Below, in pieces: positions 1 through 64,000 of a DNA stretch of 64,000 nt. The position numbers and the translations under genes are program-made. The notes under the pieces were generated by a model that did no database searches, was not told the origin of the DNA, and saw only the letters and a program-made list of their open reading frames with translations. Each line of letters opens with the position of its first letter. Within the stretch, counting starts at the first letter, position 1. Source of the DNA: Sulfurospirillum sp. (lineage in GTDB: Bacteria; Campylobacterota; Campylobacteria; Campylobacterales; Sulfurospirillaceae). The stretch is taken from contig JACUTU010000003.1 in the NCBI GenBank assembly GCA_014859685.1, forward strand, positions 124,001-188,000, given 5' to 3'.

Positions 1-299
1 AAGATGTAAAAGATGCCCTAACTTCAATGGATATCACCGGCATGACTGTGAGCGAAGTCAAGGGATATGGGCGTCAGCAAGGACATTCTGAGCTTTATAG
101 AGGAGCTGAGTATGTAGTTGATTTTTTACCAAAAATTAAGATTGATATCATCGTAAAAGATGAAGATGTCGATACCGCTTTGCAAGCCATCATAAAAGCA
201 GCAAGAACTGGCAAAATAGGCGATGGAAAGATATTTGTTTCATCAATCGAACGCGTTGTTCGTATCCGTACTTCTGAGGAAGATGAAGAAGCAATCTAA
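1..299 (+). CDS. glnK: Nitrogen regulatory protein PII (GlnB/GlnK), 5' truncated
   Basis: PII trimeric signal protein, which senses ATP/ADP and 2-oxoglutarate and controls nitrogen assimilation or ammonium transport by binding partner proteins. The reading frame is open from base 3, so about 15 N-terminal residues lie outside the window. Visible are TGMTVSEVKGYGRQ, the T-loop GHSELYRGAEYVVDF with the Tyr equivalent to the uridylylated Tyr51, and the B/C-loop GKIGDGKIFV and RVVRIRTSEEDEEAI tail, which are all standard for the family. The ATG at 27 is an internal Met, not the start. GlnB and GlnK cannot be told apart without the upstream neighbour (amtB or glnA). Confidence 0.93.
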   Translation, partial: DVKDALTSMDITGMTVSEVKGYGRQQGHSELYRGAEYVVDFLPKIKIDIIVKDEDVDTALQAIIKAARTGKIGDGKIFVSSIERVVRIRTSEEDEEAI

Positions 300-312
300 A
301 CTACTTTTTTAT

Positions 313-336
313 GGAGGTATTAAAAAATATACCTCC
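313..336 (+). terminator. Hairpin after the PII gene
   Basis: Perfect 8-bp stem GGAGGTAT / ATACCTCC with an 8-nt A-rich loop, 14 bases after the PII stop codon. A run of T follows only after about 10 bases, so it is a weak intrinsic terminator or a 3' stabilising hairpin. Confidence 0.5.
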
Positions 337-355
337 ACCTATCTGCTTTTTGTGA

Positions 356-515
356 CTGATGTTACGCACTAAAACAAACGCGTCTGTTTTGTAAAGAAAC
401 TTTGTTTTGCAGCAGGAACAAAATATCCCCACAATTCTCTAAGGCTACGAAAAGGATACTTTTTTAGAAACTGAGAGATATTTACAAACTTTTTTGCAAA
501 AGTGCGTAAGGTCAG
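356..515. repeat. Non-coding element bounded by a 15-bp imperfect inverted repeat
   Basis: The interval 300-601 has no gene. Within it CTGA-TG-TTACGCACT (356-370) and AGTGCGTAA-GG-TCAG (501-515) form an inverted repeat matching at 13 of 15 positions; as RNA one mismatch becomes a G-U pair. Inside lie further complementary arms: AAAACAAA 371-378 with TTTGTTTT 401-408, AAATA 421-425 with TATTT 479-483, and TCTCT 436-440 with AGAGA 474-478. This could be a short MITE-like element or a structured RNA. I found no clear target-site duplication, promoter or U-tract on either strand, so neither reading is proven. Confidence 0.5.
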
Positions 516-573
516 CTTGTAAAATCAAAAACATAAAATCAGTTTTTTCAATCCTTTTTAACGCAGAGATGAC

Positions 574-579
574 TATAAT
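574..579 (+). promoter_or_regulatory. Promoter -10 box for the ZIP transporter gene
   Basis: TATAAT about 22 bases before the ATG at 602, with the ribosome site AAAAGGAG in between. No clear -35 box is seen. The predicted transcript start near 586 rules out the longer in-frame start at 494. Confidence 0.5.
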
Positions 580-601
580 AATGCCATTAAAAGGAGTCTG
601 C

Positions 602-1417
602 ATGTATGAATATTTTTTAGGGCTTGATCATGTTACACAAGCACTTATCGCAACTCTTTTTACATGGCTTCTGACAGCATTTGGCGCTGGTTTTGTATTT
701 TTTATGAGTAAGCCAAAGCCAAAATTTATGGATGCAACATTAGGATTTGCAGCGGGCGTTATGATTGCTGCGAGTTTTTGGTCGCTCTTAGCACCAGCTA
801 TCGAGATGTCGCAAGAGCTTGGTCAAACTTCTTGGTTGAGTGCCGCAGGTGGATTTATGGCGGGCGGTATTTTTATGCGCATTATTGATAAATTTTTACC
901 TCATTTACATCCTAGTTTGAGCATGGATAAAAAAGAAGGGATAAAAACCTCTTGGCAAAGAAGCACGCTTTTAGTGCTTGCTATAACACTCCATAATTTT
1001 CCTGAGGGTTTGGCCGTCGGCGTAGCTTTTGGAGCAATTGGCGCTGGTTTGCCATCAGCAACCATAGGTGGTGCAATCGCTTTGGCTCTAGGAATTGGTT
1101 TGCAAAATATTCCAGAGGGTGCCGCTGTTTCTATGCCTTTGCGTCGTGAGGGGATGAGTAAAACTAGAAGTTTTATGATGGGACAATCTTCTGGCATAGT
1201 TGAGCCAATTGCTGGCGTGATCGGTGCTTTTTTTGTTATCTACATGCAAGAATTTCTCCCTTTTGCATTGAGCTTTGCTGCGGGTGCCATGATCTTTGTT
1301 GTAGTTGAAGAATTAATCCCCGAATCACAAAAAAACTACAAACATATAGATACTGTAACTATGGCAACGATGGTTGGATTTACTGTTATGATGATTCTCG
1401 ATGTTGCACTAGGTTAA
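602..1417 (+). CDS. zupT: ZIP-family divalent metal transporter (ZupT/GufA type)
   Basis: Inner-membrane ZIP transporter of 271 residues importing zinc and probably other divalent metals. The two ZIP signatures are present: HNFPEGLAVG at about residue 131 in TM4 and NIPEGAAVSMPL at about residue 169 in TM5, whose His, Asn and Glu residues line the metal path. Hydrophobic segments fit about eight TM helices, and a His-containing loop (HLHPS) sits before TM4. The start at 602 is chosen over an in-frame ATG at 494 because AAAAGGAG lies just before it and a TATAAT box lies between the two. The exact metal cannot be read from the sequence. Confidence 0.88.
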   Translation: MYEYFLGLDHVTQALIATLFTWLLTAFGAGFVFFMSKPKPKFMDATLGFAAGVMIAASFWSLLAPAIEMSQELGQTSWLSAAGGFMAGGIFMRIIDKFLPHLHPSLSMDKKEGIKTSWQRSTLLVLAITLHNFPEGLAVGVAFGAIGAGLPSATIGGAIALALGIGLQNIPEGAAVSMPLRREGMSKTRSFMMGQSSGIVEPIAGVIGAFFVIYMQEFLPFALSFAAGAMIFVVVEELIPESQKNYKHIDTVTMATMVGFTVMMILDVALG

Positions 1418-1432
1418 AAAAAGGATAATTAC

Positions 1433-2440
1433 ATGTATTTTACACTCCAATCCCCACTTGATATGCACTTACATCTTCGGGATGAAATGATGCTTTACCA
1501 AGTTGCGGTACATAGTGCAAAAAGTTTTGCTGGCGGACTTGTGATGCCAAATCTTGTGCCACCAGTTACAAGTATCGAAACATTGTTAGCATACAAAGAA
1601 CGCATCCTTACGGCTTGCGGTAATGAAAAATTTGAACCATTGATGAGCTTGTTTTTTAGAAATGATTATAGTTATGAATTTTTACAAAAAGCAAAACCAT
1701 ATATCTATGCACTAAAATTGTATCCATCGGGTATTACTACGAATTCTGAGGGTGGCGTGAACAGTATGGATATAGAAAACCTTAGAGCTACTTTTGAGGC
1801 GATGAGCGAGCTTGAGATTCCTTTGTGTGTGCATGGAGAAACAAATGGTTTTGTGATGGATAGAGAGGCAGAATTTGGCTCTATCTATGAGCAATTTGCC
1901 AGCAATTTTCCAAAGCTCAAGATCATCATGGAGCACATCACGACAAAGCATAGTGTAGATCTGCTTTCAAGATATGAAAACCTCTATGCAACGATTACTT
2001 TGCACCATCTTTTGATTACACTTGATGATGTAATAGGAGGCGCAATGCAACCGCATCTTTTTTGTAAGCCCATAGCAAAAAGACCCGAAGATAGAGAGGC
2101 ACTCTTACATGTAGCCTTGAGTGGAGATTCAAAAGTTATGTTTGGCAGTGATTCAGCACCGCATCCGTTGCATAAAAAAGAGTGTTGTGGTTGTGCGGCT
2201 GGAGTTTTCAGTGCGCCTATTGCTCTGCAAGTGTTGGTTGAGCTTTTTGAAAAACATAACAAATTAGAAAATTTACAAGCATTCATAAGCAATAATGCAA
2301 GGGTTATATATAATTTTATACCATTAGCAAAAGAGGTAATTTTAGAAAAAAAACCTTTTTTAGTTCCAAATAACTATGGCGATGTTGTGCCAATGTTTGC
2401 TGGTGCGGAGTTAGCGTGGAGTATAAAAAATGTCCATTAA
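1433..2440 (+). CDS. pyrC: Dihydroorotase (class II)
   Basis: Cyclises N-carbamoyl-aspartate to dihydroorotate in pyrimidine synthesis; cytoplasmic zinc enzyme of 335 residues, normal for the short class II PyrC. The metal-binding HxH is in DMHLHLRD (His12, His14), the Lys expected to be carboxylated is in ALKLYPSG, further His ligands are in CVHGE and ITTKHS, and the catalytic Asp is in GSDSAPHP. The ATG is preceded by AAAGGA. The last 11 bases overlap the response-regulator gene, so the two are probably co-transcribed although functionally unrelated. Confidence 0.93.
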
Positions 2441-3098
2441 AATACTTATCTTGGAAGATAATCTGTTGCTACTTGAGACTTTAGAAGATTTTTTGAGTGA
2501 AAAAGATTGTGTCTTGCACCTTGCAACGACGCAAAAAAAAGCGATGCAATTATGTTATAAAAAGAGATTTGATATCTATCTTTTAGATGTGAAAATCCCA
2601 GATGGTAATGGCTTTGCATTTCTTAGAGATTTACGCGAAGCAGGTGATCAAACACCTGCTATTTTTATCACATCTTTGGAAGATACGCAAAGCGTGAAAG
2701 AGGGATTTTTGCAAGGTGGCGATGATTATATTAAAAAGCCATTTGACCTTGAAGAACTTTGGCTACGCATTGGGGCTATTTTGCATCGAAGCGGATCGAT
2801 TCTTGAGGGGCAGATCAAGATAGATCAAAACTTTAGTTTACATGTAAAGAGAAAAAATCTCTTGCACAATGACAAAGAAATATTACTTAATTTAAAAGAT
2901 TTTGAACTGTTGCATCTATTGCTCTTACACAGGGGCAAGGTAGTCACGAGAGAGATGATTGAAGAGAAGCTTTGGCATACCAATGAATGTGCAAATGAGG
3001 GATCAATTCGCGTGTACATCAACAATCTAAAAAAAATCTTTGGCAAAGACGCCATAACAAACATACGAGGAATTGGTTATCGCTTTGAAGACGCATGA
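2430..3098 (+). CDS. OmpR-family response regulator
   Basis: Two-domain transcription factor of 222 residues. The receiver domain (about 1-120) has the acidic pair E9/D10, phosphoacceptor D53 in [11 protein letters not shown], the switch Ser/Thr in FITSLED and the Lys in YIKKPF. A winged-helix DNA-binding domain follows (about 130-222), ending in IRGIGYRFE, typical of OmpR/PhoB proteins. It overlaps pyrC by 11 bases and the following histidine kinase gene slightly, so kinase and regulator are almost certainly partners. Target genes are unknown; the PilZ gene next in line suggests a surface or motility role (inference). Confidence 0.9.
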
Positions 3099-3957
3099 AG
3101 AAAAACAGGTTTTGTATGCTTGTGTGAGTATCTTTGCATTAGTAGTTTTGTCAATTGTCATCTCTTTTACTATTTATATTATTGTATTAAGTCAATTTTT
3201 GCTAATTTCAATGTATATCATATTTTTTATCACTCTTGCTTTTGTGTGCTTTTATCTTGTACGGCATTTTTTAGCACCGCTTGTGCAGACAAAATACTTT
3301 TTAGAATTGCTCCTCAAAGACACACTTCATGAACTTAACATACCTTTAAGTGTCATAAAAGCAAATGTACAGATGCTCAAAAATCAAGAATACGATAGCA
3401 AAAAATGCAAACGACTTGAACGCATAGAGTTAGGTTGTGCTGAGCTTAAAAGATTGTATCAAGATATAGATTATTATATAAAACGAGAAGTGCATAGGCA
3501 AATCAATGAAGCATTTTCACTCAAAGAGTTGCTAAATCATACGATAGAAAAGTTTCTCGCACAAGATGAGGACATCTGTATAAAAGTAGAATTTTTAAGC
3601 GAAGATGTGACTTTGTGGTGCGATAAGCATGGATTTGCAAGGGTTTTGGACAATATTCTCTCAAATGCTATAAAATACAATAGAGAAAAAAATGGTATCA
3701 TTATCAGATTTAATGATAATCGCTTGCAGGTTATCGATGAGGGCATTGGTATGAACGAGGCACAACTTTTTAGGATTTTTGATCGTTACTACCAACACGA
3801 TGAGAGTTGCGAGGGTTTTGGTATAGGTTTGAGCATAGTCAAGGCGTATTGTGATACACAAAAGATCATGATAAACATCATTTCAAAGCTACATGTAGGC
3901 ACGAGTGTGAGTTTGGATTTAAAAAATATAATATCGAGAAAAACTGATGAAAAATAG
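3085..3957 (+). CDS. Sensor histidine kinase with no extracellular sensor domain
   Basis: Membrane kinase of about 290 residues, partner of the preceding regulator. Two hydrophobic helices (about residues 8-30 and 34-59) are separated by only a few residues, so there is no periplasmic domain, as in intramembrane-sensing kinases. The H-box His is in DTLHELNIP; the ATP-binding domain has the N box DNILSNAIKYN, G1 box VIDEGIGM and G2 box GFGIGLSIV. No ATG fits the start. TTG at 3085 lies 12 bases after GAGGAA and is preferred; TTG at 3073 directly abuts that site. The stop overlaps the PilZ gene by 11 bases. Confidence 0.85.
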   Translation: MKTHEEKQVLYACVSIFALVVLSIVISFTIYIIVLSQFLLISMYIIFFITLAFVCFYLVRHFLAPLVQTKYFLELLLKDTLHELNIPLSVIKANVQMLKNQEYDSKKCKRLERIELGCAELKRLYQDIDYYIKREVHRQINEAFSLKELLNHTIEKFLAQDEDICIKVEFLSEDVTLWCDKHGFARVLDNILSNAIKYNREKNGIIIRFNDNRLQVIDEGIGMNEAQLFRIFDRYYQHDESCEGFGIGLSIVKAYCDTQKIMINIISKLHVGTSVSLDLKNIISRKTDEK

Positions 3958-5059
3958 TGAAAAAATGGAAGAATTGCTTGTAGCATTTGCTTCTTTCTTG
4001 GAAGAATTTGAGTCAAAATTTATACAATATTTTGTCACACTTGGTCTTGCGTATGAAAAAATCTATGAAAAAGAAGATCTAAGAATTGTTGCCAAAGAAG
4101 TATATGCACAAATGCTACATAGCGAGCTTGACATAAGCTATAAAGAGGAAGAACTTTTTTTGAAAATGCAAAAAGAGGGCGTTATGATAGGCTTTCTTAT
4201 CAATCGCTCGATACTTTTTTTTCTGGAAAATTTTATCCACAATATTCAAAAAAACAATCCACTTTTTTGTAAATATATTGAAACGATGGTGCTTAATACA
4301 ACCTATTTTATAAGACATTTTGAAACACATATATGTGACAAATACAAAGCTCAAATATTGAATTTAAACTTTGATAGTGATGCAAATACGATCATTGGCA
4401 ACAACATCTTGACCATATTTCAAAATCTCAAAAAAACAAATGAAAGTGTTACTTTGTTCAACCTCTACAAGGGAGTGCCAATCAAACATATAGCCACAGT
4501 TGTTGAGATAGATGGCGATGCGGTTGTTTTTCAAACAGATGCGATGCAAGAGATCGCTATGAAGATGGATGGGCATGCATACATCATGCGTGATGCACAT
4601 TTTAACAGATATATAAAAGCAGATATAGTTTTTAGCAATTTTTATAACAATACAGTAACGCTAGATAATTTTACCTATCTGCTCAATATGCCAGCGAACC
4701 AAAGAGAAAATGTGCGGGTGCACCCAGATATTGGCGTAACTGTAAGGCTCAATAATGAGGATGCAGAACCTATAAAAGGAAAGCTCTTTGATCTGTCCAT
4801 CAATGGTTTGGCGGTGATTAGTGAACAAAATAATGGAATCTACATGGGCGCACAGATAGAGATCTCTTTTGAACTCTTAGATTCTATGGTTTATGCACAA
4901 GGTGAAATCTTAGATATTATTGAGTACAAAGATGCATTTCGCTTTTGTATGAAAATCTATCCTGATGTGAACAATGAAGCAATTATTGTTGAGTATGTAC
5001 AAAAAAGAGAAAAAGAGATCATCAAAAATCTAGAAAATCTACTTAAAGAGTACAGCTAA
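3947..5059 (+). CDS. PilZ-domain protein with a helical N-terminal region
   Basis: Cytoplasmic protein of 370 residues. The C-terminal part (about 255-350) is a PilZ c-di-GMP-binding domain: Arg residues in NQRENVRVH correspond to the RxxxR motif and DLSINGLAV to the D/NxSxxG motif. The first 150 residues are helical with no recognised family, and a middle region (about 165-250) is probably a YcgR-N/PilZ-N-like barrel. Start ATG overlaps the kinase gene by 11 bases, making a co-translated regulator-kinase-effector set. Probable role: c-di-GMP-dependent control of motility or the envelope; this is inference. Confidence 0.75.
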   Translation: MKNSEKMEELLVAFASFLEEFESKFIQYFVTLGLAYEKIYEKEDLRIVAKEVYAQMLHSELDISYKEEELFLKMQKEGVMIGFLINRSILFFLENFIHNIQKNNPLFCKYIETMVLNTTYFIRHFETHICDKYKAQILNLNFDSDANTIIGNNILTIFQNLKKTNESVTLFNLYKGVPIKHIATVVEIDGDAVVFQTDAMQEIAMKMDGHAYIMRDAHFNRYIKADIVFSNFYNNTVTLDNFTYLLNMPANQRENVRVHPDIGVTVRLNNEDAEPIKGKLFDLSINGLAVISEQNNGIYMGAQIEISFELLDSMVYAQGEILDIIEYKDAFRFCMKIYPDVNNEAIIVEYVQKREKEIIKNLENLLKEYS

Positions 5060-5079
5060 AGGCGTTATGGAAGTTTCGC

Positions 5080-6048
5080 TTACATGCCGCCTTGTTGTGC
5101 CATCCTTTTTTCTATTCTATTTCCCAAAAGTGAAAGCAATGCTGTGATACAAAAGTACATTCCAGCGATGATGAGCCATGTTTCAAAAGGTGAAAAAGTA
5201 TTTGCTACGATTTCTCTCCCTACTTTGGTAAGATCTGTAATGGATATGACAGAAACCAAAGAAGAGTCCTTAACAAGTGCTATCATCTCGCCTATGAGCG
5301 TAGGAAGTGCTCTCTTGAGGGCTTGAGGCATAATGATGTATGCCATAGTCTGGATGTAATTCATGCCAAGTGATTTTGCAGCTTCATACTGCCCTTTGTC
5401 GATAGATTGGATAGCACCCCGTAGAACTTCAGCGATGTATGCTCCAAAAAAAATACCAAGCGATAGGGCCCCTGCTAAAAATCGCTCCAGATCAAAAATA
5501 GTCGCAATGATAAAATAAAAGATAAATATCTGCACCAAAAGAGGTGTGCCTCTAATGATTGTTATGTAAACAGTTGCGATATCTTTGAGAAATTGATACG
5601 AAGAGATACGCATAAACGCAAGTGCGATACCAATAGAAAAAGCCAAAAGTGCTGATAAGCCAGAGATTTGTAGCGTAACAAGCAAACCTTCTAGCAATGG
5701 ACCTTTTTCCCATTGAGTTGTTTTGGCAAGTGTGTTTCCTTCAAAAACCATATCTCCATCATTTACGCTCATCGTATAACCATTTGCAACAATTATCTCT
5801 TTTGTTTCAGTATCACCACTGAGGGTGAGTGTGCCATTTTCTTTGAGATGCACAGTTCCATCAAAAGGAGCTTGTAAGGCCACTTCTTTTTCATATGCAA
5901 AATACTGCGGTACACTCGTCCACTTCCAGATATAATTCATATTTGAAGCTGCACTAAAAAGACTAAATCCCAAAAGAAAATAAAACGCTACGGCCAAAAA
6001 ATGACCGAGCGTTTTATTTTGCAAAAGTGATTGATGCGATTTTGCCAT
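5080..6048 (-). CDS. Polar amino-acid ABC transporter permease with an extra periplasmic domain
   Basis: Inner-membrane permease of the HisM/GlnP family, 322 residues versus the usual 215-250. The permease core begins at about residue 117 and holds the EAA loop GQYEAAKSLGMNYIQ that contacts the ATPase. The first TM (about 15-35) is followed by some 75 soluble residues (about 45-115) with QAPFDGTV and VNDGDMVFEGNTLA, resembling the half-motifs of a biotinyl/lipoyl or sandwich-barrel-hybrid fold. It is last in a minus-strand operon ATPase - binding protein - permease. The substrate is probably a polar amino acid such as glutamine, glutamate or cystine; I cannot decide which. Confidence 0.87.
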   Translation of the reverse strand: MAKSHQSLLQNKTLGHFLAVAFYFLLGFSLFSAASNMNYIWKWTSVPQYFAYEKEVALQAPFDGTVHLKENGTLTLSGDTETKEIIVANGYTMSVNDGDMVFEGNTLAKTTQWEKGPLLEGLLVTLQISGLSALLAFSIGIALAFMRISSYQFLKDIATVYITIIRGTPLLVQIFIFYFIIATIFDLERFLAGALSLGIFFGAYIAEVLRGAIQSIDKGQYEAAKSLGMNYIQTMAYIIMPQALKRALPTLIGEMIALVKDSSLVSVISITDLTKVGREIVANTFSPFETWLIIAGMYFCITALLSLLGNRIEKRMAQQGGM

Positions 6049-6051
6049 CGA

Positions 6052-6855
6052 TTACATTACCTTTTTTTGCCAAGCGTCACTGTTAAACCATGTGTCATAC
6101 ACTTTTTGGTATGTGCCGTCATTTTTTGCTTGATTTAAAAAGTTGTCTAGCCAATTAAGAAAATCAGGATCACCTTTTCTTATCCCCCAGCCGAGTGGTT
6201 CATAAGTGAGATCTTCATCAAGGTGAACAAGTTTGCTTTCGCCTTTTTCTGCAAAGAAGATCGCATTGTATGGTTTGTCATATACAAGTGCGTCCGCATT
6301 GCCATTTAAGACTTCTTGTGCCGCATCCGCTTCTGTTTCAAATGTTCTAATTTTTGCTTTTTTAAACATTTTTCTAGTCGCTATCTCGCCTGTTACTCCA
6401 AGTTTTGTTACAACAGTGATATCTGGCTTATCAAGATCACTCCATTTTTTACCAGCATGTTTTTTAGTAGCGAGTATAGTTTGACCAACACTGATATAAG
6501 GATTGGCAAAGTTTATTTTGAGATTTCTTTCTTGTGTGATAGTCATGCCTGACATGATGATGTCATATTTTCCAGTGATCAAACCCGCAATAATGCCATC
6601 CCAAGCAGTTGGAAGAAGTTTAAGTTTTACACCCATCGCTTTTGCCATCGCTTTTGCCATATCCACATCAAAGCCAATGATATTGCCTTGTTTGTCTTTC
6701 ATCTCAAAAGGCATATAGCCAGGCTCAAGTCCAACTATAAGCTCACCTCTTTGCAATATTTGGTTGAGTGTAGATTTTTGCCATAGGTTGATATCATCAG
6801 CCATAGCGTTCAGTCCTAGCATCAATAAAAATGCTACTAAAATTTTCTTCATCAT
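6052..6855 (-). CDS. Periplasmic amino-acid-binding protein (SBP family 3)
   Basis: Solute-binding protein of the ABC importer, 267 residues, with signal peptide MMKKILVAFLLMLGLNAMA cleaved near residue 19. The family signature GLEPGYMPFEMKDKQGNIIGFDVD (first 20: GLEPGYMPFEMKDKQGNIIG) is at about residues 42-65, and the ligand-contact stretches SGMTITQERN and LVYDKPYN follow. It lies 3 bases upstream of the permease and 15 bases downstream of the ATPase on the same strand, so all three are one operon. The GxxxGYxPFE type is common in glutamine, glutamate and general polar amino-acid binders; specificity is not resolved. Confidence 0.88.
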   Translation of the reverse strand: MMKKILVAFLLMLGLNAMADDINLWQKSTLNQILQRGELIVGLEPGYMPFEMKDKQGNIIGFDVDMAKAMAKAMGVKLKLLPTAWDGIIAGLITGKYDIIMSGMTITQERNLKINFANPYISVGQTILATKKHAGKKWSDLDKPDITVVTKLGVTGEIATRKMFKKAKIRTFETEADAAQEVLNGNADALVYDKPYNAIFFAEKGESKLVHLDEDLTYEPLGWGIRKGDPDFLNWLDNFLNQAKNDGTYQKVYDTWFNSDAWQKKVM

Positions 6856-6870
6856 CTCTCCTTGTAAAGT

Positions 6871-7614
6871 TTAATGTACTAACACTTCTTGTAAAAATTT
6901 TTGCGCTCGTTCAGTTTTTGGGTTTGTAAAAAATTCTTCAGGGCTTGATTCTTCCAAAATAACCCCATCATCCATAAAAACCACTCGATTACTCACCTCT
7001 TTTGCAAATCCCATCTCGTGGGTAACGCATACAATGGTATAGTTTTCGTGAGCAAGTTCTCGCATAACATCTAAAACACCACCTATCATTTCAGGATCAA
7101 GTGCGCTTGTAGGCTCGTCAAAAAGAATAATTTTAGGTTTCATGGCAAGTGTTCTTGCTATAGCTACTCTTTGTTTTTGCCCACCGCTAAGTTCGCTCGG
7201 ATAGCCATCAGCCTTGTGTGCAAGCCCCACTTTTTCTAAAAGTTTTTGTGCTACTTCTTGAGCTTCTTTTTTGGAAGTGCTTTTCACTTTTATTTGTGCA
7301 ACGGTGATATTGTCAATGATACTAAGATGTGGAAAAAGATTGAAATGCTGAAAAAGCATCCCTGTTTCTGCACGAAGAGCGTTGATGTTGACTTTTTTAT
7401 CATGTATGTTTTGATTGTCTACAATGATATCACCGCTATCTATTTCTTCAAGGCGGTTTATACAGCGAATAAGTGTAGATTTTCCACTACCGCTTGGCCC
7501 ACAAATAACAACAATTTCTCCTTTTTGCACAGAAAAATTAATATTTTTAAGCACATGAAAATCGCCATAATACTTTTCGACATTTTTCATGCTAATAATC
7601 GGTTGATCCATCAT
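6871..7614 (-). CDS. glnQ: Polar amino-acid ABC transporter ATPase (GlnQ/HisP type)
   Basis: ATP-binding subunit, 247 residues, energising the permease/binding-protein pair encoded downstream. It has Walker [11 protein letters not shown] at about residue 38, Q-loop [10 protein letters not shown], signature [16 protein letters not shown], Walker [15 protein letters not shown] and switch His in CVTHEMGFA. The length and the [11 protein letters not shown] stretch are typical of polar amino-acid importers. First gene of the minus-strand operon. Two adjacent ATG codons (7614 and 7611) follow a GAAGG ribosome site. A TACAAT box at 7643-7648 may be its -10 element, without a convincing -35. Confidence 0.93.
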
Positions 7615-7691
7615 TAGCCTTCAATTTTCAAGATAATTGGCTATTGTATCAGTGTTAAAATAAAAATGAAGTAAAAATAGTTTAATGAGAG

Positions 7692-7726
7692 AAAATAACT
7701 GCAAAAATCTCTTCAGCAGTTATTTT
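7692..7726 (-). terminator. Intrinsic terminator after the secreted Cys protein gene
   Basis: Perfect 11-bp inverted repeat AAAATAACTGC / GCAGTTATTTT with a 13-base spacer, located a few bases past the stop codon at 7732. The stem ends in T-rich sequence, so transcription of 8389-7732 would stop here before the ABC operon promoter. Confidence 0.65.
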
Positions 7727-7731
7727 TGGAA

Positions 7732-8058
7732 TCAATTGCAACTTGGTATATTGCCACTATCGCTAGCAAAGGATTCTAAAAAATGATAAATATGTTTCTC
7801 CTTGCTCTGGGATGTGATTTCTGGAGCTTTTGGGCATACTTTTTTGATTGCTTCATTGAGTGTACCACTTTTGTAAAATTCACGCCAAGCTTTTTTAGTG
7901 TATTTACTTCCCATAACATCACCATTGAAGCCACAAGGTTTTTTAAGTAGCTGTATATAGTATTTTTTCCCCATTAATGCACTTGCTTGTACAAAACTAC
8001 TTGATAAAATTAAACCCACAAGAATAACAGCAATAAATTTTAAAAATTTATTGAACAT
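7732..8058 (-). CDS. Small secreted protein with conserved cysteines, unknown function
   Basis: Protein of 108 residues with a clear signal peptide (about 1-25, hydrophobic VILVGLILSSSFVQA). The mature part is small and basic, with three Cys: one in KKPCGFNG, one in KKVCPKAP and one four residues from the end in IPSCN. There is no CxxCH, so it is not a c-type cytochrome itself. It follows a small cytochrome gene by 10 bases on the same strand and is probably its periplasmic partner or a redox accessory (inference). I do not recognise a named family. Confidence 0.65.
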   Translation of the reverse strand: MFNKFLKFIAVILVGLILSSSFVQASALMGKKYYIQLLKKPCGFNGDVMGSKYTKKAWREFYKSGTLNEAIKKVCPKAPEITSQSKEKHIYHFLESFASDSGNIPSCN

Positions 8059-8068
8059 TTTAATTCCC

Positions 8069-8389
8069 CTACAAATTTGAAATATATTTTGCTAAATCTT
8101 CGATATCTTGTTTACTAAGATTCTTTACTTGTTTTGACATAACACGCATGACGCCGGCGTTATCAAATACACTTTCTTGAAAAAATATAAGATTTTCTTT
8201 GAGATCTTGGGCATCCATACCAGCTATCGGCTCACTTCTGCCATATGCTTTATGCTTTCCATCTTTTCCATGACATTTTGCACAAACTTTGAATAGTTCA
8301 GAGGTTTTTTTTAAACTTTTTTCCTCAGCTAGAAGGATTGAAGTGCAAGTAAAATATATTAAAAATAATAAAATAATTTTAACTTTCAT
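8069..8389 (-). CDS. Small monoheme c-type cytochrome (class I)
   Basis: Periplasmic electron carrier of about 106 residues: signal peptide (about 1-22), one heme site CAKCHG at residues 36-41, and a candidate Met axial ligand in MRVMSKQ. The HGKDGKHKAYGRSEPIAGM segment resembles the cytochrome at 41959 (CHGQDAKHAPFERQ), so the two are likely paralogues. Two ATG codons are possible; 8389 is chosen because AAGGA stands 7 bases before it, whereas the ATG at 8395 is too close to that site. It is followed by the secreted Cys protein. The redox partner is unknown. Confidence 0.85.
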   Translation of the reverse strand: MKVKIILLFLIYFTCTSILLAEEKSLKKTSELFKVCAKCHGKDGKHKAYGRSEPIAGMDAQDLKENLIFFQESVFDNAGVMRVMSKQVKNLSKQDIEDLAKYISNL

Positions 8390-8473
8390 AGCCATTTCCT
8401 TGAAATTTATGGAGTATTATATCACTAAAATTACAAAAAGGTAAATAAAATTAACTAATTTTAAAATAAATTT

Positions 8474-8504
8474 TTGTGAACCTTTGCTGCATATCTGCTA
8501 TAAT
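8474..8504 (+). promoter_or_regulatory. Promoter for the DMT transporter gene
   Basis: TATAAT at 8499-8504 with TTGTGA at 8474-8479 as a possible -35 box (19-base spacer). It lies inside the longer open frame starting at 8484 and therefore supports the downstream TTG start at 8535. Confidence 0.5.
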
Positions 8505-8534
8505 CACAATTTTAAAAATAATTTGGAGTCCCGC

Positions 8535-9437
8535 TTGATACCAACAAAACTCAAAGAATATGGTGCTGATTTCTCTCTTTTGCTTGTTGCTATCGCATGG
8601 GGCGGAACTTTTTTTATCGTTCAAGATGCCATCGAAGAAGTAAGCGTTTATGTATTTTTGTTTTGGAGATTTTTCTTTGCTACTGTATTGATGAGTATTA
8701 TTTTTTTTCCACATGTAATAAAGATTAGTAAAGAAACATTCAAAGCAGGAGTAATTCTGGGATTTTTGATGTTTTTAGGTTTTGCTTTTCAAACTTTTGG
8801 TTTAACCTACACCTACTCTTCAACCGTTGCTTTTATCACGGGACTCAATGTTATCATAGTGCCATTTGCGGTTTTTGTTCTTTTTGCCAAAAAAGCTTCC
8901 ATATACTCTATTTTTGGGGCTATTTGTGCGATAATTGGTTTGTATTTTTTGACAAAAAACGAAGCAACAGGCGGATTTGGAATCGGTGAAATTTACTCTT
9001 TTATCTGTGCGGTAGCTTTTGCTTTGCATATCACATTTACCGATCTATTTGCCAAAAAACATAACTCCATGGCACTTGTGAGCGTACAGTTTGCAACAGT
9101 TGCACTGTTTAGTTTGTTGGGCGCTTTTATCATAGATGGCGCTATCATGCCTAGAAGTTTTGATGGAGTTTTTTTGCAAGCACTGATCATTACTGTTTTG
9201 TTTGCAACCATCTTTGCTTTTTTAGTGCAAACTATCATGCAAAAATTTACAACCCCCGCTAAAGCAGCGATCATCTTTACTATGGAACCCGTGAGTGCGG
9301 GTGTATTTGGGTATTATTTTGCAGGAGAACATTTTTCATTAGCACAAATTGCTGGCGCCGGTTTTATTCTTTTTGGTATAGTTTGCGCTGAAATTGGAGC
9401 TTACCTGCAAGAGAAAAAAATAAGAAGCCACGCGTGA
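8535..9437 (+). CDS. EamA/DMT-family membrane transporter
   Basis: Ten-TM permease of about 300 residues with two EamA repeats, in the drug/metabolite transporter superfamily; typically exports amino acids or other small metabolites. Signs: the opening AIAWGGTFFIVQDAI, the TGLNVIIVPF segment in repeat one, and the closing TMEPVSAGVFGYYFAGE in repeat two, all characteristic. A TTG start at 8535 is chosen because TTGGAG lies 6 bases before it and a promoter lies between it and the upstream in-frame ATG. It overlaps the lipoprotein gene by 4 bases. The substrate is unknown. Confidence 0.82.
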   Translation: MIPTKLKEYGADFSLLLVAIAWGGTFFIVQDAIEEVSVYVFLFWRFFFATVLMSIIFFPHVIKISKETFKAGVILGFLMFLGFAFQTFGLTYTYSSTVAFITGLNVIIVPFAVFVLFAKKASIYSIFGAICAIIGLYFLTKNEATGGFGIGEIYSFICAVAFALHITFTDLFAKKHNSMALVSVQFATVALFSLLGAFIIDGAIMPRSFDGVFLQALIITVLFATIFAFLVQTIMQKFTTPAKAAIIFTMEPVSAGVFGYYFAGEHFSLAQIAGAGFILFGIVCAEIGAYLQEKKIRSHA

Positions 9438-9907
9438 GATTTGTTTTTTTTATATGTTTGATATTGGCGATTACGGGTTGTAGCGTAAAAGAAAAAATTG
9501 TAGTATCAAAAGCGTATTATATACTCATAAAAACCCCACGCATTAAGATTGCTGATACTGGATTTCTAACACAAAGCGAAACTAGTACAAAACTTCAAAT
9601 TTTCAACGCAACAACACCACTTTTAAACTTACATGTAACACAATCACAAATCTGTTTGGAAGCTACATGTATGCAAAAAAGTAGATTTTATGAAGAGTTT
9701 TTTGCGGGTGTACATTATGATGATTTTCTTGATGACATACTGCATCTAGCGCCTTTGTATGATGGAAAAAATCTCGTGCAACTTGCAGATGGATTTGAGC
9801 AAAAAATTGTTTTAGAAAAATCAGATATTTACTACAAAATAGAAAATAAAAATCTTATTTTTAAAGATATTAAAAATGATATTTTGATACTATTTAAAGA
9901 GCTATAG
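9434..9907 (+). CDS. Predicted lipoprotein, unknown function
   Basis: Protein of 157 residues beginning with a lipoprotein signal (FFICLILAITGC, lipobox ITGC, Cys16), so it is predicted to be lipid-anchored in the envelope. The rest is a small soluble domain with two closely spaced Cys (QICLEATC) and no domain I recognise. The GTG start overlaps the transporter's stop codon (GTGA), and the endonuclease IV gene follows after 9 bases, so it sits mid-operon. Similar short lipoproteins occur in Campylobacterota, but I cannot name a function. Confidence 0.68.
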   Translation: MRFVFFICLILAITGCSVKEKIVVSKAYYILIKTPRIKIADTGFLTQSETSTKLQIFNATTPLLNLHVTQSQICLEATCMQKSRFYEEFFAGVHYDDFLDDILHLAPLYDGKNLVQLADGFEQKIVLEKSDIYYKIENKNLIFKDIKNDILILFKEL

Positions 9908-9916
9908 GAGAATTTT

Positions 9917-10762
9917 ATGAAGTACATTGGCGCACATGTAAGCTCTAGTGGAGGTGTTTTTAATGCTCCCATCAATGCGCAAAATATCGGTGCAAAAGCG
10001 TTTGCTTTGTTTACAAAAAATCAGCGAAGATGGGATGCAAAACCGCTTGAGGCAAGCGATATTGTAAAGTTTAAAGAAAATTTGCAAAAATCACAAATTA
10101 AGCCAAAACATATCTTGCCACACGATAGTTATCTCATCAATCTAGGGCATCCAGATGTTGCCTTGCAAAAAAAATCTCTTGAAGCATTTATCGATGAGGT
10201 ACAACGATGTGAGCAATTGGGGCTTGAAAAACTCAACTTTCATCCAGGAAGTCATCTTAAACAAATCAGCGAAGAGGAGTGTTTGCAACGCATTAGTGAG
10301 AGTATGAATGTGGCGTTACAAAAAACACATGATGTGAAACTTGTAGTAGAAAATACAGCAGGGCAAGGAAGCAATTTAGGTTACAAATTGGAACACTTAG
10401 GGTATTTGATGCAAAATAGCATTGACAAGGCGAGAGTTGGAGTTTGCTTGGATACTTGCCATCTTTTTACCTCAGGATATGACTTTCGGTCAGAAAAAAC
10501 TTATGAAAAACTTATGAATAGTTTTGATACAATTGTTGGATTTGAGTATTTAGCGGGCATGCATCTCAATGATTCTAAGCCAGATTTAGGAAGTAGAGTC
10601 GATAGGCACGAATCCATCGGTCAAGGAAAACTCGGCTTGGAAGCATTTAAGTTTATCATGAATGATAAGCGCATCGACGATATTCCTCTGATACTAGAAA
10701 CTATAGATGAGAGCCTTTGGACAAAAGAGATCGAACTTTTGTACAACCTCATCGAAAAATAA
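9917..10762 (+). CDS. nfo: Endonuclease IV (AP endonuclease)
   Basis: Zinc-dependent DNA-repair enzyme of 281 residues that incises DNA 5' to abasic sites and some oxidised bases. Signatures: [12 protein letters not shown] at the N-terminus, FTKNQRRW, the metal-binding [52 protein letters not shown] and the Glu in ILETIDE; the order and residues fit the trinuclear zinc site of the family. TAGGAG precedes the ATG. It is placed between a lipoprotein and a FadL-type porin gene on the same strand. Confidence 0.95.
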
Positions 10763-10779
10763 ACCCCAAGGATAGATCT

Positions 10780-12006
10780 ATGAAAAAAATCTCACGCGTA
10801 GCTGCACTTGTTTTGCTAAGTGTAGCCACTCTCGACGCTTCAGGATACAGAATTCCAGAACAATCACTAAACTCAACTGCTCTTAGTGCGGCATATGTTG
10901 CTGGAGCAAATGGAGCGGACGCAAGTTACTACAACCCCGCAAATATGGCTTTTATGGGAGATGGAGCTTCTTTGGAAACTGCTTTAACCTATATAAGACT
11001 TACTAGTATTAGTTATACAGATACACTGCCAGCTGCTGTTGGACTCAACGGAGATTCTAAAGTTGAAAATTTTATCATGCCAACTTTTCATTATGTTTCT
11101 CCAAAACAGGGAAATTTGAGATATGGTCTTTCTGTGGTTGCCCCTGGTGGACTTTCAAAAAGATGGGATGAAGCGTATGGAAAAGCGTATGCACAAGAGT
11201 TTTCGTTAAAAATTATAGAATTAAATCCAACCATATCTTACATGTTGCATGATAAATTTGCCATTGGTTTTGGTTTGCGAGGCGTTTATACTGATGGTGT
11301 TGTAAAAAGTGATAATGGAGCAGGAGCTTCACGAGATCTTAGCGGAGATTCTATTGATTTTGGTTATAACATGGCGTTGAGTTACAAGGCTATGGAAAAT
11401 GTAACTCTATCTACTACTTATCGATCTAAGATTGATTTAACAGTAGATGGTGAAGCTACACTAGCTGGCGGTGCATATAGAGGCGGCGCTAAGGTTGAAG
11501 TTCCATTACCTGCTGCACTCACTCTAGCTGCCGCATATACGATTGATAAAACAACTGTCGAGTTTGTTTTTGAACGAACATATTGGTCTTCTTATAAAGA
11601 GCTAGATTTTAATTATGATGTGGATTTGCGCGCAACTGCTTTGGCGCCATTTGATAATCCTATTATAAAAAATTGGAAAGATGTAAATGCTTATCGCATT
11701 GGTGTTACACACCAGTACAGCGATACTCTTAAACTGATGGCAGGTTTTGCGATTGATAAAAATCCAATTCCGGATGGTTATGTTGGTTTTGAGCTTCCAG
11801 ACAGTGATGCGAAGCTGTATTCTTTAGGTTTTGAGTATAAACTTGATAAACAGATGTCTCTTGGGCTAGCTTATTTGTATGATGATAAAGAAAGCAGAAG
11901 TGTTACCCAGCGAATAGATTCTGCAGACCCTAAAACAGGATTGAGTGGTACTTTCGAAGATGCTTCCGCACATCTAGTAACTGCATCTTTTAAATACAAG
12001 TTTTAA
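10780..12006 (+). CDS. fadL: FadL/OmpP1/TodX-family outer-membrane transport protein
   Basis: Outer-membrane beta-barrel of 408 residues that takes up long-chain fatty acids or other hydrophobic compounds. A signal peptide (residues 1-21) is followed by the family's N-terminal hatch: GYRIPEQSLNSTALSAAY and GADASYYNPANMAFM. Alternating hydrophobic strands run to a C-terminal FKYKF, the usual aromatic end for barrel insertion. The ATG at 10780 has CAAGGA before it; a longer in-frame start at 10717 lies inside nfo. The fadD-type ligase gene starts 2 bases after the stop, so uptake and activation are coupled. Confidence 0.88.
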   Translation: MKKISRVAALVLLSVATLDASGYRIPEQSLNSTALSAAYVAGANGADASYYNPANMAFMGDGASLETALTYIRLTSISYTDTLPAAVGLNGDSKVENFIMPTFHYVSPKQGNLRYGLSVVAPGGLSKRWDEAYGKAYAQEFSLKIIELNPTISYMLHDKFAIGFGLRGVYTDGVVKSDNGAGASRDLSGDSIDFGYNMALSYKAMENVTLSTTYRSKIDLTVDGEATLAGGAYRGGAKVEVPLPAALTLAAAYTIDKTTVEFVFERTYWSSYKELDFNYDVDLRATALAPFDNPIIKNWKDVNAYRIGVTHQYSDTLKLMAGFAIDKNPIPDGYVGFELPDSDAKLYSLGFEYKLDKQMSLGLAYLYDDKESRSVTQRIDSADPKTGLSGTFEDASAHLVTASFKYKF

Positions 12007-12008
12007 TA

Positions 12009-13574
12009 ATGTTAAACTACAAATACCAAAATTTTTACGAGGCGATGGAGTACAATGCGAGAGAATACCCAAAACAGACTGTACTTTTTTTGGAAGATGG
12101 CAAGGTTAATTATCGAGAATTAAAACACAATATCGATGTTCTTGCAAGCTTTTTGGAGTTACAAGAAATTAAAAAAGGCGATAGTGTTGCGATGATCATT
12201 GCAAACTCACAAGAGTTTATCGTAGCACTATATGCCATCACGAAGATAGGTGCCGTTGCAGTGCCTATCAACACTTTTTTAAAGCACGAAGAGTTTGAAT
12301 ATATCTTAAATGATTGTGATGCTAGCTTGCTTATAAGTTCCGCATCTTTTGCACAAGAAACAAAAAATTTGCTCGATACAACAAAGATAAAAAGCATCAT
12401 ATGGTGTGAAGAGTATACTGCACTTGATGCACAAAATCATAGTTTTTCACAAGTGTTAGCAGATGCTTTGATATATGATCAATTAGCACCGAAGCCAAAA
12501 CTCGATGATCTTGCATGCGTCGTTTATACTTCGGGAACAACTGGCAATCCAAAAGGCGCTATGCTAAGTTTTAAAAATCTCTTTTCAAACGCTGTGAGTG
12601 CGCAAGAAGCATTTCGCATTAGTCCACAAGATAGATTTATCGTATTTTTGCCGATGTTTCACTCTTTTACGCTTTCTGTTATGGTGCTTTTACCTATCTA
12701 TGCTGGTGCTTCTATCGTGATTGTGAAGTCTGTCTTTCCATTTTCAAATGTTTTAAAACAAGCCTTGCTCAAGAGGGTTACGATATTTTTAGGGGTTCCT
12801 ACGCTTTACAATGCACTTATCAAGGCAAAAATTCCTTGGTACTTTATGCTTTTTAATAAAATCAGAGTTTTTATCTCAGGCAGCGCACCTCTAAGCGAAC
12901 AGGTGTTGCATGATTTTAATAAAAAATTTAAAAAAGCAACGCTTACTGAGGGTTATGGCTTGAGCGAATGCTCGCCAGCGGTTGCGGTCAATCGTTTGGA
13001 TTGGCAAAAACCACTCTCTGTGGGTTTACCTCTTCCTAGCTATGAAGTAAAAATCGTCAATGAAGAAATGATGGAATTGTCCATAGGACAAGTAGGTGAG
13101 ATCATAGTGAAGGGAGATTGTGTAATGCAAGGCTATCTCAATCGTCCTGATGCGACTGATGAAACTATCATCAACGGTTGGTTGCTCACGGGCGATCTTG
13201 GCAAGCTTGATAGTGATGGTTTCTTATACATTGTTGATAGAAAAAAAGATCTCATCATCTCCAAAGGCATCAATATCTACCCGCGAGAGATCGAAGAGGT
13301 TATCTATAAGTATGAGGGTGTTGATAGCGTAGCAGTTGTTGGACTCAAAGATACGCAAACAAACGATGAAGAAGTGATGGCATTTGTGCAAGCAAAAGAG
13401 GATATTACCCTCGATGAGATAGCGATGAAAAAATTTCTCAAAACCCATCTTGCTAACTTTAAAATACCAAAACATCTCTATTTTGTAGAAGAGTTACCAA
13501 AAAATGCCACAGGCAAAGTTCTTAAAAGGGTACTCAAAGAAAAACTGCAAGAAGGATTTTTTCAAAAAGCTTGA
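12009..13574 (+). CDS. fadD: Long-chain acyl-CoA ligase (AMP-forming)
   Basis: Adenylate-forming enzyme of 521 residues that activates fatty acids to acyl-CoA using ATP. The P-loop YTSGTTGNPKGAML is at about residues 173-186, the acyl-binding/A5 motif is TEGYGLSE, the A7-A8 region is GWLLTGDLGKLDSDGFLYIVDRKKDLIISKG, and the catalytic Lys is near the end in PKNATGKVLKR. It directly follows the FadL porin gene (2-base gap), which supports a fatty-acid substrate. No beta-oxidation genes are in the window, so the product may feed phospholipid synthesis rather than degradation (inference). Confidence 0.88.
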   Translation: MLNYKYQNFYEAMEYNAREYPKQTVLFLEDGKVNYRELKHNIDVLASFLELQEIKKGDSVAMIIANSQEFIVALYAITKIGAVAVPINTFLKHEEFEYILNDCDASLLISSASFAQETKNLLDTTKIKSIIWCEEYTALDAQNHSFSQVLADALIYDQLAPKPKLDDLACVVYTSGTTGNPKGAMLSFKNLFSNAVSAQEAFRISPQDRFIVFLPMFHSFTLSVMVLLPIYAGASIVIVKSVFPFSNVLKQALLKRVTIFLGVPTLYNALIKAKIPWYFMLFNKIRVFISGSAPLSEQVLHDFNKKFKKATLTEGYGLSECSPAVAVNRLDWQKPLSVGLPLPSYEVKIVNEEMMELSIGQVGEIIVKGDCVMQGYLNRPDATDETIINGWLLTGDLGKLDSDGFLYIVDRKKDLIISKGINIYPREIEEVIYKYEGVDSVAVVGLKDTQTNDEEVMAFVQAKEDITLDEIAMKKFLKTHLANFKIPKHLYFVEELPKNATGKVLKRVLKEKLQEGFFQKA

Positions 13575-13654
13575 AAAAAGGGAACTATCTCTGTCATTTT
13601 TTTGTTATGTTATGATATTATAATTCATCCATTGTAATAATTAGAGGAATATTT

Positions 13655-15397
13655 TTGCACTACTTGATCGATTTTTTAGAATCAAAAGATATAGAAAAAT
13701 CTCTTATATTTGAGCAATTAAAATGTACTAGATTAGAGACCCAAATCCTCAAAGTTATGAGTGAAAACTATGTTGCTGGAAATGTTGAAGTGCTTGTTTG
13801 TGAATTGCTCATAGGTTTGTATGGAGATAAAGATTTCTTACATGTAAAGCATTTGCCACTTGTGCGAAGCTTGCTCGATCAAGGCTGGATTACACATGGT
13901 AGTTTTGCCAATCTGAAAATGGGCGAAGTGCTAGATATAGAGTTGCTTAACGCAACCGTTGCTCTGAGTGCTATGTTTTTAAAACTTGTGCAAGAGGGTA
14001 ATTTGGAGGTTGAACTTCCAGATATTATCGCATATTCTGATCATTTAGAATATCTTAAAGATCAATTTTTGCGTATAGAGCTGTACCAACAACTAGGAAG
14101 TATCAAACAAAATCTGATGCAAAACTCACTCTCAAGTGCGCGATTACACAATAAATTGCAAGAATTAGAAACCAGAATAAGTGATCGATTACGCGAAACG
14201 ACGATCGATATCGTGGTTGAGCATATTTTCAAAGAACATGATCTAAGCGCTAAAGAACAGATTCTGTTTTTAGCATTGTTAAAAGAAGAATACGCAAGCG
14301 AATTTGAATCGTTGCGAGATATGAGTACGCTTGTAAACTTGATAAGTTTTGATGATTATGAAAAGATTAAAAATCGGGCTTTGTTGGAAGACGGCTCAAA
14401 ACTAATCGAAAATGAGATTATAGATTATGATGAGATGCTCAATGGTTTTGGTGGCGTAAGCCGTAGTTTTTTTATCTCTGAAGAGCTTTTGCAAAAAATT
14501 ATGCACCCAGATAAAGAGAAAAAAAATAAAAAAATTAAACTTGACATGCTCATTAACCAGCAAGATCTTTTTGAGCTTATTGATCCAAAAACAACGCTTG
14601 ATGATGTGGTTTTGAGTCCAAAAACAAGAGAACTTTTAGACAATCTTTTGAAACAGCTTGATAGAAATGTTATTAAACTATTGCGTGAGTGGGGCATCAA
14701 AGAACGCCGTGGCGGGGTTGATGCAAAGATTATTTTTTATGGCCCAGCAGGTACTGGAAAAACAATGACAGCTCTTTCACTTGCAAAATCAATGAAAAAA
14801 CGCGTTTTAAGCTTTGATTGTTCGAAGATACTTTCAAAATATGTTGGCGAAAGTGAACAAAATGTTAGACGAATTTTTGATGCCTACAAAGAGTTGGCAC
14901 AAAAAACAAAAAGTGAGCCTGTGTTACTGCTTAATGAAGCAGATCAATTTTTGAGTGCACGATCAACCAGCGTAGAGGGAAGTGCCGAGAAGATGCACAA
15001 CCAAATGCAAAATATTTTTTTAGAACAGATTGAAAAATTTGAAGGTATGCTCATAGCTACTACAAATCTACTTGAAAATATAGATGGTGCTTTTTCAAGG
15101 CGATTTGATTATAAAGTTGCATTTGAAAAACCAACGCTTGTGCAACGGCTTGAGCTTTGGCGGAAGATTTTGCCAGAAAGTGCTGTGTATGCGGAAGATT
15201 TTTCTATCGAAGCACTCGCAAAATATCCTCTTAGCGGAGGTCAAATCAAGCTTGTGCTTAAAAATTGTGCTTTGAAGGTTGCTGTAAAAGAGGAACCCAT
15301 TTTCTTTATGCAAGATTTTGTAGAGACTATTGAGCGAGAAATAAAAGGAGTGTTTGGGGAAGAAAAAATGATGGGTTTTGCTTTAGGTGTGCATTGA
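13655..15397 (+). CDS. AAA-type ATPase with a long helical N-terminal region
   Basis: Protein of 580 residues. The C-terminal half is a single classical AAA module: Walker A GPAGTGKT at about 364-371, pore-loop-like SKYVGESEQNVRRIF, Walker B region LLLNEADQF, sensor 1 TTN and arginine-finger region GAFSRRFD. In Walker B an Asn replaces the usual Asp before the catalytic Glu. The N-terminal 300 residues are helical and unrecognised. A TTG start fits AGAGGA 6 bases upstream; a TATAAT at 13619-13624 is a probable -10 box. Likely a remodelling ATPase; its client is unknown. It stands alone upstream of the nuo operon. Confidence 0.78.
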   Translation: MHYLIDFLESKDIEKSLIFEQLKCTRLETQILKVMSENYVAGNVEVLVCELLIGLYGDKDFLHVKHLPLVRSLLDQGWITHGSFANLKMGEVLDIELLNATVALSAMFLKLVQEGNLEVELPDIIAYSDHLEYLKDQFLRIELYQQLGSIKQNLMQNSLSSARLHNKLQELETRISDRLRETTIDIVVEHIFKEHDLSAKEQILFLALLKEEYASEFESLRDMSTLVNLISFDDYEKIKNRALLEDGSKLIENEIIDYDEMLNGFGGVSRSFFISEELLQKIMHPDKEKKNKKIKLDMLINQQDLFELIDPKTTLDDVVLSPKTRELLDNLLKQLDRNVIKLLREWGIKERRGGVDAKIIFYGPAGTGKTMTALSLAKSMKKRVLSFDCSKILSKYVGESEQNVRRIFDAYKELAQKTKSEPVLLLNEADQFLSARSTSVEGSAEKMHNQMQNIFLEQIEKFEGMLIATTNLLENIDGAFSRRFDYKVAFEKPTLVQRLELWRKILPESAVYAEDFSIEALAKYPLSGGQIKLVLKNCALKVAVKEEPIFFMQDFVETIEREIKGVFGEEKMMGFALGVH

Positions 15398-15448
15398 TAA
15401 GCAAACTTAAAAGATAATTTTTATATCATCAGTTTTTAAATAATTTAT

Positions 15449-15478
15449 TAATTAAGAGTAGACCGCTACTTTTAATTA
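15449..15478. terminator. Strong hairpin between the AAA gene and nuoA
   Basis: Arms TAATTAAGAGTAG and CTACTTTTAATTA pair over 13 bp (one G-U in RNA) around an ACCG loop. It lies 51 bases after the AAA gene stop and 54 bases before nuoA. No long U-tract follows, so it may be a terminator, an operator-like palindrome or part of the nuo leader. Confidence 0.5.
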
Positions 15479-15488
15479 GCAGATTTCT

Positions 15489-15517
15489 TTTACATGTAAA
15501 GGGTTTCTCATTAAAAT
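15489..15517 (+). promoter_or_regulatory. Possible nuo operon promoter
   Basis: TTTACA (15489-15494), a 17-base spacer and TAAAAT (15512-15517). The -35 half overlaps a TTACATGTAA palindrome. The predicted start site would fall very close to the GAAGGA ribosome site (15521-15526), so the true promoter may lie further upstream. Confidence 0.35.
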
Positions 15518-15532
15518 TTTGAAGGATTTTCC

Positions 15533-15931
15533 ATGACGCAATTGTCACATATGGATTTTGCTCATCCTTATTTTGGAGCATTTTTTCTTCTTGTTTTGGG
15601 CGTAGGTGTCTTTTTTGGCATCACCGTTTTAGCAAGAATAGTAAGTAGGCGTATGGCGAGGCTAGATACTGAAAAACTGAAGCTAAGCATTTATGAGTGT
15701 GGTCCTGAAGTGAGTAAACAGCCAAATAGAATTTCAGCACATTTCTATCTTTTTGCGCTTTTGTTTATTCTCTTTGATGTTGAAATCATTTTTATGTTTC
15801 CATGGGCCGTCAATTTTAAAATCCTTGGCTGGTTTGGTTTTGTTGAGATGATACTCTTTATTTTGCTTTTAGCTTTAGGATTTGTATATGCATGGAAAAA
15901 AGGAGCGCTTGAATGGCACAGCATAAGATAA
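15533..15931 (+). CDS. nuoA: NADH-quinone oxidoreductase-type complex subunit A
   Basis: Small membrane subunit (132 residues, three TM helices) of respiratory complex I, at the junction of the membrane and peripheral arms. The family signature is in the loop with [12 protein letters not shown] and the stretch [19 protein letters not shown], whose acidic residues are conserved. First gene of a 14-gene operon on the plus strand. GAAGGA precedes the ATG. It overlaps nuoB by 19 bases. Confidence 0.95.
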
Positions 15932-16422
15932 ATTACCTTGCAGAGGGCGGTTTGCCAGTTGCTCTAACTACGGTGGATAAGCTTGTACAATGGGGTCGAA
16001 GTAACTCTCTATGGCCTTTGACTTATGGACTTGCTTGTTGCGCGATCGAGATGATGGCAGCTGGCGGTAGTCGATATGATTTTGACCGATTTGGAACTAT
16101 CTTTAGGGCGAGTCCGAGACAATCAGATATCATGGTGGTCGCTGGAACTTTGACGAAAAAACATGCACAATTCACAAAACGATTGTATGATCAGATGAGT
16201 GAACCAAAATGGGTTATTAGTATGGGAAGTTGTGCAAATACAGGCGGTATGTTCAATACTTATGCAACAGTACAAGGAGTTGATCGCATCATTCCTGTAG
16301 ATATTTACCTTCCAGGATGCGCACCAAGACCCGAAACACTCCAATACGCTTTGATGCTTTTACAAAAAAAGATTAGAACGCAAAGTGCATCAAGAAAATT
16401 AAAGCCAAAAAGGTTGATCTAA
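15913..16422 (+). CDS. nuoB: Complex I subunit B (N2 iron-sulphur cluster)
   Basis: Peripheral-arm subunit, 169 residues, holding the terminal 4Fe-4S cluster N2 that passes electrons to quinone. The four ligands are visible as adjacent Cys42-Cys43 in [11 protein letters not shown], Cys107 in GSCANTGG and Cys136 in PGCAPRPE. The start overlaps nuoA by 19 bases and the stop shares a base with nuoC, so translation is coupled. Confidence 0.97.
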
Positions 16423-17219
16423 TGCGAAAATATTTTGATAAAAAAAATGTCCAACCAAAAGCTTACTATACAGATAGATTTCATGTAGTGCCTCAAATAC
16501 CAAAGCTTTCTGTGGGTACTGATACTATTTTTGCTCAGGATGTTCAAGATTTGCAGGCAAATTTTCAAATCAAAGAAGCATATATACAAAGAGATCAGTT
16601 AGTAATCTACATCAATCCGCAAGACAATATCGCAGTACTAACATTTTTGCGAGACAAGCTTTCGTATAATTTTTTGAGCGAGATGAGTGCTATTGATTGG
16701 CTTGCAAAAAGTGGCGAGTTTGAGATATTTTATCAAATGCTCTCAACCTCAAAGAAAAAGAGAATGCGTGTAAAGTTTTTTATCAAGGAAAAAGAGGAAA
16801 TACAAACAGCGTGTCACATCTACAAAAGTGCTGATTGGGCAGAGCGAGAAGTGTATGATATGTTTGGTGTGCGAATTATCGGGCATCCATATATGAAACG
16901 CATCTTGCTACCAGATGATTGGCATGATTATCCATTGCGTAAAACTTATCCGCTCCAAGGAGATGAAGAGGCAAATTGGTATGAAATAGATCATCTTTTT
17001 GGAAAAGAATATCGAGATGTTATAGGTCCTGAAGAGAGAGATGCCGCGAAAATACTCAAAGAAGATACCCATAGTTATGTAAGAATTAACCACGAAGTTG
17101 GTTTTGGAGAGCCGTACAGTGAAGAAAAAGTACAAACAGATTATCAAGAAGAGGGTGGTATTTTGATTGTCAAAAAACTCAAAAAATCTGATAGTAAGAT
17201 ACTTAAAGAGAGAAGATAA
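16422..17219 (+). CDS. nuoC: Complex I subunit C (30-kDa)
   Basis: Peripheral-arm subunit of 265 residues next to NuoD at the quinone site. The 30-kDa signature is ERYDMFGV-like ([21 protein letters not shown] begins at about residue 141), followed by [18 protein letters not shown]-terminal tail of about 60 residues beyond this conserved core is charged and not recognised. Encoded separately from nuoD, unlike the fused NuoCD of enterobacteria. The start codon overlaps nuoB by one base. Confidence 0.95.
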
Positions 17220-17220
17220 T

Positions 17221-18447
17221 ATGCAAAAAGTAAATAAACTCCAACCATTTTTTGAAAATCTCGCATTTGAGAGAGAAGATAATCGCATGATTATTAATTT
17301 TGGACCACAGCATCCAAGCGCGCATGGACAATTGCGACTTATTCTTGAGCTAGATGGTGAAAAAGTCACTAAAGCTGTGCCAGATGTAGGTTATATGCAC
17401 CGTGGTATGGAAAAAATGGCAGAAAATATGATATATAATGAATTTTTACCAACTACAGATAGAATGGATTATATAGCTTCGGCTGCAAATAACTACGGTT
17501 TTGCATTGGCGGTTGAAAAGCTTTTAGATATTGATGTGCCACGGCGTGCAAAAGTCATTCGCATGATGCTTTTAGAACTTTCTCGTATTACTTCACATAT
17601 TTTTTGGCTTGCAACACATGCTTTAGATGTTGGTGCAATGACTGTGTTTTTATACTGCTTTAGAGAAAGAGAGTTTGCCTTGGATCTTTTTGAAGATTAT
17701 TGTGGTGCAAGATTAACACTTTCAGCTATTCGCATCGGTGGAGTGCCGCTTGATTTACCAAAAGGTTGGCTTGATAAACTTACAAAATATTTAGATGAAA
17801 TGCCTGCAAATATCGCTGATTATGAGGGTTTGCTTGATCAAAATAGAATTTGGAAAATGCGTCTTGAGGATGTTGGTATCATCACTCCTGAAATGGCTCA
17901 AACTTGGGGATGTAGCGGTGTTATGCTTCGAGGAAGTGGCATAGCTTGGGATATACGAAAAGAAGAGCCGTATGAATTGTATGATGAGGTTGCATTTAAT
18001 GTACCAGTAAGCACTACATGTGATAGTTACGGAAGATATAAACTCCACATGCAAGAGTTGCGAGAATCCGTTAAAATACTACGACAGCTTATTCCTATGT
18101 ACACGCAAACTGCTCCACAACTTATGGCAGACGCCCCACAATATATCTCAGCAACAAAAGAGCAGATCATGACGCAAAATTATTCTTTGATGCAGCATTT
18201 TGTACTAGTTACACAAGGAATGCGACCGCCTGTTGGTGAAGTTTATGTGGTAAGTGAAACTCCAAAAGGAGAGCTTGGGTATTATATCAATTCTCAAGGT
18301 GATCCTTATCCTTATAGATTAAAAATTAGAACTCCTAGCTTTTGGCATACAAGTATTTTTCAAGAGCTATTTGTTGGTGTTTATCTTGCTGATGTTGTTA
18401 TGTTGGTTAGCAATATAGACATAGTTCTTGGCGAAATAGACAGATAG
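17221..18447 (+). CDS. nuoD: Complex I subunit D (49-kDa)
   Basis: Peripheral subunit of 408 residues forming the quinone-binding cavity with NuoB. Visible are [14 protein letters not shown] at the N-terminus, with the His of the quinone-site loop, and [15 protein letters not shown] shortly after; the C-terminus ends in the standard [13 protein letters not shown] 17221 lies right after the nuoC stop with AGAGAAGA before it; an in-frame codon at 17167 lies within nuoC and is not needed. Related to the large subunit of [NiFe] hydrogenases, but without the metal-binding CxxC pairs. Confidence 0.97.
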
Positions 18448-18456
18448 GAGCTAAAA

Positions 18457-18684
18457 ATGAAGCGATATGATTTGAGATATTTAAAAGATGATTTTTATGG
18501 AAGAATGATGGAGATTTTAGATCAAGCATCTGATCTTGAGGTATGTATCTTTATGTTTGAAATAGGTGATTTTTCTCCTATTCAAAAAAGTGCAGACATA
18601 GTGCAAGCAGCTGGGCATGAACTTATGAATTCGATCAAGTTCAATGAGGCTGATTGGACTTTGGTTGTGAAAAAAAGAGCTTAG
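18457..18684 (+). CDS. Short NuoE-position protein of the Campylobacterota complex I operon
   Basis: Protein of 75 residues in the place of nuoE. Classical NuoE (about 160 residues) carries a 2Fe-2S cluster on four Cys; here there is only one Cys (EVCIFMF), so no such cluster is possible. Small replacements of this kind are known at this position in Helicobacter and Campylobacter. It probably helps adapt the complex to a donor other than NADH; the direct role is unknown. A GGAG site precedes the ATG, and it lies 9 bases after nuoD and 6 before the next gene. Confidence 0.8.
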   Translation: MKRYDLRYLKDDFYGRMMEILDQASDLEVCIFMFEIGDFSPIQKSADIVQAAGHELMNSIKFNEADWTLVVKKRA

Positions 18685-18690
18685 ATAGAT

Positions 18691-19470
18691 ATGAAATATT
18701 TACAAGCTGATTTGATAATCCTTATGGGAATATACCCAAGCTTAGATCATGAGATGCTAAGAGAATTTATCCAAACAAAAACAAGCAGGGATCAAAAAAT
18801 AATTCTCTTAAACACAATGGAAGATTCAAAGATTGTTGATGGATTAGATCTTTTGTGTAGGTATGAAGTTGGTGCAGAAGAGAGTGTTCTTGCTTTGTTG
18901 GTGAAATACCTATTTGCACAAGATCTCGACGATGTGGCTTTACAAAATTATTTTGATGCCCTAGATGATGGGTATATATGTGCTGAGTGTAATATCGGTG
19001 AAGAAGAATTTGCAACCATTGCTGATATGGTTCATGGTTCAAAAAAAATTAGTTTTATTGTGGGAAAAGATTTGCAGGTGCATCCGCAGAGTGAAAACAT
19101 ACAAATTTTGTTAGAAATTTTGGCGAGATCTTCAAAGATTTGTGTTACGAATCTCTTAGGAGAAACCTATGTAAAAAGTAATCGATTGCCTTGTGCGTTG
19201 CAAGAACTTAAAAGTTTTGATGGCACCGTGGTGATGCGTTATGTAAGTAGTACGGATTTAGATTGTCTATTTGGGTCAAACCAATTTGCTATAGCATCAA
19301 AATCCAAACCAAATGAGTCTATTTTAATCCATAGCAAAGAGGGAGTATTGCAAAAAACATTTGTGCTTGATGAAAAATTGAAAGGCACAATTGCGCTGAT
19401 GCCTGTGGCTAAAGAGGCTGTATCTTATAGATATGAAGTGGTAAAAATAACAAAGAGAGAAGTTCAATGA
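18691..19470 (+). CDS. NuoF-position protein without a visible NADH/FMN site
   Basis: Protein of 259 residues in the place of nuoF. Classical NuoF (about 430 residues) has glycine-rich NADH and FMN sites and a C-terminal 4Fe-4S ligand set; none of these is visible here. Scattered Cys occur (LLCRYEV, ICAECNIG, KICVTNL, LPCALQ, DLDCLFG). Parts resemble the degenerate molybdopterin-oxidoreductase-like fold of NuoG C-termini (inference). A counterpart sits in the same position in Helicobacter and Campylobacter operons. Its end overlaps nuoG by 4 bases. It presumably forms part of the alternative electron-input module. Confidence 0.75.
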   Translation: MKYLQADLIILMGIYPSLDHEMLREFIQTKTSRDQKIILLNTMEDSKIVDGLDLLCRYEVGAEESVLALLVKYLFAQDLDDVALQNYFDALDDGYICAECNIGEEEFATIADMVHGSKKISFIVGKDLQVHPQSENIQILLEILARSSKICVTNLLGETYVKSNRLPCALQELKSFDGTVVMRYVSSTDLDCLFGSNQFAIASKSKPNESILIHSKEGVLQKTFVLDEKLKGTIALMPVAKEAVSYRYEVVKITKREVQ

Positions 19471-21950
19471 GCGATATCGTAGTAAACATAAATGGCAAAG
19501 AGTATCAGGCAAAAGAGGGCGAGTACATTTTAAACATAGCAAGAGCAAATGGCGTTTTTATTCCAGCTCTTTGTTATCTTACAAATTGCTCTCCAACACT
19601 TGCATGTAGATTGTGTCTTGTAGAGATAAATGGCAAAAGAGTATATTCTTGTAATGCAAAAGCAAAAGATGGTATGCAAGTAATCACACAAAATGAAGAG
19701 ATTCAAAAAGAACGCAATGCTATCATGAAAGTATATGATATCAACCATCCGCTTGAGTGTGGTGTTTGTGATCAAAGCGGTGAATGTGCATTGCAAAACT
19801 ACACTCTTGAGATGAATGTAAATTCACAAGAATATAGCATCAAAGATGTACATAGACCAACGCGTGATTGGGGAAGGGTGCATTATGATCCAGCTTTGTG
19901 TATTGTGTGTGAGCGGTGTGTTACTGTATGCAGAGATATGATTGGTGAATCAGCGCTCAAGAATATTCCACGGGGCGGAGATGCAATCGATGCAGATTTT
20001 AAAGCCAATATGCCAAAAGATGTGTATGCGATGTGGAATAAACTCCAAAAATCAATCATAGGCATAGCAAGTGGCGCTGAAGTGCTTGATTGTACATTGT
20101 GTGGTGAATGTACAGCAGTGTGTCCTGTTGGCGCACTTGTAGGTTCAGATTTTCAATACAAATCAAACGCATGGGAGCTCAAAAAAATCCCAGCTTCAAA
20201 CCCACACAGTAGTGATTGCTCGCTAATCTATTATGATGTAAAACACACTTCTACCGCTGATGCAAAAGAAAAGATATATAGAGTAAGTAGCGATTTTAAC
20301 TATGCACCAATTCACGCAGCCGCAAGATATGGCTATGATTTTGACAATACTGTTACGCATAAAGATACGCAAGCTTTTGCAAAAGTTATTGAAGCGTTGC
20401 AAACAAAAGTGGATACGATCAAGTTTACTTCTTACATCACCAATGAAGAAGCGTTAATCTTGCAAAAACTGAAAGAAAAATTTGGCTACAAATTGGTCAA
20501 TAAAGATGCCTTTGTTTTTGCTAATTTTATGAAAAATTTTGCTCAAACGAGTGGTACAACACTTTACAATGGAGATCTTGTAGCACTTCGAGCCGCAAAT
20601 TTTGTTATAAGCCTTGGAGCATTTTTGAAAAATGATAGTCCAAATAGTGGCTATGCATTCAATAATGCTTTAAGAATGAATAAAGGAGCTGGAATTTATT
20701 TCCATCCGATAAGCGACAATGTTGTAAATAATTACTCTAAAAAACTTATAAGTATTACACATCAAGTAGGTGCAGAAGAGGCGATTTTGTATCTCTTGCT
20801 CGATCTTTTTGGTAAAAAACTTCCTTTACATGTAAGTGATTATCTCAAAACTTTTCACACAACCACTACAAAAACTATCACCGAAAATGTAAAAGAAACA
20901 ATCATGGAAATGGTGAAAAAAACCATAAAAGATGAAGAAAGTGGCGAAGAGAAAGAAGTAGAAGTACAAGAAAGCAAAGTGGTAACAAAAAATGTAGAGA
21001 AACAAGTTGAGGTTGATAGCAATAAGCTCTTTGAACTCATCGGAATGCCTGAAGATTTTATGGAAACACTTCAAAAACTTCTTGAGAAAAAAGACACATT
21101 TGCTCTTGTTGTCGGCGAAGATCTTTACGCACACCCTAGGGCAACAAATCTTGCAAAACTTTTGGGACTTGTACAAAAATATACAGATTTTAGTGTCACA
21201 CTCATCCCTAGCAAAACAAATACACTCGGCGTGAGTCTTATCTGTGATCTTGATGCTGAAGCGGGAAAATTTGTGCTTGGATACAATGAAAAAGCAGATA
21301 TTACTCTTAGTGCTTTAGGCGGTGGAGACCTTGATATGCCAGCTTTGAACCAACAAGAGGGTACATTTGCCTCTTTAGGAAAAAAAGTAGTTCCAACTAA
21401 TGTTGCTGTGAGTTTTGGGGGATATTGTCTCAATGATATAGCAAATGCTTTAGGACTTGAAGCAGAATATACGATAGATTATACACAAGAACTTCCAACA
21501 GATAAGGGTTTTAAAGCTGTACGATTTGATGATTTGCCAAATGAATTTGATAACAGTGGCAATGAAAACAGAGGCTATTTGCTTGATGCGAAAGAAGTGA
21601 TATGTGATGATATGGCTGAAGAGATAAAAGCATTATCACTAGATGATACGCAGATCTTGTACTTAGCAAATCCGGTACATCAATTTAGCCCTTTTACTAA
21701 TAAAGCACACCAGCTCAACGAAGCTGGATCACTTTTTGTTTCAAGTGAATTTTTAGAAGCTAAAGAGCTACAATCTGGAGATATGGTAAAGATAGATAGT
21801 GAGGATGGAAGCCTTGTTGTAAGCGTCAAAGTAGATACAACGATAGGTGGAAATATCGTTTATCTACCAACTTTTGATACAAAATTAAATGCAGAGCAAT
21901 TCTTTTCAAACGGATATAGATTTGCACATGTAAGCATAGGGAGAGTGTAA
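19467..21950 (+). CDS. nuoG: Complex I subunit G with multiple iron-sulphur clusters
   Basis: Peripheral subunit of 827 residues. The N-terminus is a 2Fe-2S ferredoxin domain (CYLTNC, ACRLCLVE, YSC), then the His-Cys3 cluster motif HPLECGVCDQSGEC, then two 4Fe-4S sets (CIVCERCVTVC and CTLCGECTAVCPVG). The C-terminal part is a degenerate molybdopterin-oxidoreductase domain. Residues about 465-520 are a highly charged, Thr/Lys/Glu/Val-rich insertion (KTITENVKET, EEKEVEVQE, VTKNVEKQVEV) unlike the rest. GTG/ATG-type overlap with the preceding gene suggests coupled translation. With no NADH module encoded, these clusters may accept electrons directly from a ferredoxin or flavodoxin (inference). 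Confidence 0.93.
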   Translation: MSDIVVNINGKEYQAKEGEYILNIARANGVFIPALCYLTNCSPTLACRLCLVEINGKRVYSCNAKAKDGMQVITQNEEIQKERNAIMKVYDINHPLECGVCDQSGECALQNYTLEMNVNSQEYSIKDVHRPTRDWGRVHYDPALCIVCERCVTVCRDMIGESALKNIPRGGDAIDADFKANMPKDVYAMWNKLQKSIIGIASGAEVLDCTLCGECTAVCPVGALVGSDFQYKSNAWELKKIPASNPHSSDCSLIYYDVKHTSTADAKEKIYRVSSDFNYAPIHAAARYGYDFDNTVTHKDTQAFAKVIEALQTKVDTIKFTSYITNEEALILQKLKEKFGYKLVNKDAFVFANFMKNFAQTSGTTLYNGDLVALRAANFVISLGAFLKNDSPNSGYAFNNALRMNKGAGIYFHPISDNVVNNYSKKLISITHQVGAEEAILYLLLDLFGKKLPLHVSDYLKTFHTTTTKTITENVKETIMEMVKKTIKDEESGEEKEVEVQESKVVTKNVEKQVEVDSNKLFELIGMPEDFMETLQKLLEKKDTFALVVGEDLYAHPRATNLAKLLGLVQKYTDFSVTLIPSKTNTLGVSLICDLDAEAGKFVLGYNEKADITLSALGGGDLDMPALNQQEGTFASLGKKVVPTNVAVSFGGYCLNDIANALGLEAEYTIDYTQELPTDKGFKAVRFDDLPNEFDNSGNENRGYLLDAKEVICDDMAEEIKALSLDDTQILYLANPVHQFSPFTNKAHQLNEAGSLFVSSEFLEAKELQSGDMVKIDSEDGSLVVSVKVDTTIGGNIVYLPTFDTKLNAEQFFSNGYRFAHVSIGRV

Positions 21951-21951
21951 A

Positions 21952-22944
21952 ATGGGTGAAATGGCAATAGTAATTGAAACGGTCATAAAAGCAATTACGG
22001 TTTTAGCTGTTGTTGCTGGTATGGCGGCTTTCGCAACTTATATTGAGCGAAAAGTTTTGGCATTTATGCAACGCAGGCTAGGACCTATGCATGTAGGACC
22101 ACATGGAATTTTACAACTTGCGGCCGATGGAATTAAACTCTTTACAAAAGAGGATATTGTGCCACAAAATTCTATCAAACCGATATTTAAAATAGCACCT
22201 GTTATAGCTCCTGCATCTGCTTTTACAGCGATGGCAGCCGTGCCGTTTTTTCCAGAATTTACACTTTTTGGTTACACCGTGCATCCAATAATCGCAGATA
22301 TCAATGTTGGCATACTTTTTGTTATGGGTGTTGCATCGGTTGGGATGTATGCACCACTTTTGGCCGGTATGAGTTCTGTGAACAAGTGGGCGCTTTTGGG
22401 AGCGGCTAGAACTGTTATCCAATTGCTTTCTTTTGAAGTTGTAACTGGGCTTTCTATCTTGGCGCCATTGATGATGATAGGTTCTCTTTCGCTTATTGAT
22501 ATCAATGATTATCAAATGGGTGGTGTTGGCTCTTGGCTTGCATGGAAGCAACCATTGGCATTTGTACTCTTTATGATTGCAGGATTTGCAGAAACAAATA
22601 GAACACCATTTGATTTGATCGAAGTTGAATCAGAAGTCGTTTCTGGATATGCAACGGATTATTCGGGTATGCGATGGGGATTATTCTTTGTGGGTGAATA
22701 CGCAAATATGATCACCGTTTCTTTTTTAGTGAGTATTATTTTTCTAGGCGGATACAATCCTATATGGTTTATCCCTGGCGGATTGGCGATACTTTTGAAG
22801 ATATCATTTTTTATCTTTTTGTTCTTGTGGGTTCGAGCAGCGTGGCCACATGTAAGACCAGATCAATTGATGTGGTTATGTTGGAAAGTATTGATGCCTT
22901 TAGCGCTTCTCAATATCTTACTAACCGGTATTGTACTAATTTAA
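21952..22944 (+). CDS. nuoH: Complex I subunit H
   Basis: Membrane subunit of 330 residues, about eight TM helices, forming the quinone channel floor and linking the peripheral arm to the proton pumps. Signatures: TYIERKVLAFMQRRLGPMHVGPHG near the N-terminus (first 20: TYIERKVLAFMQRRLGPMHV) and FAETNRTPFDLIEVESEVVSG (the FAETNR / PFDLxExESE loop) in the middle. Lies 1 base after nuoG and is followed by nuoI. Confidence 0.97.
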   Translation: MGEMAIVIETVIKAITVLAVVAGMAAFATYIERKVLAFMQRRLGPMHVGPHGILQLAADGIKLFTKEDIVPQNSIKPIFKIAPVIAPASAFTAMAAVPFFPEFTLFGYTVHPIIADINVGILFVMGVASVGMYAPLLAGMSSVNKWALLGAARTVIQLLSFEVVTGLSILAPLMMIGSLSLIDINDYQMGGVGSWLAWKQPLAFVLFMIAGFAETNRTPFDLIEVESEVVSGYATDYSGMRWGLFFVGEYANMITVSFLVSIIFLGGYNPIWFIPGGLAILLKISFFIFLFLWVRAAWPHVRPDQLMWLCWKVLMPLALLNILLTGIVLI

Positions 22945-22953
22945 GGGGCTGTG

Positions 22954-23571
22954 ATGAGTTTAGAACAATTTAAAAATAGAAATGGTATTCCTGGATATAT
23001 CTATTTTGAAGGCGAAGAAAAGCCGAAAAATGGATGGGAAGCTTTTAAGCGAGTTGTACGCATTTCAGTAAAAGGAGAACTTTTTGTTGGACTTTGGATT
23101 GTATTGCGTGAAATGCTGAAAAAAGGCAATTCACATACAGTGCAATATCCTGCTGAAAAATTAACCATTGGGCCTAGATATCGAGCCATTCATAGACTTT
23201 TGAGATTGCTTGAGAGTGAAGAGGAGCGATGTATCGGGTGTGGATTGTGTGAAAAGATTTGTATCTCTAATTGTATTAGAATGGATACACACTATGATGA
23301 AAATGGCAGAAAACAGATCACAGAATACACGATCAATTTTGGTAGATGTATCTTTTGCGGTTACTGTGCCGAAGTTTGCCCTGAGCTTGCTATTGTACAT
23401 GGCATTGAGTATGAAAATGCCGGAGAACAAAGATCGCATTACGCACTTAAAGAAGATATGCTCACACCACTAGATACATTTAGGGCAAATAAGCAAGAAG
23501 AGTTTCAAGGTTTTGGGGCATTAAGTGATAATGCCGACAGTTTTATTAAAAAAACACCATTGTCGTATTAA
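22954..23571 (+). CDS. nuoI: Complex I subunit I (two 4Fe-4S clusters)
   Basis: Ferredoxin-like peripheral subunit of 205 residues carrying clusters N6a and N6b between NuoG and NuoB. The two motifs are CIGCGLCEKIC at about residue 93, with a following NC, and CIFCGYCAEVCPE at about residue 132. ATG 22954 is preferred over the adjacent GTG 22951 because AAGGGG is 5 bases before the ATG. A tail of about 40 residues follows the second motif. Confidence 0.95.
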   Translation: MSLEQFKNRNGIPGYIYFEGEEKPKNGWEAFKRVVRISVKGELFVGLWIVLREMLKKGNSHTVQYPAEKLTIGPRYRAIHRLLRLLESEEERCIGCGLCEKICISNCIRMDTHYDENGRKQITEYTINFGRCIFCGYCAEVCPELAIVHGIEYENAGEQRSHYALKEDMLTPLDTFRANKQEEFQGFGALSDNADSFIKKTPLSY

Positions 23572-23579
23572 GGGTTACT

Positions 23580-24131
23580 ATGTATGAAGTTATAGCATTT
23601 TATACTTTTTCACTACTCACTATAGCATTATTTGGGGTAGTTGTTATAAGTAAAAATGCACTCTATTCTATGAGTGCATTGGCGGGTGGCATGATATTTA
23701 TCGCAGGATTTTTCTTTATGCTTGAAGCGGAATTTTTAGGTGTTGTACAGATTATCGTTTATACGGGCGCTGTCATGGCATTGTATGCGTTTGGTATGAT
23801 GTTTTTTGATACAACAAAAGAGGTTAGAGAACGAGTACATGCGCAAAAAGTTATCTATACACTTGCTATTTTGGTAGCCGTTTGTGTTGTTTTTATCGTA
23901 AGCGGGCCGATAGTTGGTCAAAAAATGCAAGCACTCTATCCAAGTATCGAAGGTGTTGGCAATATTCAAATGGTCGGATTGTTGCTATTTACAAAGTATC
24001 TTGTCGTTTTTGAACTAGCGGCCATTATGCTTCTTGTAGCAATGATCTCGGGCATCTTGCTTGTAAGTGATCGTATGAACCTTGATCTTACACTCAAGGA
24101 TGAAGATGACAAAGAGAGGGAGATGATATGA
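23580..24131 (+). CDS. nuoJ: Complex I subunit J
   Basis: Membrane subunit of 183 residues with five TM helices, part of the half-channel region next to NuoH and NuoK. EAEFLGVVQIIVYTGAVMAL is the conserved TM3 segment with its flexible pi-bulge region, and YLVVFELAAIMLLVAMIS is the TM5 segment. The cytoplasmic C-terminus is acidic (DEDDKERE). It overlaps nuoK by 4 bases (ATGA). Confidence 0.95.
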   Translation: MYEVIAFYTFSLLTIALFGVVVISKNALYSMSALAGGMIFIAGFFFMLEAEFLGVVQIIVYTGAVMALYAFGMMFFDTTKEVRERVHAQKVIYTLAILVAVCVVFIVSGPIVGQKMQALYPSIEGVGNIQMVGLLLFTKYLVVFELAAIMLLVAMISGILLVSDRMNLDLTLKDEDDKEREMI

Positions 24132-24430
24132 TAGGTTTAGCACATTACTTAGTTCTCTCAGGAATTTTATTTAGTATAGGGCTTTTTGGTGTTATGAAAC
24201 GCAAAAACCTTTTGATGCTATTTTTTTCAACAGAGATTTTACTCAATGCAGTCAATATAGGTTTTGTTGCAGTTGGTCGTTTTTATGGTGATATGAGCGG
24301 GCAGATATTTGCATTTTTTATCATAGCCGTTGCAGCAAGTGAGGTTGCGGTTGGTCTTGGACTCATAGTTTTGTGGTACAAAAGAACAGGTTCAATTGAT
24401 CTTGATAGTTTACAAATGATGAAGGGCTAA
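24128..24430 (+). CDS. nuoK: Complex I subunit K
   Basis: Small membrane subunit of 100 residues with three TM helices. Both conserved membrane Glu residues are visible: in STEILLNAVNI (TM2) and AASEVAVGLGLIV (TM3), which belong to the proton path. The family is related to MrpC/MnhC antiporter subunits, but the operon context fixes the assignment. Its stop is 2 bases before nuoL. Confidence 0.96.
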   Translation: MIGLAHYLVLSGILFSIGLFGVMKRKNLLMLFFSTEILLNAVNIGFVAVGRFYGDMSGQIFAFFIIAVAASEVAVGLGLIVLWYKRTGSIDLDSLQMMKG

Positions 24431-24432
24431 CG

Positions 24433-26289
24433 ATGGAAAAATATCTTTATATAACACTTTTTGCCCCACTAGTAGGTTCGCTTATTGCAGCTTTTTTTGC
24501 CGCGAAACCAAAAGAACTTTATACGGGTATATTGACTTCTGCGTTGGTAGGCATTTCGTTTTTAAGCTCAATTGTATTGCTTAATTATGTAGATGCGGAT
24601 ACTATCTTACATGTAAAGATGATGGATTGGATTAGTGTTGGCAATCTTTCAATACCTTTTGGCTTTGTTGTGGATCAAGTTTCAATCATCATGATGGTAA
24701 CTGTTACATTTGTTTCAACAATCGTACATATATACTCTATTGGCTATATGGAGCATGATAAAAGTTTTAACAGATTTTTTTCTTATCTTTCGGCCTTTGT
24801 TTTTTCTATGCTCATTTTGGTAATGAGTGATAATTTCATCGGACTTTTTATAGGCTGGGAAGGTGTAGGGTTATGCTCTTGGATGCTTATCGGATTTTGG
24901 TATCATAAACAAAGTGCATCTTGGGCTGCAAATGAAGCGTTTATTATGAATAGAATCGCTGATCTTGGTATGCTTATGGGGCTTTTCTTGATATATTGGG
25001 AGATAGGCTCTTTCCAATATGATATCGTTTTCGCCAATATCCTTAATCTCAATATCAATACAGTTACATGGATTGGATCATTTCTATTTATCGGCGCCAT
25101 GGGTAAATCAGCACAGTTTCCATTCCATACTTGGCTTGCTGATGCGATGGAAGGACCAACCCCAGTTTCGGCATTGATCCACGCAGCAACAATGGTTACT
25201 GCCGGTGTTTATCTCATCATAAGGGCTTCTGATATTTACTTTTTGATTCCGGATGTAGGGTATGTCATCGCATCACTCGGCGCATTTGTAGCTGTTTTTG
25301 CAGCATCAATGGCACTTGTTAATCGTGATCTTAAGAGAATTATCGCTTATTCTACACTCTCGCAACTCGGCTACATGTTTGTAGCAGCCGGTTTGGGTGC
25401 GTATTGGATAGCACTTTTTCACCTTATGACACACGCATTTTTTAAATCTCTCCTCTTTCTGGGGGCTGGAAATGTTATGCACGCTATGAATGATGAGCTT
25501 GATATTAAAAAAATGGGCGGTTTATACCAAAGTATGCGAGCAACTGCTATCTTGATGACAATCGCCTCCATTGCGCTTGCTGGAATTTATCCATTTGCTG
25601 GATTCTTTTCAAAAGATAAGATCTTAGAAGTGGCTTTTAACCATGAAGCATATTTGCTTTGGTTTGCGCTATTTATAGGTGCCGGTATGACTGCATTTTA
25701 TAGCTTTAGACTCGTTATGATGGTATTTTTTGGTGAGCAAGTTCATAAGAGACTAGGTTTTCATCCGCACGAGGCAAGACCTTTTGTAATTTATGCACTC
25801 ACACCACTCGCACTTCTATCTATTGTAGCTGGATTTTTAGAGTACTCTTTTCATGCTTTCGTGATTGATTTATTACGCGATTATAAATTTACTCTTGATC
25901 ATTCAGTAGGTTGGATGCTGATCGTTGCTACGACAGCTATCGCGTTAAGTGGTATCGCTTTTGCGGTATATAAATACAAACGAGGTGGTTTTGGTGCTGG
26001 TGTTGAGAGTTTAGGTATTTATAAATTACTTGTCAATCAATACTATATACCGCAGTTTTATAACAATGCTATTTTAAAACCTTTTGCTGCAATCAGCACT
26101 TTTTTCTGGAAACAAATAGATCTCAAAATCGTTGATGCTACAGTTGATTTGATAGGAAAAATGTTCTATAACGCAGGCGGAAAGACAAGACAAATACAAA
26201 GTGGCAATCTTTCATCAATGTTGCGATGGATGGTTGCTGGTATCGCTGTTATGCTTGTTCTAGCGATTATTTTAAGACCAATGGTGTAG
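24433..26289 (+). CDS. nuoL: Complex I subunit L (proton-pumping antiporter-like)
   Basis: Membrane subunit of 618 residues with about 16 TM helices, including the long lateral helix at the C-terminus. Conserved features: GWEGVGLCSW with the TM5 Glu, GAMGKSAQFPFHTWLADAMEGPTPVSALIHAATMV (core FPFHTWLADAMEGPTPVSAL), NRDLKRIIAYSTLSQLGYM, and the channel Lys in FFSKDKILE. It is one of three antiporter-like pumps with NuoM and NuoN. Confidence 0.97.
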   Translation: MEKYLYITLFAPLVGSLIAAFFAAKPKELYTGILTSALVGISFLSSIVLLNYVDADTILHVKMMDWISVGNLSIPFGFVVDQVSIIMMVTVTFVSTIVHIYSIGYMEHDKSFNRFFSYLSAFVFSMLILVMSDNFIGLFIGWEGVGLCSWMLIGFWYHKQSASWAANEAFIMNRIADLGMLMGLFLIYWEIGSFQYDIVFANILNLNINTVTWIGSFLFIGAMGKSAQFPFHTWLADAMEGPTPVSALIHAATMVTAGVYLIIRASDIYFLIPDVGYVIASLGAFVAVFAASMALVNRDLKRIIAYSTLSQLGYMFVAAGLGAYWIALFHLMTHAFFKSLLFLGAGNVMHAMNDELDIKKMGGLYQSMRATAILMTIASIALAGIYPFAGFFSKDKILEVAFNHEAYLLWFALFIGAGMTAFYSFRLVMMVFFGEQVHKRLGFHPHEARPFVIYALTPLALLSIVAGFLEYSFHAFVIDLLRDYKFTLDHSVGWMLIVATTAIALSGIAFAVYKYKRGGFGAGVESLGIYKLLVNQYYIPQFYNNAILKPFAAISTFFWKQIDLKIVDATVDLIGKMFYNAGGKTRQIQSGNLSSMLRWMVAGIAVMLVLAIILRPMV

Positions 26290-26298
26290 GGGGAATAG

Positions 26299-27825
26299 AT
26301 GGATTATATCTTATCTTTAGTAGTATTTTTTCCAATAGTCGCAGGAAGTTTTGCTTTTTTAGTGGATGCAAAAAGCGTTCGTGTCTTTGGTATAGCAGTT
26401 GCGATTATAGAGTTTTTTCTCTCTATCGTTCTTTGGTTGGGATTTGATTATGGTATTGATGGCATGCAAATGGTTGAACATTTCTCGCTTATATCGCAAT
26501 TTGGTATGAGTTACTATCTTGCGGTTGATGGCATATCATTATTTTTAGTGATATTGAGTACTTTTATGACAATGGTCGCGTTGTTTGCTTTGAGTATTGA
26601 GAAAGATATCAAAAATCTTATCATAGCAGTACTCTTTCTTGAAACCACAATGGTAGGCGTGTTTTTAAGTCTGGACATCATTCTTTTCTATCTATTTTGG
26701 GAAGCCTCACTTGTGCCAATGCTTTATATCATTGGAGCTTGGGGAAGTGAGCGAAGAATATATGCGGCGATAAAATTTTTCCTTTATACTTTCGCAGGCT
26801 CAGTGTTGATGCTCGTCGGTATTTTATATATGGGACATTTGTATTATGAAACAACGGGCATTTGGAGTTTTGCTATCACTGATTGGTATCAGATGGTATT
26901 ACCTTTTAACTTGCAACTTTGGCTATTTGGAGCTTTCTTCTTAGCTTTTGCTATCAAAGTGCCAATGTTTCCATTCCATACATGGTTGCCTTACGCACAC
27001 GGTCAAGCACCTACTATAGGATCTGTGTTGCTAGCAGCTGTAATGCTCAAGATGGGAACTTATGGTTTTGTACGATTTTCATTGCCACTTTTTCCTGATG
27101 CTTCTATCTATTTTATGATTCCAATAGCCATAATCGCCACTGTTATGGTGATTTATGCGGCGATGGTTGCCTATGCACAAGAAGATATGAAACAAGTAAT
27201 TGCTTATAGTTCTATCTCGCATATGGGCGTAATTATACTTGGTACATTTGCTATGAATACTGAGGGAATATCTGGATCTATCTTTATGATGATAAGTCAC
27301 GGTATCGTGAGCGGTGCGCTATTTATGCTCGTTGGAGTTATCTATGAACGACGCCATACAAAAATGATGCGTGAATTTGGCGGACTTGCGTCAGTGATGC
27401 CATCATTTGCAACAATCTATGCCATTATGCTTATGGGATCTGTTGGTTTGCCTTTAACTATCGGATTTATTGGAGAATTTTTATCTTTGATGGGATTTTA
27501 TCGAATAGATTGGATCATCACTATGATTGCTGGAACGGGTATTATTCTAGGAGCTGTGTATATGCTTTCACTCTATAAGCGATCATTTTTTGGCCCGCTT
27601 GTAAATGATGAAAACAAAAAGCTCAAAGATCTTAATTTTAAAGAATACAGCGCACTTATTCCGCTTGTATTTTTGGTAATTCTTTTGGGTATTTATCCAA
27701 AACCAGTGCTTGATCCAATCAGCTCAAGTGTAAAAAATATGATACGAATTATGGATAAAAAAGTAATTAACAAAGAGTCCAAAGAGATTCTGTATAAAGC
27801 AAATAGCATTGGAGGAGGTAGATAA
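26299..27825 (+). CDS. nuoM: Complex I subunit M (proton-pumping antiporter-like)
   Basis: Membrane subunit of 508 residues with about 14 TM helices. Key features: YLFWEASLVPMLYIIG with the TM5 Glu, KVPMFPFHTWLPYAHGQAPT with the TM7 Lys, YAQEDMKQVIAYSSISHMG, and IGEFLSLMG. The C-terminal cytoplasmic tail of about 30 residues is basic. The stop codon overlaps the start of nuoN by one base. Confidence 0.96.
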   Translation: MDYILSLVVFFPIVAGSFAFLVDAKSVRVFGIAVAIIEFFLSIVLWLGFDYGIDGMQMVEHFSLISQFGMSYYLAVDGISLFLVILSTFMTMVALFALSIEKDIKNLIIAVLFLETTMVGVFLSLDIILFYLFWEASLVPMLYIIGAWGSERRIYAAIKFFLYTFAGSVLMLVGILYMGHLYYETTGIWSFAITDWYQMVLPFNLQLWLFGAFFLAFAIKVPMFPFHTWLPYAHGQAPTIGSVLLAAVMLKMGTYGFVRFSLPLFPDASIYFMIPIAIIATVMVIYAAMVAYAQEDMKQVIAYSSISHMGVIILGTFAMNTEGISGSIFMMISHGIVSGALFMLVGVIYERRHTKMMREFGGLASVMPSFATIYAIMLMGSVGLPLTIGFIGEFLSLMGFYRIDWIITMIAGTGIILGAVYMLSLYKRSFFGPLVNDENKKLKDLNFKEYSALIPLVFLVILLGIYPKPVLDPISSSVKNMIRIMDKKVINKESKEILYKANSIGGGR

Positions 27826-29312
27826 TGTTAGAGCCAATTTCAATCAGCTTACAAGCGCTTAATTTACCATCACTTTTACCAGTTGGGATATTAATCGTAG
27901 GGGCAATTTTTATTATTGTTTTGGATCTTGTAACAAAGTCAGGATCAAAAAGTTTCTACACAATGCTTAGCATCCTCTTTATTTTGTTAGATCTTGGAGT
28001 AGTTATCGGATATTATGGTGAAGCTAGAGGGATGTTTGACCTTGTACTTGTTGATGGTATTGCAAAGATATCACAAATCATCGTGCTTGTAACATCAGCT
28101 TTTTTTCTATTGCTTGCTATGAGTCAGCGAAGATTTCAAGAGTTTTCGATGGCAGAATTTTATGCCCTCTTTCTTTTTATGATCGCAGGATTTCAATTTA
28201 TGACTATCAGCGACAATCTTATCTTGATCTTTGTTGGTTTAGAAACCGCAAGTTTATCACTTTATACAATGATTGCTATGCACAACCGTAAAAAAGCATT
28301 TGAAGCAGCTATAAAATATTTTACTATGGGCGCACTTGCCGCCGGTTTTTATACTATGGGTTCGCTGTTATTTTATGCACTTACAGGCAGCATAGAAATC
28401 CATGAAATTGCAAACCGTGTTATCTTAAATGATAATCTCTCGGTCGTTGCACTCATAGCAGCCACTATATTTATGATAGGTGCTCTTGGTTTTAAGATTT
28501 CGATAGTTCCATTTCACACATGGACACCAGATATCTACGAGGGAAGTTCAGCAGCACTTGCTGGTTACATGTCAATCGTACCAAAAATAGCCGGCTTTGT
28601 AGTAGCTATGCGTCTTTTTGAAGCACTTTTGAACCTTAATGTACTCTGGATTGAAAATATGTTTTATATCCTTGTGATTGCAACTATGACCGTGGGCAAT
28701 ATAACAGCGCTTGTGCAAGAAGATGTAAAAAGAATGTTAGCATACAGTTCTATCGCACATGCTGGTTTTGTATTATCGGCTATTTTAATAGGTACGAGCG
28801 AAGCGAATTCTGGACTCTTTTTGTATTGGATTTTGTTTATGTTTACAAATCTTGGTGCATTCACAGTGCTATGGATGACTCGACACAAAAAAAATCTTTG
28901 GGATGAACGCTATCAGCATCCATTTGTAAAATTCAAAGGGCTTGCAAAGATAAATCCGTTTATGGCAACAATGATGGCATTTTTTATGTTCTCTCTTGCA
29001 GGTGTGCCACCTCTTTCAGTTTTTTGGGGAAAATTGTATCTCATTAGTGCTGCTGTAAATGCTGGATTTATTTATCTTGCTATATTTATGGCACTCAATA
29101 GTGCCATTGCTGTATATTACTATATGAAACTTGTTATTTTTATGTTTTTGATGGAACCAGCAAGCGAGGAAAAAGCTATCTTTACAACCAATGCAACCCC
29201 TGTTTTAAAAGTAGTTTTAGCAGTTGCTGTTGCATTTACTATCTTTGCCTCACTGTTTATAGACAAAATTTTAGCCTTCATTATATACCATGTAACCATG
29301 AGTGGATTTTAG
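27825..29312 (+). CDS. nuoN: Complex I subunit N (proton-pumping antiporter-like)
   Basis: Last subunit of the operon, 495 residues, about 14 TM helices. Conserved: FVGLETASLSLY with the TM5 Glu, KISIVPFHTWTPDIYEGSSA with the TM7 Lys, VQEDVKRMLAYSSIAHAG, and the C-terminal Lys region FWGKLYLISAAV. It begins at the TAATG junction with nuoM. A strong intrinsic terminator follows 10 bases after the stop, ending the nuo transcript. Confidence 0.96.
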   Translation: MLEPISISLQALNLPSLLPVGILIVGAIFIIVLDLVTKSGSKSFYTMLSILFILLDLGVVIGYYGEARGMFDLVLVDGIAKISQIIVLVTSAFFLLLAMSQRRFQEFSMAEFYALFLFMIAGFQFMTISDNLILIFVGLETASLSLYTMIAMHNRKKAFEAAIKYFTMGALAAGFYTMGSLLFYALTGSIEIHEIANRVILNDNLSVVALIAATIFMIGALGFKISIVPFHTWTPDIYEGSSAALAGYMSIVPKIAGFVVAMRLFEALLNLNVLWIENMFYILVIATMTVGNITALVQEDVKRMLAYSSIAHAGFVLSAILIGTSEANSGLFLYWILFMFTNLGAFTVLWMTRHKKNLWDERYQHPFVKFKGLAKINPFMATMMAFFMFSLAGVPPLSVFWGKLYLISAAVNAGFIYLAIFMALNSAIAVYYYMKLVIFMFLMEPASEEKAIFTTNATPVLKVVLAVAVAFTIFASLFIDKILAFIIYHVTMSGF

Positions 29313-29321
29313 TCAAATTAT

Positions 29322-29356
29322 CACGGGAATTCTTTCGAGATTTCCCGTGCGTTTTT
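29322..29356 (+). terminator. Intrinsic terminator of the nuo operon
   Basis: Stem CACGGGAA / TTCCCGTG (8 bp, GC-rich) with a 12-base loop, then CG and a run of five T. It begins 10 bases after the nuoN stop and is the clearest rho-independent terminator in the window. Confidence 0.88.
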
Positions 29357-29358
29357 GC

Positions 29359-29364
29359 TATAAT
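29359..29364 (+). promoter_or_regulatory. Promoter -10 box directly before the TPR protein gene
   Basis: TATAAT ends 5 bases before the ATG at 29370, so transcription would begin at about the start codon, predicting a leaderless mRNA. No ribosome site is present between them. Confidence 0.6.
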
Positions 29365-29369
29365 ACCCT

Positions 29370-31763
29370 ATGAAATTTTTATTAATCCCATTTTTTATTT
29401 TTTCAAATCTCCTTGCTTTGAGCATAACTTTAAATAGTGCGAAAGAGGAACAAGCACCTTACGCACTCTTACATGTAAGCGATGCACAGCCATTCACTTG
29501 TGAGGAAATGATCCAAGAATTTGGCAAAAAAATATATCTATGCAAGTTTGAAAAGGTGGTGAGAACACCGCTTGCACTCAAAGATATGAAACTTGTTTTG
29601 ATTGATTTTTTGGAAAAAGAGAAAGAGTTTTATATCCGCATCGAGCCAAAAGCAGCATCAAAACTTATCCCCATACATACAAAACTTTATGAAACTAAAG
29701 AGATTTTTAAGCAATCAAAGCAGAAAAAATACAAACATTGGAGTATTTTACTCTATGAAAAAGAGCCATTTAAAACACAAAAAATTGATGACGGTATTGA
29801 TTTTCCGATATTTTTTTCAAAAGAATTAAAGCCTCATGTTGGCGCACTTGATCTGAGCGGCACTCCTATTTCTGCGGAACAGAGTAAAGATATCAAACTC
29901 TATATCGATATCAAAAATGCCTTTGATACTAAAAAATATCAAGATGTTATCGAAGATAGTATAAAGACTATCAAATCTTATCCAAAGACTATTTTCAAAA
30001 GTGAGATGTTATTGCTTCGTATCAAAGCAATCGACGCCTTGTTAGATGAGACAAATCGTGACTCTAATAATATTGCTGATAAATTTGAGCGAAGTGATGT
30101 TGCAAAAGAGGCTAGAGAATGGATTCGCACCTTTCCATCAAACGAAAATATACCTGAAGTTTTAATGTACTTAGCAAAATCATACCTCAATATGTCCCAA
30201 AATGCAGATGCAAACTATTTTCTTGACATCCTTATAAGCGAACATCCAACAAGCTCATTTACAAAAAAAAGTATCTTGCTTTTTGCTGATTCACTTTATA
30301 ACACACGACAAAAAAATAAAGCGATAAAGTTATACAAAGATGTTTTGTATTCCGCAAAAGATTTAGATGTAGCAGCCGCAGCAGCCATAAGACTTGTAGA
30401 TAAAGAGCTTGATACTGGTAAAAAAATTGAAGCCAAAGAATATTTGATGAAAGTGTTGAGTGCAAATCAAACCTATCTTTTAAGAGACAAAGAGGAAACT
30501 TATAGGATAGCCCAAAAGCTTGCAAATAATGGTGTTTTTGATGTGGCAGCAAAGCTAGCTGAACTTTTGTATCTTGATGTGCAAAAAGGTGAAGAAAATA
30601 AAGAAGAGCTATTGCGTGATACTGGTTTGTGGTATGCAAAAGCATATGCCATAACCCCAGCATATGAACGATTGCAAGAGTATTTGCTTGAGTATAAAAA
30701 TGGAGATTTTTCACAAGATGTTCAAGAAGCTCTTGATGCACTCTTTTTTGAATTGCAAGAAACAAATGAGAGCAAACTTGCGAATTACTATGAAACGCTT
30801 ATTGAAAGATATCAAAATGATATAGGTAAAAAAGCGTTGATAGAAAAAGCAAAACTTTTGCTTGCTCAAAAAAGATTTACTGATGTTTTGAAAATGCAAG
30901 ATGCGTTACAGGCAATCGCTGATGAAAACACAAGCCAAAACTCGCAAATTATTACAGATGCAGCATTTGCACTCACAAATCAAGCCTTAAATGAGGACAA
31001 TTGCATCCAAGCTGTTGGATATATAGAACAATTTACGATAGATCCAAACACACTTGATGCAACAAAGGCTTTTGAATGTTTTATACGAACTTCACGATAT
31101 GAGCATGCAAAAACACTTAGTTTAACAAATACAAATACAAAAGATTTAAAACAAAAACTCTTTTGGCTTGAACGCTACCTTAAAAGTGTATTTTCAACAA
31201 GAGAGTATCCTGAGGCGATCAAAGTAGCAAATGATGTCCTTGCACTGTCCAAAGCACTCAAAACTCAAGTAAATTATGATGTTTTGCAGTACCTCTTTTT
31301 CTCACATGTAAGCCTCGATGACTTTGATGCAGCCTTAAAAGTAGCAAACCAAATAGAAAAATCCTATAAAGACAACTTTAAAAATATCGATATTTTTGCT
31401 GCAATTTTAAAACACGCAAACGACGCACAAGATGATTTGCTTATAACACAATACGCACAAAAAATCATAGATTTACAAACAAAATTTGCTCGTTACATTC
31501 AGAGTCCGAAAGTTGAATTTAGCTATGCAAATGCCTTGAAACGACTTGGAAAATATCAAGAATCTCTCGTGGTACTAAAAGAGTTGATAAGCAGAACTAA
31601 GGAACAAAAAGATTTGGCAAAAGCTTATTATTATGCCGCAGAAGTGAGTATAAAATTACAAAACAATAGAGATGCCAAATCATACTTTTCGCAATGTGCA
31701 AGCATCGAGGCAGAAAATGATTGGAGAGAGATTTGCACACAAAACCTCAAACTTTTACCCTGA
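29370..31763 (+). CDS. Large periplasmic TPR-repeat protein
   Basis: Exported protein of 797 residues: signal peptide (about 1-17, FLLIPFFIFSNLLALS), a globular N-terminal region to about residue 180 with two Cys, then helical TPR-like repeats to the end (recurring A/Y/L patterns such as VLMYLAKSYLNMSQNADANY and AKAYYYAAEVSIKLQNN). TPR arrays bind protein partners; here probably envelope assembly, possibly flagellar or cell-wall related as in similar Campylobacterota proteins (inference). The start codon directly follows a -10 box and lacks a ribosome site. It ends 10 bases before the convergent miaA gene. Confidence 0.75.
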   Translation: MKFLLIPFFIFSNLLALSITLNSAKEEQAPYALLHVSDAQPFTCEEMIQEFGKKIYLCKFEKVVRTPLALKDMKLVLIDFLEKEKEFYIRIEPKAASKLIPIHTKLYETKEIFKQSKQKKYKHWSILLYEKEPFKTQKIDDGIDFPIFFSKELKPHVGALDLSGTPISAEQSKDIKLYIDIKNAFDTKKYQDVIEDSIKTIKSYPKTIFKSEMLLLRIKAIDALLDETNRDSNNIADKFERSDVAKEAREWIRTFPSNENIPEVLMYLAKSYLNMSQNADANYFLDILISEHPTSSFTKKSILLFADSLYNTRQKNKAIKLYKDVLYSAKDLDVAAAAAIRLVDKELDTGKKIEAKEYLMKVLSANQTYLLRDKEETYRIAQKLANNGVFDVAAKLAELLYLDVQKGEENKEELLRDTGLWYAKAYAITPAYERLQEYLLEYKNGDFSQDVQEALDALFFELQETNESKLANYYETLIERYQNDIGKKALIEKAKLLLAQKRFTDVLKMQDALQAIADENTSQNSQIITDAAFALTNQALNEDNCIQAVGYIEQFTIDPNTLDATKAFECFIRTSRYEHAKTLSLTNTNTKDLKQKLFWLERYLKSVFSTREYPEAIKVANDVLALSKALKTQVNYDVLQYLFFSHVSLDDFDAALKVANQIEKSYKDNFKNIDIFAAILKHANDAQDDLLITQYAQKIIDLQTKFARYIQSPKVEFSYANALKRLGKYQESLVVLKELISRTKEQKDLAKAYYYAAEVSIKLQNNRDAKSYFSQCASIEAENDWREICTQNLKLLP

Positions 31764-31773
31764 TTAAATTATA

Positions 31774-32670
31774 CTAATTGCTAAAAAAGTCTGAAATTTT
31801 TTTGCCTAAAAATCCAACACTTCCTTTTAAATGTGGTTTAAACTGAGTTTTATTGAAAGTTTTTTGTCGTTTTGCTAGATGAAGTGTATTGAGGCAGATT
31901 TTCTCTTGTAATTGCTCAATATTGTAGTATCCATCGAGATATTCGAGTGTTTCTTTGATGCCGATAGCTTTCATAGCATTTGGCTCTCTTGTGTAAGTTT
32001 TTTCAAGAAAAACAACTTCATCAATCAAGCCACCTTGTAGCATTTTCTTTGTTCTTTGCGTGATGCGATTTGTCAGGATTGGTTTTTCAACATCTACTTC
32101 AAAAAGCTCTACATCTTTTAGAATTGGCTCTTTTTTTTCATTTTGAAAATATTCACTCGCAATCAGATTTGTGCTAAGAAAGATTTCATACCATTTTTCA
32201 ATGCGGTAAGTGTCGTTTGCTTTGATACTTTGTGCTGCAAAACTATCAATTTTCTCAATCTTTGCATACGCCGCATTTGGATCTTTCATAATTTGCTTTA
32301 TCTCTTCTTTTGTAGTATCACTAAGTTTTGGTTTTTTACTGATACCATCACACATAGATTTGAGATAAAAACCGGTACCGCCAACAATGATGAGGTTTTT
32401 TGCGTTAAGTTCACAAAAAGTTTTTGCTTTTTTGTAGAGTTCAAAAAAAAGTGTTACATTAAACACTTCATCCATAAAAATAGTATCAATACCAAAATGC
32501 AAGATACCTCCGCGTTCAGTTATAGTAGGTTTTGCAGAAGCTATATCGATCTGTTTGTAGATACTCAAAGAATCAAGCGAGAGGATGATGGCATTGTGTT
32601 TGCATGCCATTTCAAGGCTGAGATCTGTTTTTCCAGACGCACTTGCGCCCAAAATTGCTATCTGTTTCAA
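31774..32670 (-). CDS. miaA: tRNA dimethylallyltransferase
   Basis: Transfers a dimethylallyl group to N6 of A37 in tRNAs reading codons that begin with U. About 298 residues. The P-loop GASASGKT is near the N-terminus (Pro of the common GPTASGKS is replaced), followed by LSLDSLSIYKQIDIASAKPT and IIVGGTGFYLKSM, which are typical of MiaA. A TTG start at 32670 is preferred because AAGG lies 8 bases before it and it yields the usual MKQIAILG opening; GTG 32685 would overlap that ribosome site. Divergent from the prenyltransferase gene. Confidence 0.92.
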   Translation of the reverse strand: MKQIAILGASASGKTDLSLEMACKHNAIILSLDSLSIYKQIDIASAKPTITERGGILHFGIDTIFMDEVFNVTLFFELYKKAKTFCELNAKNLIIVGGTGFYLKSMCDGISKKPKLSDTTKEEIKQIMKDPNAAYAKIEKIDSFAAQSIKANDTYRIEKWYEIFLSTNLIASEYFQNEKKEPILKDVELFEVDVEKPILTNRITQRTKKMLQGGLIDEVVFLEKTYTREPNAMKAIGIKETLEYLDGYYNIEQLQEKICLNTLHLAKRQKTFNKTQFKPHLKGSVGFLGKKISDFFSN

Positions 32671-32705
32671 AATTTTAACCTTCACAATTGGGAATAAGTG
32701 GACAA

Positions 32706-32711
32706 ATTATA
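32706..32711 (-). promoter_or_regulatory. Promoter -10 box for miaA
   Basis: TATAAT on the minus strand about 36 bases before the chosen TTG start at 32670. The interval is shared with the divergent prenyltransferase gene, whose own -10 may be TAAAAT at 32735-32740. Confidence 0.5.
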
Positions 32712-32764
32712 GCACCTTTAAAGTGTTTTTATTGTAAAATGGGCAAAAATTTGAAAGGGAATCT

Positions 32765-33634
32765 TTGAAAAAATTCTTTGGCATTTTGGCAAATATCAAT
32801 GAACTGATTATGTTTAAACACTCCATTTTTTCTCTGCCATTTATCTTTATGGCGATGATTGTTGCATCTTCCATAAAAGACGGAACACCTTTTTTTGGCT
32901 GGAAACTACTTTTTTTAGGTTTGCTTGCTGCTCTAAGTGCTAGAAATTTTGCAATGGCTTTTAATCGATATGCTGACGCTGATATTGACAAAGATAATCC
33001 GCGAACAGCAACTAGGCCGAGTGTGGATGGAAGAGTTGATGCTAAAAATTTACAACTTTTTATTTTCATTAATGCTATTATTTTTGTCGTAGTTGCTTTT
33101 TTTATCAACTCGCTTGCTTTTTGGCTTTCTTTTCCAATCTTGTTTATCTTAGCTGGCTACTCTATATTTAAAAGATTTTCGCCATATGCACATCTTGTAT
33201 TGGGTCTTTCTTTGGGCTTAGCTCCTATAGCTGGGGTTATTGCATTGAATGCTTCGATACCACTTTGGTCAGTTTTGCTCGCACTCGGTGTTGTTTTTTG
33301 GGTGGCTGGATTTGATCTTTTGTATTCTTTGCAAGATATTGAATATGACAAGCAAAAAGGTTTGTACTCTATCCCATCAGTCTATGGCAAAGAAGCAACA
33401 TTTTTCATCTCACGATTTTTTCATGGGCTTAGCGTTCTTTTTTGGGTGCTTTTTGCGTGGAGTGCATCGCTAGGATTTTGGGCATTTTTTGGCGTATTTG
33501 TAAGTGCATGCGTGCTTTATAGTGAACACCGCATTGTACTAAAAGATTTTTTAAAGATTGATAGAGCTTTTTTTACGCTCAATGGTTATTTGGGTATTGT
33601 ATTTTTCATTTTTATACTTTTTGATAGGCTTTAA
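32765..33634 (+). CDS. mqnP: UbiA-family prenyltransferase, probably menaquinone MqnP type
   Basis: Integral membrane enzyme of 289 residues with about eight TM helices that attaches a polyprenyl chain to an aromatic ring. The first Asp-rich motif is in NRYADADIDKDNPRT and the second in LYSLQDIEYDKQKG, both binding Mg-diphosphate. Campylobacterota make menaquinone through futalosine, so the MqnP role fits the nuo operon nearby; UbiA-type substrate specificity cannot be read directly. The start is TTG with AAAGGGA upstream. Followed after 2 bases by an unknown gene. Confidence 0.82.
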   Translation: MKKFFGILANINELIMFKHSIFSLPFIFMAMIVASSIKDGTPFFGWKLLFLGLLAALSARNFAMAFNRYADADIDKDNPRTATRPSVDGRVDAKNLQLFIFINAIIFVVVAFFINSLAFWLSFPILFILAGYSIFKRFSPYAHLVLGLSLGLAPIAGVIALNASIPLWSVLLALGVVFWVAGFDLLYSLQDIEYDKQKGLYSIPSVYGKEATFFISRFFHGLSVLFWVLFAWSASLGFWAFFGVFVSACVLYSEHRIVLKDFLKIDRAFFTLNGYLGIVFFIFILFDRL

Positions 33635-33636
33635 AA

Positions 33637-34152
33637 ATGAGCAATATCCGTTTTGTTGTAGCACCGCTTCGTATCGCGTTTTCACTCAATGATGATGAAA
33701 ATTTTAAAAAAGAGTTTGATTTTTTGGGTTTGAATGATGAAGATAGTGTTGGAGAATGGCTCAAGCTTGCAAAGGCACGGGGTGAAACTAGTGAAAGCGA
33801 TCAGGTATTGTTGCGACTTGTTGTGGAGCTACACAGAAAATTAGACACTCTAAGTGCTTATGTCAAAGGCGAGCAAATTTCATATGTTGATTTGTCACAA
33901 ACTTGTGATCTCGAAGCGATAGGCTATGAGCATATTAAACTTTCGCAGGCACTTTTTAATAGTGGAGAAGAATACTATGCACGCATTGCAATGCCCATTT
34001 TTCCTAAAAGAGAAGTGCCACTTTTTTTTAAGGCTTATAGCACAAGTGAAGCAAAAATCGTGTTGATGCACGAAAAAGATGAGAAAGATTACAATGCTTA
34101 TCTCGTGGCAAGAGAGCGTGCATTGATACGAGAAATGAGGGCAAGATTATGA
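33637..34152 (+). CDS. Unknown cytoplasmic protein
   Basis: Protein of 171 residues with no signal peptide, no TM helix and only one Cys. The sequence opens with NIRFVVAPLRIAFSL and is mixed helix/strand, with a helical stretch at VLLRLVVELHRKLDTLSAYV and a charged C-terminus. The central IGYEHIKLS...YYARIAMPIFP pattern is vaguely PilZ-like but lacks the RxxxR and D/NxSxxG motifs. It is placed between the prenyltransferase (2-base gap) and the DUF6115 protein (4-base overlap), so it is in their operon. I do not recognise a family. Confidence 0.6.
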   Translation: MSNIRFVVAPLRIAFSLNDDENFKKEFDFLGLNDEDSVGEWLKLAKARGETSESDQVLLRLVVELHRKLDTLSAYVKGEQISYVDLSQTCDLEAIGYEHIKLSQALFNSGEEYYARIAMPIFPKREVPLFFKAYSTSEAKIVLMHEKDEKDYNAYLVARERALIREMRARL

Positions 34153-34658
34153 GTATTGAGATGATGGCGATCGCCGGCTTGGCGGGCTTGGTTTTGATCA
34201 TATTTTTGATGGTAAATCTTAAAGATAGCGATACAGCAAAAAAACTCAATAGATATGAACGCATTATTGACGATATCAACCGCCAAAATCATAAAATCAA
34301 AAGAGAATTGGAGATCCAATCCAACCAAAAGAAGCAGTTGCAAACTGAGATTGAAGAGCGAGTAAATATGCTTGTAAAGGAAAAAGTCCAAGAAAGCGTT
34401 ATGCCTTTACTCACATCTATGCGTGAGATAGAAGGAGTGATGCAGGTATTTCAAGATGAGCAGAGCGAACGGTTGGATAGAATTGAAGAGCGATCAAGTA
34501 AAGATATAAGTTTTTTACCTTCACAGGTAGCAGCTTCAAATGAAAAATTGATCATCGCACAGTATGCAACCGGAAAAAGTGAAGCAGCAATCGCAAAGGA
34601 TTTACGCATCGGTATCGGTGAAGTTGATCTTGTGCTAAAACTTGCAAACCTCAAATGA
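34149..34658 (+). CDS. DUF6115-type membrane coiled-coil protein
   Basis: Protein of 169 residues: one N-terminal TM helix (about 6-23), a long coiled coil (about 30-120, rich in K/E/Q/I/L), and a C-terminal helical domain (about 130-169) with the pattern IIAQYATGKSEAAIAKDLRIG followed by GEVDLVL (first part longer than shown core AIAKDLRIGIGEVDLVLKL). This end resembles helix-turn-helix-like DUF6115 domains, common in Campylobacterota and often near motility genes. Topology predicts an inner-membrane anchor with a cytoplasmic rod. It overlaps both neighbours by 4 bases. Function unknown. Confidence 0.65.
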   Translation: MSIEMMAIAGLAGLVLIIFLMVNLKDSDTAKKLNRYERIIDDINRQNHKIKRELEIQSNQKKQLQTEIEERVNMLVKEKVQESVMPLLTSMREIEGVMQVFQDEQSERLDRIEERSSKDISFLPSQVAASNEKLIIAQYATGKSEAAIAKDLRIGIGEVDLVLKLANLK

Positions 34659-35374
34659 AAGTATGCGTTGCTAATTCGTGGCAAGATATCATAGCGTATG
34701 CGTATGATGGGCTTTCCTTGGAATATCGAGAATTTTTAGAAAAAAATGAAGGATATTTTCCAGATTATACGCATTTTTTGAATGCTTTTACTTCGCTAAG
34801 TTTACAAGATACACGATACATTCTTTTTGGACAAGATCCCTATCCGAGGATACAAAGTGCCAATGGTTATGCGTTTATCGATGGTGGAGTCAAGACGCTT
34901 TTTTCTCAAAGTGGCTTGAGTAAAGAGGTAAATAGAGCGACAAGTTTACGCAACTTTTTAAAAATGCTGCTTCTGGGTGAAAATATGCTTACATGTAATG
35001 ACCTTTCGCAAGGAGCAATCGCCAAAGTTGATAAAACAGGATTTATAAATTCAACAGAAGCATTGCGAAAAAATTTTGAAAAAAATGGAGTGCTACTCCT
35101 CAATAGTGCGTTAGTCTTTACATGTAAGGCACAAAGCCGATTGCATATAAAAGCATTCGAGCCATTTATGCAAAGAATTTTAGAAAAGCTACAAGGTAGA
35201 AACATCAAACTCATACTTTTTGGCTCGCAAGCTGCGAAAATTGAGCGATCACTGCCTCAAATACATAAATTTACATGTATCAAAACAATGCATCCATACA
35301 ATCTTTCTTTTATCCAAGATACATCAGTGCAGGAATTTTTTACGCCAATGCATCTTTTGCGACAGTTGGATTGA
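34655..35374 (+). CDS. Divergent family-1-like uracil-DNA glycosylase
   Basis: Protein of 239 residues, probably removing uracil from DNA. The family-1 water-activating loop GQDPYP is present (normally GQDPYH) with its catalytic Asp, together with the VLLLNSALVF strand that holds the uracil-contacting Asn. The C-terminal loop, normally HPSPLS, reads HPYNLS, keeping the catalytic His but altering the DNA-intercalating part. An extra insertion rich in Asn/Thr lies between. Its last 35 bases overlap the convergent GGDEF-EAL gene. Activity is likely but may differ in DNA-context preference. Confidence 0.75.
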   Translation: MKVCVANSWQDIIAYAYDGLSLEYREFLEKNEGYFPDYTHFLNAFTSLSLQDTRYILFGQDPYPRIQSANGYAFIDGGVKTLFSQSGLSKEVNRATSLRNFLKMLLLGENMLTCNDLSQGAIAKVDKTGFINSTEALRKNFEKNGVLLLNSALVFTCKAQSRLHIKAFEPFMQRILEKLQGRNIKLILFGSQAAKIERSLPQIHKFTCIKTMHPYNLSFIQDTSVQEFFTPMHLLRQLD

Positions 35375-37976
35375 TGCATTTTGCTGGTTGTGCAAAATAA
35401 TATCCTTGCGAGTAATCTATCCCCAAACTTTTAACCATTTTAAAAATCTCTTCAGTTTCAACATATTCTGCGATAGTTTTTATGCCCATTTGCTTTGCAA
35501 AATTTACAATAGTTGAAACAACAACAAAAGATTCTTTTTGTGTGTTGATATTTTTGATAAGTGAACCATCTATCTTAATGTAATCTGTTTGAAGTTTTAT
35601 GAGATATTCAAAGTTGCTATATCCACTGCCAAAATCATCGATTGCTATTTTACATCCTTTTGCTTTTGCTTTGTTGATAAAGATGTTTAACTGATCATAA
35701 TCTTTGATTGCTTCAGATTCGACAAGTTCCAGTACAACTCTTGAGCCAATGGTAGGATTTGCATCTAGTTGGGCAAATAAAAACTCTTGCATACTCATAT
35801 TTGATATATCTTCTACTGTTATATTGATGGAAAATTCATTTTTTGAGTGCATAAAAACTTGAAAACTTTTTTTGATCATAATCTCAGTAAGTTTGAGATA
35901 TTGTTTTGTTTGTTTTGCAATGTCTAGGAAGAAAAATGGGCTTATAATTGTGCCATCACTCTCTTCGATGCGTATCAATGCTTCATACTTTTCAAAAGCC
36001 AAAGTATTGTTGTTTACTATGGGCTGAAAAAATGGTACAACGCGATCCTCTTCTATGGCAAGTTTTATTTTACTGGAGTACAAAAGATTATCTTTATATT
36101 GTTTTGCGAGATTATTTTCTTTGCTGTAAACTACAAATTCTCTTTGCTCTTTTCTAGAGAGTTTCAGTGCCATGTCAGCACTTAAAAGTGCTTTTGTGGC
36201 ATTCTCAAAAGATATGCCACAACTGAAGCTTAAATCAATCTCTCTATCATCAAGAATAATGTGTGTTTTTTTCATGGTTTGTAAAATTTTTTCAACTATT
36301 TTTATAATATTTTTCTCTTTATACTCTTTGACAAGCAACGCAAATTCATCACCACCGTGTCTATACATAGTGTATGCAAAACTACACTCTTTTTTAACTG
36401 CAACTGAAAATATTTTGCTTATCTCTTGTAAAAGTTTATCTCCAAATTCGTGTCCATAAAAATCGTTTATCTGAGAAAATCTATCGATGTTTATAAGTGC
36501 TAAACATGGATTTTGCATAACTTTCAGATCCGCTTGCAATTTGTTTCTATTTGCAAGTTTTGTAAGCGAATCATGATTTGCTCGAAATTCAAGCTCTTCT
36601 TTATTTTTCATAAATTCTGTGATCTCTCTTCGTATTGAGATATAACCATCGATATTTTTATGAGTATCATAAGTTGGGGTTACAACGGCATCTATCCAGT
36701 AAAATCCCCCATCTTTAGTTTTGTTTTTAAGTATTCCTCTCCAAGTCTGACCCTTTTTTATCGTCCCCCACAACTCTTGAAATGTTTCTTTTTTTGTTTC
36801 GGGATGTCTTACTATATTGTGCGATAACCCCAAAACTTCCTCTTTTTTATAGCCACTTATTTGGCAAAAAAGATCATTGGCATAAGTAATTTTTCCTTCT
36901 GTGTCTGTTTTGGTGACAAGGTTTGAGACATCAACACTGCTTTGATAACTTTGTAAGGAAGCATAGTTTTCCCAGAGTTTTTCAAAAATTTCATTGATTG
37001 TATTAAAAATTTTTCCCATTTCATCATCATTTTTTTTAGGCATCGGTTTGTATCTGTTGTTGAGTATGCCTTTGAGCATATCTTGCAAATTATTTAATGG
37101 CTTGAGTACCTCTTTTTTTATAAATAATAAAAAGAAGAAAAATATAAAACTACTCATAAAGATGATAGCTAAAGTGATTAAAACTATCAATTCATCGCTT
37201 TTATGCTTTGAATGACTTTGATCAATGTTGTGTTTTAGATAGAGATGTAAATCTTTATCTAAAAGTGTTACATCTAAAGTGTCACGATCTGGAGTATTAA
37301 AGATCATTGAAACAGGATGGATTAGATTGTTTGATACAGATTTGAGTTTCTCTTGATTAAGGGAGTAGGCAATACGAAGATGTCCTACTTTTTGCGTTTC
37401 AAACATTATATCAAGATCTTCAAACATTTTGTAGAAATCATCTTCATAGGCTATTTTTTGCTTTTTTTGCTTTTCTGAGAGTTGTGGAACTGTGTCTAGG
37501 CGTATTTTTTGCTTTTTTGTTTGAAAATAACTCTTGTTCGTATCATAAGTTACAAAACCACTTTCACCCAAAAGCGGATTAAATATTTTTTGTACTACAA
37601 GAGTGTCTGCTTTGTTGTAAAGTTTGATTTCAAAATAGGAATCAATCGCAAAATACTTCTCTAAATAATGCAACAATGTACTTTTTTCTTGATCAAATAT
37701 CAAAGCATTGTAATTATTTTTATCTTCATAATTTGAAATAAGGTTAAGATGTGAAATGACTGTTTCAGTTTGTGAAAGATTTTGTGCGATTTTTTTAAGT
37801 TCTTGCTTTGTGTTGTTGAGGTAATTTTCTATTATTTGTGTATCGAAACTAATCTCCCGTTTGAGGTTATTTTCAAGCATTTCATTGCCATTTTTTACAG
37901 TAATATAAACTATAACAAGAGAAATAAAAATGGTCAAGAAGACGGCATTTAAAAAACTTTTTGTTCTTAGACTCAC
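35340..37976 (-). CDS. Membrane PAS-GGDEF-EAL c-di-GMP signalling protein
   Basis: Protein of 878 residues. A TM helix at about 8-27 and another at about 258-283 flank a periplasmic sensor region of some 230 residues; HAMP-like linker, then a PAS domain (about 345-455) with SHNIVRHPETK, then GGDEF with intact GGDEF at about 541 and EAL with the EAL triad at about 665. EAL catalytic residues appear complete (INITVED, VLELVESEA, IDDFGSGYSN, DYIKIDGS, TIAEYVE, YSQGYYFAQP), so both synthesis and hydrolysis of c-di-GMP are possible; no clear I-site is seen. It lies 10 bases after a decayed binding-protein gene that may once have supplied its ligand. Confidence 0.88.
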   Translation of the reverse strand: MSLRTKSFLNAVFLTIFISLVIVYITVKNGNEMLENNLKREISFDTQIIENYLNNTKQELKKIAQNLSQTETVISHLNLISNYEDKNNYNALIFDQEKSTLLHYLEKYFAIDSYFEIKLYNKADTLVVQKIFNPLLGESGFVTYDTNKSYFQTKKQKIRLDTVPQLSEKQKKQKIAYEDDFYKMFEDLDIMFETQKVGHLRIAYSLNQEKLKSVSNNLIHPVSMIFNTPDRDTLDVTLLDKDLHLYLKHNIDQSHSKHKSDELIVLITLAIIFMSSFIFFFFLLFIKKEVLKPLNNLQDMLKGILNNRYKPMPKKNDDEMGKIFNTINEIFEKLWENYASLQSYQSSVDVSNLVTKTDTEGKITYANDLFCQISGYKKEEVLGLSHNIVRHPETKKETFQELWGTIKKGQTWRGILKNKTKDGGFYWIDAVVTPTYDTHKNIDGYISIRREITEFMKNKEELEFRANHDSLTKLANRNKLQADLKVMQNPCLALINIDRFSQINDFYGHEFGDKLLQEISKIFSVAVKKECSFAYTMYRHGGDEFALLVKEYKEKNIIKIVEKILQTMKKTHIILDDREIDLSFSCGISFENATKALLSADMALKLSRKEQREFVVYSKENNLAKQYKDNLLYSSKIKLAIEEDRVVPFFQPIVNNNTLAFEKYEALIRIEESDGTIISPFFFLDIAKQTKQYLKLTEIMIKKSFQVFMHSKNEFSINITVEDISNMSMQEFLFAQLDANPTIGSRVVLELVESEAIKDYDQLNIFINKAKAKGCKIAIDDFGSGYSNFEYLIKLQTDYIKIDGSLIKNINTQKESFVVVSTIVNFAKQMGIKTIAEYVETEEIFKMVKSLGIDYSQGYYFAQPAKCINPTVAKDALA

Positions 37977-37985
37977 TTTTTTTCC

Positions 37986-38875
37986 TTAAAAAATCGGCTC
38001 TATTTTTGAAGCATTAGTGGCATCAATCATTTGCGAATCTATTGTTATATTTTTAGGTACACTCTGTACATTTATGAGTTTGACGATAACTTCGATACTC
38101 TCTTTTGCACTCGTAGGATAGGTAAAGCTTGCCAACTGTTTTCCATCAAGTATGGCTTCTTTTGCTGATTTGATATAATCAATGCCAACTGTTGGGATAT
38201 GTAAAGCATTGTGTTTTCGCATAACTTCTCTAGCACCTACAAGCATGCTATCACTGTGAGAGTAGATTGCATCAAATTGCACTCCATCTTTATAAACTTC
38301 CTCCAAAGCTTTGATCGCATCGCCTCTGAGAAAGTTACCTCTTTTTTTGAGAATTTTGATCTCTTTGTACTGTTTTGCTACCTCTTCAAAACCACTTTCA
38401 CGAAGATTTGTAGTTGTAACACCTTCTAAGCCTTGAAGCATCAAAATAGTGCCTTTGTAATTAAGTTTTTTAAGAAGATAATGTGCTGCTTTTTGAGCTA
38501 TCTTGTGGTTATCTGGAGCTATAAAAGTAGTGAAATTATCGCCATTGATATTTCTACTTATAAGTATAACTTTGATGTTTTTATCTATCGCTTTTTTAAG
38601 AGTAGATGAGGTTATGGTGGGATCTATCGGACTTGTAATGATAAAATCATACTCAGCATTTATAAAACGCTCAATTGCAAATATTTGCTGAGCCACAGAA
38701 CCCTGTGCGTCTTTGATTGTGACATGTAAAAAGGGTATTTGCTAGCTTCGCTTACTACTTAATCTGCCTGAGCTTTTCGCCAATCATTTGCAAGGGTATC
38801 TTGAGCAAATCCTATTTTATACTCTTTTGCAAATACTAATGTCATGCAGAGCAATGCTATAATTATAACTCTCAT
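37986..38875 (-). pseudogene. Decayed sugar-type periplasmic binding protein gene
   Basis: Reading the minus strand from ATG 38875 gives a signal peptide (MRVIIIALLCMTLVFA) and the mature start KEYKIGFAQDTLANDWRKAQAD, a typical Peripla_BP_4 / RbsB-LsrB opening (first 20: KEYKIGFAQDTLANDWRKAQ). The next codon is TAA (38759-38761 on the plus strand). Translation then continues in the same frame (VVSEASKYPF) until a T run at about 38726-38730, where one base is missing and the frame shifts; the rest (VTIKDAQGSVAQQIFAIE ...) runs on to 37986. Two independent lesions make this a pseudogene, although a 236-residue fragment without signal peptide stays open from GTG 38696. It precedes the GGDEF-EAL gene by 10 bases. 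Confidence 0.8.
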
Positions 38876-38888
38876 TTTTACCGCCATT

Positions 38889-38937
38889 TAAAAACAGATA
38901 CAGCAATGCAATTATTGGATGATTGATGTATCTGTTT
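38889..38937 (-). terminator. Intrinsic terminator of the CZB-type MCP gene
   Basis: Perfect 11-bp inverted repeat AAACAGATACA / TGTATCTGTTT with a 24-base loop, 7 bases after the stop at 38944; on the minus strand the stem runs into TTTTT. It separates the MCP gene from the pseudogene. Confidence 0.7.
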
Positions 38938-38943
38938 GTTTAT

Positions 38944-40380
38944 TTAAGATTTATTTGTTTCATTAACAAGATTGTTAAGGATGTCAAAAAGTTTTTTGCT
39001 TGCATCTTCCATTATGCTGAAGTTTTCTGTGAGTGGTGTAACTGCTTGAGCTCTAAAACCACCACTTTCAGCTAAAATCTCAAAGTTTCTATGTACTTGA
39101 TTGTGAACAATTTTATGAGGTTCTTCGAGTAGCGGATAGCTTTTTGTACCAGAAAATCGCTCCTTGCCTTGTCCCGCTTCATACCATTTGCCCAATCTGC
39201 ATTCGTGATGATTGCCAAACTCTGTATCGAGATTTTCGTTGAGTATTGCAGAATATGCCCTTGTTTTAAACACAATGTGATCGATCTTTGCAAGTGTTAT
39301 AAAGATATGATTTTCCATATCATAAGCTATTGTTGCTGTTTGGTTGGCGTTTCTATTGAAATCTATAAGTGCAGTTTCAAAGCCATTAACGCTGACTTCT
39401 GAAGTATGTGCTATGTTACTGATGCGTTCAGAATTACTTTGGATTCCTGTTGTTTCTTGTTGGAGTGTTTGGATTGTGATGGCAATTTCTTGTGTTGCTT
39501 TTTGTGTTCGCTCCGCTAGTTTTTTCACTTCATCTGCAACCACTGCAAAACCTCTACCATGTTCACCCGCTCTAGCAGCTTCGATGGCAGCGTTGAGTGC
39601 AAGTAAGTTTGTCTGATCGGCAATATCTTTGATGAGTGAAACTACAGAAGAGATTTCACTTGTTCGCTCTCCTAAGGCATTGATACCCTCACTATTGGAA
39701 ACGATGAGTTCTAATAGTTCTTTGAGTTCACTGGAAACTTGTGAGACAAGTCCTAGGCTTTCGTTAGATTTGTGTGCTGTTTGACCCGCAACACCTGAAA
39801 TCTGATGCATAGCTTTAATAGCAGCAGTCAAATCTTCTTGCACACTATTGATGCCCTCATTGCCGTTGCCAAGTTCGCTAAAATGAGTAGAGAGTAAACT
39901 TTTTGCTTTACCTTTGTTGCTTTCGATAATACCTTGTACCCCTTGCGAGACATTGCCAGCATTGATTCTAAAGAGCCCTTTAAAGCCCTCGTTAAAAACA
40001 TTACGATGGGTTACACCCTCTCTTGCCGCATCGATAGCTGTTTTGGTTTCTCTTTGCAACGCTTCGACTTGATCCAATAGATCGTTGATGCTTCTTGCAA
40101 CTTTGCCTAGTGGTAAATTGAGATCTATGCTTACAACGCGTGGCTCAAGATTGCCATTGGCGGCTTCAGAAGTTACATGTAAGATTTTCTCATACAAATC
40201 TGCATTGCAAGCCATAGTTTTTTTGCCCCCAAAAAAGGAACCAGCAAAAGCACCCATAAGTAAAGCCGAACCACCCGTGAGGTCTCCTTGGCTAAATTGG
40301 TAGATGCTCACACAAGCAAGCGTAGTTCCTAGAAGAATCTGTGATTTATAGTCTTTGTAGATTGTTTGCAAATTCATCAT
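38944..40380 (-). CDS. Methyl-accepting chemotaxis protein with a C-terminal CZB zinc-binding domain
   Basis: Protein of 478 residues. Two adjacent hydrophobic segments (about 14-32 and 36-52) form a membrane hairpin with no periplasmic sensor. A HAMP-like linker follows, then the MCP signalling tip [32 protein letters not shown] (core [20 protein letters not shown]) at about 250-280. The C-terminus is a CZB domain: His in [25 protein letters not shown] and [12 protein letters not shown] supply the His/Cys zinc ligands. The start overlaps the preceding PAS gene by 35 bases. Without its own sensor it probably receives the signal from that PAS protein, as CetA does from CetB in Campylobacter. 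Confidence 0.88.
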
Positions 40381-40861
40381 AGCTTACCCCTTTTTCTTGT
40401 AGTGTTTGGTTTAGAAATCTCTCGCTAGTTTCCATTCCGCCTGATCGCTCAAGACTCAAAAGTTTTTCATATAAGGGCTTGATAATCTCAATGGCTTTGT
40501 GGTTAGCTTTTCTTCTTACCGAATAATAGCCTACGATATTGCCACTTTCGTCTAGTGAAGCGGTTACATTTGCATATACCCAGTAAAATCCTCCATCACT
40601 ACTGAGATTTTTTACATATGCGAAAACCTCCTGTTTTTTTTGGATCTTATCCCATAAGAGTTTAAATATAACTCGTGGCATATCTGGATGGCGTACGATA
40701 TTGTGCGGTTTTGTGAGCAAATCTTTTTCGCTAAATCCAGCTATTTGCATAAAAGGCGGATTGCAGTAGGTTATCCTGCCTTTAAGATCAGTTTTTGATA
40801 CCAAAAAAAAATCTGATCGCACCTCATGTTCTTTGTTTGTAGGGGTTGGTTTTATAGTCAT
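40346..40861 (-). CDS. Stand-alone Aer/CetB-type PAS protein
   Basis: Cytoplasmic protein of 171 residues, essentially one PAS domain with the Aer-type hallmark [15 protein letters not shown] and [11 protein letters not shown], followed by a helical tail. In Aer and CetB this PAS type binds FAD and senses redox or electron-transport state; FAD binding here is inference. ATG 40861 is chosen because AAAGGTGG lies 7 bases before it; the frame is open to 40888. Its last 35 bases overlap the following MCP gene, which lacks a sensor domain, so the two form a CetB/CetA-like pair. Confidence 0.85.
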
Positions 40862-40944
40862 GTTGCCACCTTTGGTGTAAAAAATCAATGAACAAGCTTA
40901 TCTTATTTTCTTTTAAAGAGTGCTTTAAATTTATTTTATGTTGT

Positions 40945-40950
40945 TATAAT
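40945..40950 (+). promoter_or_regulatory. Promoter -10 box for moaA
   Basis: TATAAT, extended by TTGT. The predicted transcript start near 40957 leaves about 20 bases before GTG 40977, including the AAAGGA site. Confidence 0.55.
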
Positions 40951-40976
40951 ATGAAAAAATGATAAAGGATAGTATT

Positions 40977-41945
40977 GTGCTTGTGGATGGACATGGAAGA
41001 AAAGTCAATTATCTCAGAGTTTCTGTGACAGAACGGTGTAACTTTCGTTGCCAATACTGTATGCCTGAAAAACCTTTTTCTTGGGTTCCAAAAGAAAATC
41101 TTCTCTCGTTTGAAGATCTTTTTTTGTTTATAAAAGTAGCCATTGATGAGGGTGTTGATAAGATTCGCATAACAGGAGGAGAGCCTCTTTTACGAAAAGA
41201 TCTTGCCAAATTTATCAAGATGATCCATGAATATAAAAGTGGATTGGATCTAGCGCTAACAACAAATGCTTTTTTGCTCAAAGAGTGTGCTGCGGATCTT
41301 AAAGATGCTGGTTTGGCGCGGATCAATATCTCCTTAGATAGTCTCAAACCAGAAATTGCAGCCAAAGTTGCACAAAAAGATGTTTTGAAAAAGGTAATGC
41401 AGGGCATTGATGCAGCCTTACATGTAGGCTTGAAAGTGAAGATAAATACTGTGCCGCTTAAAGGCATCAATGATGGCGAATTGATAGATTTATTAGAATT
41501 TGCAAAAAACAAAGGAATGCAGATCCGTTTCATTGAGTATATGGAAAACACCCATGCAAAGCAGTTGCTTCTAGGCTTAAAATCACACGAAATTAAAGAC
41601 AATATCGCACAAAAATATGCCTTTCAAGAAGTGGCGAGAGAGAGCAATTCTCCAGCACAAATGTACGAACTTGCAGATGGATATCGTTTTGGCATCATTG
41701 ATCCGCATAAGCATGATTTTTGTGAAGATTGCAACCGTATTCGTCTTACGGCAGAGGGTATGCTTATCCCTTGTTTGTATTTTGATGAAGCGATGAGTAT
41801 AAAAGATGCAGTACAAAAAGGCGATGTACAAGGTGCAAGTGCTATTTTGAAAGAGGTTTTACAAAATAAACCTGAAAAAAACAGGTGGAGTAATGATGCA
41901 CAAAACGAAACTTCGCAGCGAGCATTTTACCAAACAGGTGGCTAA
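40977..41945 (+). CDS. moaA: GTP 3',8-cyclase (molybdenum cofactor synthesis)
   Basis: Radical SAM enzyme of about 322 residues catalysing the first step of molybdopterin synthesis. The SAM cluster motif is CNFRCQYC at about residue 20, followed by the Gly-rich GGEPLLRKD. The second cluster uses Cys in CEDCNRIR and, 14 residues on, IPCLYFD. GTG 40977 is preferred to ATG 40959: AAAGGA stands 7 bases before it, the -10 box would make the ATG practically leaderless, and the resulting [14 protein letters not shown] opening is usual for the family. The common C-terminal GG is present (QTGG). Followed by a cytochrome gene 13 bases on. Confidence 0.92.
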
Positions 41946-41958
41946 TAAGGAGGTTTGA

Positions 41959-42258
41959 ATGCGATTAGTTATTTTCTTGGCTATTGTTTGTTCATTGTAT
42001 GGAAAAAGTGGACAAGATTTGTATAAAAAATGTATCGGTTGCCACGGGCAAGATGCAAAACATGCCCCTTTTGAGCGGCAAAATGGTGTGATTTACGGTA
42101 GGGATCCAGAAGAATTGAAGATTATCATTAAGATGATTAAGGATGGAACTTATAAAGGTGATAGGCTCAATCAGATCATGAGAAATACAATTCAAAAATT
42201 CTCTGATGAAGATATTGAAAATGTTTCTGTGTATATTAAGTTTTTAAATGCCAATTAA
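41959..42258 (+). CDS. Small monoheme c-type cytochrome
   Basis: Periplasmic cytochrome of 99 residues: short signal peptide (about 1-15), one heme site CIGCHG at about 25-30 and candidate Met ligand in LNQIMRNT. The CHGQDAKHAPFERQ segment resembles the cytochrome at 8069-8389. AAGGAGG is an excellent ribosome site. Its stop codon TAA overlaps the stop of convergent moeA (shared TTAA). A molybdoenzyme partner is possible given moaA and moeA on either side, but none is in the window. Confidence 0.85.
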   Translation: MRLVIFLAIVCSLYGKSGQDLYKKCIGCHGQDAKHAPFERQNGVIYGRDPEELKIIIKMIKDGTYKGDRLNQIMRNTIQKFSDEDIENVSVYIKFLNAN

Positions 42259-43403
42259 AAAAGGTAAAAATTTACCTTTTCACCTGCTTTTATGATTTTT
42301 TTATTGTGTATGAGTGCGTAGCCATTGCATTTCGCAAGAACATTGAGCATGCCAGCACCAAAAGAGGGTGCGCTTAGAAAAGTGTTACCATCAAAATACC
42401 CAGGTATCGCACACGCAGATTTTTCTTGTGAGATAAACTCTTTTTTATTTGTAACACAAAATGCACTTGCATAAATTTTCTTCTCATGTCTTATAGTCCG
42501 TAAAATAGGCGCCCCTAAAAGCTCAAAACCAAGTTGTGCAGAAAGTGGTAATCCCGGTAGATGTAGCAATGGTTTCTTTTCAAAAATAGACAAAGCACTT
42601 GCTCCAGCTGGGGCGATTTTTACTTTATGAAACAAAAGTGTAAATTCTGGGCTATAGAGTAGTTCTTGCATTGCATCATATCGACTCATAGCGCCTGTTG
42701 TGATGATGAAATCGCATTTTTTATGCAAACTTGCCAGTTTTTCGCGTATCTGTAGGCTATCATTTTTTGTCTTTTCTATGTGATATACTTTTGCACCAAT
42801 CTCTAAAATTCTTGAAGCAAGCCAGAGAGCATTTGTATTATAAGTTTCATCGTGTTGCAACGCTTGTTTGATATCACAAAGTTTATCACCTATGCTGAGT
42901 ATGCCTATCGTGGGTCTTTTGTAAACCATTACGGTGTTGATGCCACAAGAAGCAAGTGCGCTGATATGCGAAGCCTTGATATATTCTCCTTTTTGTAGCA
43001 GCAATTCTCCAGCTTGTATATCTTCAGCCTTGCTCTTGATATTTTGTCCTTTTTCAAAATCTTTAGGTAGTGCAATGCCATCTGGCAATTTTCGTGTTTC
43101 CTCAAGTGCTACGACAGCTTGTGTGCCTTCTTTTATGGCATCTCCTGTTGAGAGTTCATAAGTAATGCCATCTTCTAAAAAATGTTTTTGCAGATCCAAT
43201 ACAACGCACTTGCCGCGATCATTCAGACGCACTCCATACCCATCTTTGAGGCTTATATCCCAAGATGGCAAAGAAACAGTGGCAAAGATATCGAGTGCAG
43301 CTATATGTTTGATGGAACTTAAAAGGGGCATGCAGATAGGTTTTGGATTCGTTTGTATGTTTGTAGTGATAATTTCTAAAGCTCGTGTGTATGCTATACT
43401 CAA
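42255..43403 (-). CDS. moeA: Molybdopterin molybdotransferase
   Basis: Inserts molybdenum into adenylylated molybdopterin. 382 residues, normal length. The N-terminal region has ISLKDGYGVR, equivalent to the SxMDGYA motif (here Asp in KDGY), the middle domain has ILSIGDKL, TYNTNALWLASRI and ITTGAMSRYD, corresponding to the GD, N and GG motifs of the MogA-like fold, and LLHLPGLPLSAQLGFELL matches the GLPGNPxA region with changes. These departures make it a divergent MoeA. Convergent with the cytochrome gene and sharing stop bases. Confidence 0.85.
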   Translation of the reverse strand: MSIAYTRALEIITTNIQTNPKPICMPLLSSIKHIAALDIFATVSLPSWDISLKDGYGVRLNDRGKCVVLDLQKHFLEDGITYELSTGDAIKEGTQAVVALEETRKLPDGIALPKDFEKGQNIKSKAEDIQAGELLLQKGEYIKASHISALASCGINTVMVYKRPTIGILSIGDKLCDIKQALQHDETYNTNALWLASRILEIGAKVYHIEKTKNDSLQIREKLASLHKKCDFIITTGAMSRYDAMQELLYSPEFTLLFHKVKIAPAGASALSIFEKKPLLHLPGLPLSAQLGFELLGAPILRTIRHEKKIYASAFCVTNKKEFISQEKSACAIPGYFDGNTFLSAPSFGAGMLNVLAKCNGYALIHNKKIIKAGEKVNFYLF

Positions 43404-43485
43404 AAAAACTCCTTATACTGCGTGGCATTATATCTCATTCAAGAATAAAAAATGGTACAATGGCAGCGAAATTCAAGGAGTTTAT

Positions 43486-43896
43486 ATGGAATTATTGATA
43501 AAAATGTCGTTGCACCTGCACCTCTTTTTTATTGTAGCTATGTTAGTTTTAGGTTTGATTAATGTTTTTATAAGCTACAGTGAAAAAGCTTTTTTAGCAT
43601 TTGAGCGAAAGATAAAATTTCTTATGCCATTATATTATATGTGCTACGCTTCGATTGCGTTTACAGGTTTGATACTCTATGCAAGTATGCATTTTAATGC
43701 TTCTCATACCGTTTATATGATGATTTTTGCTTGGGTCGTAATCTTTGTTATGAGTATAAAAGCTTACAAGCAGCGCAAAAAAATGGATGCAAATGACGAT
43801 ACTCTAAGAGTTGCTTACAAACGATTTATGCTACAAAAATTTAGCTTTGATTTGTTTTTGCTTCTTATAGTTGGCATGCTCTCTTCAATGCTATAG
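43486..43896 (+). CDS. Small four-TM membrane protein, unknown
   Basis: Protein of 136 residues with four predicted TM helices (about 8-28, 45-65, 75-95, 115-135) and His residues near the membrane (HLHLFF, HFNASH). A charged loop RKKMDANDDT lies between TM3 and TM4. The ATG at 43486 has AAGGAG 7 bases before it; an in-frame longer start at 43165 falls within moeA on the other strand and is rejected. The rsmE gene follows after 10 bases. The His positions allow heme or metal binding as in other small membrane proteins, but this is not demonstrated. Confidence 0.65.
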   Translation: MELLIKMSLHLHLFFIVAMLVLGLINVFISYSEKAFLAFERKIKFLMPLYYMCYASIAFTGLILYASMHFNASHTVYMMIFAWVVIFVMSIKAYKQRKKMDANDDTLRVAYKRFMLQKFSFDLFLLLIVGMLSSML

Positions 43897-43906
43897 AAGT
43901 TCAAGC

Positions 43907-44575
43907 ATGCAATTTGTCTATGTCAAAGAGGCTTGTGGGGATGTGTTGGAATTAGATGTCAAAGCGTATGCACATATCTTTAAAGTGAGGCGAATGCGTC
44001 TTGGAGCAAGCTTACATGTAAGAAATCTGCTTGATGATATCTTGTACACTTATATCATCGAAAGTATTGATCGAAAAAAAGCATTGTTGCGACTTGTTAC
44101 AAAAAAAGAGAGTGCTTGTGTGCCAAAAAAATCCTTACATGTAGGTTGGTGTGTGATTGATCCAAAAACCATAGAAAAAACACTTCCAATGCTTAATGAG
44201 ATGGGAGTTGGTAAGATCTCTTTTGTGTATGCACAATTTTCTCAAAAAAACTTTCAAATTGATATGCAAAGACTCAATCGTATTCTCATAAGTTCTTGTG
44301 AACAGTGTGGTAGAACTGTTTTGATGGAGCTTGAGTGTATCTCTAATGTGCAAGAGTATTTGACGCTGTATCCACAAAGTGCCATTGTTGATTTTTCGCA
44401 AAGTAGGTTGAATGAAGATGCTACATGTAGCCATTTTCTTATAGGCTGTGAGGGGGGATTTTCACAAGAGGAACGAGCCTTGTTTTGTGAAAAAAATATT
44501 TTTGGTCTGGATTCGCAACTTATTTTACGCAGCGAAAGTGCAGTTGTAGGGGTGTGCGCAAAAATGTTACTCTAA
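43907..44575 (+). CDS. rsmE: 16S rRNA m3U1498 methyltransferase
   Basis: SPOUT-fold methyltransferase of 222 residues acting on U1498 of 16S rRNA. N-terminal PUA-like domain with HIFKVRRMRLGASL, C-terminal trefoil-knot domain with IGCEGGFSQEE (usual IGPEGGFS) and LILRSESAVVGVC (usual LRtETA). A repeat of the TTACATGTA motif lies in codons for LHV twice in this gene. ATG 43907 is preferred; an in-frame start at 43871 lies within the previous gene. Confidence 0.92.
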   Translation: MQFVYVKEACGDVLELDVKAYAHIFKVRRMRLGASLHVRNLLDDILYTYIIESIDRKKALLRLVTKKESACVPKKSLHVGWCVIDPKTIEKTLPMLNEMGVGKISFVYAQFSQKNFQIDMQRLNRILISSCEQCGRTVLMELECISNVQEYLTLYPQSAIVDFSQSRLNEDATCSHFLIGCEGGFSQEERALFCEKNIFGLDSQLILRSESAVVGVCAKMLL

Positions 44576-44593
44576 GTAAAAGCTTGTGTTATC

Positions 44594-44622
44594 TTGAAAT
44601 AAAAGAAATATTTCGCTATAAT
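44594..44622 (+). promoter_or_regulatory. Promoter for rpmE
   Basis: TTGAAA (44594-44599), 17-base spacer, TATAAT (44617-44622): the best sigma-70-type promoter in the window. Predicted start near 44629 gives a leader of about 87 bases before rpmE. Confidence 0.75.
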
Positions 44623-44715
44623 CCAAATTCCCTAATTTCTCCATAAGCGATAATCATAAAAGAATCTGTCGTATTTAAAGCAGTTGGGCAAAACAATATA
44701 ATTTTAGGAAAAAAG

Positions 44716-44916
44716 ATGAAAAAAGATATACATCCAGAATATGTAGAATGTAATGTGACTTGTGCATGTGGCAATAGCTTCACTACCATGTCTAACAAAG
44801 CACAATTAAGAATAGATATATGCAGTGAATGCCACCCATTTTTTACAGGGTCTGAAAAGATAGTGGACGCTGCTGGTAGAGTAGAAAAGTTTAAAAAGAA
44901 ATATAACCTCAAATAA
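44716..44916 (+). CDS. rpmE: 50S ribosomal protein L31 (zinc-binding type)
   Basis: Ribosomal protein of 66 residues in the large-subunit central protuberance. It is the zinc form: Cys residues in [11 protein letters not shown] and ICSECHPFF provide the metal site, and the [15 protein letters not shown] and [20 protein letters not shown] regions match the family. A perfect promoter stands about 90 bases upstream, leaving a leader in which regulation may act. GGA/AAAAAAG precedes the ATG. Confidence 0.97.
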
Positions 44917-44926
44917 ATCAACTATT

Positions 44927-45733
44927 TTGGTTTATTTTATTCCTACTCCGATAGGAAATCTCGAAGATATCTCGCTAAGGGCTTTGAAAACGCTTAGCGA
45001 GTGTCAAACTCTCTTTTGCGAAGATACAAGAATCACAAAAAAACTCCTTGCGTTATTAGAAGCTAGACACGGCTTAATATGCAACATAGAGCGATTTATC
45101 TCACTGCATTCGCACAATGAAAAACAAGTTTTAGACGCTATTGATGAAACTATTTTTGAGCATACCGTAGCGTATATGAGTGATGCTGGCATGCCCTGTG
45201 TGAGTGATCCAGGGAGTTATTTTGTACAGTATTGTCAAATGCACAATATCAATTATGAAGTGTTACCAGGGGCAAATGCAGCACTTTTGGCATACAGTGC
45301 TAGTGGTTTTGCAAATCCTCGCTTTATATTTTTTGGCTTTTTACCACACAAAGGAAAAGAGCGAGCCAACGCCTTGCAAGAGGTTATAAGTGCGAAATAC
45401 CCCATTATACTTTATGAATCACCACACCGCATTGAAAAGCTTATCGATGAACTTGCTGTACTTATTCCACATGTAAGGGCGTGTTTTATAAAAGAAGCCA
45501 CTAAAAAATTTGAGAAGAAAATTGTGGCTACATGTAAGCAAATCCAAGAGCAAACAAAAGTGATAAATCTCAAAGGCGAATGGGCGATCGTGCTTGATAC
45601 AAGTTGTAAACTCGATGGAGAAGCTATCAGCCAACAAGATATTTTAGCACTTGATTTACCACCCAAGCAAAAAGCAAAACTCTTAGCAAAACTTAGTGGT
45701 AAAAGTGTGAAAGAGTGCTACGAAGCACTCTAG
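44927..45733 (+). CDS. rsmI: 16S rRNA 2'-O-ribose C1402 methyltransferase
   Basis: Tetrapyrrole-methylase-fold enzyme of 268 residues methylating the ribose of C1402. Signatures: [47 protein letters not shown] and the [22 protein letters not shown] stretch. The start is TTG, 10 bases after rpmE with no good ribosome site, so it is probably translationally coupled. Its TAG stop shares CTAG with the convergent MCP gene. Confidence 0.94.
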
Positions 45734-47835
45734 TTTAGTTCGTCCATAATTTTTAAAATTGAACCCGTTTTCTCCTGTATCATCAGTATATCATGCGTGA
45801 GTTTTTGCATCTCTTCTGCATTGTGTTTCATGCCGCTAGAGCTATTTGTGATATTTTCTACGATGACTTTGATGGTCATTTGAATCTGTTCTAAGGACTT
45901 GTTTGTTTTATCAGCAAGATCTCTTACACTATCAGCAACAACTGCAAATCCCCTTCCATGTTCACCCGCTCTTGCTGCTTCTATGGCTGCATTCAAAGCT
46001 AGAAGATTGGTTTGATCCGCGATATCACCAATCGTGTTGAGTGCTTCCTCAGCTTCTTTTGCATTACTTGTAAGCATTACAAGATTTTCAGACAAAGAGC
46101 GTTGATTTGATTCTATTTGCACCATAGAATGGGTTGTTTTTGTGACAATACTATTGAGCTCATTCATCGGTTCTTGTTTGATTGTTTCTATTGATTTTGA
46201 AAGTCTATCAGCATTTTTTTGTATATTGATACTCTGCTCTTCATTTTCTTGCATGATCTCATAGAGTGAAGATCCAAGAGCATTCACACCATCACATAAC
46301 TCTTTGAGTTGGTAAGAAGTGTCTATTGTTATTTTTTGCGAAAAATCTTTGTGTTCAAACCCTTTGAGTGCGACGAGTATTTGATCGATTGCTTCATTCA
46401 ATTTTGCGTTCATCAAATTTATTTCAGCAGAGAGTTTGTTGGTGAGATAATGCGAAGACTGAAAATGGGTTCTTTCTGCAAAATCTCCATTGGACATTTT
46501 TGAGCTTACAAGTAGCACTTCACCAATGGAGCGCATATCATCAAGATTTATTGTTTCATATTGAGCGAAAGCATCACTGATGACTCCGATAATATTGCCA
46601 ATCTCGTCTTTATTGTCATCTTGTAAACGGATAGTGCGTTCATTTTTTTGATGTGTAACTATTTGCGAAAAATCTTTGATATATTCACCCAAATGCAAAA
46701 GCCTTACGCCGATAAGTTTTTTTGTAAGTATAATTGCACTAAGAGACAAAATTACTAAAATAATCACAAGTGCTGTGAGATTAAAGTAAATAGTTGTATT
46801 GATTTGATTTTGAAATTTTTCCTCTTCAGCTTTCACAAGCGTTTGTATATCATCCACATACACGCCAGTGCCTATAATCCATCCCCATTCTTTAAATGCT
46901 TCGATGTAAGATATCTTAGGTTGCGGTGTACTCAATCCAGGTTTTTCCCACATGTAATGCACTACTCCGGCACCATCTTTTTGTGCAACTTCTACCATCT
47001 CGTTAAATAAAAACTTTCCAGATGGATCTTTGGAGTTGCTTAAAATTTTACCATCAAGTGAGGGGTTGATTGGATGCATGATCATTTTTGGGGTAAAATC
47101 ATTAATCCAAAAATAACCCTTGCCATTATCATATCGCAATGCAGAAATGATATTTTGAGCCTTTTCTTGATACTCTTTTATTATTTCTATTTTGTATTTT
47201 CCGGTTCCTATGACCCAATTAAACGGTTCAAATTTAAAAACAAAACTAATTTTATCTTCAATTTTGTTAGATGTTGGATGCAGCCATTTGTACCGAACAA
47301 TTCCACTATTTTCTTCTTGAATAACTTTTGTCATATTTTTAAACAGATAAACCCCATCCGCATCTTTCATTGAACTTAGATTTTTTCCATCTAAATTTGG
47401 GCTAATTGGATGCATTATCATGGTCTCTTTAAGATCATTGATCCAAAAATACCCAATGCCATTGTCATACCGAAATGCTTTTGTAAGCTCTATAATTCTT
47501 GAATGCATCTCTTCATCGCTCAAAACTTCTTTGTTTATTTCATAAAATTTTTCAAGCATTTCCTTAAATTCAAGCCCTATGCGTTGTAATTCGTTGCCAA
47601 TATTTTTATCTTTTGAATCCTCGTATACAGATGACATTGCATTTTTTGCTATATCTAAGTGACCTTTGAGGGCATCTATGCGGTTTTGTGTGAGTGAATT
47701 TTGAAAATTTTTCAAGCTAGTGTTGCTTTGTTGCACGCTCAAGTAAATGTTACTAAAAGAGATTAAAAATGCTGTAAGTGTTACCGATAGTATCACAAGA
47801 AGTGTTATTTTTATTTGAATAGTTAAATTATTCAT
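45730..47835 (-). CDS. Methyl-accepting chemotaxis protein with two tandem Cache repeats
   Basis: Membrane receptor of 701 residues: TM at about 8-30, periplasmic part with two homologous single-Cache domains ([21 protein letters not shown] and [21 protein letters not shown] start the two, each near 20 residues), TM at about 345-370, HAMP, and a signalling tip [21 protein letters not shown] at about 612-640. Only about 65 residues follow the tip, so the second helix of the signalling hairpin is short. Cache domains of this type usually bind small organic acids. It overlaps the PAS gene upstream by 4 bases and rsmI by 4 bases at the stops. Confidence 0.87.
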
Positions 47836-48224
47836 CTTCTTTCCTCCGCGATCATTTGTTTGTAAATAGCTGTGTACTTTTCGATCTCATCTCTTGATGC
47901 CATTTTTCTAATGGAAAGATAATGTGTCCCACCAAAAGGAAAAACAGTTGCGTAAACCCAGTAAAATTTTCCTGTTTTCGAACGGTTTTTAACAAAACCC
48001 TGCCATGTTTTTCCAGCTTGTACATGTGTCCACAAATCTTTAAAAGCAGCCTTTGGCATATCTTTATGACGGATAATATTGTGCGGTTTTCCTAGCAGCT
48101 CGTCTAAGGAATATTCGGAGAATTTCAAAAAGATATCATTCGCATAGACTATTTTGCCTTTAAGATCTGTTTGTGAAACCAGCAAAGAAGTTTCCTCCAG
48201 CAATAATTCGTTATTTTCTACCAT
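47832..48224 (-). CDS. Stand-alone Aer/CetB-type PAS protein
   Basis: Cytoplasmic protein of 130 residues made of one PAS domain: [38 protein letters not shown] and [13 protein letters not shown]. Very similar in type to the protein at 40346-40861 and to the PAS domain inside the protein at 35340-37976. A TTACATGT-like palindrome (GTACATGTGT) falls in it. It overlaps the following Cache-MCP gene by 4 bases, so the two are co-translated; it probably modulates that receptor or shares its signalling complex with redox information (inference). Confidence 0.85.
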
Positions 48225-48324
48225 CTCTTACCCCCTAGACGAACTTCAAACATTATAGATATTAACAAGTTAAAATCATATTAAAACTTTTGTATGCAAT
48301 GACCTTATTTTAAGAGATTTAAGA

Positions 48325-48330
48325 TAAAAT
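48325..48330 (+). promoter_or_regulatory. Promoter -10 box directly before rlmB
   Basis: TAAAAT ends 6 bases before ATG 48337 and no ribosome site lies between, predicting a leaderless transcript. Confidence 0.5.
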
Positions 48331-48336
48331 ATCCAA

Positions 48337-49020
48337 ATGATAATCTATGGAAAACAACTATTTTTACATGTACTCAAAAAGTATCCAGATAAACTAATAG
48401 AAGTTTATCTTCCAAAGCAGTGTGATCAAAAGCTTTTTAATCAGATCAAAAAAACTGGTGCAATAGTTATAAATGTTGATAACAAAAAGGCACAAGCCCT
48501 TGCAAAAGGTGGAAACCATCAAGGGTTTTTGGCTTTGATTGAAGATATGCAATTGGATTCTTTTGATAGTGTGAAAAAGGGTAACTTTTTAATAGCACTT
48601 GATGGGCTCAGTGATGTTGGGAATATAGGGGCGATTATTCGTAGTGCATATATATTTGGTGCAGATGCGCTCATTATCAGCGGTATAAAAAGCGTAAATA
48701 TAGAAGCACTTATGCGAACAAGTAGTGCAGCAGCATTTGAACTGCCTATCTGTTTATACCCAAATACGCTTGATATGCTACATGAATTAAAACAGATAGG
48801 ATTTGGCATTTACGGCGCAGATATGGATGGTGAAGCTTTGGAGACGATAGAATTTACTCCGAAAAAAGTAGTCGTTATGGGTAGCGAAGGTGAGGGTCTT
48901 TCGCAAAAAATCATAGAAAAATTGGATAAAAAAATTGCCATCAAGATGGCAAGAGTATTTGATTCACTCAATGTAAGTGCAGCAGCAGCAATTATTTGTA
49001 ATAGGATCGCCAATGGATAG
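48337..49020 (+). CDS. rlmB: TrmH/SpoU-family 23S rRNA 2'-O-methyltransferase
   Basis: SPOUT-fold enzyme of 227 residues, probably methylating the ribose of G2251 in 23S rRNA. It has the substrate-binding N-terminal L30e-like part (IIYGKQLFLHVLKKYP), motif 1 LDGLSDVGNIGAIIRSA, motif 2 VVVMGSEGEGLSQKI and motif 3 ARVFDSLNVSAAAAIIC. Family members also act on tRNA (TrmH), so the exact target is inferred. No ribosome site precedes the ATG; a -10 box stands 6 bases before it. The end overlaps the next gene by 8 bases. Confidence 0.88.
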   Translation: MIIYGKQLFLHVLKKYPDKLIEVYLPKQCDQKLFNQIKKTGAIVINVDNKKAQALAKGGNHQGFLALIEDMQLDSFDSVKKGNFLIALDGLSDVGNIGAIIRSAYIFGADALIISGIKSVNIEALMRTSSAAAFELPICLYPNTLDMLHELKQIGFGIYGADMDGEALETIEFTPKKVVVMGSEGEGLSQKIIEKLDKKIAIKMARVFDSLNVSAAAAIICNRIANG

Positions 49021-49843
49021 CATAAAGTGTTTAGAGCAGATTGGGCTTGAGAAAATAGCACGAGAAACGCATATAGAACGCAAATACCTTCAGTATATGG
49101 TGGATTGTAATTTTGATAAACTTAACCGTATCAACACGCTTGGTTTTGTAAAAATTATCACAAAACAATACAAAGTAGATCTTGAAACTTGGGTGAATGC
49201 TTTCGAAGAGTATTGGACTCAAAATAGAATCATAAACGATGATGAAGGCTCAAATTTTATCCAATCACGAGAGCCTAGTATCTTGCCTAAGATTTTAAAA
49301 TTTCTTTTACTTGTTATTTTTGCGTTCGGAATTTACTATGCTTACATGTATGTACAAACAAATTTTTTCTACCAAGAAAATACACAATTAGAGCAAAATG
49401 ATACGCAGGTTACAGTGCAAGATAGCATTGAAGAAAAAGACACTTTTGTATTGGAAGATACAAATCTCAGCACCATTGCACAAACTTTTGATGTGGAAGA
49501 AATTGTGTCTGAAGATCTCAATAATTCACCTAACAGCAGCAGCTTGCAACAAGATGCTATGCTATTTGAAAGTATTTTGACACCAAAATCAAGACTTTGG
49601 ATGGGAATTGTTTATCTAGATGATTATTCAAAAAAATCTTTTTTGGGTGAGGAAAATATTTCACTTGATATTTCAAGAGATCAAATCATCACGACAGGCC
49701 ATGGGAGTTTTAGTATTAGCTCGAAAGAGCAAACATTTGATTTTACAAGACAATCGCCTGTGAGATTGCAAATAAGTGATGGGATGATTTCTGAAATCAC
49801 TTTTGAAGAGTTTAAAACTCTCAATAAGGGCAATGCTTGGTAA
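49013..49843 (+). CDS. RodZ-like single-pass membrane protein
   Basis: Protein of 276 residues: N-terminal helical domain (about 1-75, resembling a helix-turn-helix with ARETHIERKYLQYM), one TM helix at about 89-110, and a periplasmic part with a low-complexity acidic linker and a C-terminal beta domain (SRLWMGIVYLDDYSKKSF ... GHGSFSIS) similar to DUF4115 of RodZ. RodZ anchors MreB and controls rod shape. The ATG at 49013 follows AGGAT; a longer in-frame start at 48977 lies inside rlmB. It overlaps the next gene by 7 bases. Confidence 0.68.
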   Translation: MDSIKCLEQIGLEKIARETHIERKYLQYMVDCNFDKLNRINTLGFVKIITKQYKVDLETWVNAFEEYWTQNRIINDDEGSNFIQSREPSILPKILKFLLLVIFAFGIYYAYMYVQTNFFYQENTQLEQNDTQVTVQDSIEEKDTFVLEDTNLSTIAQTFDVEEIVSEDLNNSPNSSSLQQDAMLFESILTPKSRLWMGIVYLDDYSKKSFLGEENISLDISRDQIITTGHGSFSISSKEQTFDFTRQSPVRLQISDGMISEITFEEFKTLNKGNAW

Positions 49844-50658
49844 AAATAATTGCTTCATTGCTTCTTAGTTGTGCTACGCTTTTTGCATTGAGTATAGATG
49901 AAAAAATCAAATCGTTTATTGGAAAAGAGAAATTTTATATTCAAAAAAACTTAATCCATATTTTGTTTGAGCAACAATCCCAGTATTATTTAGATGCCAA
50001 CCAGACACATGATCTGAAAATCTTACAAACACTCAAAGAAAATGGACTTTTGAAGCTTTTTCACAACACGCCTGTGCAGATGCGTTTACATTTTGAAACA
50101 AGCAGCGATAAAGCCCTTATTTTTATGAGAGCCATCAATGAATCGCTTGAAGCTTTGGGGTATAGTTATTTTTTAAGTGAAGAGATACAAAAAAATGACG
50201 CATATTTTTCGTGGAGTATAGCACTAGAAACAGAACATTTGGTTGATCCAATCTTATTTGCCAAAGAATTAGCGGCTAAGGGGTGTAACATCATAGAAAT
50301 AGCACGCGAACAAGAGTTGCACTGGCGCTACAAAATTGATTCAGCAAACATTCACATACAAGCAGAAGTTTTTCCTAGTCATAGCACAATCAATTTAAAA
50401 AAACCTATCAAAGATTATTGGATTGATGTGAGTGGTATGAAAAGTATCTCATTACAATCAAGACTTGCAGATAGGTGGTATCCAAATATCGTTATGTATG
50501 ACAACAATCTTAAAATGCTTCATTTTTATAGATATGATACGCAACAAAATACACTAAAATTTACCATACCAGATACTGTAAAATATATAAAAATAGGTGA
50601 TACATTTACACTTGAAAATATAAAACGGGGACTCTCTGTGTATCTTGTAAACAGATAA
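49837..50658 (+). CDS. Secreted protein of unknown function
   Basis: Exported protein of 273 residues with a signal peptide (ASLLLSCATLFALS). The sequence alternates helix and strand, with a Cys in AKGCNIIEI, and ends in a beta-rich part (DTFTLENIKRGLSVYLVNR). The TTG start overlaps the end of the RodZ-like gene by 7 bases, so they are translated together and may act together at the envelope. No domain recognised. A GGGGAG ribosome site for the next gene follows about 40 bases on. Confidence 0.62.
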   Translation: MVKIIASLLLSCATLFALSIDEKIKSFIGKEKFYIQKNLIHILFEQQSQYYLDANQTHDLKILQTLKENGLLKLFHNTPVQMRLHFETSSDKALIFMRAINESLEALGYSYFLSEEIQKNDAYFSWSIALETEHLVDPILFAKELAAKGCNIIEIAREQELHWRYKIDSANIHIQAEVFPSHSTINLKKPIKDYWIDVSGMKSISLQSRLADRWYPNIVMYDNNLKMLHFYRYDTQQNTLKFTIPDTVKYIKIGDTFTLENIKRGLSVYLVNR

Positions 50659-50704
50659 AAGAGAACTTTTTAATAAAAAATAGAAAAAAATAGGGGAGTA
50701 TGAA

Positions 50705-51916
50705 ATGTTTGATGAAATAAGATTTAACACAATTGATAGATTGCCAAATTATGTATTTGCACAGATAAATGAGATCAAACTTAACGCTAGAAGAGCTGGC
50801 GATGATATTATTGATTTCTCCATGGGTAATCCAGATGGAAGAACCCCGCAGCACATTATAGACAAACTGATAGAATCAGCAAATAAAGACAGAACGCACG
50901 GATACAGTGCAAGCAAAGGGATTTACAAACTACGCTTAGCAATTTGTAAATGGTACTCAAGAATGTATGGTGTGGATATAGACCCAGAACGAGAAGCCGT
51001 TGCAACGCTAGGAAGTAAAGAGGGTTTTGTGCATCTTGTACAAGCCATCACGAATCCAGGAGATGTTGCAGTTGTTCCAGATCCAGCTTACCCGATTCAT
51101 TCACACGCTTTTATCATAGCAGGCGGTAATGTTCGCAAAATGGGTTTCAAATGGAATGAAAAATATGAACTTGATAGTGAAGATTTTTTTATTAATCTCA
51201 AAAAAACATTTAGCGAATCTGTCCCAAAACCTAAATTTGTTGTGGTCAATTTTCCGCACAATCCAACGACAGTGATCGTGAAAAAAAGTTTTTATGAAGA
51301 ATTAGTGGCATATGCAAAAAAAGAGCGATTTTATATCATCAGCGATATTGCCTATGCTGATTTAAGTTTTGATGGATATAAAGCCCCTTCTATATTGGAA
51401 GTATCTGGTGCAAAAGATGTTGCCGTTGAGAGTTATACGCTTTCAAAAAGCTACTCCATGGCTGGTTGGCGTGTAGGTTTTATGGTTGGTAATCCAAAAC
51501 TCATAGGGGCTTTGCAAAAAATAAAATCATGGTTTGATTATGGAATGTTTACGCCTATCCAAGTTGCCTCTACCATTGCACTTGATGGTCCACAAGAGTG
51601 TGTGGATGAGATCCGTGATGTTTATGCAAAAAGACGAGATGTGCTTATTGAGAGTTTTGAAAATGCAGGTTGGAAAATCGATAAGCCGACTTCAAGTATG
51701 TTTGTGTGGGCAAAGATACCAGAGATAGCAACACACTTAGGAAGTATGAGTTTCTCAAAACAATTGCTTACAGAAGCAAAAATAGCGGTAAGCCCAGGTG
51801 TAGGTTTTGGTGATGCGGGAGAGGGTTATGTGCGAATTGCACTCATTGAAAATGAAAACAGAATTCGTCAAGCTGCGAGAAATTTAAAAAAATATTTAAA
51901 GAGTTTAGAGAAATAA
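50705..51916 (+). CDS. Class I/II PLP-dependent aminotransferase (AlaC/AspB-like)
   Basis: Aminotransferase of 403 residues. The cofactor Lys is in SYTLSKSYSMAGWRVGFMVG, the Asn/Tyr contacts in NFPHNPTT and SDIAYADL, and the C-terminal Arg in GEGYVRIALIE. DFSMGNPDGRTPQHI is typical for the alanine / aspartate / LL-diaminopimelate aminotransferase subgroup. Genes of this kind sit upstream of hom in Campylobacterota, so a role in the aspartate-family pathway is likely; the amino-group donor cannot be decided. GGGGAG precedes the ATG. Confidence 0.87.
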   Translation: MFDEIRFNTIDRLPNYVFAQINEIKLNARRAGDDIIDFSMGNPDGRTPQHIIDKLIESANKDRTHGYSASKGIYKLRLAICKWYSRMYGVDIDPEREAVATLGSKEGFVHLVQAITNPGDVAVVPDPAYPIHSHAFIIAGGNVRKMGFKWNEKYELDSEDFFINLKKTFSESVPKPKFVVVNFPHNPTTVIVKKSFYEELVAYAKKERFYIISDIAYADLSFDGYKAPSILEVSGAKDVAVESYTLSKSYSMAGWRVGFMVGNPKLIGALQKIKSWFDYGMFTPIQVASTIALDGPQECVDEIRDVYAKRRDVLIESFENAGWKIDKPTSSMFVWAKIPEIATHLGSMSFSKQLLTEAKIAVSPGVGFGDAGEGYVRIALIENENRIRQAARNLKKYLKSLEK

Positions 51917-51933
51917 TAATAAAAGGGTTATGC

Positions 51934-53208
51934 ATGTTGCGAGTTGGTATAGTGGGTGTTGGAACTGTTGGTGCAAGTGTTGCCCGTATTTTGATAGAAA
52001 ATAGTGATATTATTAGTGCTAGAAGTGGTAAAAAAATAGTTCCTGTTTTGGGAATTGTAAGAGATGCTTCAAAAAATAGAGGTGTTGTGATTCCTTTGAG
52101 TACAAATGTTGATGATGTTTTGGAAAATGATGAGATTGATGTTGTAGTTGAACTTATGGGCGGCGTCGATAGAGCATTTGCAGTTATTAAAAAAGCACTC
52201 AAAAATGGCAAATCCGTTGTGACAGCAAACAAAGCACTTTTGGCATATCATCGTTATGAATTACAAGAGAGTGCTGTCGGTGTATCTATAGGTTTTGAAG
52301 CAAGTGTTGCAGGTGGGATTCCTATCATAAAAGCGTTGCGAGAGGGTTTGAGCGCAAATCACATCAACTCTATCAAAGGCATTATGAATGGTACATGTAA
52401 CTTCATTTTGACAAAAATGATGCGTGAAAAAGTAGATTTTCAAACTGTCCTTAAAGAAGCGCAAGCATTAGGTTACGCAGAAGCTGATCCAACTTTTGAT
52501 GTTGGTGGATTTGATGCTGCACATAAGTTGCTTATACTTGCAAGTATTGCTTATGGCATTGATGCAAAACCAGAAGATATTCTCATTGAGGGCATTGAAA
52601 GTATAAGTATCGAAGATATTTTGTTTGCTCAAGAGTTTGGCTATAGCATCAAGCACCTCACTATCGCAAAGAAAAACAATGATGGCACAGTAGAATTACG
52701 CGTGCATCCATCGCTCATACCAAATTCACAAATGATCGCTAAAGTTGACGGTGTTATGAATGCTATAAGTGTTGTGGGTGATCGTGTTGGTGAGAGTATG
52801 TATTATGGAGCTGGAGCTGGCGGTGACGCTACTGCAAGTGCCGTGATAGCAGATCTCATCGATATAGCTAGGGATGGTCAAAATTCCCCAATGTTAGGAT
52901 TTAAAAAGACACTTGAAACGCAGAGTCTTGCTTTGATGAATAGTGATGAAATAATCACAAAATACTATATTCGTATGAAAGTAATCGATAAAATAGGTGT
53001 TTTAGCTTCAATTGCAACAATTTTAGGCAAACATGCTATCTCTATTGATAGTTTTTTACAAAAAGCAGATACACACAATAAAAACTATGCAACTTTGCTT
53101 TTTTCGACACATATTTGCAGAGAAAAAGATATACAAGACGCATTGATTGAGTTAAAAGAGTTACCATTTAGTGTGCAAAAACCTGTTATGATTAGGATTG
53201 AAGATTAG
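51934..53208 (+). CDS. hom: Homoserine dehydrogenase
   Basis: Reduces aspartate semialdehyde to homoserine, on the way to threonine and methionine. 424 residues: NAD(P)-binding GVGTVGASVARIL at the N-terminus, VTANKALLAYH, the substrate motif GIMNGTCNFILTKM, EADPTFDVGGFDAAHK with the catalytic acidic residues, and a C-terminal ACT domain (about 350-424, IRMKVIDKIGVLASIATIL) that normally mediates threonine feedback inhibition. Lies 17 bases after the aminotransferase and overlaps yraN by 11 bases. Confidence 0.96.
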   Translation: MLRVGIVGVGTVGASVARILIENSDIISARSGKKIVPVLGIVRDASKNRGVVIPLSTNVDDVLENDEIDVVVELMGGVDRAFAVIKKALKNGKSVVTANKALLAYHRYELQESAVGVSIGFEASVAGGIPIIKALREGLSANHINSIKGIMNGTCNFILTKMMREKVDFQTVLKEAQALGYAEADPTFDVGGFDAAHKLLILASIAYGIDAKPEDILIEGIESISIEDILFAQEFGYSIKHLTIAKKNNDGTVELRVHPSLIPNSQMIAKVDGVMNAISVVGDRVGESMYYGAGAGGDATASAVIADLIDIARDGQNSPMLGFKKTLETQSLALMNSDEIITKYYIRMKVIDKIGVLASIATILGKHAISIDSFLQKADTHNKNYATLLFSTHICREKDIQDALIELKELPFSVQKPVMIRIED

Positions 53209-53530
53209 CACTTTTTTAGGTTTTCAAGCTGAAAATAAAGCACAACAATATTTGATCGCTCAAGGCTACGAAATTCTTGAGCGAAATTTTCATTCTCGTT
53301 TTGGTGAGATTGATATCGTAGCAAAAAAAGAGGGTATTATCCATTTTTTAGAGGTAAAATATTCAAAAAAAGAGTATCCATTAGAGCGAATTACGCATGT
53401 AAAAATGCAAAAAATTATCAAGACAATCGAATTTTATAGTATGCGTAAAAAACTCGATTGTGATTACCAAATTGATGCACTTTTGGTGTGTGATGAAGAA
53501 ATTGAACTGATAGAAAATATTAGTTTCTAA
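53198..53530 (+). CDS. yraN: UPF0102 / YraN-family protein (endonuclease-like fold)
   Basis: Small protein of 110 residues with the UPF0102 pattern: GFQAENKAQQYLIAQGYEILERNF, RFGEIDIVAKKEGIIHFLEVKY (the GExDxx...E-x-K nuclease-like motif), and KMQKIIKTIEFY. These acidic and Lys residues match the Holliday-junction-resolvase-like fold, but the cellular function is unproven. It starts with TTG inside the end of hom, an 11-base overlap. Confidence 0.88.
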   Translation: MKISTFLGFQAENKAQQYLIAQGYEILERNFHSRFGEIDIVAKKEGIIHFLEVKYSKKEYPLERITHVKMQKIIKTIEFYSMRKKLDCDYQIDALLVCDEEIELIENISF

Positions 53531-53566
53531 TATCCTTTGCTATGGTAAATTTAAAGTTATAAGGTG

Positions 53567-53572
53567 TATAAT
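53567..53572 (+). promoter_or_regulatory. Promoter -10 box for trxA
   Basis: TATAAT preceded by GGTG, about 34 bases before the trxA ATG, which has its own CAAGGAGA site. No clear -35 box. Confidence 0.55.
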
Positions 53573-53605
53573 TGCCACCATTAATGAATTCAAGGAGAAA
53601 ATAAT

Positions 53606-53923
53606 ATGGGAAAATATATAGAACTTAAGGCTGCAGATTTTGAATCTACTATCAAAGAAGGTGTCTGCGTAGTTGATTTTTGGGCTCCATGGTGTGGTCC
53701 TTGTCGTATGCTAGCTCCTGTAATTGAAGAGTTGGCTGAAGAGTTTGATGGAAAAGCAAAAATATGTAAAGTAAACACAGATGAAGAGCAAGATGCAGCG
53801 GTAAAATATGGCATCAGATCTATTCCAACTATTCTATTTTTCAAAGATGGTGAGCTTGTTGATCAAATGGTTGGTGCATCATCAAAACAAATTTTGGCTG
53901 ATAAAATCAACACAATTTTATAA
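53606..53923 (+). CDS. trxA: Thioredoxin
   Basis: Cytoplasmic dithiol reductant of 105 residues with the active site WCGPC (Cys30, Cys33), the cis-Pro loop SIPTILFFK, and the conserved buried Asp24. AAGGAG precedes the ATG. Its stop overlaps the start of the next gene by one base, and trxB follows after that gene, so the thioredoxin system is encoded together. Confidence 0.96.
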   Translation: MGKYIELKAADFESTIKEGVCVVDFWAPWCGPCRMLAPVIEELAEEFDGKAKICKVNTDEEQDAAVKYGIRSIPTILFFKDGELVDQMVGASSKQILADKINTIL

Positions 53924-54375
53924 TGAAATTGTCCCAAGGGAGAAGTTTATTCTCCCTTAATTATCTTTTTGCTTCATTCTTCGGTGCCGCCTTAGTAGCT
54001 GGTGCTTTTGCATATTCAAATTACCGTTTTTCAGAGTATAAATTCATTGATTTTAATGCTGTAATTTTTTACACAAAAAAAGATATTTTTATTCCAAAAA
54101 GCGATAGTTACACTGTTGTTATTTATAGTTCAAATATGCAAGATTTTGAAACACTTAAAAAAAATATTGCCACTCAGGATAAGCTGTTAGTGTTGGATAT
54201 GTTTCAACAAAAAAGAGGTCTAGAGGACGATATTTTATATCTTGGAGCCGGTATGAATACGCTTTTGCAAGTGATACAAAGATTTAATATCGAGGAAATT
54301 CCTGCAAAATTTCGTATCATAAGGTATCAAAAAAATATTTATAAGCAAGATAGCAGTGTGCAGATTATACAATAA
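53923..54375 (+). CDS. Membrane-anchored protein between trxA and trxB, unknown
   Basis: Protein of 150 residues with one TM helix near the N-terminus (about 13-31, [18 protein letters not shown]) and a small domain with no Cys. The region [15 protein letters not shown] and [19 protein letters not shown] looks like a thioredoxin-like fold without the active-site Cys pair (inference). It sits between trxA (1-base overlap) and trxB (20-base gap), which hints at a link with thioredoxin or envelope redox work. I do not recognise a family. Confidence 0.62.
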
Positions 54376-54394
54376 ATATAAAGGAGAACATAAA

Positions 54395-55324
54395 ATGTTA
54401 GATTTAGCGATTATTGGTGGTGGTCCTGCTGGCATGAGTGCTGGTTTGTATGCAACGCGCGGGGGATTGAAAAATGTTGTTATGTTTGAAAAAAGTATTC
54501 CTGGCGGACAGATCACTGGGAGTAGCGAGATAGAGAATTATCCAGGCGTGAGTGAAGTGATGAGCGGACTTGATTTTATGGAAAATTGGCCCGAACAAGC
54601 GATGCGATTTGGTATGCAACATAGGATGGATGAGGTGCTAAGAATCTCCAAAATTGATGGCATTTTTCATATAGCATTGGCTGGTGGGGAAGTTGTGCAA
54701 GCCAAGAGCGTTGTAGTTGCAACAGGAGCGACTCCTAAGCGAGCCGGCATAAAAGGAGAAGATACTTTCTTTGGCAAGGGCGTAAGTACTTGTGCTACAT
54801 GTGATGGATTTTTCTATAAAAATAAAGAAGTAGCTGTGATGGGTGGAGGCGATACTGCCCTTGAGGAAGCACTTTATCTTTCACATATTTGTTCAAAAGT
54901 GTACTTGATTCACAGAAGAGACACTTTTAGAGCTGCACCGATTACTGTTGATAAAGTTAAAAAAACTGAAAATATAGAGTTGATACTCAATGCAAAAGTA
55001 CAAGAAGTTTACGGGGATGTGAGTGGCGTTAATGGTGTGCTGATAGCAAATCTCGATGGCTCTATTCGTGATCTTAAAGTTCCTGGAATTTTTGTATTTG
55101 TTGGGATGAATGTAAATAATTCTATTTTGAAGCAAGAAGATGGTAAATACCTTTGCGAATTAGACAATAATGGCAATGTTGTATGTGATTTGAAAATGCA
55201 TACATCAACAGCAGGATTATTTGTAGCAGGGGATCTTCGTATTGATGCATCTAAACAAGTCGTTTGCGCTGCTGGCGATGGAGCAACAGCTGGAATGCAA
55301 GCTTTAGAGTATGTAAATCATTAA
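54395..55324 (+). CDS. trxB: Thioredoxin reductase
   Basis: FAD- and NADPH-dependent flavoenzyme of 309 residues that reduces thioredoxin. FAD site [15 protein letters not shown], redox pair CATC (about Cys133 and Cys136), NADPH site [14 protein letters not shown] and HRRDTFRA, and the FAD motif GLFVAGDLR near the C-terminus. ATG 54395 is preceded by AAAGGAG; the longer frame back to 54356 is not used. Lies downstream of trxA and a small unknown gene. Confidence 0.96.
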
Positions 55325-55343
55325 AAAAGAAGGAAGAGAACGG

Positions 55344-56114
55344 ATGATAAAAGTTGGAATTCATGGTGCAACTGGCAGAGTTGGAAGATTGCTCATTGAA
55401 AATTTAAAAAAAGATGAAAATGCACAGCCATATATGCTTCATGCGATAGAAGCATTTGATTTTGCTCTACCGCAGGGAGTTATTGTTACAGATGACTATA
55501 AGGAACTTTTGGAAAAAAGTGATGTTGTTATAGATTTTACAATCTCTTTTGGAACAGAGGCACTTTTAGAAAATGCACTCAAATATCCTTGCCCTCTGGT
55601 AATCGGTACCACGGGATTAAATGAACATCAGATGAATTTACTGCAAGAAGCAGCCGTGCAAATGCCTGTTTTATATGCAACAAATATGTCTTTAGGAATT
55701 GCTGTACTTAACCGTCTTGTGGAACTTGCATCAAAAAGTTTGAGTGATTTTGACATTGAGATTGTAGAGCAACACCACAGATACAAAAAAGATGCCCCAA
55801 GTGGCACAGCTTTGACGCTTGGCAAGTACGCAGCACAGGGGAGAGATTTGGATCTTGATAGTGTTCGCGTGAGTGGACGCAATGGCTTGATTGGAGAGCG
55901 AAAGAAAGATGAAATTGCCATTATGGCTTTGCGTGGTGGAGATATAGTTGGTCGCCATACCGTTGGTTTTTACAATGATGGAGAATTTATCGAGATGAAT
56001 CACACAGCAACCAGCAGAGACACTTTTGCAAAAGGTGCAATCCGTGCCTCAAAATGGATAATTGACCAGTCAAAAGGTCTTTACAATATTAGTGATTGTT
56101 TGGGTTTAAACTAA
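55344..56114 (+). CDS. dapB: 4-hydroxy-tetrahydrodipicolinate reductase
   Basis: Lysine and peptidoglycan precursor enzyme of 256 residues. NAD(P) site GIHGATGRVGRLL at the N-terminus, VIDFTISFG, GTTGLN, and the catalytic region EQHHRYKKDAPSGTAL with the His and Lys pair. It ends 14 bases before purF. GGAAGAG precedes the ATG. Confidence 0.95.
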   Translation: MIKVGIHGATGRVGRLLIENLKKDENAQPYMLHAIEAFDFALPQGVIVTDDYKELLEKSDVVIDFTISFGTEALLENALKYPCPLVIGTTGLNEHQMNLLQEAAVQMPVLYATNMSLGIAVLNRLVELASKSLSDFDIEIVEQHHRYKKDAPSGTALTLGKYAAQGRDLDLDSVRVSGRNGLIGERKKDEIAIMALRGGDIVGRHTVGFYNDGEFIEMNHTATSRDTFAKGAIRASKWIIDQSKGLYNISDCLGLN

Positions 56115-56128
56115 AAAAGGGAAAATAA

Positions 56129-57463
56129 ATGTGTGCAGTTGTTGGTGTATTCGGCTCAAATGATGCTTCAAAGATAGTGTATTACTCTCTTTTTGCGATG
56201 CAACATCGTGGACAAGAGGCGACAGGAATTAGTGCAAGCAATGGTAAAAAGATAAAAACCATTAAAAAGCAAGGTTTGGTTACGGATGTATTTGATGAAA
56301 ATACACTTGAATCTCTTGTTGGGTACATTTCTATCGGTCATAACCGTTACTCAACGGCTGGAAGCGAATCTGTTTTAGATGCACAACCAGTATTTGCCGC
56401 TTACAAACTTGGCGAACTTTCAATTGTTCACAATGGAAATCTTATCAATAAAAATGAAGTCCGCAGTTTGCTTATTGAAGAGGGCGCTATTTTTCAATCT
56501 TCGATGGATACAGAAAATATCATCCATCTCATTGCAAGAAGCCATCAAGAAAGATTGCAAGATAGAATTATAGAAGCCTTACATGTAATCAAAGGCGCCT
56601 ATAGTCTTGTTATGCAAAGTCGTACGAAAATGTTTGCAATTCGAGATAGATATGGAGTGCGACCATTGAGTTTAGGAAAACTTCCTGATGGTGGCTATAT
56701 CGTTGCTAGTGAAACTTGTGCCTTTGATCTTGTAGGCGCTGAATTTATAAGAGATGTTAGAGCGGGCGAGATGATCGTGTTTGAAGAGGGCAAAGAGTAT
56801 AAAAGCGTGCAACTTTTTGAACCAGATTTGCACATATGTGCTTTCGAATTTATCTATTTTGCAAGACCTGATAGTGTCATCGAGGGCAAAAGTGTATATG
56901 CTGCACGACAAAGAATGGGTCGAGCGCTTGCAAGAGAAAGTCAAATCGAAGCTGATCTTGTTATTCCTGTTCCAGATAGTGGTGTGAGCGCGGCACTTGG
57001 ATATGCACAAGAAAGTGGCATACCTTTTGAGATGGGCATAGTTCGAAACCACTATGTTGGAAGAACATTTATCGAACCTACGCAAGAGCGAAGAGATATG
57101 AAAGTTAAATTAAAACTTTCTCCAATATCTTCTTTACTAAAAGGCAAAAGAATAGTTGTTGTTGATGATTCAATAGTACGAGGTACAACTTCAAAACGCA
57201 TCATTAGAATTTTAAAAGAGGCGGGCGCAAAAGAGGTACATATGCGAATAGCAGCTCCTACAATCGAACATCCTTGCCGCTATGGTATCGATACTCCTAG
57301 TTACAAAGAACTTATTAGTGCAAATATGAGCGTTGAAGAGGTAAGAAAATACATCAATGCAGATTCACTCAGTTTTTTAAGTATAAAAGCACTCAAAGAA
57401 AGCTTGGGAAATGATTGTAACTATTCACTTGTTAGTTTTGATGGAAACTACTTTATCAAATAA
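56129..57463 (+). CDS. purF: Amidophosphoribosyltransferase
   Basis: First committed enzyme of purine synthesis, 444 residues. The catalytic Cys2 follows the start Met (MCAVVGVFG), so it is a glutamine-hydrolysing enzyme without a propeptide. Also visible are HRGQEATGI, HNRYSTAG and HNGNLINK of the glutaminase domain, and the PRPP loop VVVDDSIVRGTT. The stop overlaps the next gene's ATG by one base. Confidence 0.96.
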   Translation: MCAVVGVFGSNDASKIVYYSLFAMQHRGQEATGISASNGKKIKTIKKQGLVTDVFDENTLESLVGYISIGHNRYSTAGSESVLDAQPVFAAYKLGELSIVHNGNLINKNEVRSLLIEEGAIFQSSMDTENIIHLIARSHQERLQDRIIEALHVIKGAYSLVMQSRTKMFAIRDRYGVRPLSLGKLPDGGYIVASETCAFDLVGAEFIRDVRAGEMIVFEEGKEYKSVQLFEPDLHICAFEFIYFARPDSVIEGKSVYAARQRMGRALARESQIEADLVIPVPDSGVSAALGYAQESGIPFEMGIVRNHYVGRTFIEPTQERRDMKVKLKLSPISSLLKGKRIVVVDDSIVRGTTSKRIIRILKEAGAKEVHMRIAAPTIEHPCRYGIDTPSYKELISANMSVEEVRKYINADSLSFLSIKALKESLGNDCNYSLVSFDGNYFIK

Positions 57464-58422
57464 TGCAAAAAATCTTAACAGCAGGAAGGTATTTTCGAGA
57501 TCGTTTCGGATGCAATGTTTATAAAACCCCCATATCCATACTTGGCTTTACTTGCCCAAATATCGATGGAACTGTAGCATATGGAGGATGTGTTTTTTGT
57601 GAAAATGAGTCTTTCAGCCCAAATCTGGGCGTTCAAAAGATTAAAAAGAAATTTTCACTTTCACCAAGATCTAGTGAAAACCCCTTCTTGGAAGCTCAAT
57701 TGGTGCAACTAGAATCACAATATTACCAGACTAAAAAAAAGTTGGCAAAAAAGTTTGGTGCGCAAAAATTTTTGGTATATTTTCAATCTTTCACCAATAC
57801 TTATGCTCCATTTGAAACACTGCAAGCTCTCTATGAAAAAGCTTTGAGCTTTGAAGATGTTGTTGGCTTAAGTATTGGTACAAGAACTGATAGCATCAAC
57901 ACTGAAGTGCTAGCGTATCTTGCAAGCAAGAAAGATACAAAAGAGATCTGGGTTGAGTATGGTATACAGTCAGTATATGATGAAACACTAGAAAAAATCA
58001 ACAGAGGTCATAGCGTCGCCAATCTTATAGAATATATCAAACTCACAAAATCATATGGATTAAAAGTATGCGGGCATCTCATCTTTGGTTTACCAGGAGA
58101 AACACAGGAGATGATGCTGGAGAGTGTGAAATTAGCGATAGACCTAGGGATAGATTCTATCAAAATCCATCCACTTTATGTTGTAAAAAAAACAGCGCTA
58201 GCCAATGATTTTTATGCTCAAAAATTCACACCTATCACTGAGGAACTCTATATCGATACGCTTATCAAGGCTTTGCAAATGATACCTCAGCACATAATGG
58301 TGCAAAGAGTAAGTGCTGGCATAAATGATACAACGCTTTTAGCACCAATATGGTGTAAAAACAAGCATGAACAGATGTATAAAATCAGGCAAGCATTGTT
58401 GCAAAATGGACTTGTTTATTAG
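57463..58422 (+). CDS. TIGR01212-family radical SAM protein (YhcC type)
   Basis: Radical SAM protein of 319 residues. The cluster Cys triad is widely spaced: CPNIDGTVAYGGCVFC, with the first Cys at about residue 30 and CxxC at about 43-46, as in YhcC-family members. Further motifs are VYFQSFTNTYAP, EYGIQS and GHLIFGLPGETQEMM. The reaction of this family is not well defined. Ends in a TAG that shares bases with the convergent DUF2393 gene. Confidence 0.88.
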   Translation: MQKILTAGRYFRDRFGCNVYKTPISILGFTCPNIDGTVAYGGCVFCENESFSPNLGVQKIKKKFSLSPRSSENPFLEAQLVQLESQYYQTKKKLAKKFGAQKFLVYFQSFTNTYAPFETLQALYEKALSFEDVVGLSIGTRTDSINTEVLAYLASKKDTKEIWVEYGIQSVYDETLEKINRGHSVANLIEYIKLTKSYGLKVCGHLIFGLPGETQEMMLESVKLAIDLGIDSIKIHPLYVVKKTALANDFYAQKFTPITEELYIDTLIKALQMIPQHIMVQRVSAGINDTTLLAPIWCKNKHEQMYKIRQALLQNGLVY

Positions 58423-58961
58423 TGACAATACAACTTATAGTTGAGCGTTGTTTTTTGAAAATTTGGCGGATATGGCATCGAAACACTAAAGTTTCTTAAC
58501 TCACCAGAGCGAAGATCTTTTGCTATGACAAACTCTTGTATAAGTGTCGATTGTGGCATTTCATCGCTATTTTTAAATAAATCTCCCAATCCGCTACGAG
58601 GAGTAAAAATACTAGATCCCTTAACATTGCCACCACTTAGTGCATTATTGACAAGTTTTACCTCCAACTTACATGTACCAATGTCAAAGCTTCCTATATT
58701 TCTTATTTTTCCTATGAGATTCAAAGACTCACTGATCAAAATTCTTTTTTGTGTTACCTCTTCAAGTTGTGCTTTTTTTGTATATTTATCAAGAACATAC
58801 ATAGAAAAAACTCCAAGCATACTCATTACAAGAAGAATTGAAAAAAGCATAGAGACTAGAATTTTTCTATTGTCTTGTTTGATGGCAATGACGCTTAAAA
58901 GAATCGTAACTACTAAGATAATGAGCAGGGTAAACCAATGCAAAATAGTAAAATAAATCAT
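58419..58961 (-). CDS. DUF2393 membrane protein (copy 1)
   Basis: Protein of 180 residues with two N-terminal TM helices (about 5-25 and 33-55) and a beta-sandwich-like periplasmic domain (about 70-180) with two Cys (GTCKLEVK and the terminal YCH). The pattern IGKIRNIGSFDIGTCKLEV resembles DUF2393 of Campylobacterota. It follows the second DUF2393 gene by 13 bases on the minus strand, so the two are a tandem pair. AAAGGTG precedes the ATG. Function unknown. Confidence 0.72.
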   Translation of the reverse strand: MIYFTILHWFTLLIILVVTILLSVIAIKQDNRKILVSMLFSILLVMSMLGVFSMYVLDKYTKKAQLEEVTQKRILISESLNLIGKIRNIGSFDIGTCKLEVKLVNNALSGGNVKGSSIFTPRSGLGDLFKNSDEMPQSTLIQEFVIAKDLRSGELRNFSVSMPYPPNFQKTTLNYKLYCH

Positions 58962-58974
58962 ATATCACCTTTTT

Positions 58975-59490
58975 TTAGTAACATCGAGCATCAAGTAAAA
59001 CATCCATTGGCAACTCTGCATTATAATTATCAAAAACAATTTGTAACTCTTTACTCTGCGATGGAGCAAGTTCGTCGTTTGAAGTAATCGTCTTTTTTCG
59101 TAAAGGCTTTAGCTTATAGAGTATTTTTTTTAATGTGCTCTCACTTTTTTGCACGATACGCGCTTCAACTAAACAGATAGAAAAAGGATTTTTTGAGAGA
59201 TTTTGCAAGGATACATCAACGATAAATATGTCGCTAAAATGGAGTTGTTTTTGGCTTTGAAGTGTTACTTGTATGGGTCTAAGATGTTGATCTAGTGTAT
59301 TTTTGAGTAAAAATGGACCAGCAAATAGCACTATGAGTGCAAATAAAAGTGATAATCCTGCGAGTTTGACACTTTTTTTTACTAAAACAATTGCTAAAAA
59401 AATAGCCATAAAAAAAATCAAGACGAGCCATGCATATGCAATATAATCAATCAAACTAAAACGGGAAGCATATACATGTAAGGAACTCAT
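58975..59490 (-). CDS. DUF2393 membrane protein (copy 2)
   Basis: Protein of about 171 residues, same architecture as its neighbour: two TM helices near the N-terminus (about 15-37 and 41-60) and a domain with VDVSLQNLSKNPFSICLVEARI, ending in ARCY. The Cys positions parallel those of copy 1, suggesting a conserved disulphide. The start is uncertain: ATG 59490 or TTG 59496, with GGAG upstream. Located directly downstream of hisIE on the minus strand. Confidence 0.68.
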   Translation of the reverse strand: MSSLHVYASRFSLIDYIAYAWLVLIFFMAIFLAIVLVKKSVKLAGLSLLFALIVLFAGPFLLKNTLDQHLRPIQVTLQSQKQLHFSDIFIVDVSLQNLSKNPFSICLVEARIVQKSESTLKKILYKLKPLRKKTITSNDELAPSQSKELQIVFDNYNAELPMDVLLDARCY

Positions 59491-59517
59491 CAACAAATCG
59501 ATCTCCAATACAAAAAA

Positions 59518-60195
59518 CTATCTTGAATTTTTTTCTTCTATACCACTGAGTCCAAATCGTCGTTGTAACTCTTGCTTGATACGATCTGGATTGATGTTTT
59601 TATATCCTAGTGCAACAAGCGTATGAAAAGCTAAATCAGCAGCTTCATATACGATATCGTCCTCTTTATTATCTTTTATAGCAAAGCAAAATTCACCAGC
59701 TTCTTCAACGACTTTTTTTAAGATGCTATTTTCACCTTTGTGTAAGAGTGAAGCAACATAAGAAGTTTTAGGGTCGGCAAGTTTTCGCTCTTGCACCACA
59801 TGATAGAGTGTGTCAAATATACTGTACTTTGTATTTTCTTGCAAGATGACCTCAGGCTCTTGTGCTTGGTCGACTCGATTGAAAAAACAAGATTTTCTTC
59901 CCGTATGGCACGCAACCCCGCCATCTTGCTCTACTTTGAGCAAAATAGTATCAAGATCACAATCAAGATAAATTTCTTTGATGTGTTGTAAATTATTACT
60001 TGTTTCGCCTTTTTTCCAGATGCGTTGTTTGCTACGAGAAAAGTAGTGTGCGAGGTGTGTTTGCAAACTCAGTTTAAGTGCTTCTTCATTCATGTATGCA
60101 AGCATTAAAACATCCCCGCTTATATGATCTTGCACAATAGCGGGAATGAGTGGATTGCGTTGCCACTCAATCGAATCTAACAGATTTTGTGTCAT
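59518..60195 (-). CDS. hisI: Bifunctional phosphoribosyl-AMP cyclohydrolase / phosphoribosyl-ATP pyrophosphatase
   Basis: Steps 2 and 3 of histidine synthesis in one protein of 225 residues. The N-terminal HisI domain has [13 protein letters not shown], the metal-binding [12 protein letters not shown] with CHTGRKSCF; the C-terminal HisE domain has the [13 protein letters not shown] pyrophosphohydrolase motif and [15 protein letters not shown] 60195 overlaps the stop of the SPFH gene as ATGA, which fixes the start; a longer frame extends back into that gene. The HisI-HisE fusion is common. Confidence 0.95.
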
Positions 60196-61271
60196 TTGCC
60201 AACGCTTGTTTGTTGTTGTTTGTCTTTTGTATCTACCCAAATATTTGGTGTTGAGCCACCAGGTGTTAAGAATATTTTTGCATCTTTATTGACTTTTAAA
60301 GCCTCGTTAAATTGCCCTTGAACCTCTATTTGTTTAAGATTTAAAAGCTCTTTGGTTAGACTTTTGCTAATTTCACGGTTAGCATACGAATTTGCATCTG
60401 CTTCAATTCGAACAGCCTTTGCTTGACCTTGTGCGTTGATTTCTCTAGCTTTTGCAACACCCTCAGCTTCTGCTGCTCTTTTGAGTGCTTCTTGGTTTGT
60501 TCGCTCAACTTCATATCGTGTTCGCTCAACTTCCTGTTTTGCTACTTGCACTCTTTCGATTTGCTCCTTGATTTTTACGGGCAAAAGAATTTCTCTTAAC
60601 TGCACTGTCAAAAGATCAACAGGCTGGCCAGGTTGTGCTTCGATAGCTTTTCGAATGCCTTCTTCGATATTGATCGCTATCTCATTTCTTCTTTGTGGCA
60701 ACTCTTCTGCATTAAATTTACCAACAACGCTTCGTGTTACATCTCGTACAACTGGGTTGATGATCTTATCTTCCCATGCCATACCCCATGTAGCAATCGT
60801 TTGTGGAGATTTTTGCGCTTCGAGTTTATATTGGACTGTCAAGTCTATGGAAACAGGCAAACCCCTCCCATCAAGTACAGAGATAGCCGCATTTCGTTTT
60901 ATGCCTGAGCCTCTTTGTGTTATTTCACCAAGATCTTCGCTTGAAGAGTAGTTCATGATACGCACTTTAGTATCGACTATGAACACTTGTTGGATAAAAG
61001 GTATGAAAAGATGGAAACCAGGCTCCATCGGAATCGGTTCAAACTTACCGGCGGTTGCTTTAATACCCATTTCACCAGAATTTACGATAATAAATGGTTT
61101 CGCTATCACAAAAATAACAATAAGTGCAATAAGCACATATAAAAATCCGGCTTTTTTGCCCAAATCTTTCATAAACTGTGGAGGCTCAAGATTGAGATTT
61201 GGCGTTCTGTTGCCGCCTCCATCTCCTCCACCATTTTTCTTTTTAAAATAATCATTTAAATCTGCTGGCAT
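60192..61271 (-). CDS. SPFH/prohibitin-family membrane protein (HflK/HflC-like)
   Basis: Membrane-associated protein of 359 residues: Gly-rich N-terminus (GGGDGGGN), TM at about 42-62, SPFH domain (about 65-260, [20 protein letters not shown]) and a long coiled coil rich in Arg/Glu/Ala ([20 protein letters not shown]). Such proteins form membrane scaffolds, often controlling the FtsH protease. It precedes hisIE with a 4-base overlap and lies downstream of ilvE on the minus strand. AAGGAT precedes the ATG. Confidence 0.87.
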
Positions 61272-61312
61272 GTCTATCCTTTGGTAATTTTATTTGATTG
61301 TATCCATATAGG

Positions 61313-62227
61313 TTAAATATAAGTTAATAGATGTTTATATTTTGGATTTCTTCCATATACAACATCAAAATATGCTTTTTGCAATTGAGTGGTGATAATA
61401 CCTCGTTTACCATCTCCTATGACATAATTATCAACATCACGAATAGGTGTTACTTCAGCAGCAGTTCCTGTAAAAAATGCTTCATCTGCGATATATACCT
61501 CATCTCTTGAAACGCGTCTTCTTTCTATGGTTATGCCTGCTTCTCGTGCAAGTTCTAAAACCATTCCTTGCGTGATACTCTCAAGTGATGTATCGTTTGG
61601 TGGAGAGATCAAAACGCCGTTTCTCACGATAAATACACACTCCCCACTACCCTCAGCGATAAAGCCATCATCATCAAGTAAAAGAGCTTCTTCGTACCCA
61701 GCCTCAACTGCTTCATATTTTGCAAGTTGGGAGTTGAGGTAATTTGCTGCTGCTTTTGCTTTGCCCATAGTTGAACTCACAGGATTGCGTACAAAAGAAG
61801 ATATCTTTACGCGAATCCCTTTTTCAAGTCCATCCTCACCGAGATAACTTCCCCATGGCCAAGCAGCGATTGCTGTTTGTACTGGTGCATTTACATGGTA
61901 CAATCCCATAATCCCATATCCTAAATAGATAAGCGGTCTTATGTAAACATTTGCTGTAAAATCATTTGATCGCAAGAGTTCAATTTGTGCGAGTTCTAAC
62001 TCCTCTTGTGTAAAAGTAGGTGTAATTCTTGTGATTTTTGCAGAATTCAATAACCTTTTTGTATGCTCTTTAAGTTTAAATATAGCTAAACCATTTTCAG
62101 TCATATAGGCACGAGTTCCCTCAAATACTCCATTACCATAATGTAAAGTATGCGTGAGTACATGCGTTTTTGCATCATCCCATGCTACAAGTTTGCCATC
62201 CATCCAAATATATTTTGCTTTATCCAT
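61313..62227 (-). CDS. ilvE: Branched-chain amino acid aminotransferase
   Basis: PLP enzyme of 304 residues (fold type IV) interconverting valine, leucine and isoleucine with their keto acids. Signatures: IWMDGKLVAWDDAKTHVLTH, LHYGNGVFEGTRAY, and EALLLDDDGFIAEGSGECVF (first 20: EALLLDDDGFIAEGSGECVF); the catalytic Lys lies in KAKAAANYLNSQL. AAGG precedes the ATG. Downstream of the thioredoxin-2-like gene on the minus strand. Confidence 0.94.
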   Translation of the reverse strand: MDKAKYIWMDGKLVAWDDAKTHVLTHTLHYGNGVFEGTRAYMTENGLAIFKLKEHTKRLLNSAKITRITPTFTQEELELAQIELLRSNDFTANVYIRPLIYLGYGIMGLYHVNAPVQTAIAAWPWGSYLGEDGLEKGIRVKISSFVRNPVSSTMGKAKAAANYLNSQLAKYEAVEAGYEEALLLDDDGFIAEGSGECVFIVRNGVLISPPNDTSLESITQGMVLELAREAGITIERRRVSRDEVYIADEAFFTGTAAEVTPIRDVDNYVIGDGKRGIITTQLQKAYFDVVYGRNPKYKHLLTYI

Positions 62228-62278
62228 TTTTTTACCTTGTAAAATTTTTAAATAGCACTAATAATATCTAACTTTTCA

Positions 62279-62701
62279 TTAAAGCAAGTTGTTTACAAAT
62301 GCACCTAATTGTTCATCGTCCATGGCACCACTGACTCTTTTGATCTCTTTACCATTTTTGAAAACTATCAGTGTTGGAATGGAGCGGATTTTAAAGCGGG
62401 ATGCTAAAAATTGCTCAGCTTCAGAGTTTACTTTGCCAAAAGTTGCCTTGAGTGCAAAATCTTTTGCAACCTCTTCAAACACGGGTTTCATTTTTTGGCA
62501 AGGACCACACCAAGGCGCCCAAAAGTCGATTACAACGGGAATATCAGAAGTCATGATAATTTTGTCAATTGTATCGCTTGTAATGTTGATAGCTTTTGCG
62601 TTGAGCAGTGATTTTTTGCATTTGCCGCAATTGGCTTTTTTGTAAGTTTCAAGTTTTGGTACATTGTTGATACCAAGACAGTGTGGGCAGATAACCTTCA
62701 C
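62279..62701 (-). CDS. trxC: Thioredoxin 2 with an N-terminal zinc ribbon (TrxC type)
   Basis: Thioredoxin of about 140 residues with a zinc-binding extension: CPHC (5-8) and CGKC (25-28), then WCGPC at residues 64-68 and the cis-Pro loop SIPTLIVFK. This matches E. coli TrxC in length and layout, a stress-related thioredoxin. GTG 62701 is preferred: GGAG stands 5 bases before it, and the -10 box at 62723-62728 would put the start of transcription at or after the upstream ATG 62719. Confidence 0.9.
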   Translation of the reverse strand: MKVICPHCLGINNVPKLETYKKANCGKCKKSLLNAKAINITSDTIDKIIMTSDIPVVIDFWAPWCGPCQKMKPVFEEVAKDFALKATFGKVNSEAEQFLASRFKIRSIPTLIVFKNGKEIKRVSGAMDDEQLGAFVNNLL

Positions 62702-62722
62702 AAATTCTCCTTTTTTCATAAA

Positions 62723-62728
62723 ATTATA
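62723..62728 (-). promoter_or_regulatory. Promoter -10 box for the trxC-like gene
   Basis: TATAAT on the minus strand, 3 bases before ATG 62719; the predicted start of transcription (about 62716) leaves a 15-base leader before GTG 62701. Confidence 0.55.
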
Positions 62729-62793
62729 GCACAGATTGAAGTTACTAAGGAGCGGTATTTCGATATACTTATGAAAAAATTAGAAGGATAAGT

Positions 62794-63261
62794 ATGTTAC
62801 ATGTAGAGCAAATTGCACCAAGTTTTTCACTTCCAAACCAAGATGAAGTTGAGATTTCATTGCGAGATCTTGAAGGTAAATGGATAGTGTTGTATTTTTA
62901 TCCAAAAGATAATACTACTGGTTGTACTGCTGAGGCTTGTGCGTTTAGTGAAGCGTTGGGAGATTTTGAGCAGTGCAATGCGGTTGTAATCGGCATAAGT
63001 CCAGATAGCCCGAAAAAACATAGAAATTTTATAGAAAAACAAAATCTATCAATAACACTTTTAGCGGATGAAAACAAAGAGGTGTGTAGTGCTTATGGTG
63101 TCTGGCAACAAAAAAAGATGTATGGCAAAGAATATATGGGTGTTGTAAGAAGCACTTTTTTGATCTCGCCTGATGGAGCAATAAAAGCTATTTGGAAGAA
63201 TGTAAAAGTGAGCGGTCATGTAGTGGCTGTGAGCGAAAAGCTTCAAGAATTGCAAGGTTAA
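62794..63261 (+). CDS. bcp: Bacterioferritin-comigratory-type peroxiredoxin
   Basis: Thiol peroxidase of 155 residues using thioredoxin as electron donor. The peroxidatic Cys44 and resolving Cys49 are in TTGCTAEACAFSE, the usual spacing of the BCP subgroup; other signs are YFYPKDNTTGC and VRSTFLISPDG. The start lies in a TTACATGTA motif. Divergent from the trxC-like gene, a plausible partner pair. AGAAGGA precedes the ATG. Confidence 0.93.
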   Translation: MLHVEQIAPSFSLPNQDEVEISLRDLEGKWIVLYFYPKDNTTGCTAEACAFSEALGDFEQCNAVVIGISPDSPKKHRNFIEKQNLSITLLADENKEVCSAYGVWQQKKMYGKEYMGVVRSTFLISPDGAIKAIWKNVKVSGHVVAVSEKLQELQG

Positions 63262-63290
63262 ATTGTAAAGAAAGTGTCAATATGTGTATT

Positions 63291-63318
63291 TTGTAACTTT
63301 ACATCTCTACTATAAAAT
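63291..63318 (+). promoter_or_regulatory. Promoter for the DUF1924 cytochrome gene
   Basis: TTGTAA (63291-63296), 16-base spacer, TAAAAT (63313-63318), about 27 bases before the TTG start, with CAGGAGAGA between. An overlapping TATAAA at 63311 is an alternative -10. Confidence 0.5.
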
Positions 63319-63344
63319 TTCGTAAATCAAACAGGAGAGATGTA

Positions 63345-63761
63345 TTGAAAAGAGTACTCATAATTTTGCCATTGTGTTTGGCATCATTGCAAGCAGGAGC
63401 GTTTAGCCCACAAGTACAGGGCTACATACAAGAGTTGAAAGCTGAAGTTAAAAAGACAGATCCTAGTTTTAGCGATTTTAGTATTGAGCGAGGGAAAGAG
63501 GTTTTTACAAGCGTACATGTAGGTAAAAAAGGTGAAAAAATCTCTTGTACAAGTTGTCATAACGCCAATCTTAGGGATAAAGGTGAAAATGTTCATACGG
63601 CAAAAATGATTGAGCCACTTTCGCCAAGTGCAAATCCAGCAAGACTTACAAAGCTCAAAGATGTACAAAAATGGTTGCGTCGTAATTTTAACGATGTTTA
63701 TAATAACGACGGAACAGCGCTTCAAAGAGGCGATGTTTTGTATTATATCAATGCAAATTAG
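63345..63761 (+). CDS. DUF1924 c-type cytochrome (SHP-like)
   Basis: Periplasmic monoheme cytochrome of 138 residues: signal peptide (about 1-18), one heme site CTSCHN at about 65-70 in EKISCTSCHNANLRDKGENV, and a conserved Trp/Arg/Asn/Asp-rich end (QKWLRRNFNDVY) typical of DUF1924, the family of the oxygen-binding cytochrome SHP of Rhodobacter. The start is TTG with AGGAGAGA upstream. A diheme cytochrome gene follows after 10 bases, the usual SHP-DHC arrangement. In such clusters a cytochrome b561 gene often follows; it would lie beyond the window. Confidence 0.85.
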   Translation: MKRVLIILPLCLASLQAGAFSPQVQGYIQELKAEVKKTDPSFSDFSIERGKEVFTSVHVGKKGEKISCTSCHNANLRDKGENVHTAKMIEPLSPSANPARLTKLKDVQKWLRRNFNDVYNNDGTALQRGDVLYYINAN

Positions 63762-63771
63762 GACTTTGGAT

Positions 63772-64000
63772 ATGAAAAAATTATTTATGTTAATGTTTAT
63801 AAGTGCAAGTTTTATGTGGGCTGGTGGTCTCAAACCTGTGGATAATGTATTGTATCAAGAAGAGTGTGGCAGTTGTCATTTTGCTTTTCAGCCTGGTTTG
63901 CTCCCATCTCGTTCTTGGGAAGTGATGATGGGCAAACTTACAGATCATTTTGGAGTAGACGCTTCTTTGGACGCACCTACCATGCAAACGCTACTTACTT
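63772..64000 (+). CDS. Diheme cytochrome c (DHC type), 3' truncated by the window
   Basis: Frame open to the end of the window, 76 residues seen: signal peptide (about 1-17, LFMLMFISASFMWA), first heme site CGSCHF in YQEECGSCHFAFQPG, and LPSRSWEVMMGKLTDHFG, which is characteristic of the DHC partner of SHP cytochromes. A second heme site is expected beyond base 64000. It lies 10 bases after the DUF1924 gene, so they are co-transcribed. Probable role: passing electrons from the membrane to SHP. Confidence 0.85.
   Translation, partial: MKKLFMLMFISASFMWAGGLKPVDNVLYQEECGSCHFAFQPGLLPSRSWEVMMGKLTDHFGVDASLDAPTMQTLLT

Follow-up and report, generated by a model that had tools for sequence, protein, structure and literature searches.

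The locus described here raises the question whether two overlapping genes, one encoding an isolated PAS domain and the other a chemoreceptor with a membrane hairpin and a C-terminal CZB domain, specify a single receptor, and which signals would be received by its parts. Both genes are located in a stretch of 64,000 nucleotides of Sulfurospirillum sp. DNA (the window), which belongs to a 2.1 Mb genome encoding 11 chemoreceptors of the MCP type. Metagenome-derived Sulfurospirillum genomes are its best named relatives, in agreement with a probable membership in the Sulfurospirillaceae. Our analysis suggests that they are very probably the halves of a bipartite energy-taxis receptor of the CetB/CetA type. 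The best overall explanation, to which we assign a probability of about 0.7, describes a redox receptor of this type with docking of the PAS protein on the HAMP region, tuning by zinc, coupled translation of both subunits and a zinc input that is dispensable. CetA from Campylobacter jejuni, the best-studied bipartite receptor, has so far been read as being devoid of a second sensor. If a switch based on zinc and cysteine were usual beside the flavin-binding PAS protein and had been lost in Campylobacter, energy taxis in response to two signals would become directly testable, because receptors with intact and with naturally absent zinc sites exist as orthologues, even together in one genome (G013).

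Organization of the locus

The two genes and the elements at their junction are located at the following positions:

40861..40346, minus strand: PAS-only gene of the CetB type (ATG at 40861, stop at 40346, 171 aa including the stop)
40380..38944, minus strand: chemoreceptor gene of the CetA type with a CZB domain (ATG at 40380, stop at 38944, 478 aa including the stop)
40346..40380, minus strand: overlap of 35 bp read in two frames, encoding the C-terminus of the PAS protein and the N-terminus of the MCP
40387..40393, minus strand: AAAGGGG, a sequence resembling a ribosome-binding site, within PAS codons and 6 nt before the MCP start

The overlap of the PAS and MCP genes claimed in the original prediction stands with respect to its coordinates (open reading frames 40861-40346 and 40380-38944), strand and length. 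It measures 35 nt in 16 of 19 scored pairs of the same family, whose MCPs are 52-67% identical to the one in the window, and in all three exceptions (L025, L026 and L032) the N-terminus encoding the hairpin is gone. Among 151 pairs where a PAS gene precedes an MCP gene, the common overlaps of 35, 32, 26 and 29 nt share a single phase, with the lengths of 32, 29 and 26 nt found in many more distant pairs that are read in the same phase as in the window. The overlap is thus not due to chance and its length is kept in relatives. Just upstream of the MCP start, relatives carry AAAGGAG in place of the AAAGGGG found in the window, and the simplest reading of the overlap and this internal ribosome-binding sequence would be a translational coupling of both genes.

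The pair adjoins moaA also in relatives, where the moaA-linked genes are directly followed by a gene resembling uracil-DNA-glycosylase or by other conserved neighbours. An operon including the downstream genes for a periplasmic binding protein and a GGDEF-EAL protein was considered and rejected, since both are missing beside the pair in relatives. In the window, the gene for the periplasmic binding protein (37986-38877, minus strand) is disrupted close to the N-terminus, where it contains a frameshift and a TAA codon in the reading frame, and it is followed by the PAS-GGDEF-EAL gene (35340-37976).

Properties of the PAS protein

PAS is the only Pfam domain detected in the product of the upstream gene (PAS_3, 4.1e-12), and its nearest solved structure by sequence is the FAD-binding PAS domain of E. 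coli Aer (8dik, 1.4e-27). The same structure is the closest match of an AlphaFold2 model (pLDDT 96.4) in a Foldseek search (E 1.2e-14, TM 0.94, rmsd 1.1 A), with the FAD-binding PAS domain of NifL as runner-up. At the positions of the FAD site, taken from Aer and CetB2 (PMC9668731, PMC12442639), the window protein contains H53, N54, R57, H58, D60, F66, W70, N85 and R116. Among 126 PAS partners, N34, R57, H58, N85 and R116 are invariant and W70 is found in 123. The assignment as an Aer-type PAS domain is thus corroborated by the match to Aer in sequence and fold and by the retention of FAD ligands, and the protein is expected to bind FAD.

E. coli Aer itself is a single polypeptide, which contains Trp79 and has no CZB domain. 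At the position of this tryptophan, six residues before the conserved Asn85, a valine is found in the window and mostly an isoleucine in the family, and the flavin chemistry of the protein may consequently differ from that of Aer. The Aer mutants S28G, A65V and A99V restore FAD binding (PMC9668731), and C. jejuni CetB naturally contains all three of these rescue residues (G28, V65 and V99; PMC2628428). With G28, I65 and V99, the window protein matches two of the three exactly, which would fit a PAS domain that folds unfused to its receptor.

Architecture of the chemoreceptor

The MCP comprises five regions:

40231..40347, minus strand: membrane hairpin, aa 12-50, with cytoplasmic N-terminus and a 3-residue turn (AlphaFold2 helices 12-30 and 34-50)
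40066..40203, minus strand: HAMP unit 1, aa 60-105 (Pfam HAMP 15.5 bits, below the cut-off; AlphaFold2 helix 60-74, linker, helix from 90)
39931..40065, minus strand: HAMP-like unit 2, aa 106-150 (AlphaFold2 helix to 120, linker, helix from 136; conservation)
39301..39924, minus strand: MCP signalling domain, aa 153-360 (MCPsignal 1.3e-32)
39088..39297, minus strand: CZB domain, aa 362-431 (CZB 1.6e-13; 51.2 bits compared to a cut-off of 29.4)

The proposal of a hairpin that is not accompanied by a periplasmic domain agrees with the two predicted helices and the short turn connecting them, and the sequence places lysines at both cytoplasmic ends. Beyond the hairpin, the AlphaFold2 model contains two helix-linker-helix units, a long signalling hairpin and C-terminal helices. 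In the first unit, G76, R81, N99 and D103 are invariant in 103 receptors, including C. jejuni-type CetA, and the second, with its motif R126/G132/G135/F137, was named HAMP-like from its shape and a conserved G-x-x-G-x-F stretch. Elliott and colleagues are said to have described nine defining conserved residues of the CetA-type HAMP in 2009. In a Foldseek search with the whole MCP model, all matches were of a generic MCP kind and the top-ranking ones included no CZB structure. In the paired receptors L025, L026, L027, L031, L032 and L041-L064 the hairpin is gone and the PAS gene is kept, as would be found in a soluble split receptor.

Relationship between the PAS protein and the HAMP region

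Which part of the MCP is accompanied by the PAS gene is illustrated by 32 inspected CZB loci, which comprise the best matches phylum-wide and two loci from the genome of the window. An overlapping upstream PAS gene is present in all four CZB receptors that strongly match the tandem HAMP module of the CetA type and in none of the other 28, soluble TlpD-like receptors included. The PAS gene thus tracks the HAMP module and not the CZB domain.

The covariation between the PAS protein and the MCP is highest in the HAMP region and strongest with HAMP-like unit 2. Because raw counts of top pairs are biased by variable columns, the analysis was redone with entropy-matched columns, where, in an alignment of only about 94 effective sequences, the covariation with unit 2 exceeds that with MA/CZB columns in 2000 of 2000 draws and the covariation with unit 1 does so in 98-99%. 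Since phylogeny was not removed, we regard the result as suggestive. A single open reading frame of 695 aa (L120:2929-5013) encodes PAS, HAMP, MCP and CZB regions in one chain; it originates from a metagenome bin labelled Candidatus Gracilibacteria, a doubtful host assignment as the contig may be mis-binned. Covariation, co-occurrence and this one fusion support a model where the PAS protein would dock on the tandem HAMP region.

Conservation and probable loss of the zinc site

All four predicted zinc ligands of the CZB domain (H368, C394, H422 and H426; motif CRLGKW) are present in the window, and each is at least 90% conserved in 57 relatives across several phyla. The presence of a C-terminal CZB domain, as originally predicted, is thus confirmed by a score above the Pfam cut-off and a full set of ligands, and the domain presumably binds Zn2+. 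Within Campylobacterota, PAS-overlapping receptors of the hairpin-HAMP-MCP-CZB type are found in records of Sulfurospirillum, Sulfurimonas, Sulfuricurvum and Hydrogenimonas, and the same architecture is found in records of Holophagaceae/Geothrix, Sideroxydans, Gallionellaceae, Thiobacillus and Methylothermaceae. A complete zinc site is contained in 73 of 103 non-redundant PAS-paired receptors of the CetA type (55 with a hairpin and 18 without), and the remainder is mostly from Campylobacter and Helicobacter. Assignment to this latter class was decided by a sequence pattern, and a few of its entries are borderline cases (L106, L124, L135 and L138). Judged from these sequences, PAS-paired receptors of Campylobacterota usually carry a CZB domain, as do some from other phyla, and the CZB-bearing variant seems to be the usual form of the CetBA-type receptor. 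About 30% of PAS-paired receptors have no full zinc site, and the pair can thus do without zinc sensing.

The original prediction had regarded the CZB domain as an addition to a CetBA-type receptor, a view that is not borne out by its prevalence in PAS-paired receptors and by its traces in C. jejuni-type CetA. In the latter, no CZB domain is reported by a Pfam search. When aligned by hhalign to the profile of intact CZB domains, its tails score 96% (E 3.6e-9), chiefly in the first helix (KIDHILYKSNIY), compared to 0.07% for tails of CZB-less MCPs used as control. The tail of C. jejuni-type CetA thus appears to be a decayed remnant of a CZB domain that no longer contains a complete zinc site. 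Receptors of the C. concisus type, which have neither a hairpin nor a zinc site, nest beside Sulfurospirillum orthologues (98*). The unrooted receptor tree requires nine changes of the zinc site, a count that is blind to gain versus loss. Repeated loss of an ancestral site would be the simplest account, and because the four-ligand site is common to several phyla and a remnant is found in CetA, we consider loss of the domain in Campylobacter and Helicobacter as more likely than its gain in the lineage of the window. Since CZB domains are common in PAS-paired receptors and a remnant persists in C. jejuni-type CetA, the CZB-less model receptor probably represents a derived state.

A natural comparison is offered by the genome G013 of a member of the Sulfurospirillaceae, whose two PAS-MCP pairs differ in the zinc site: that of L020 is intact, whereas L035 lacks an intact one.

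Comparison to known systems

CetA and CetB constitute an established family; PMC2628428 cites Elliott et al. 2009 for 55 such pairs. As in the window, the C. jejuni system CetA/CetB(/CetC) combines a PAS-only partner with a hairpin MCP that contains a HAMP region and no periplasmic domain (PMC2628428, PMC3558505). The label C. jejuni-type was given to L145 and L149 on the basis of gene order and residues reported for CetA and CetB: both show the order PAS-MCP-PAS as in C. jejuni, the hairpin of L149 contains a mid-helix His with a Gly 4-5 residues to either side, and its downstream PAS protein contains G21, R50, H51 and V58 at the numbers of CetB (cf. PMC2628428). In their HAMP regions, the MCPs of L149 and of the window share G76, R81, N99, D103, E106, R110, R126, G132, G135 and F137, and positions of this region that are strongly conserved in the window's family are thus also found in C. 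jejuni-type CetA. In contrast to the order PAS-MCP-PAS, the window contains one upstream PAS gene with an overlap of 35 bp, and its MCP carries an intact CZB domain whereas that of C. jejuni-type CetA is decayed.

CetBA2 from Magnetospirillum gryphiswaldense is likewise encoded by a cetB-cetA pair of overlapping genes, where the PAS protein CetB2 binds FAD and interacts with CetA2 and where an aerotaxis phenotype was found; the text of the paper, on whose description rather than on sequence our comparison is based, mentions no CZB domain (PMC12442639). The resemblance to E. coli Aer (8dik, 31cj) concerns the PAS domain, which is the closest solved one in sequence and fold and which signals to HAMP. 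TlpD-type receptors (H. pylori TlpD, C. jejuni Tlp6 and Salmonella McpA) share the MCP signalling domain and the C-terminal CZB domain with its His/Cys/His/His ligands and CxxGxW motif, but they are cytosolic, unlike the MCP of the window, and CZB receptors that lack the tandem HAMP module have no adjacent PAS gene. The structure of TlpD and its Cys-Zn redox switch have been described (PMC12871147, PMC8262984). C. jejuni CetA was described as lacking and Tlp6 as containing a CZB domain (PMC9665402), and beyond this report CZB domains and CetB-type pairs were joined nowhere in our literature search, whose scope did not extend to the defining 2009 paper by Elliott.

Proposed mechanism and alternatives

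In the proposed mechanism, the small PAS protein would bind FAD and sense the respiratory redox state, two functions suggested by its homology to Aer and Magnetospirillum CetB2. Its docking site would be the tandem HAMP region of the hairpin-anchored partner, where its redox state would alter HAMP packing and, in turn, CheA kinase activity at the receptor tip. The CZB domain, predicted to hold one Zn2+ via three histidines and one cysteine, would flank the same coiled coil, and by analogy to TlpD the loss of zinc or the oxidation of the cysteine would probably tune the same output, in which case one receptor would integrate redox and zinc/oxidant signals. Hypochlorite is unlikely to be the natural signal for an apparently free-living Sulfurospirillum relative. 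The overlap of 35 bp and the internal ribosome-binding sequence would couple translation and so balance the two subunits. The zinc input would be common in the family yet dispensable, with several losses, apparently also in C. jejuni CetA, during which the PAS partner was kept. Only tentatively do we extend this mechanism to a general scheme, where the common bipartite form would be a two-input device, with a dissociable flavin PAS protein that senses respiratory redox at the HAMP end and a Cys-Zn switch that responds to zinc or oxidants on the same coiled coil, and C. jejuni CetA would be its reduced descendant, whose second sensor disappeared in the host-associated lineage.

The repeated loss of zinc ligands from receptors that retained their PAS partner would also be expected if the PAS-MCP pair were the energy sensor and the CZB domain a structural tail, whose zinc serves the folding or packing of the C-terminus, as in array packing or polar localisation, and does not participate in sensing. 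The disturbed polar localisation upon C-terminal truncation of TlpD (PMC13001251) points in the same direction. However, the conservation of the four ligands in relatives from several phyla exceeds the needs of packing alone and CZB homologues are demonstrated Zn/HOCl switches, and we thus consider this account as rather unlikely. Still less probable is a mechanical role of the PAS protein, which would then hold a different cofactor, or none at all, and would not sense redox. The replacement of Aer Trp79 by Val or Ile, the N-terminal PAS domain of TlpD, which is devoid of a ligand pocket, and the fact that FAD binding by C. jejuni CetB itself is so far a proposal in the literature consulted would be compatible with such a role, but the other residues of the FAD site vary little or not at all among the 126 partners, the closest folds are the FAD-binding PAS structures of Aer and NifL, and CetB2 binds FAD.

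We see very little likelihood for a third scenario, where the MCP would sense zinc or oxidants in the manner of TlpD and the PAS protein of the overlapping gene would serve a different receptor, such as the second PAS-linked MCP 5 kb upstream. Although a second PAS-MCP pair is indeed found nearby, its MCP already has a PAS gene of its own, TlpD-like CZB receptors without tandem HAMP have no PAS neighbour in any of 28 cases, and the overlap between PAS and MCP genes is conserved across genera. The evidence thus favors a CetBA-type pair, for which the claim of a split receptor is upheld by the PAS-only gene and the hairpin MCP and by the conservation of the pair in relatives.

The second pair (45730-48224, minus strand) has features of its own. 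Its PAS gene (48224-47832) encodes an Aer-type protein of 130 aa that has kept the tryptophan at Aer position 79, and its stop overlaps with the start of the MCP gene by 4 bp (ATGA). The MCP, of 701 aa, contains a periplasmic dCache_2 domain, and with such a sensor for outside signals already in place, a PAS-only partner is unusual.
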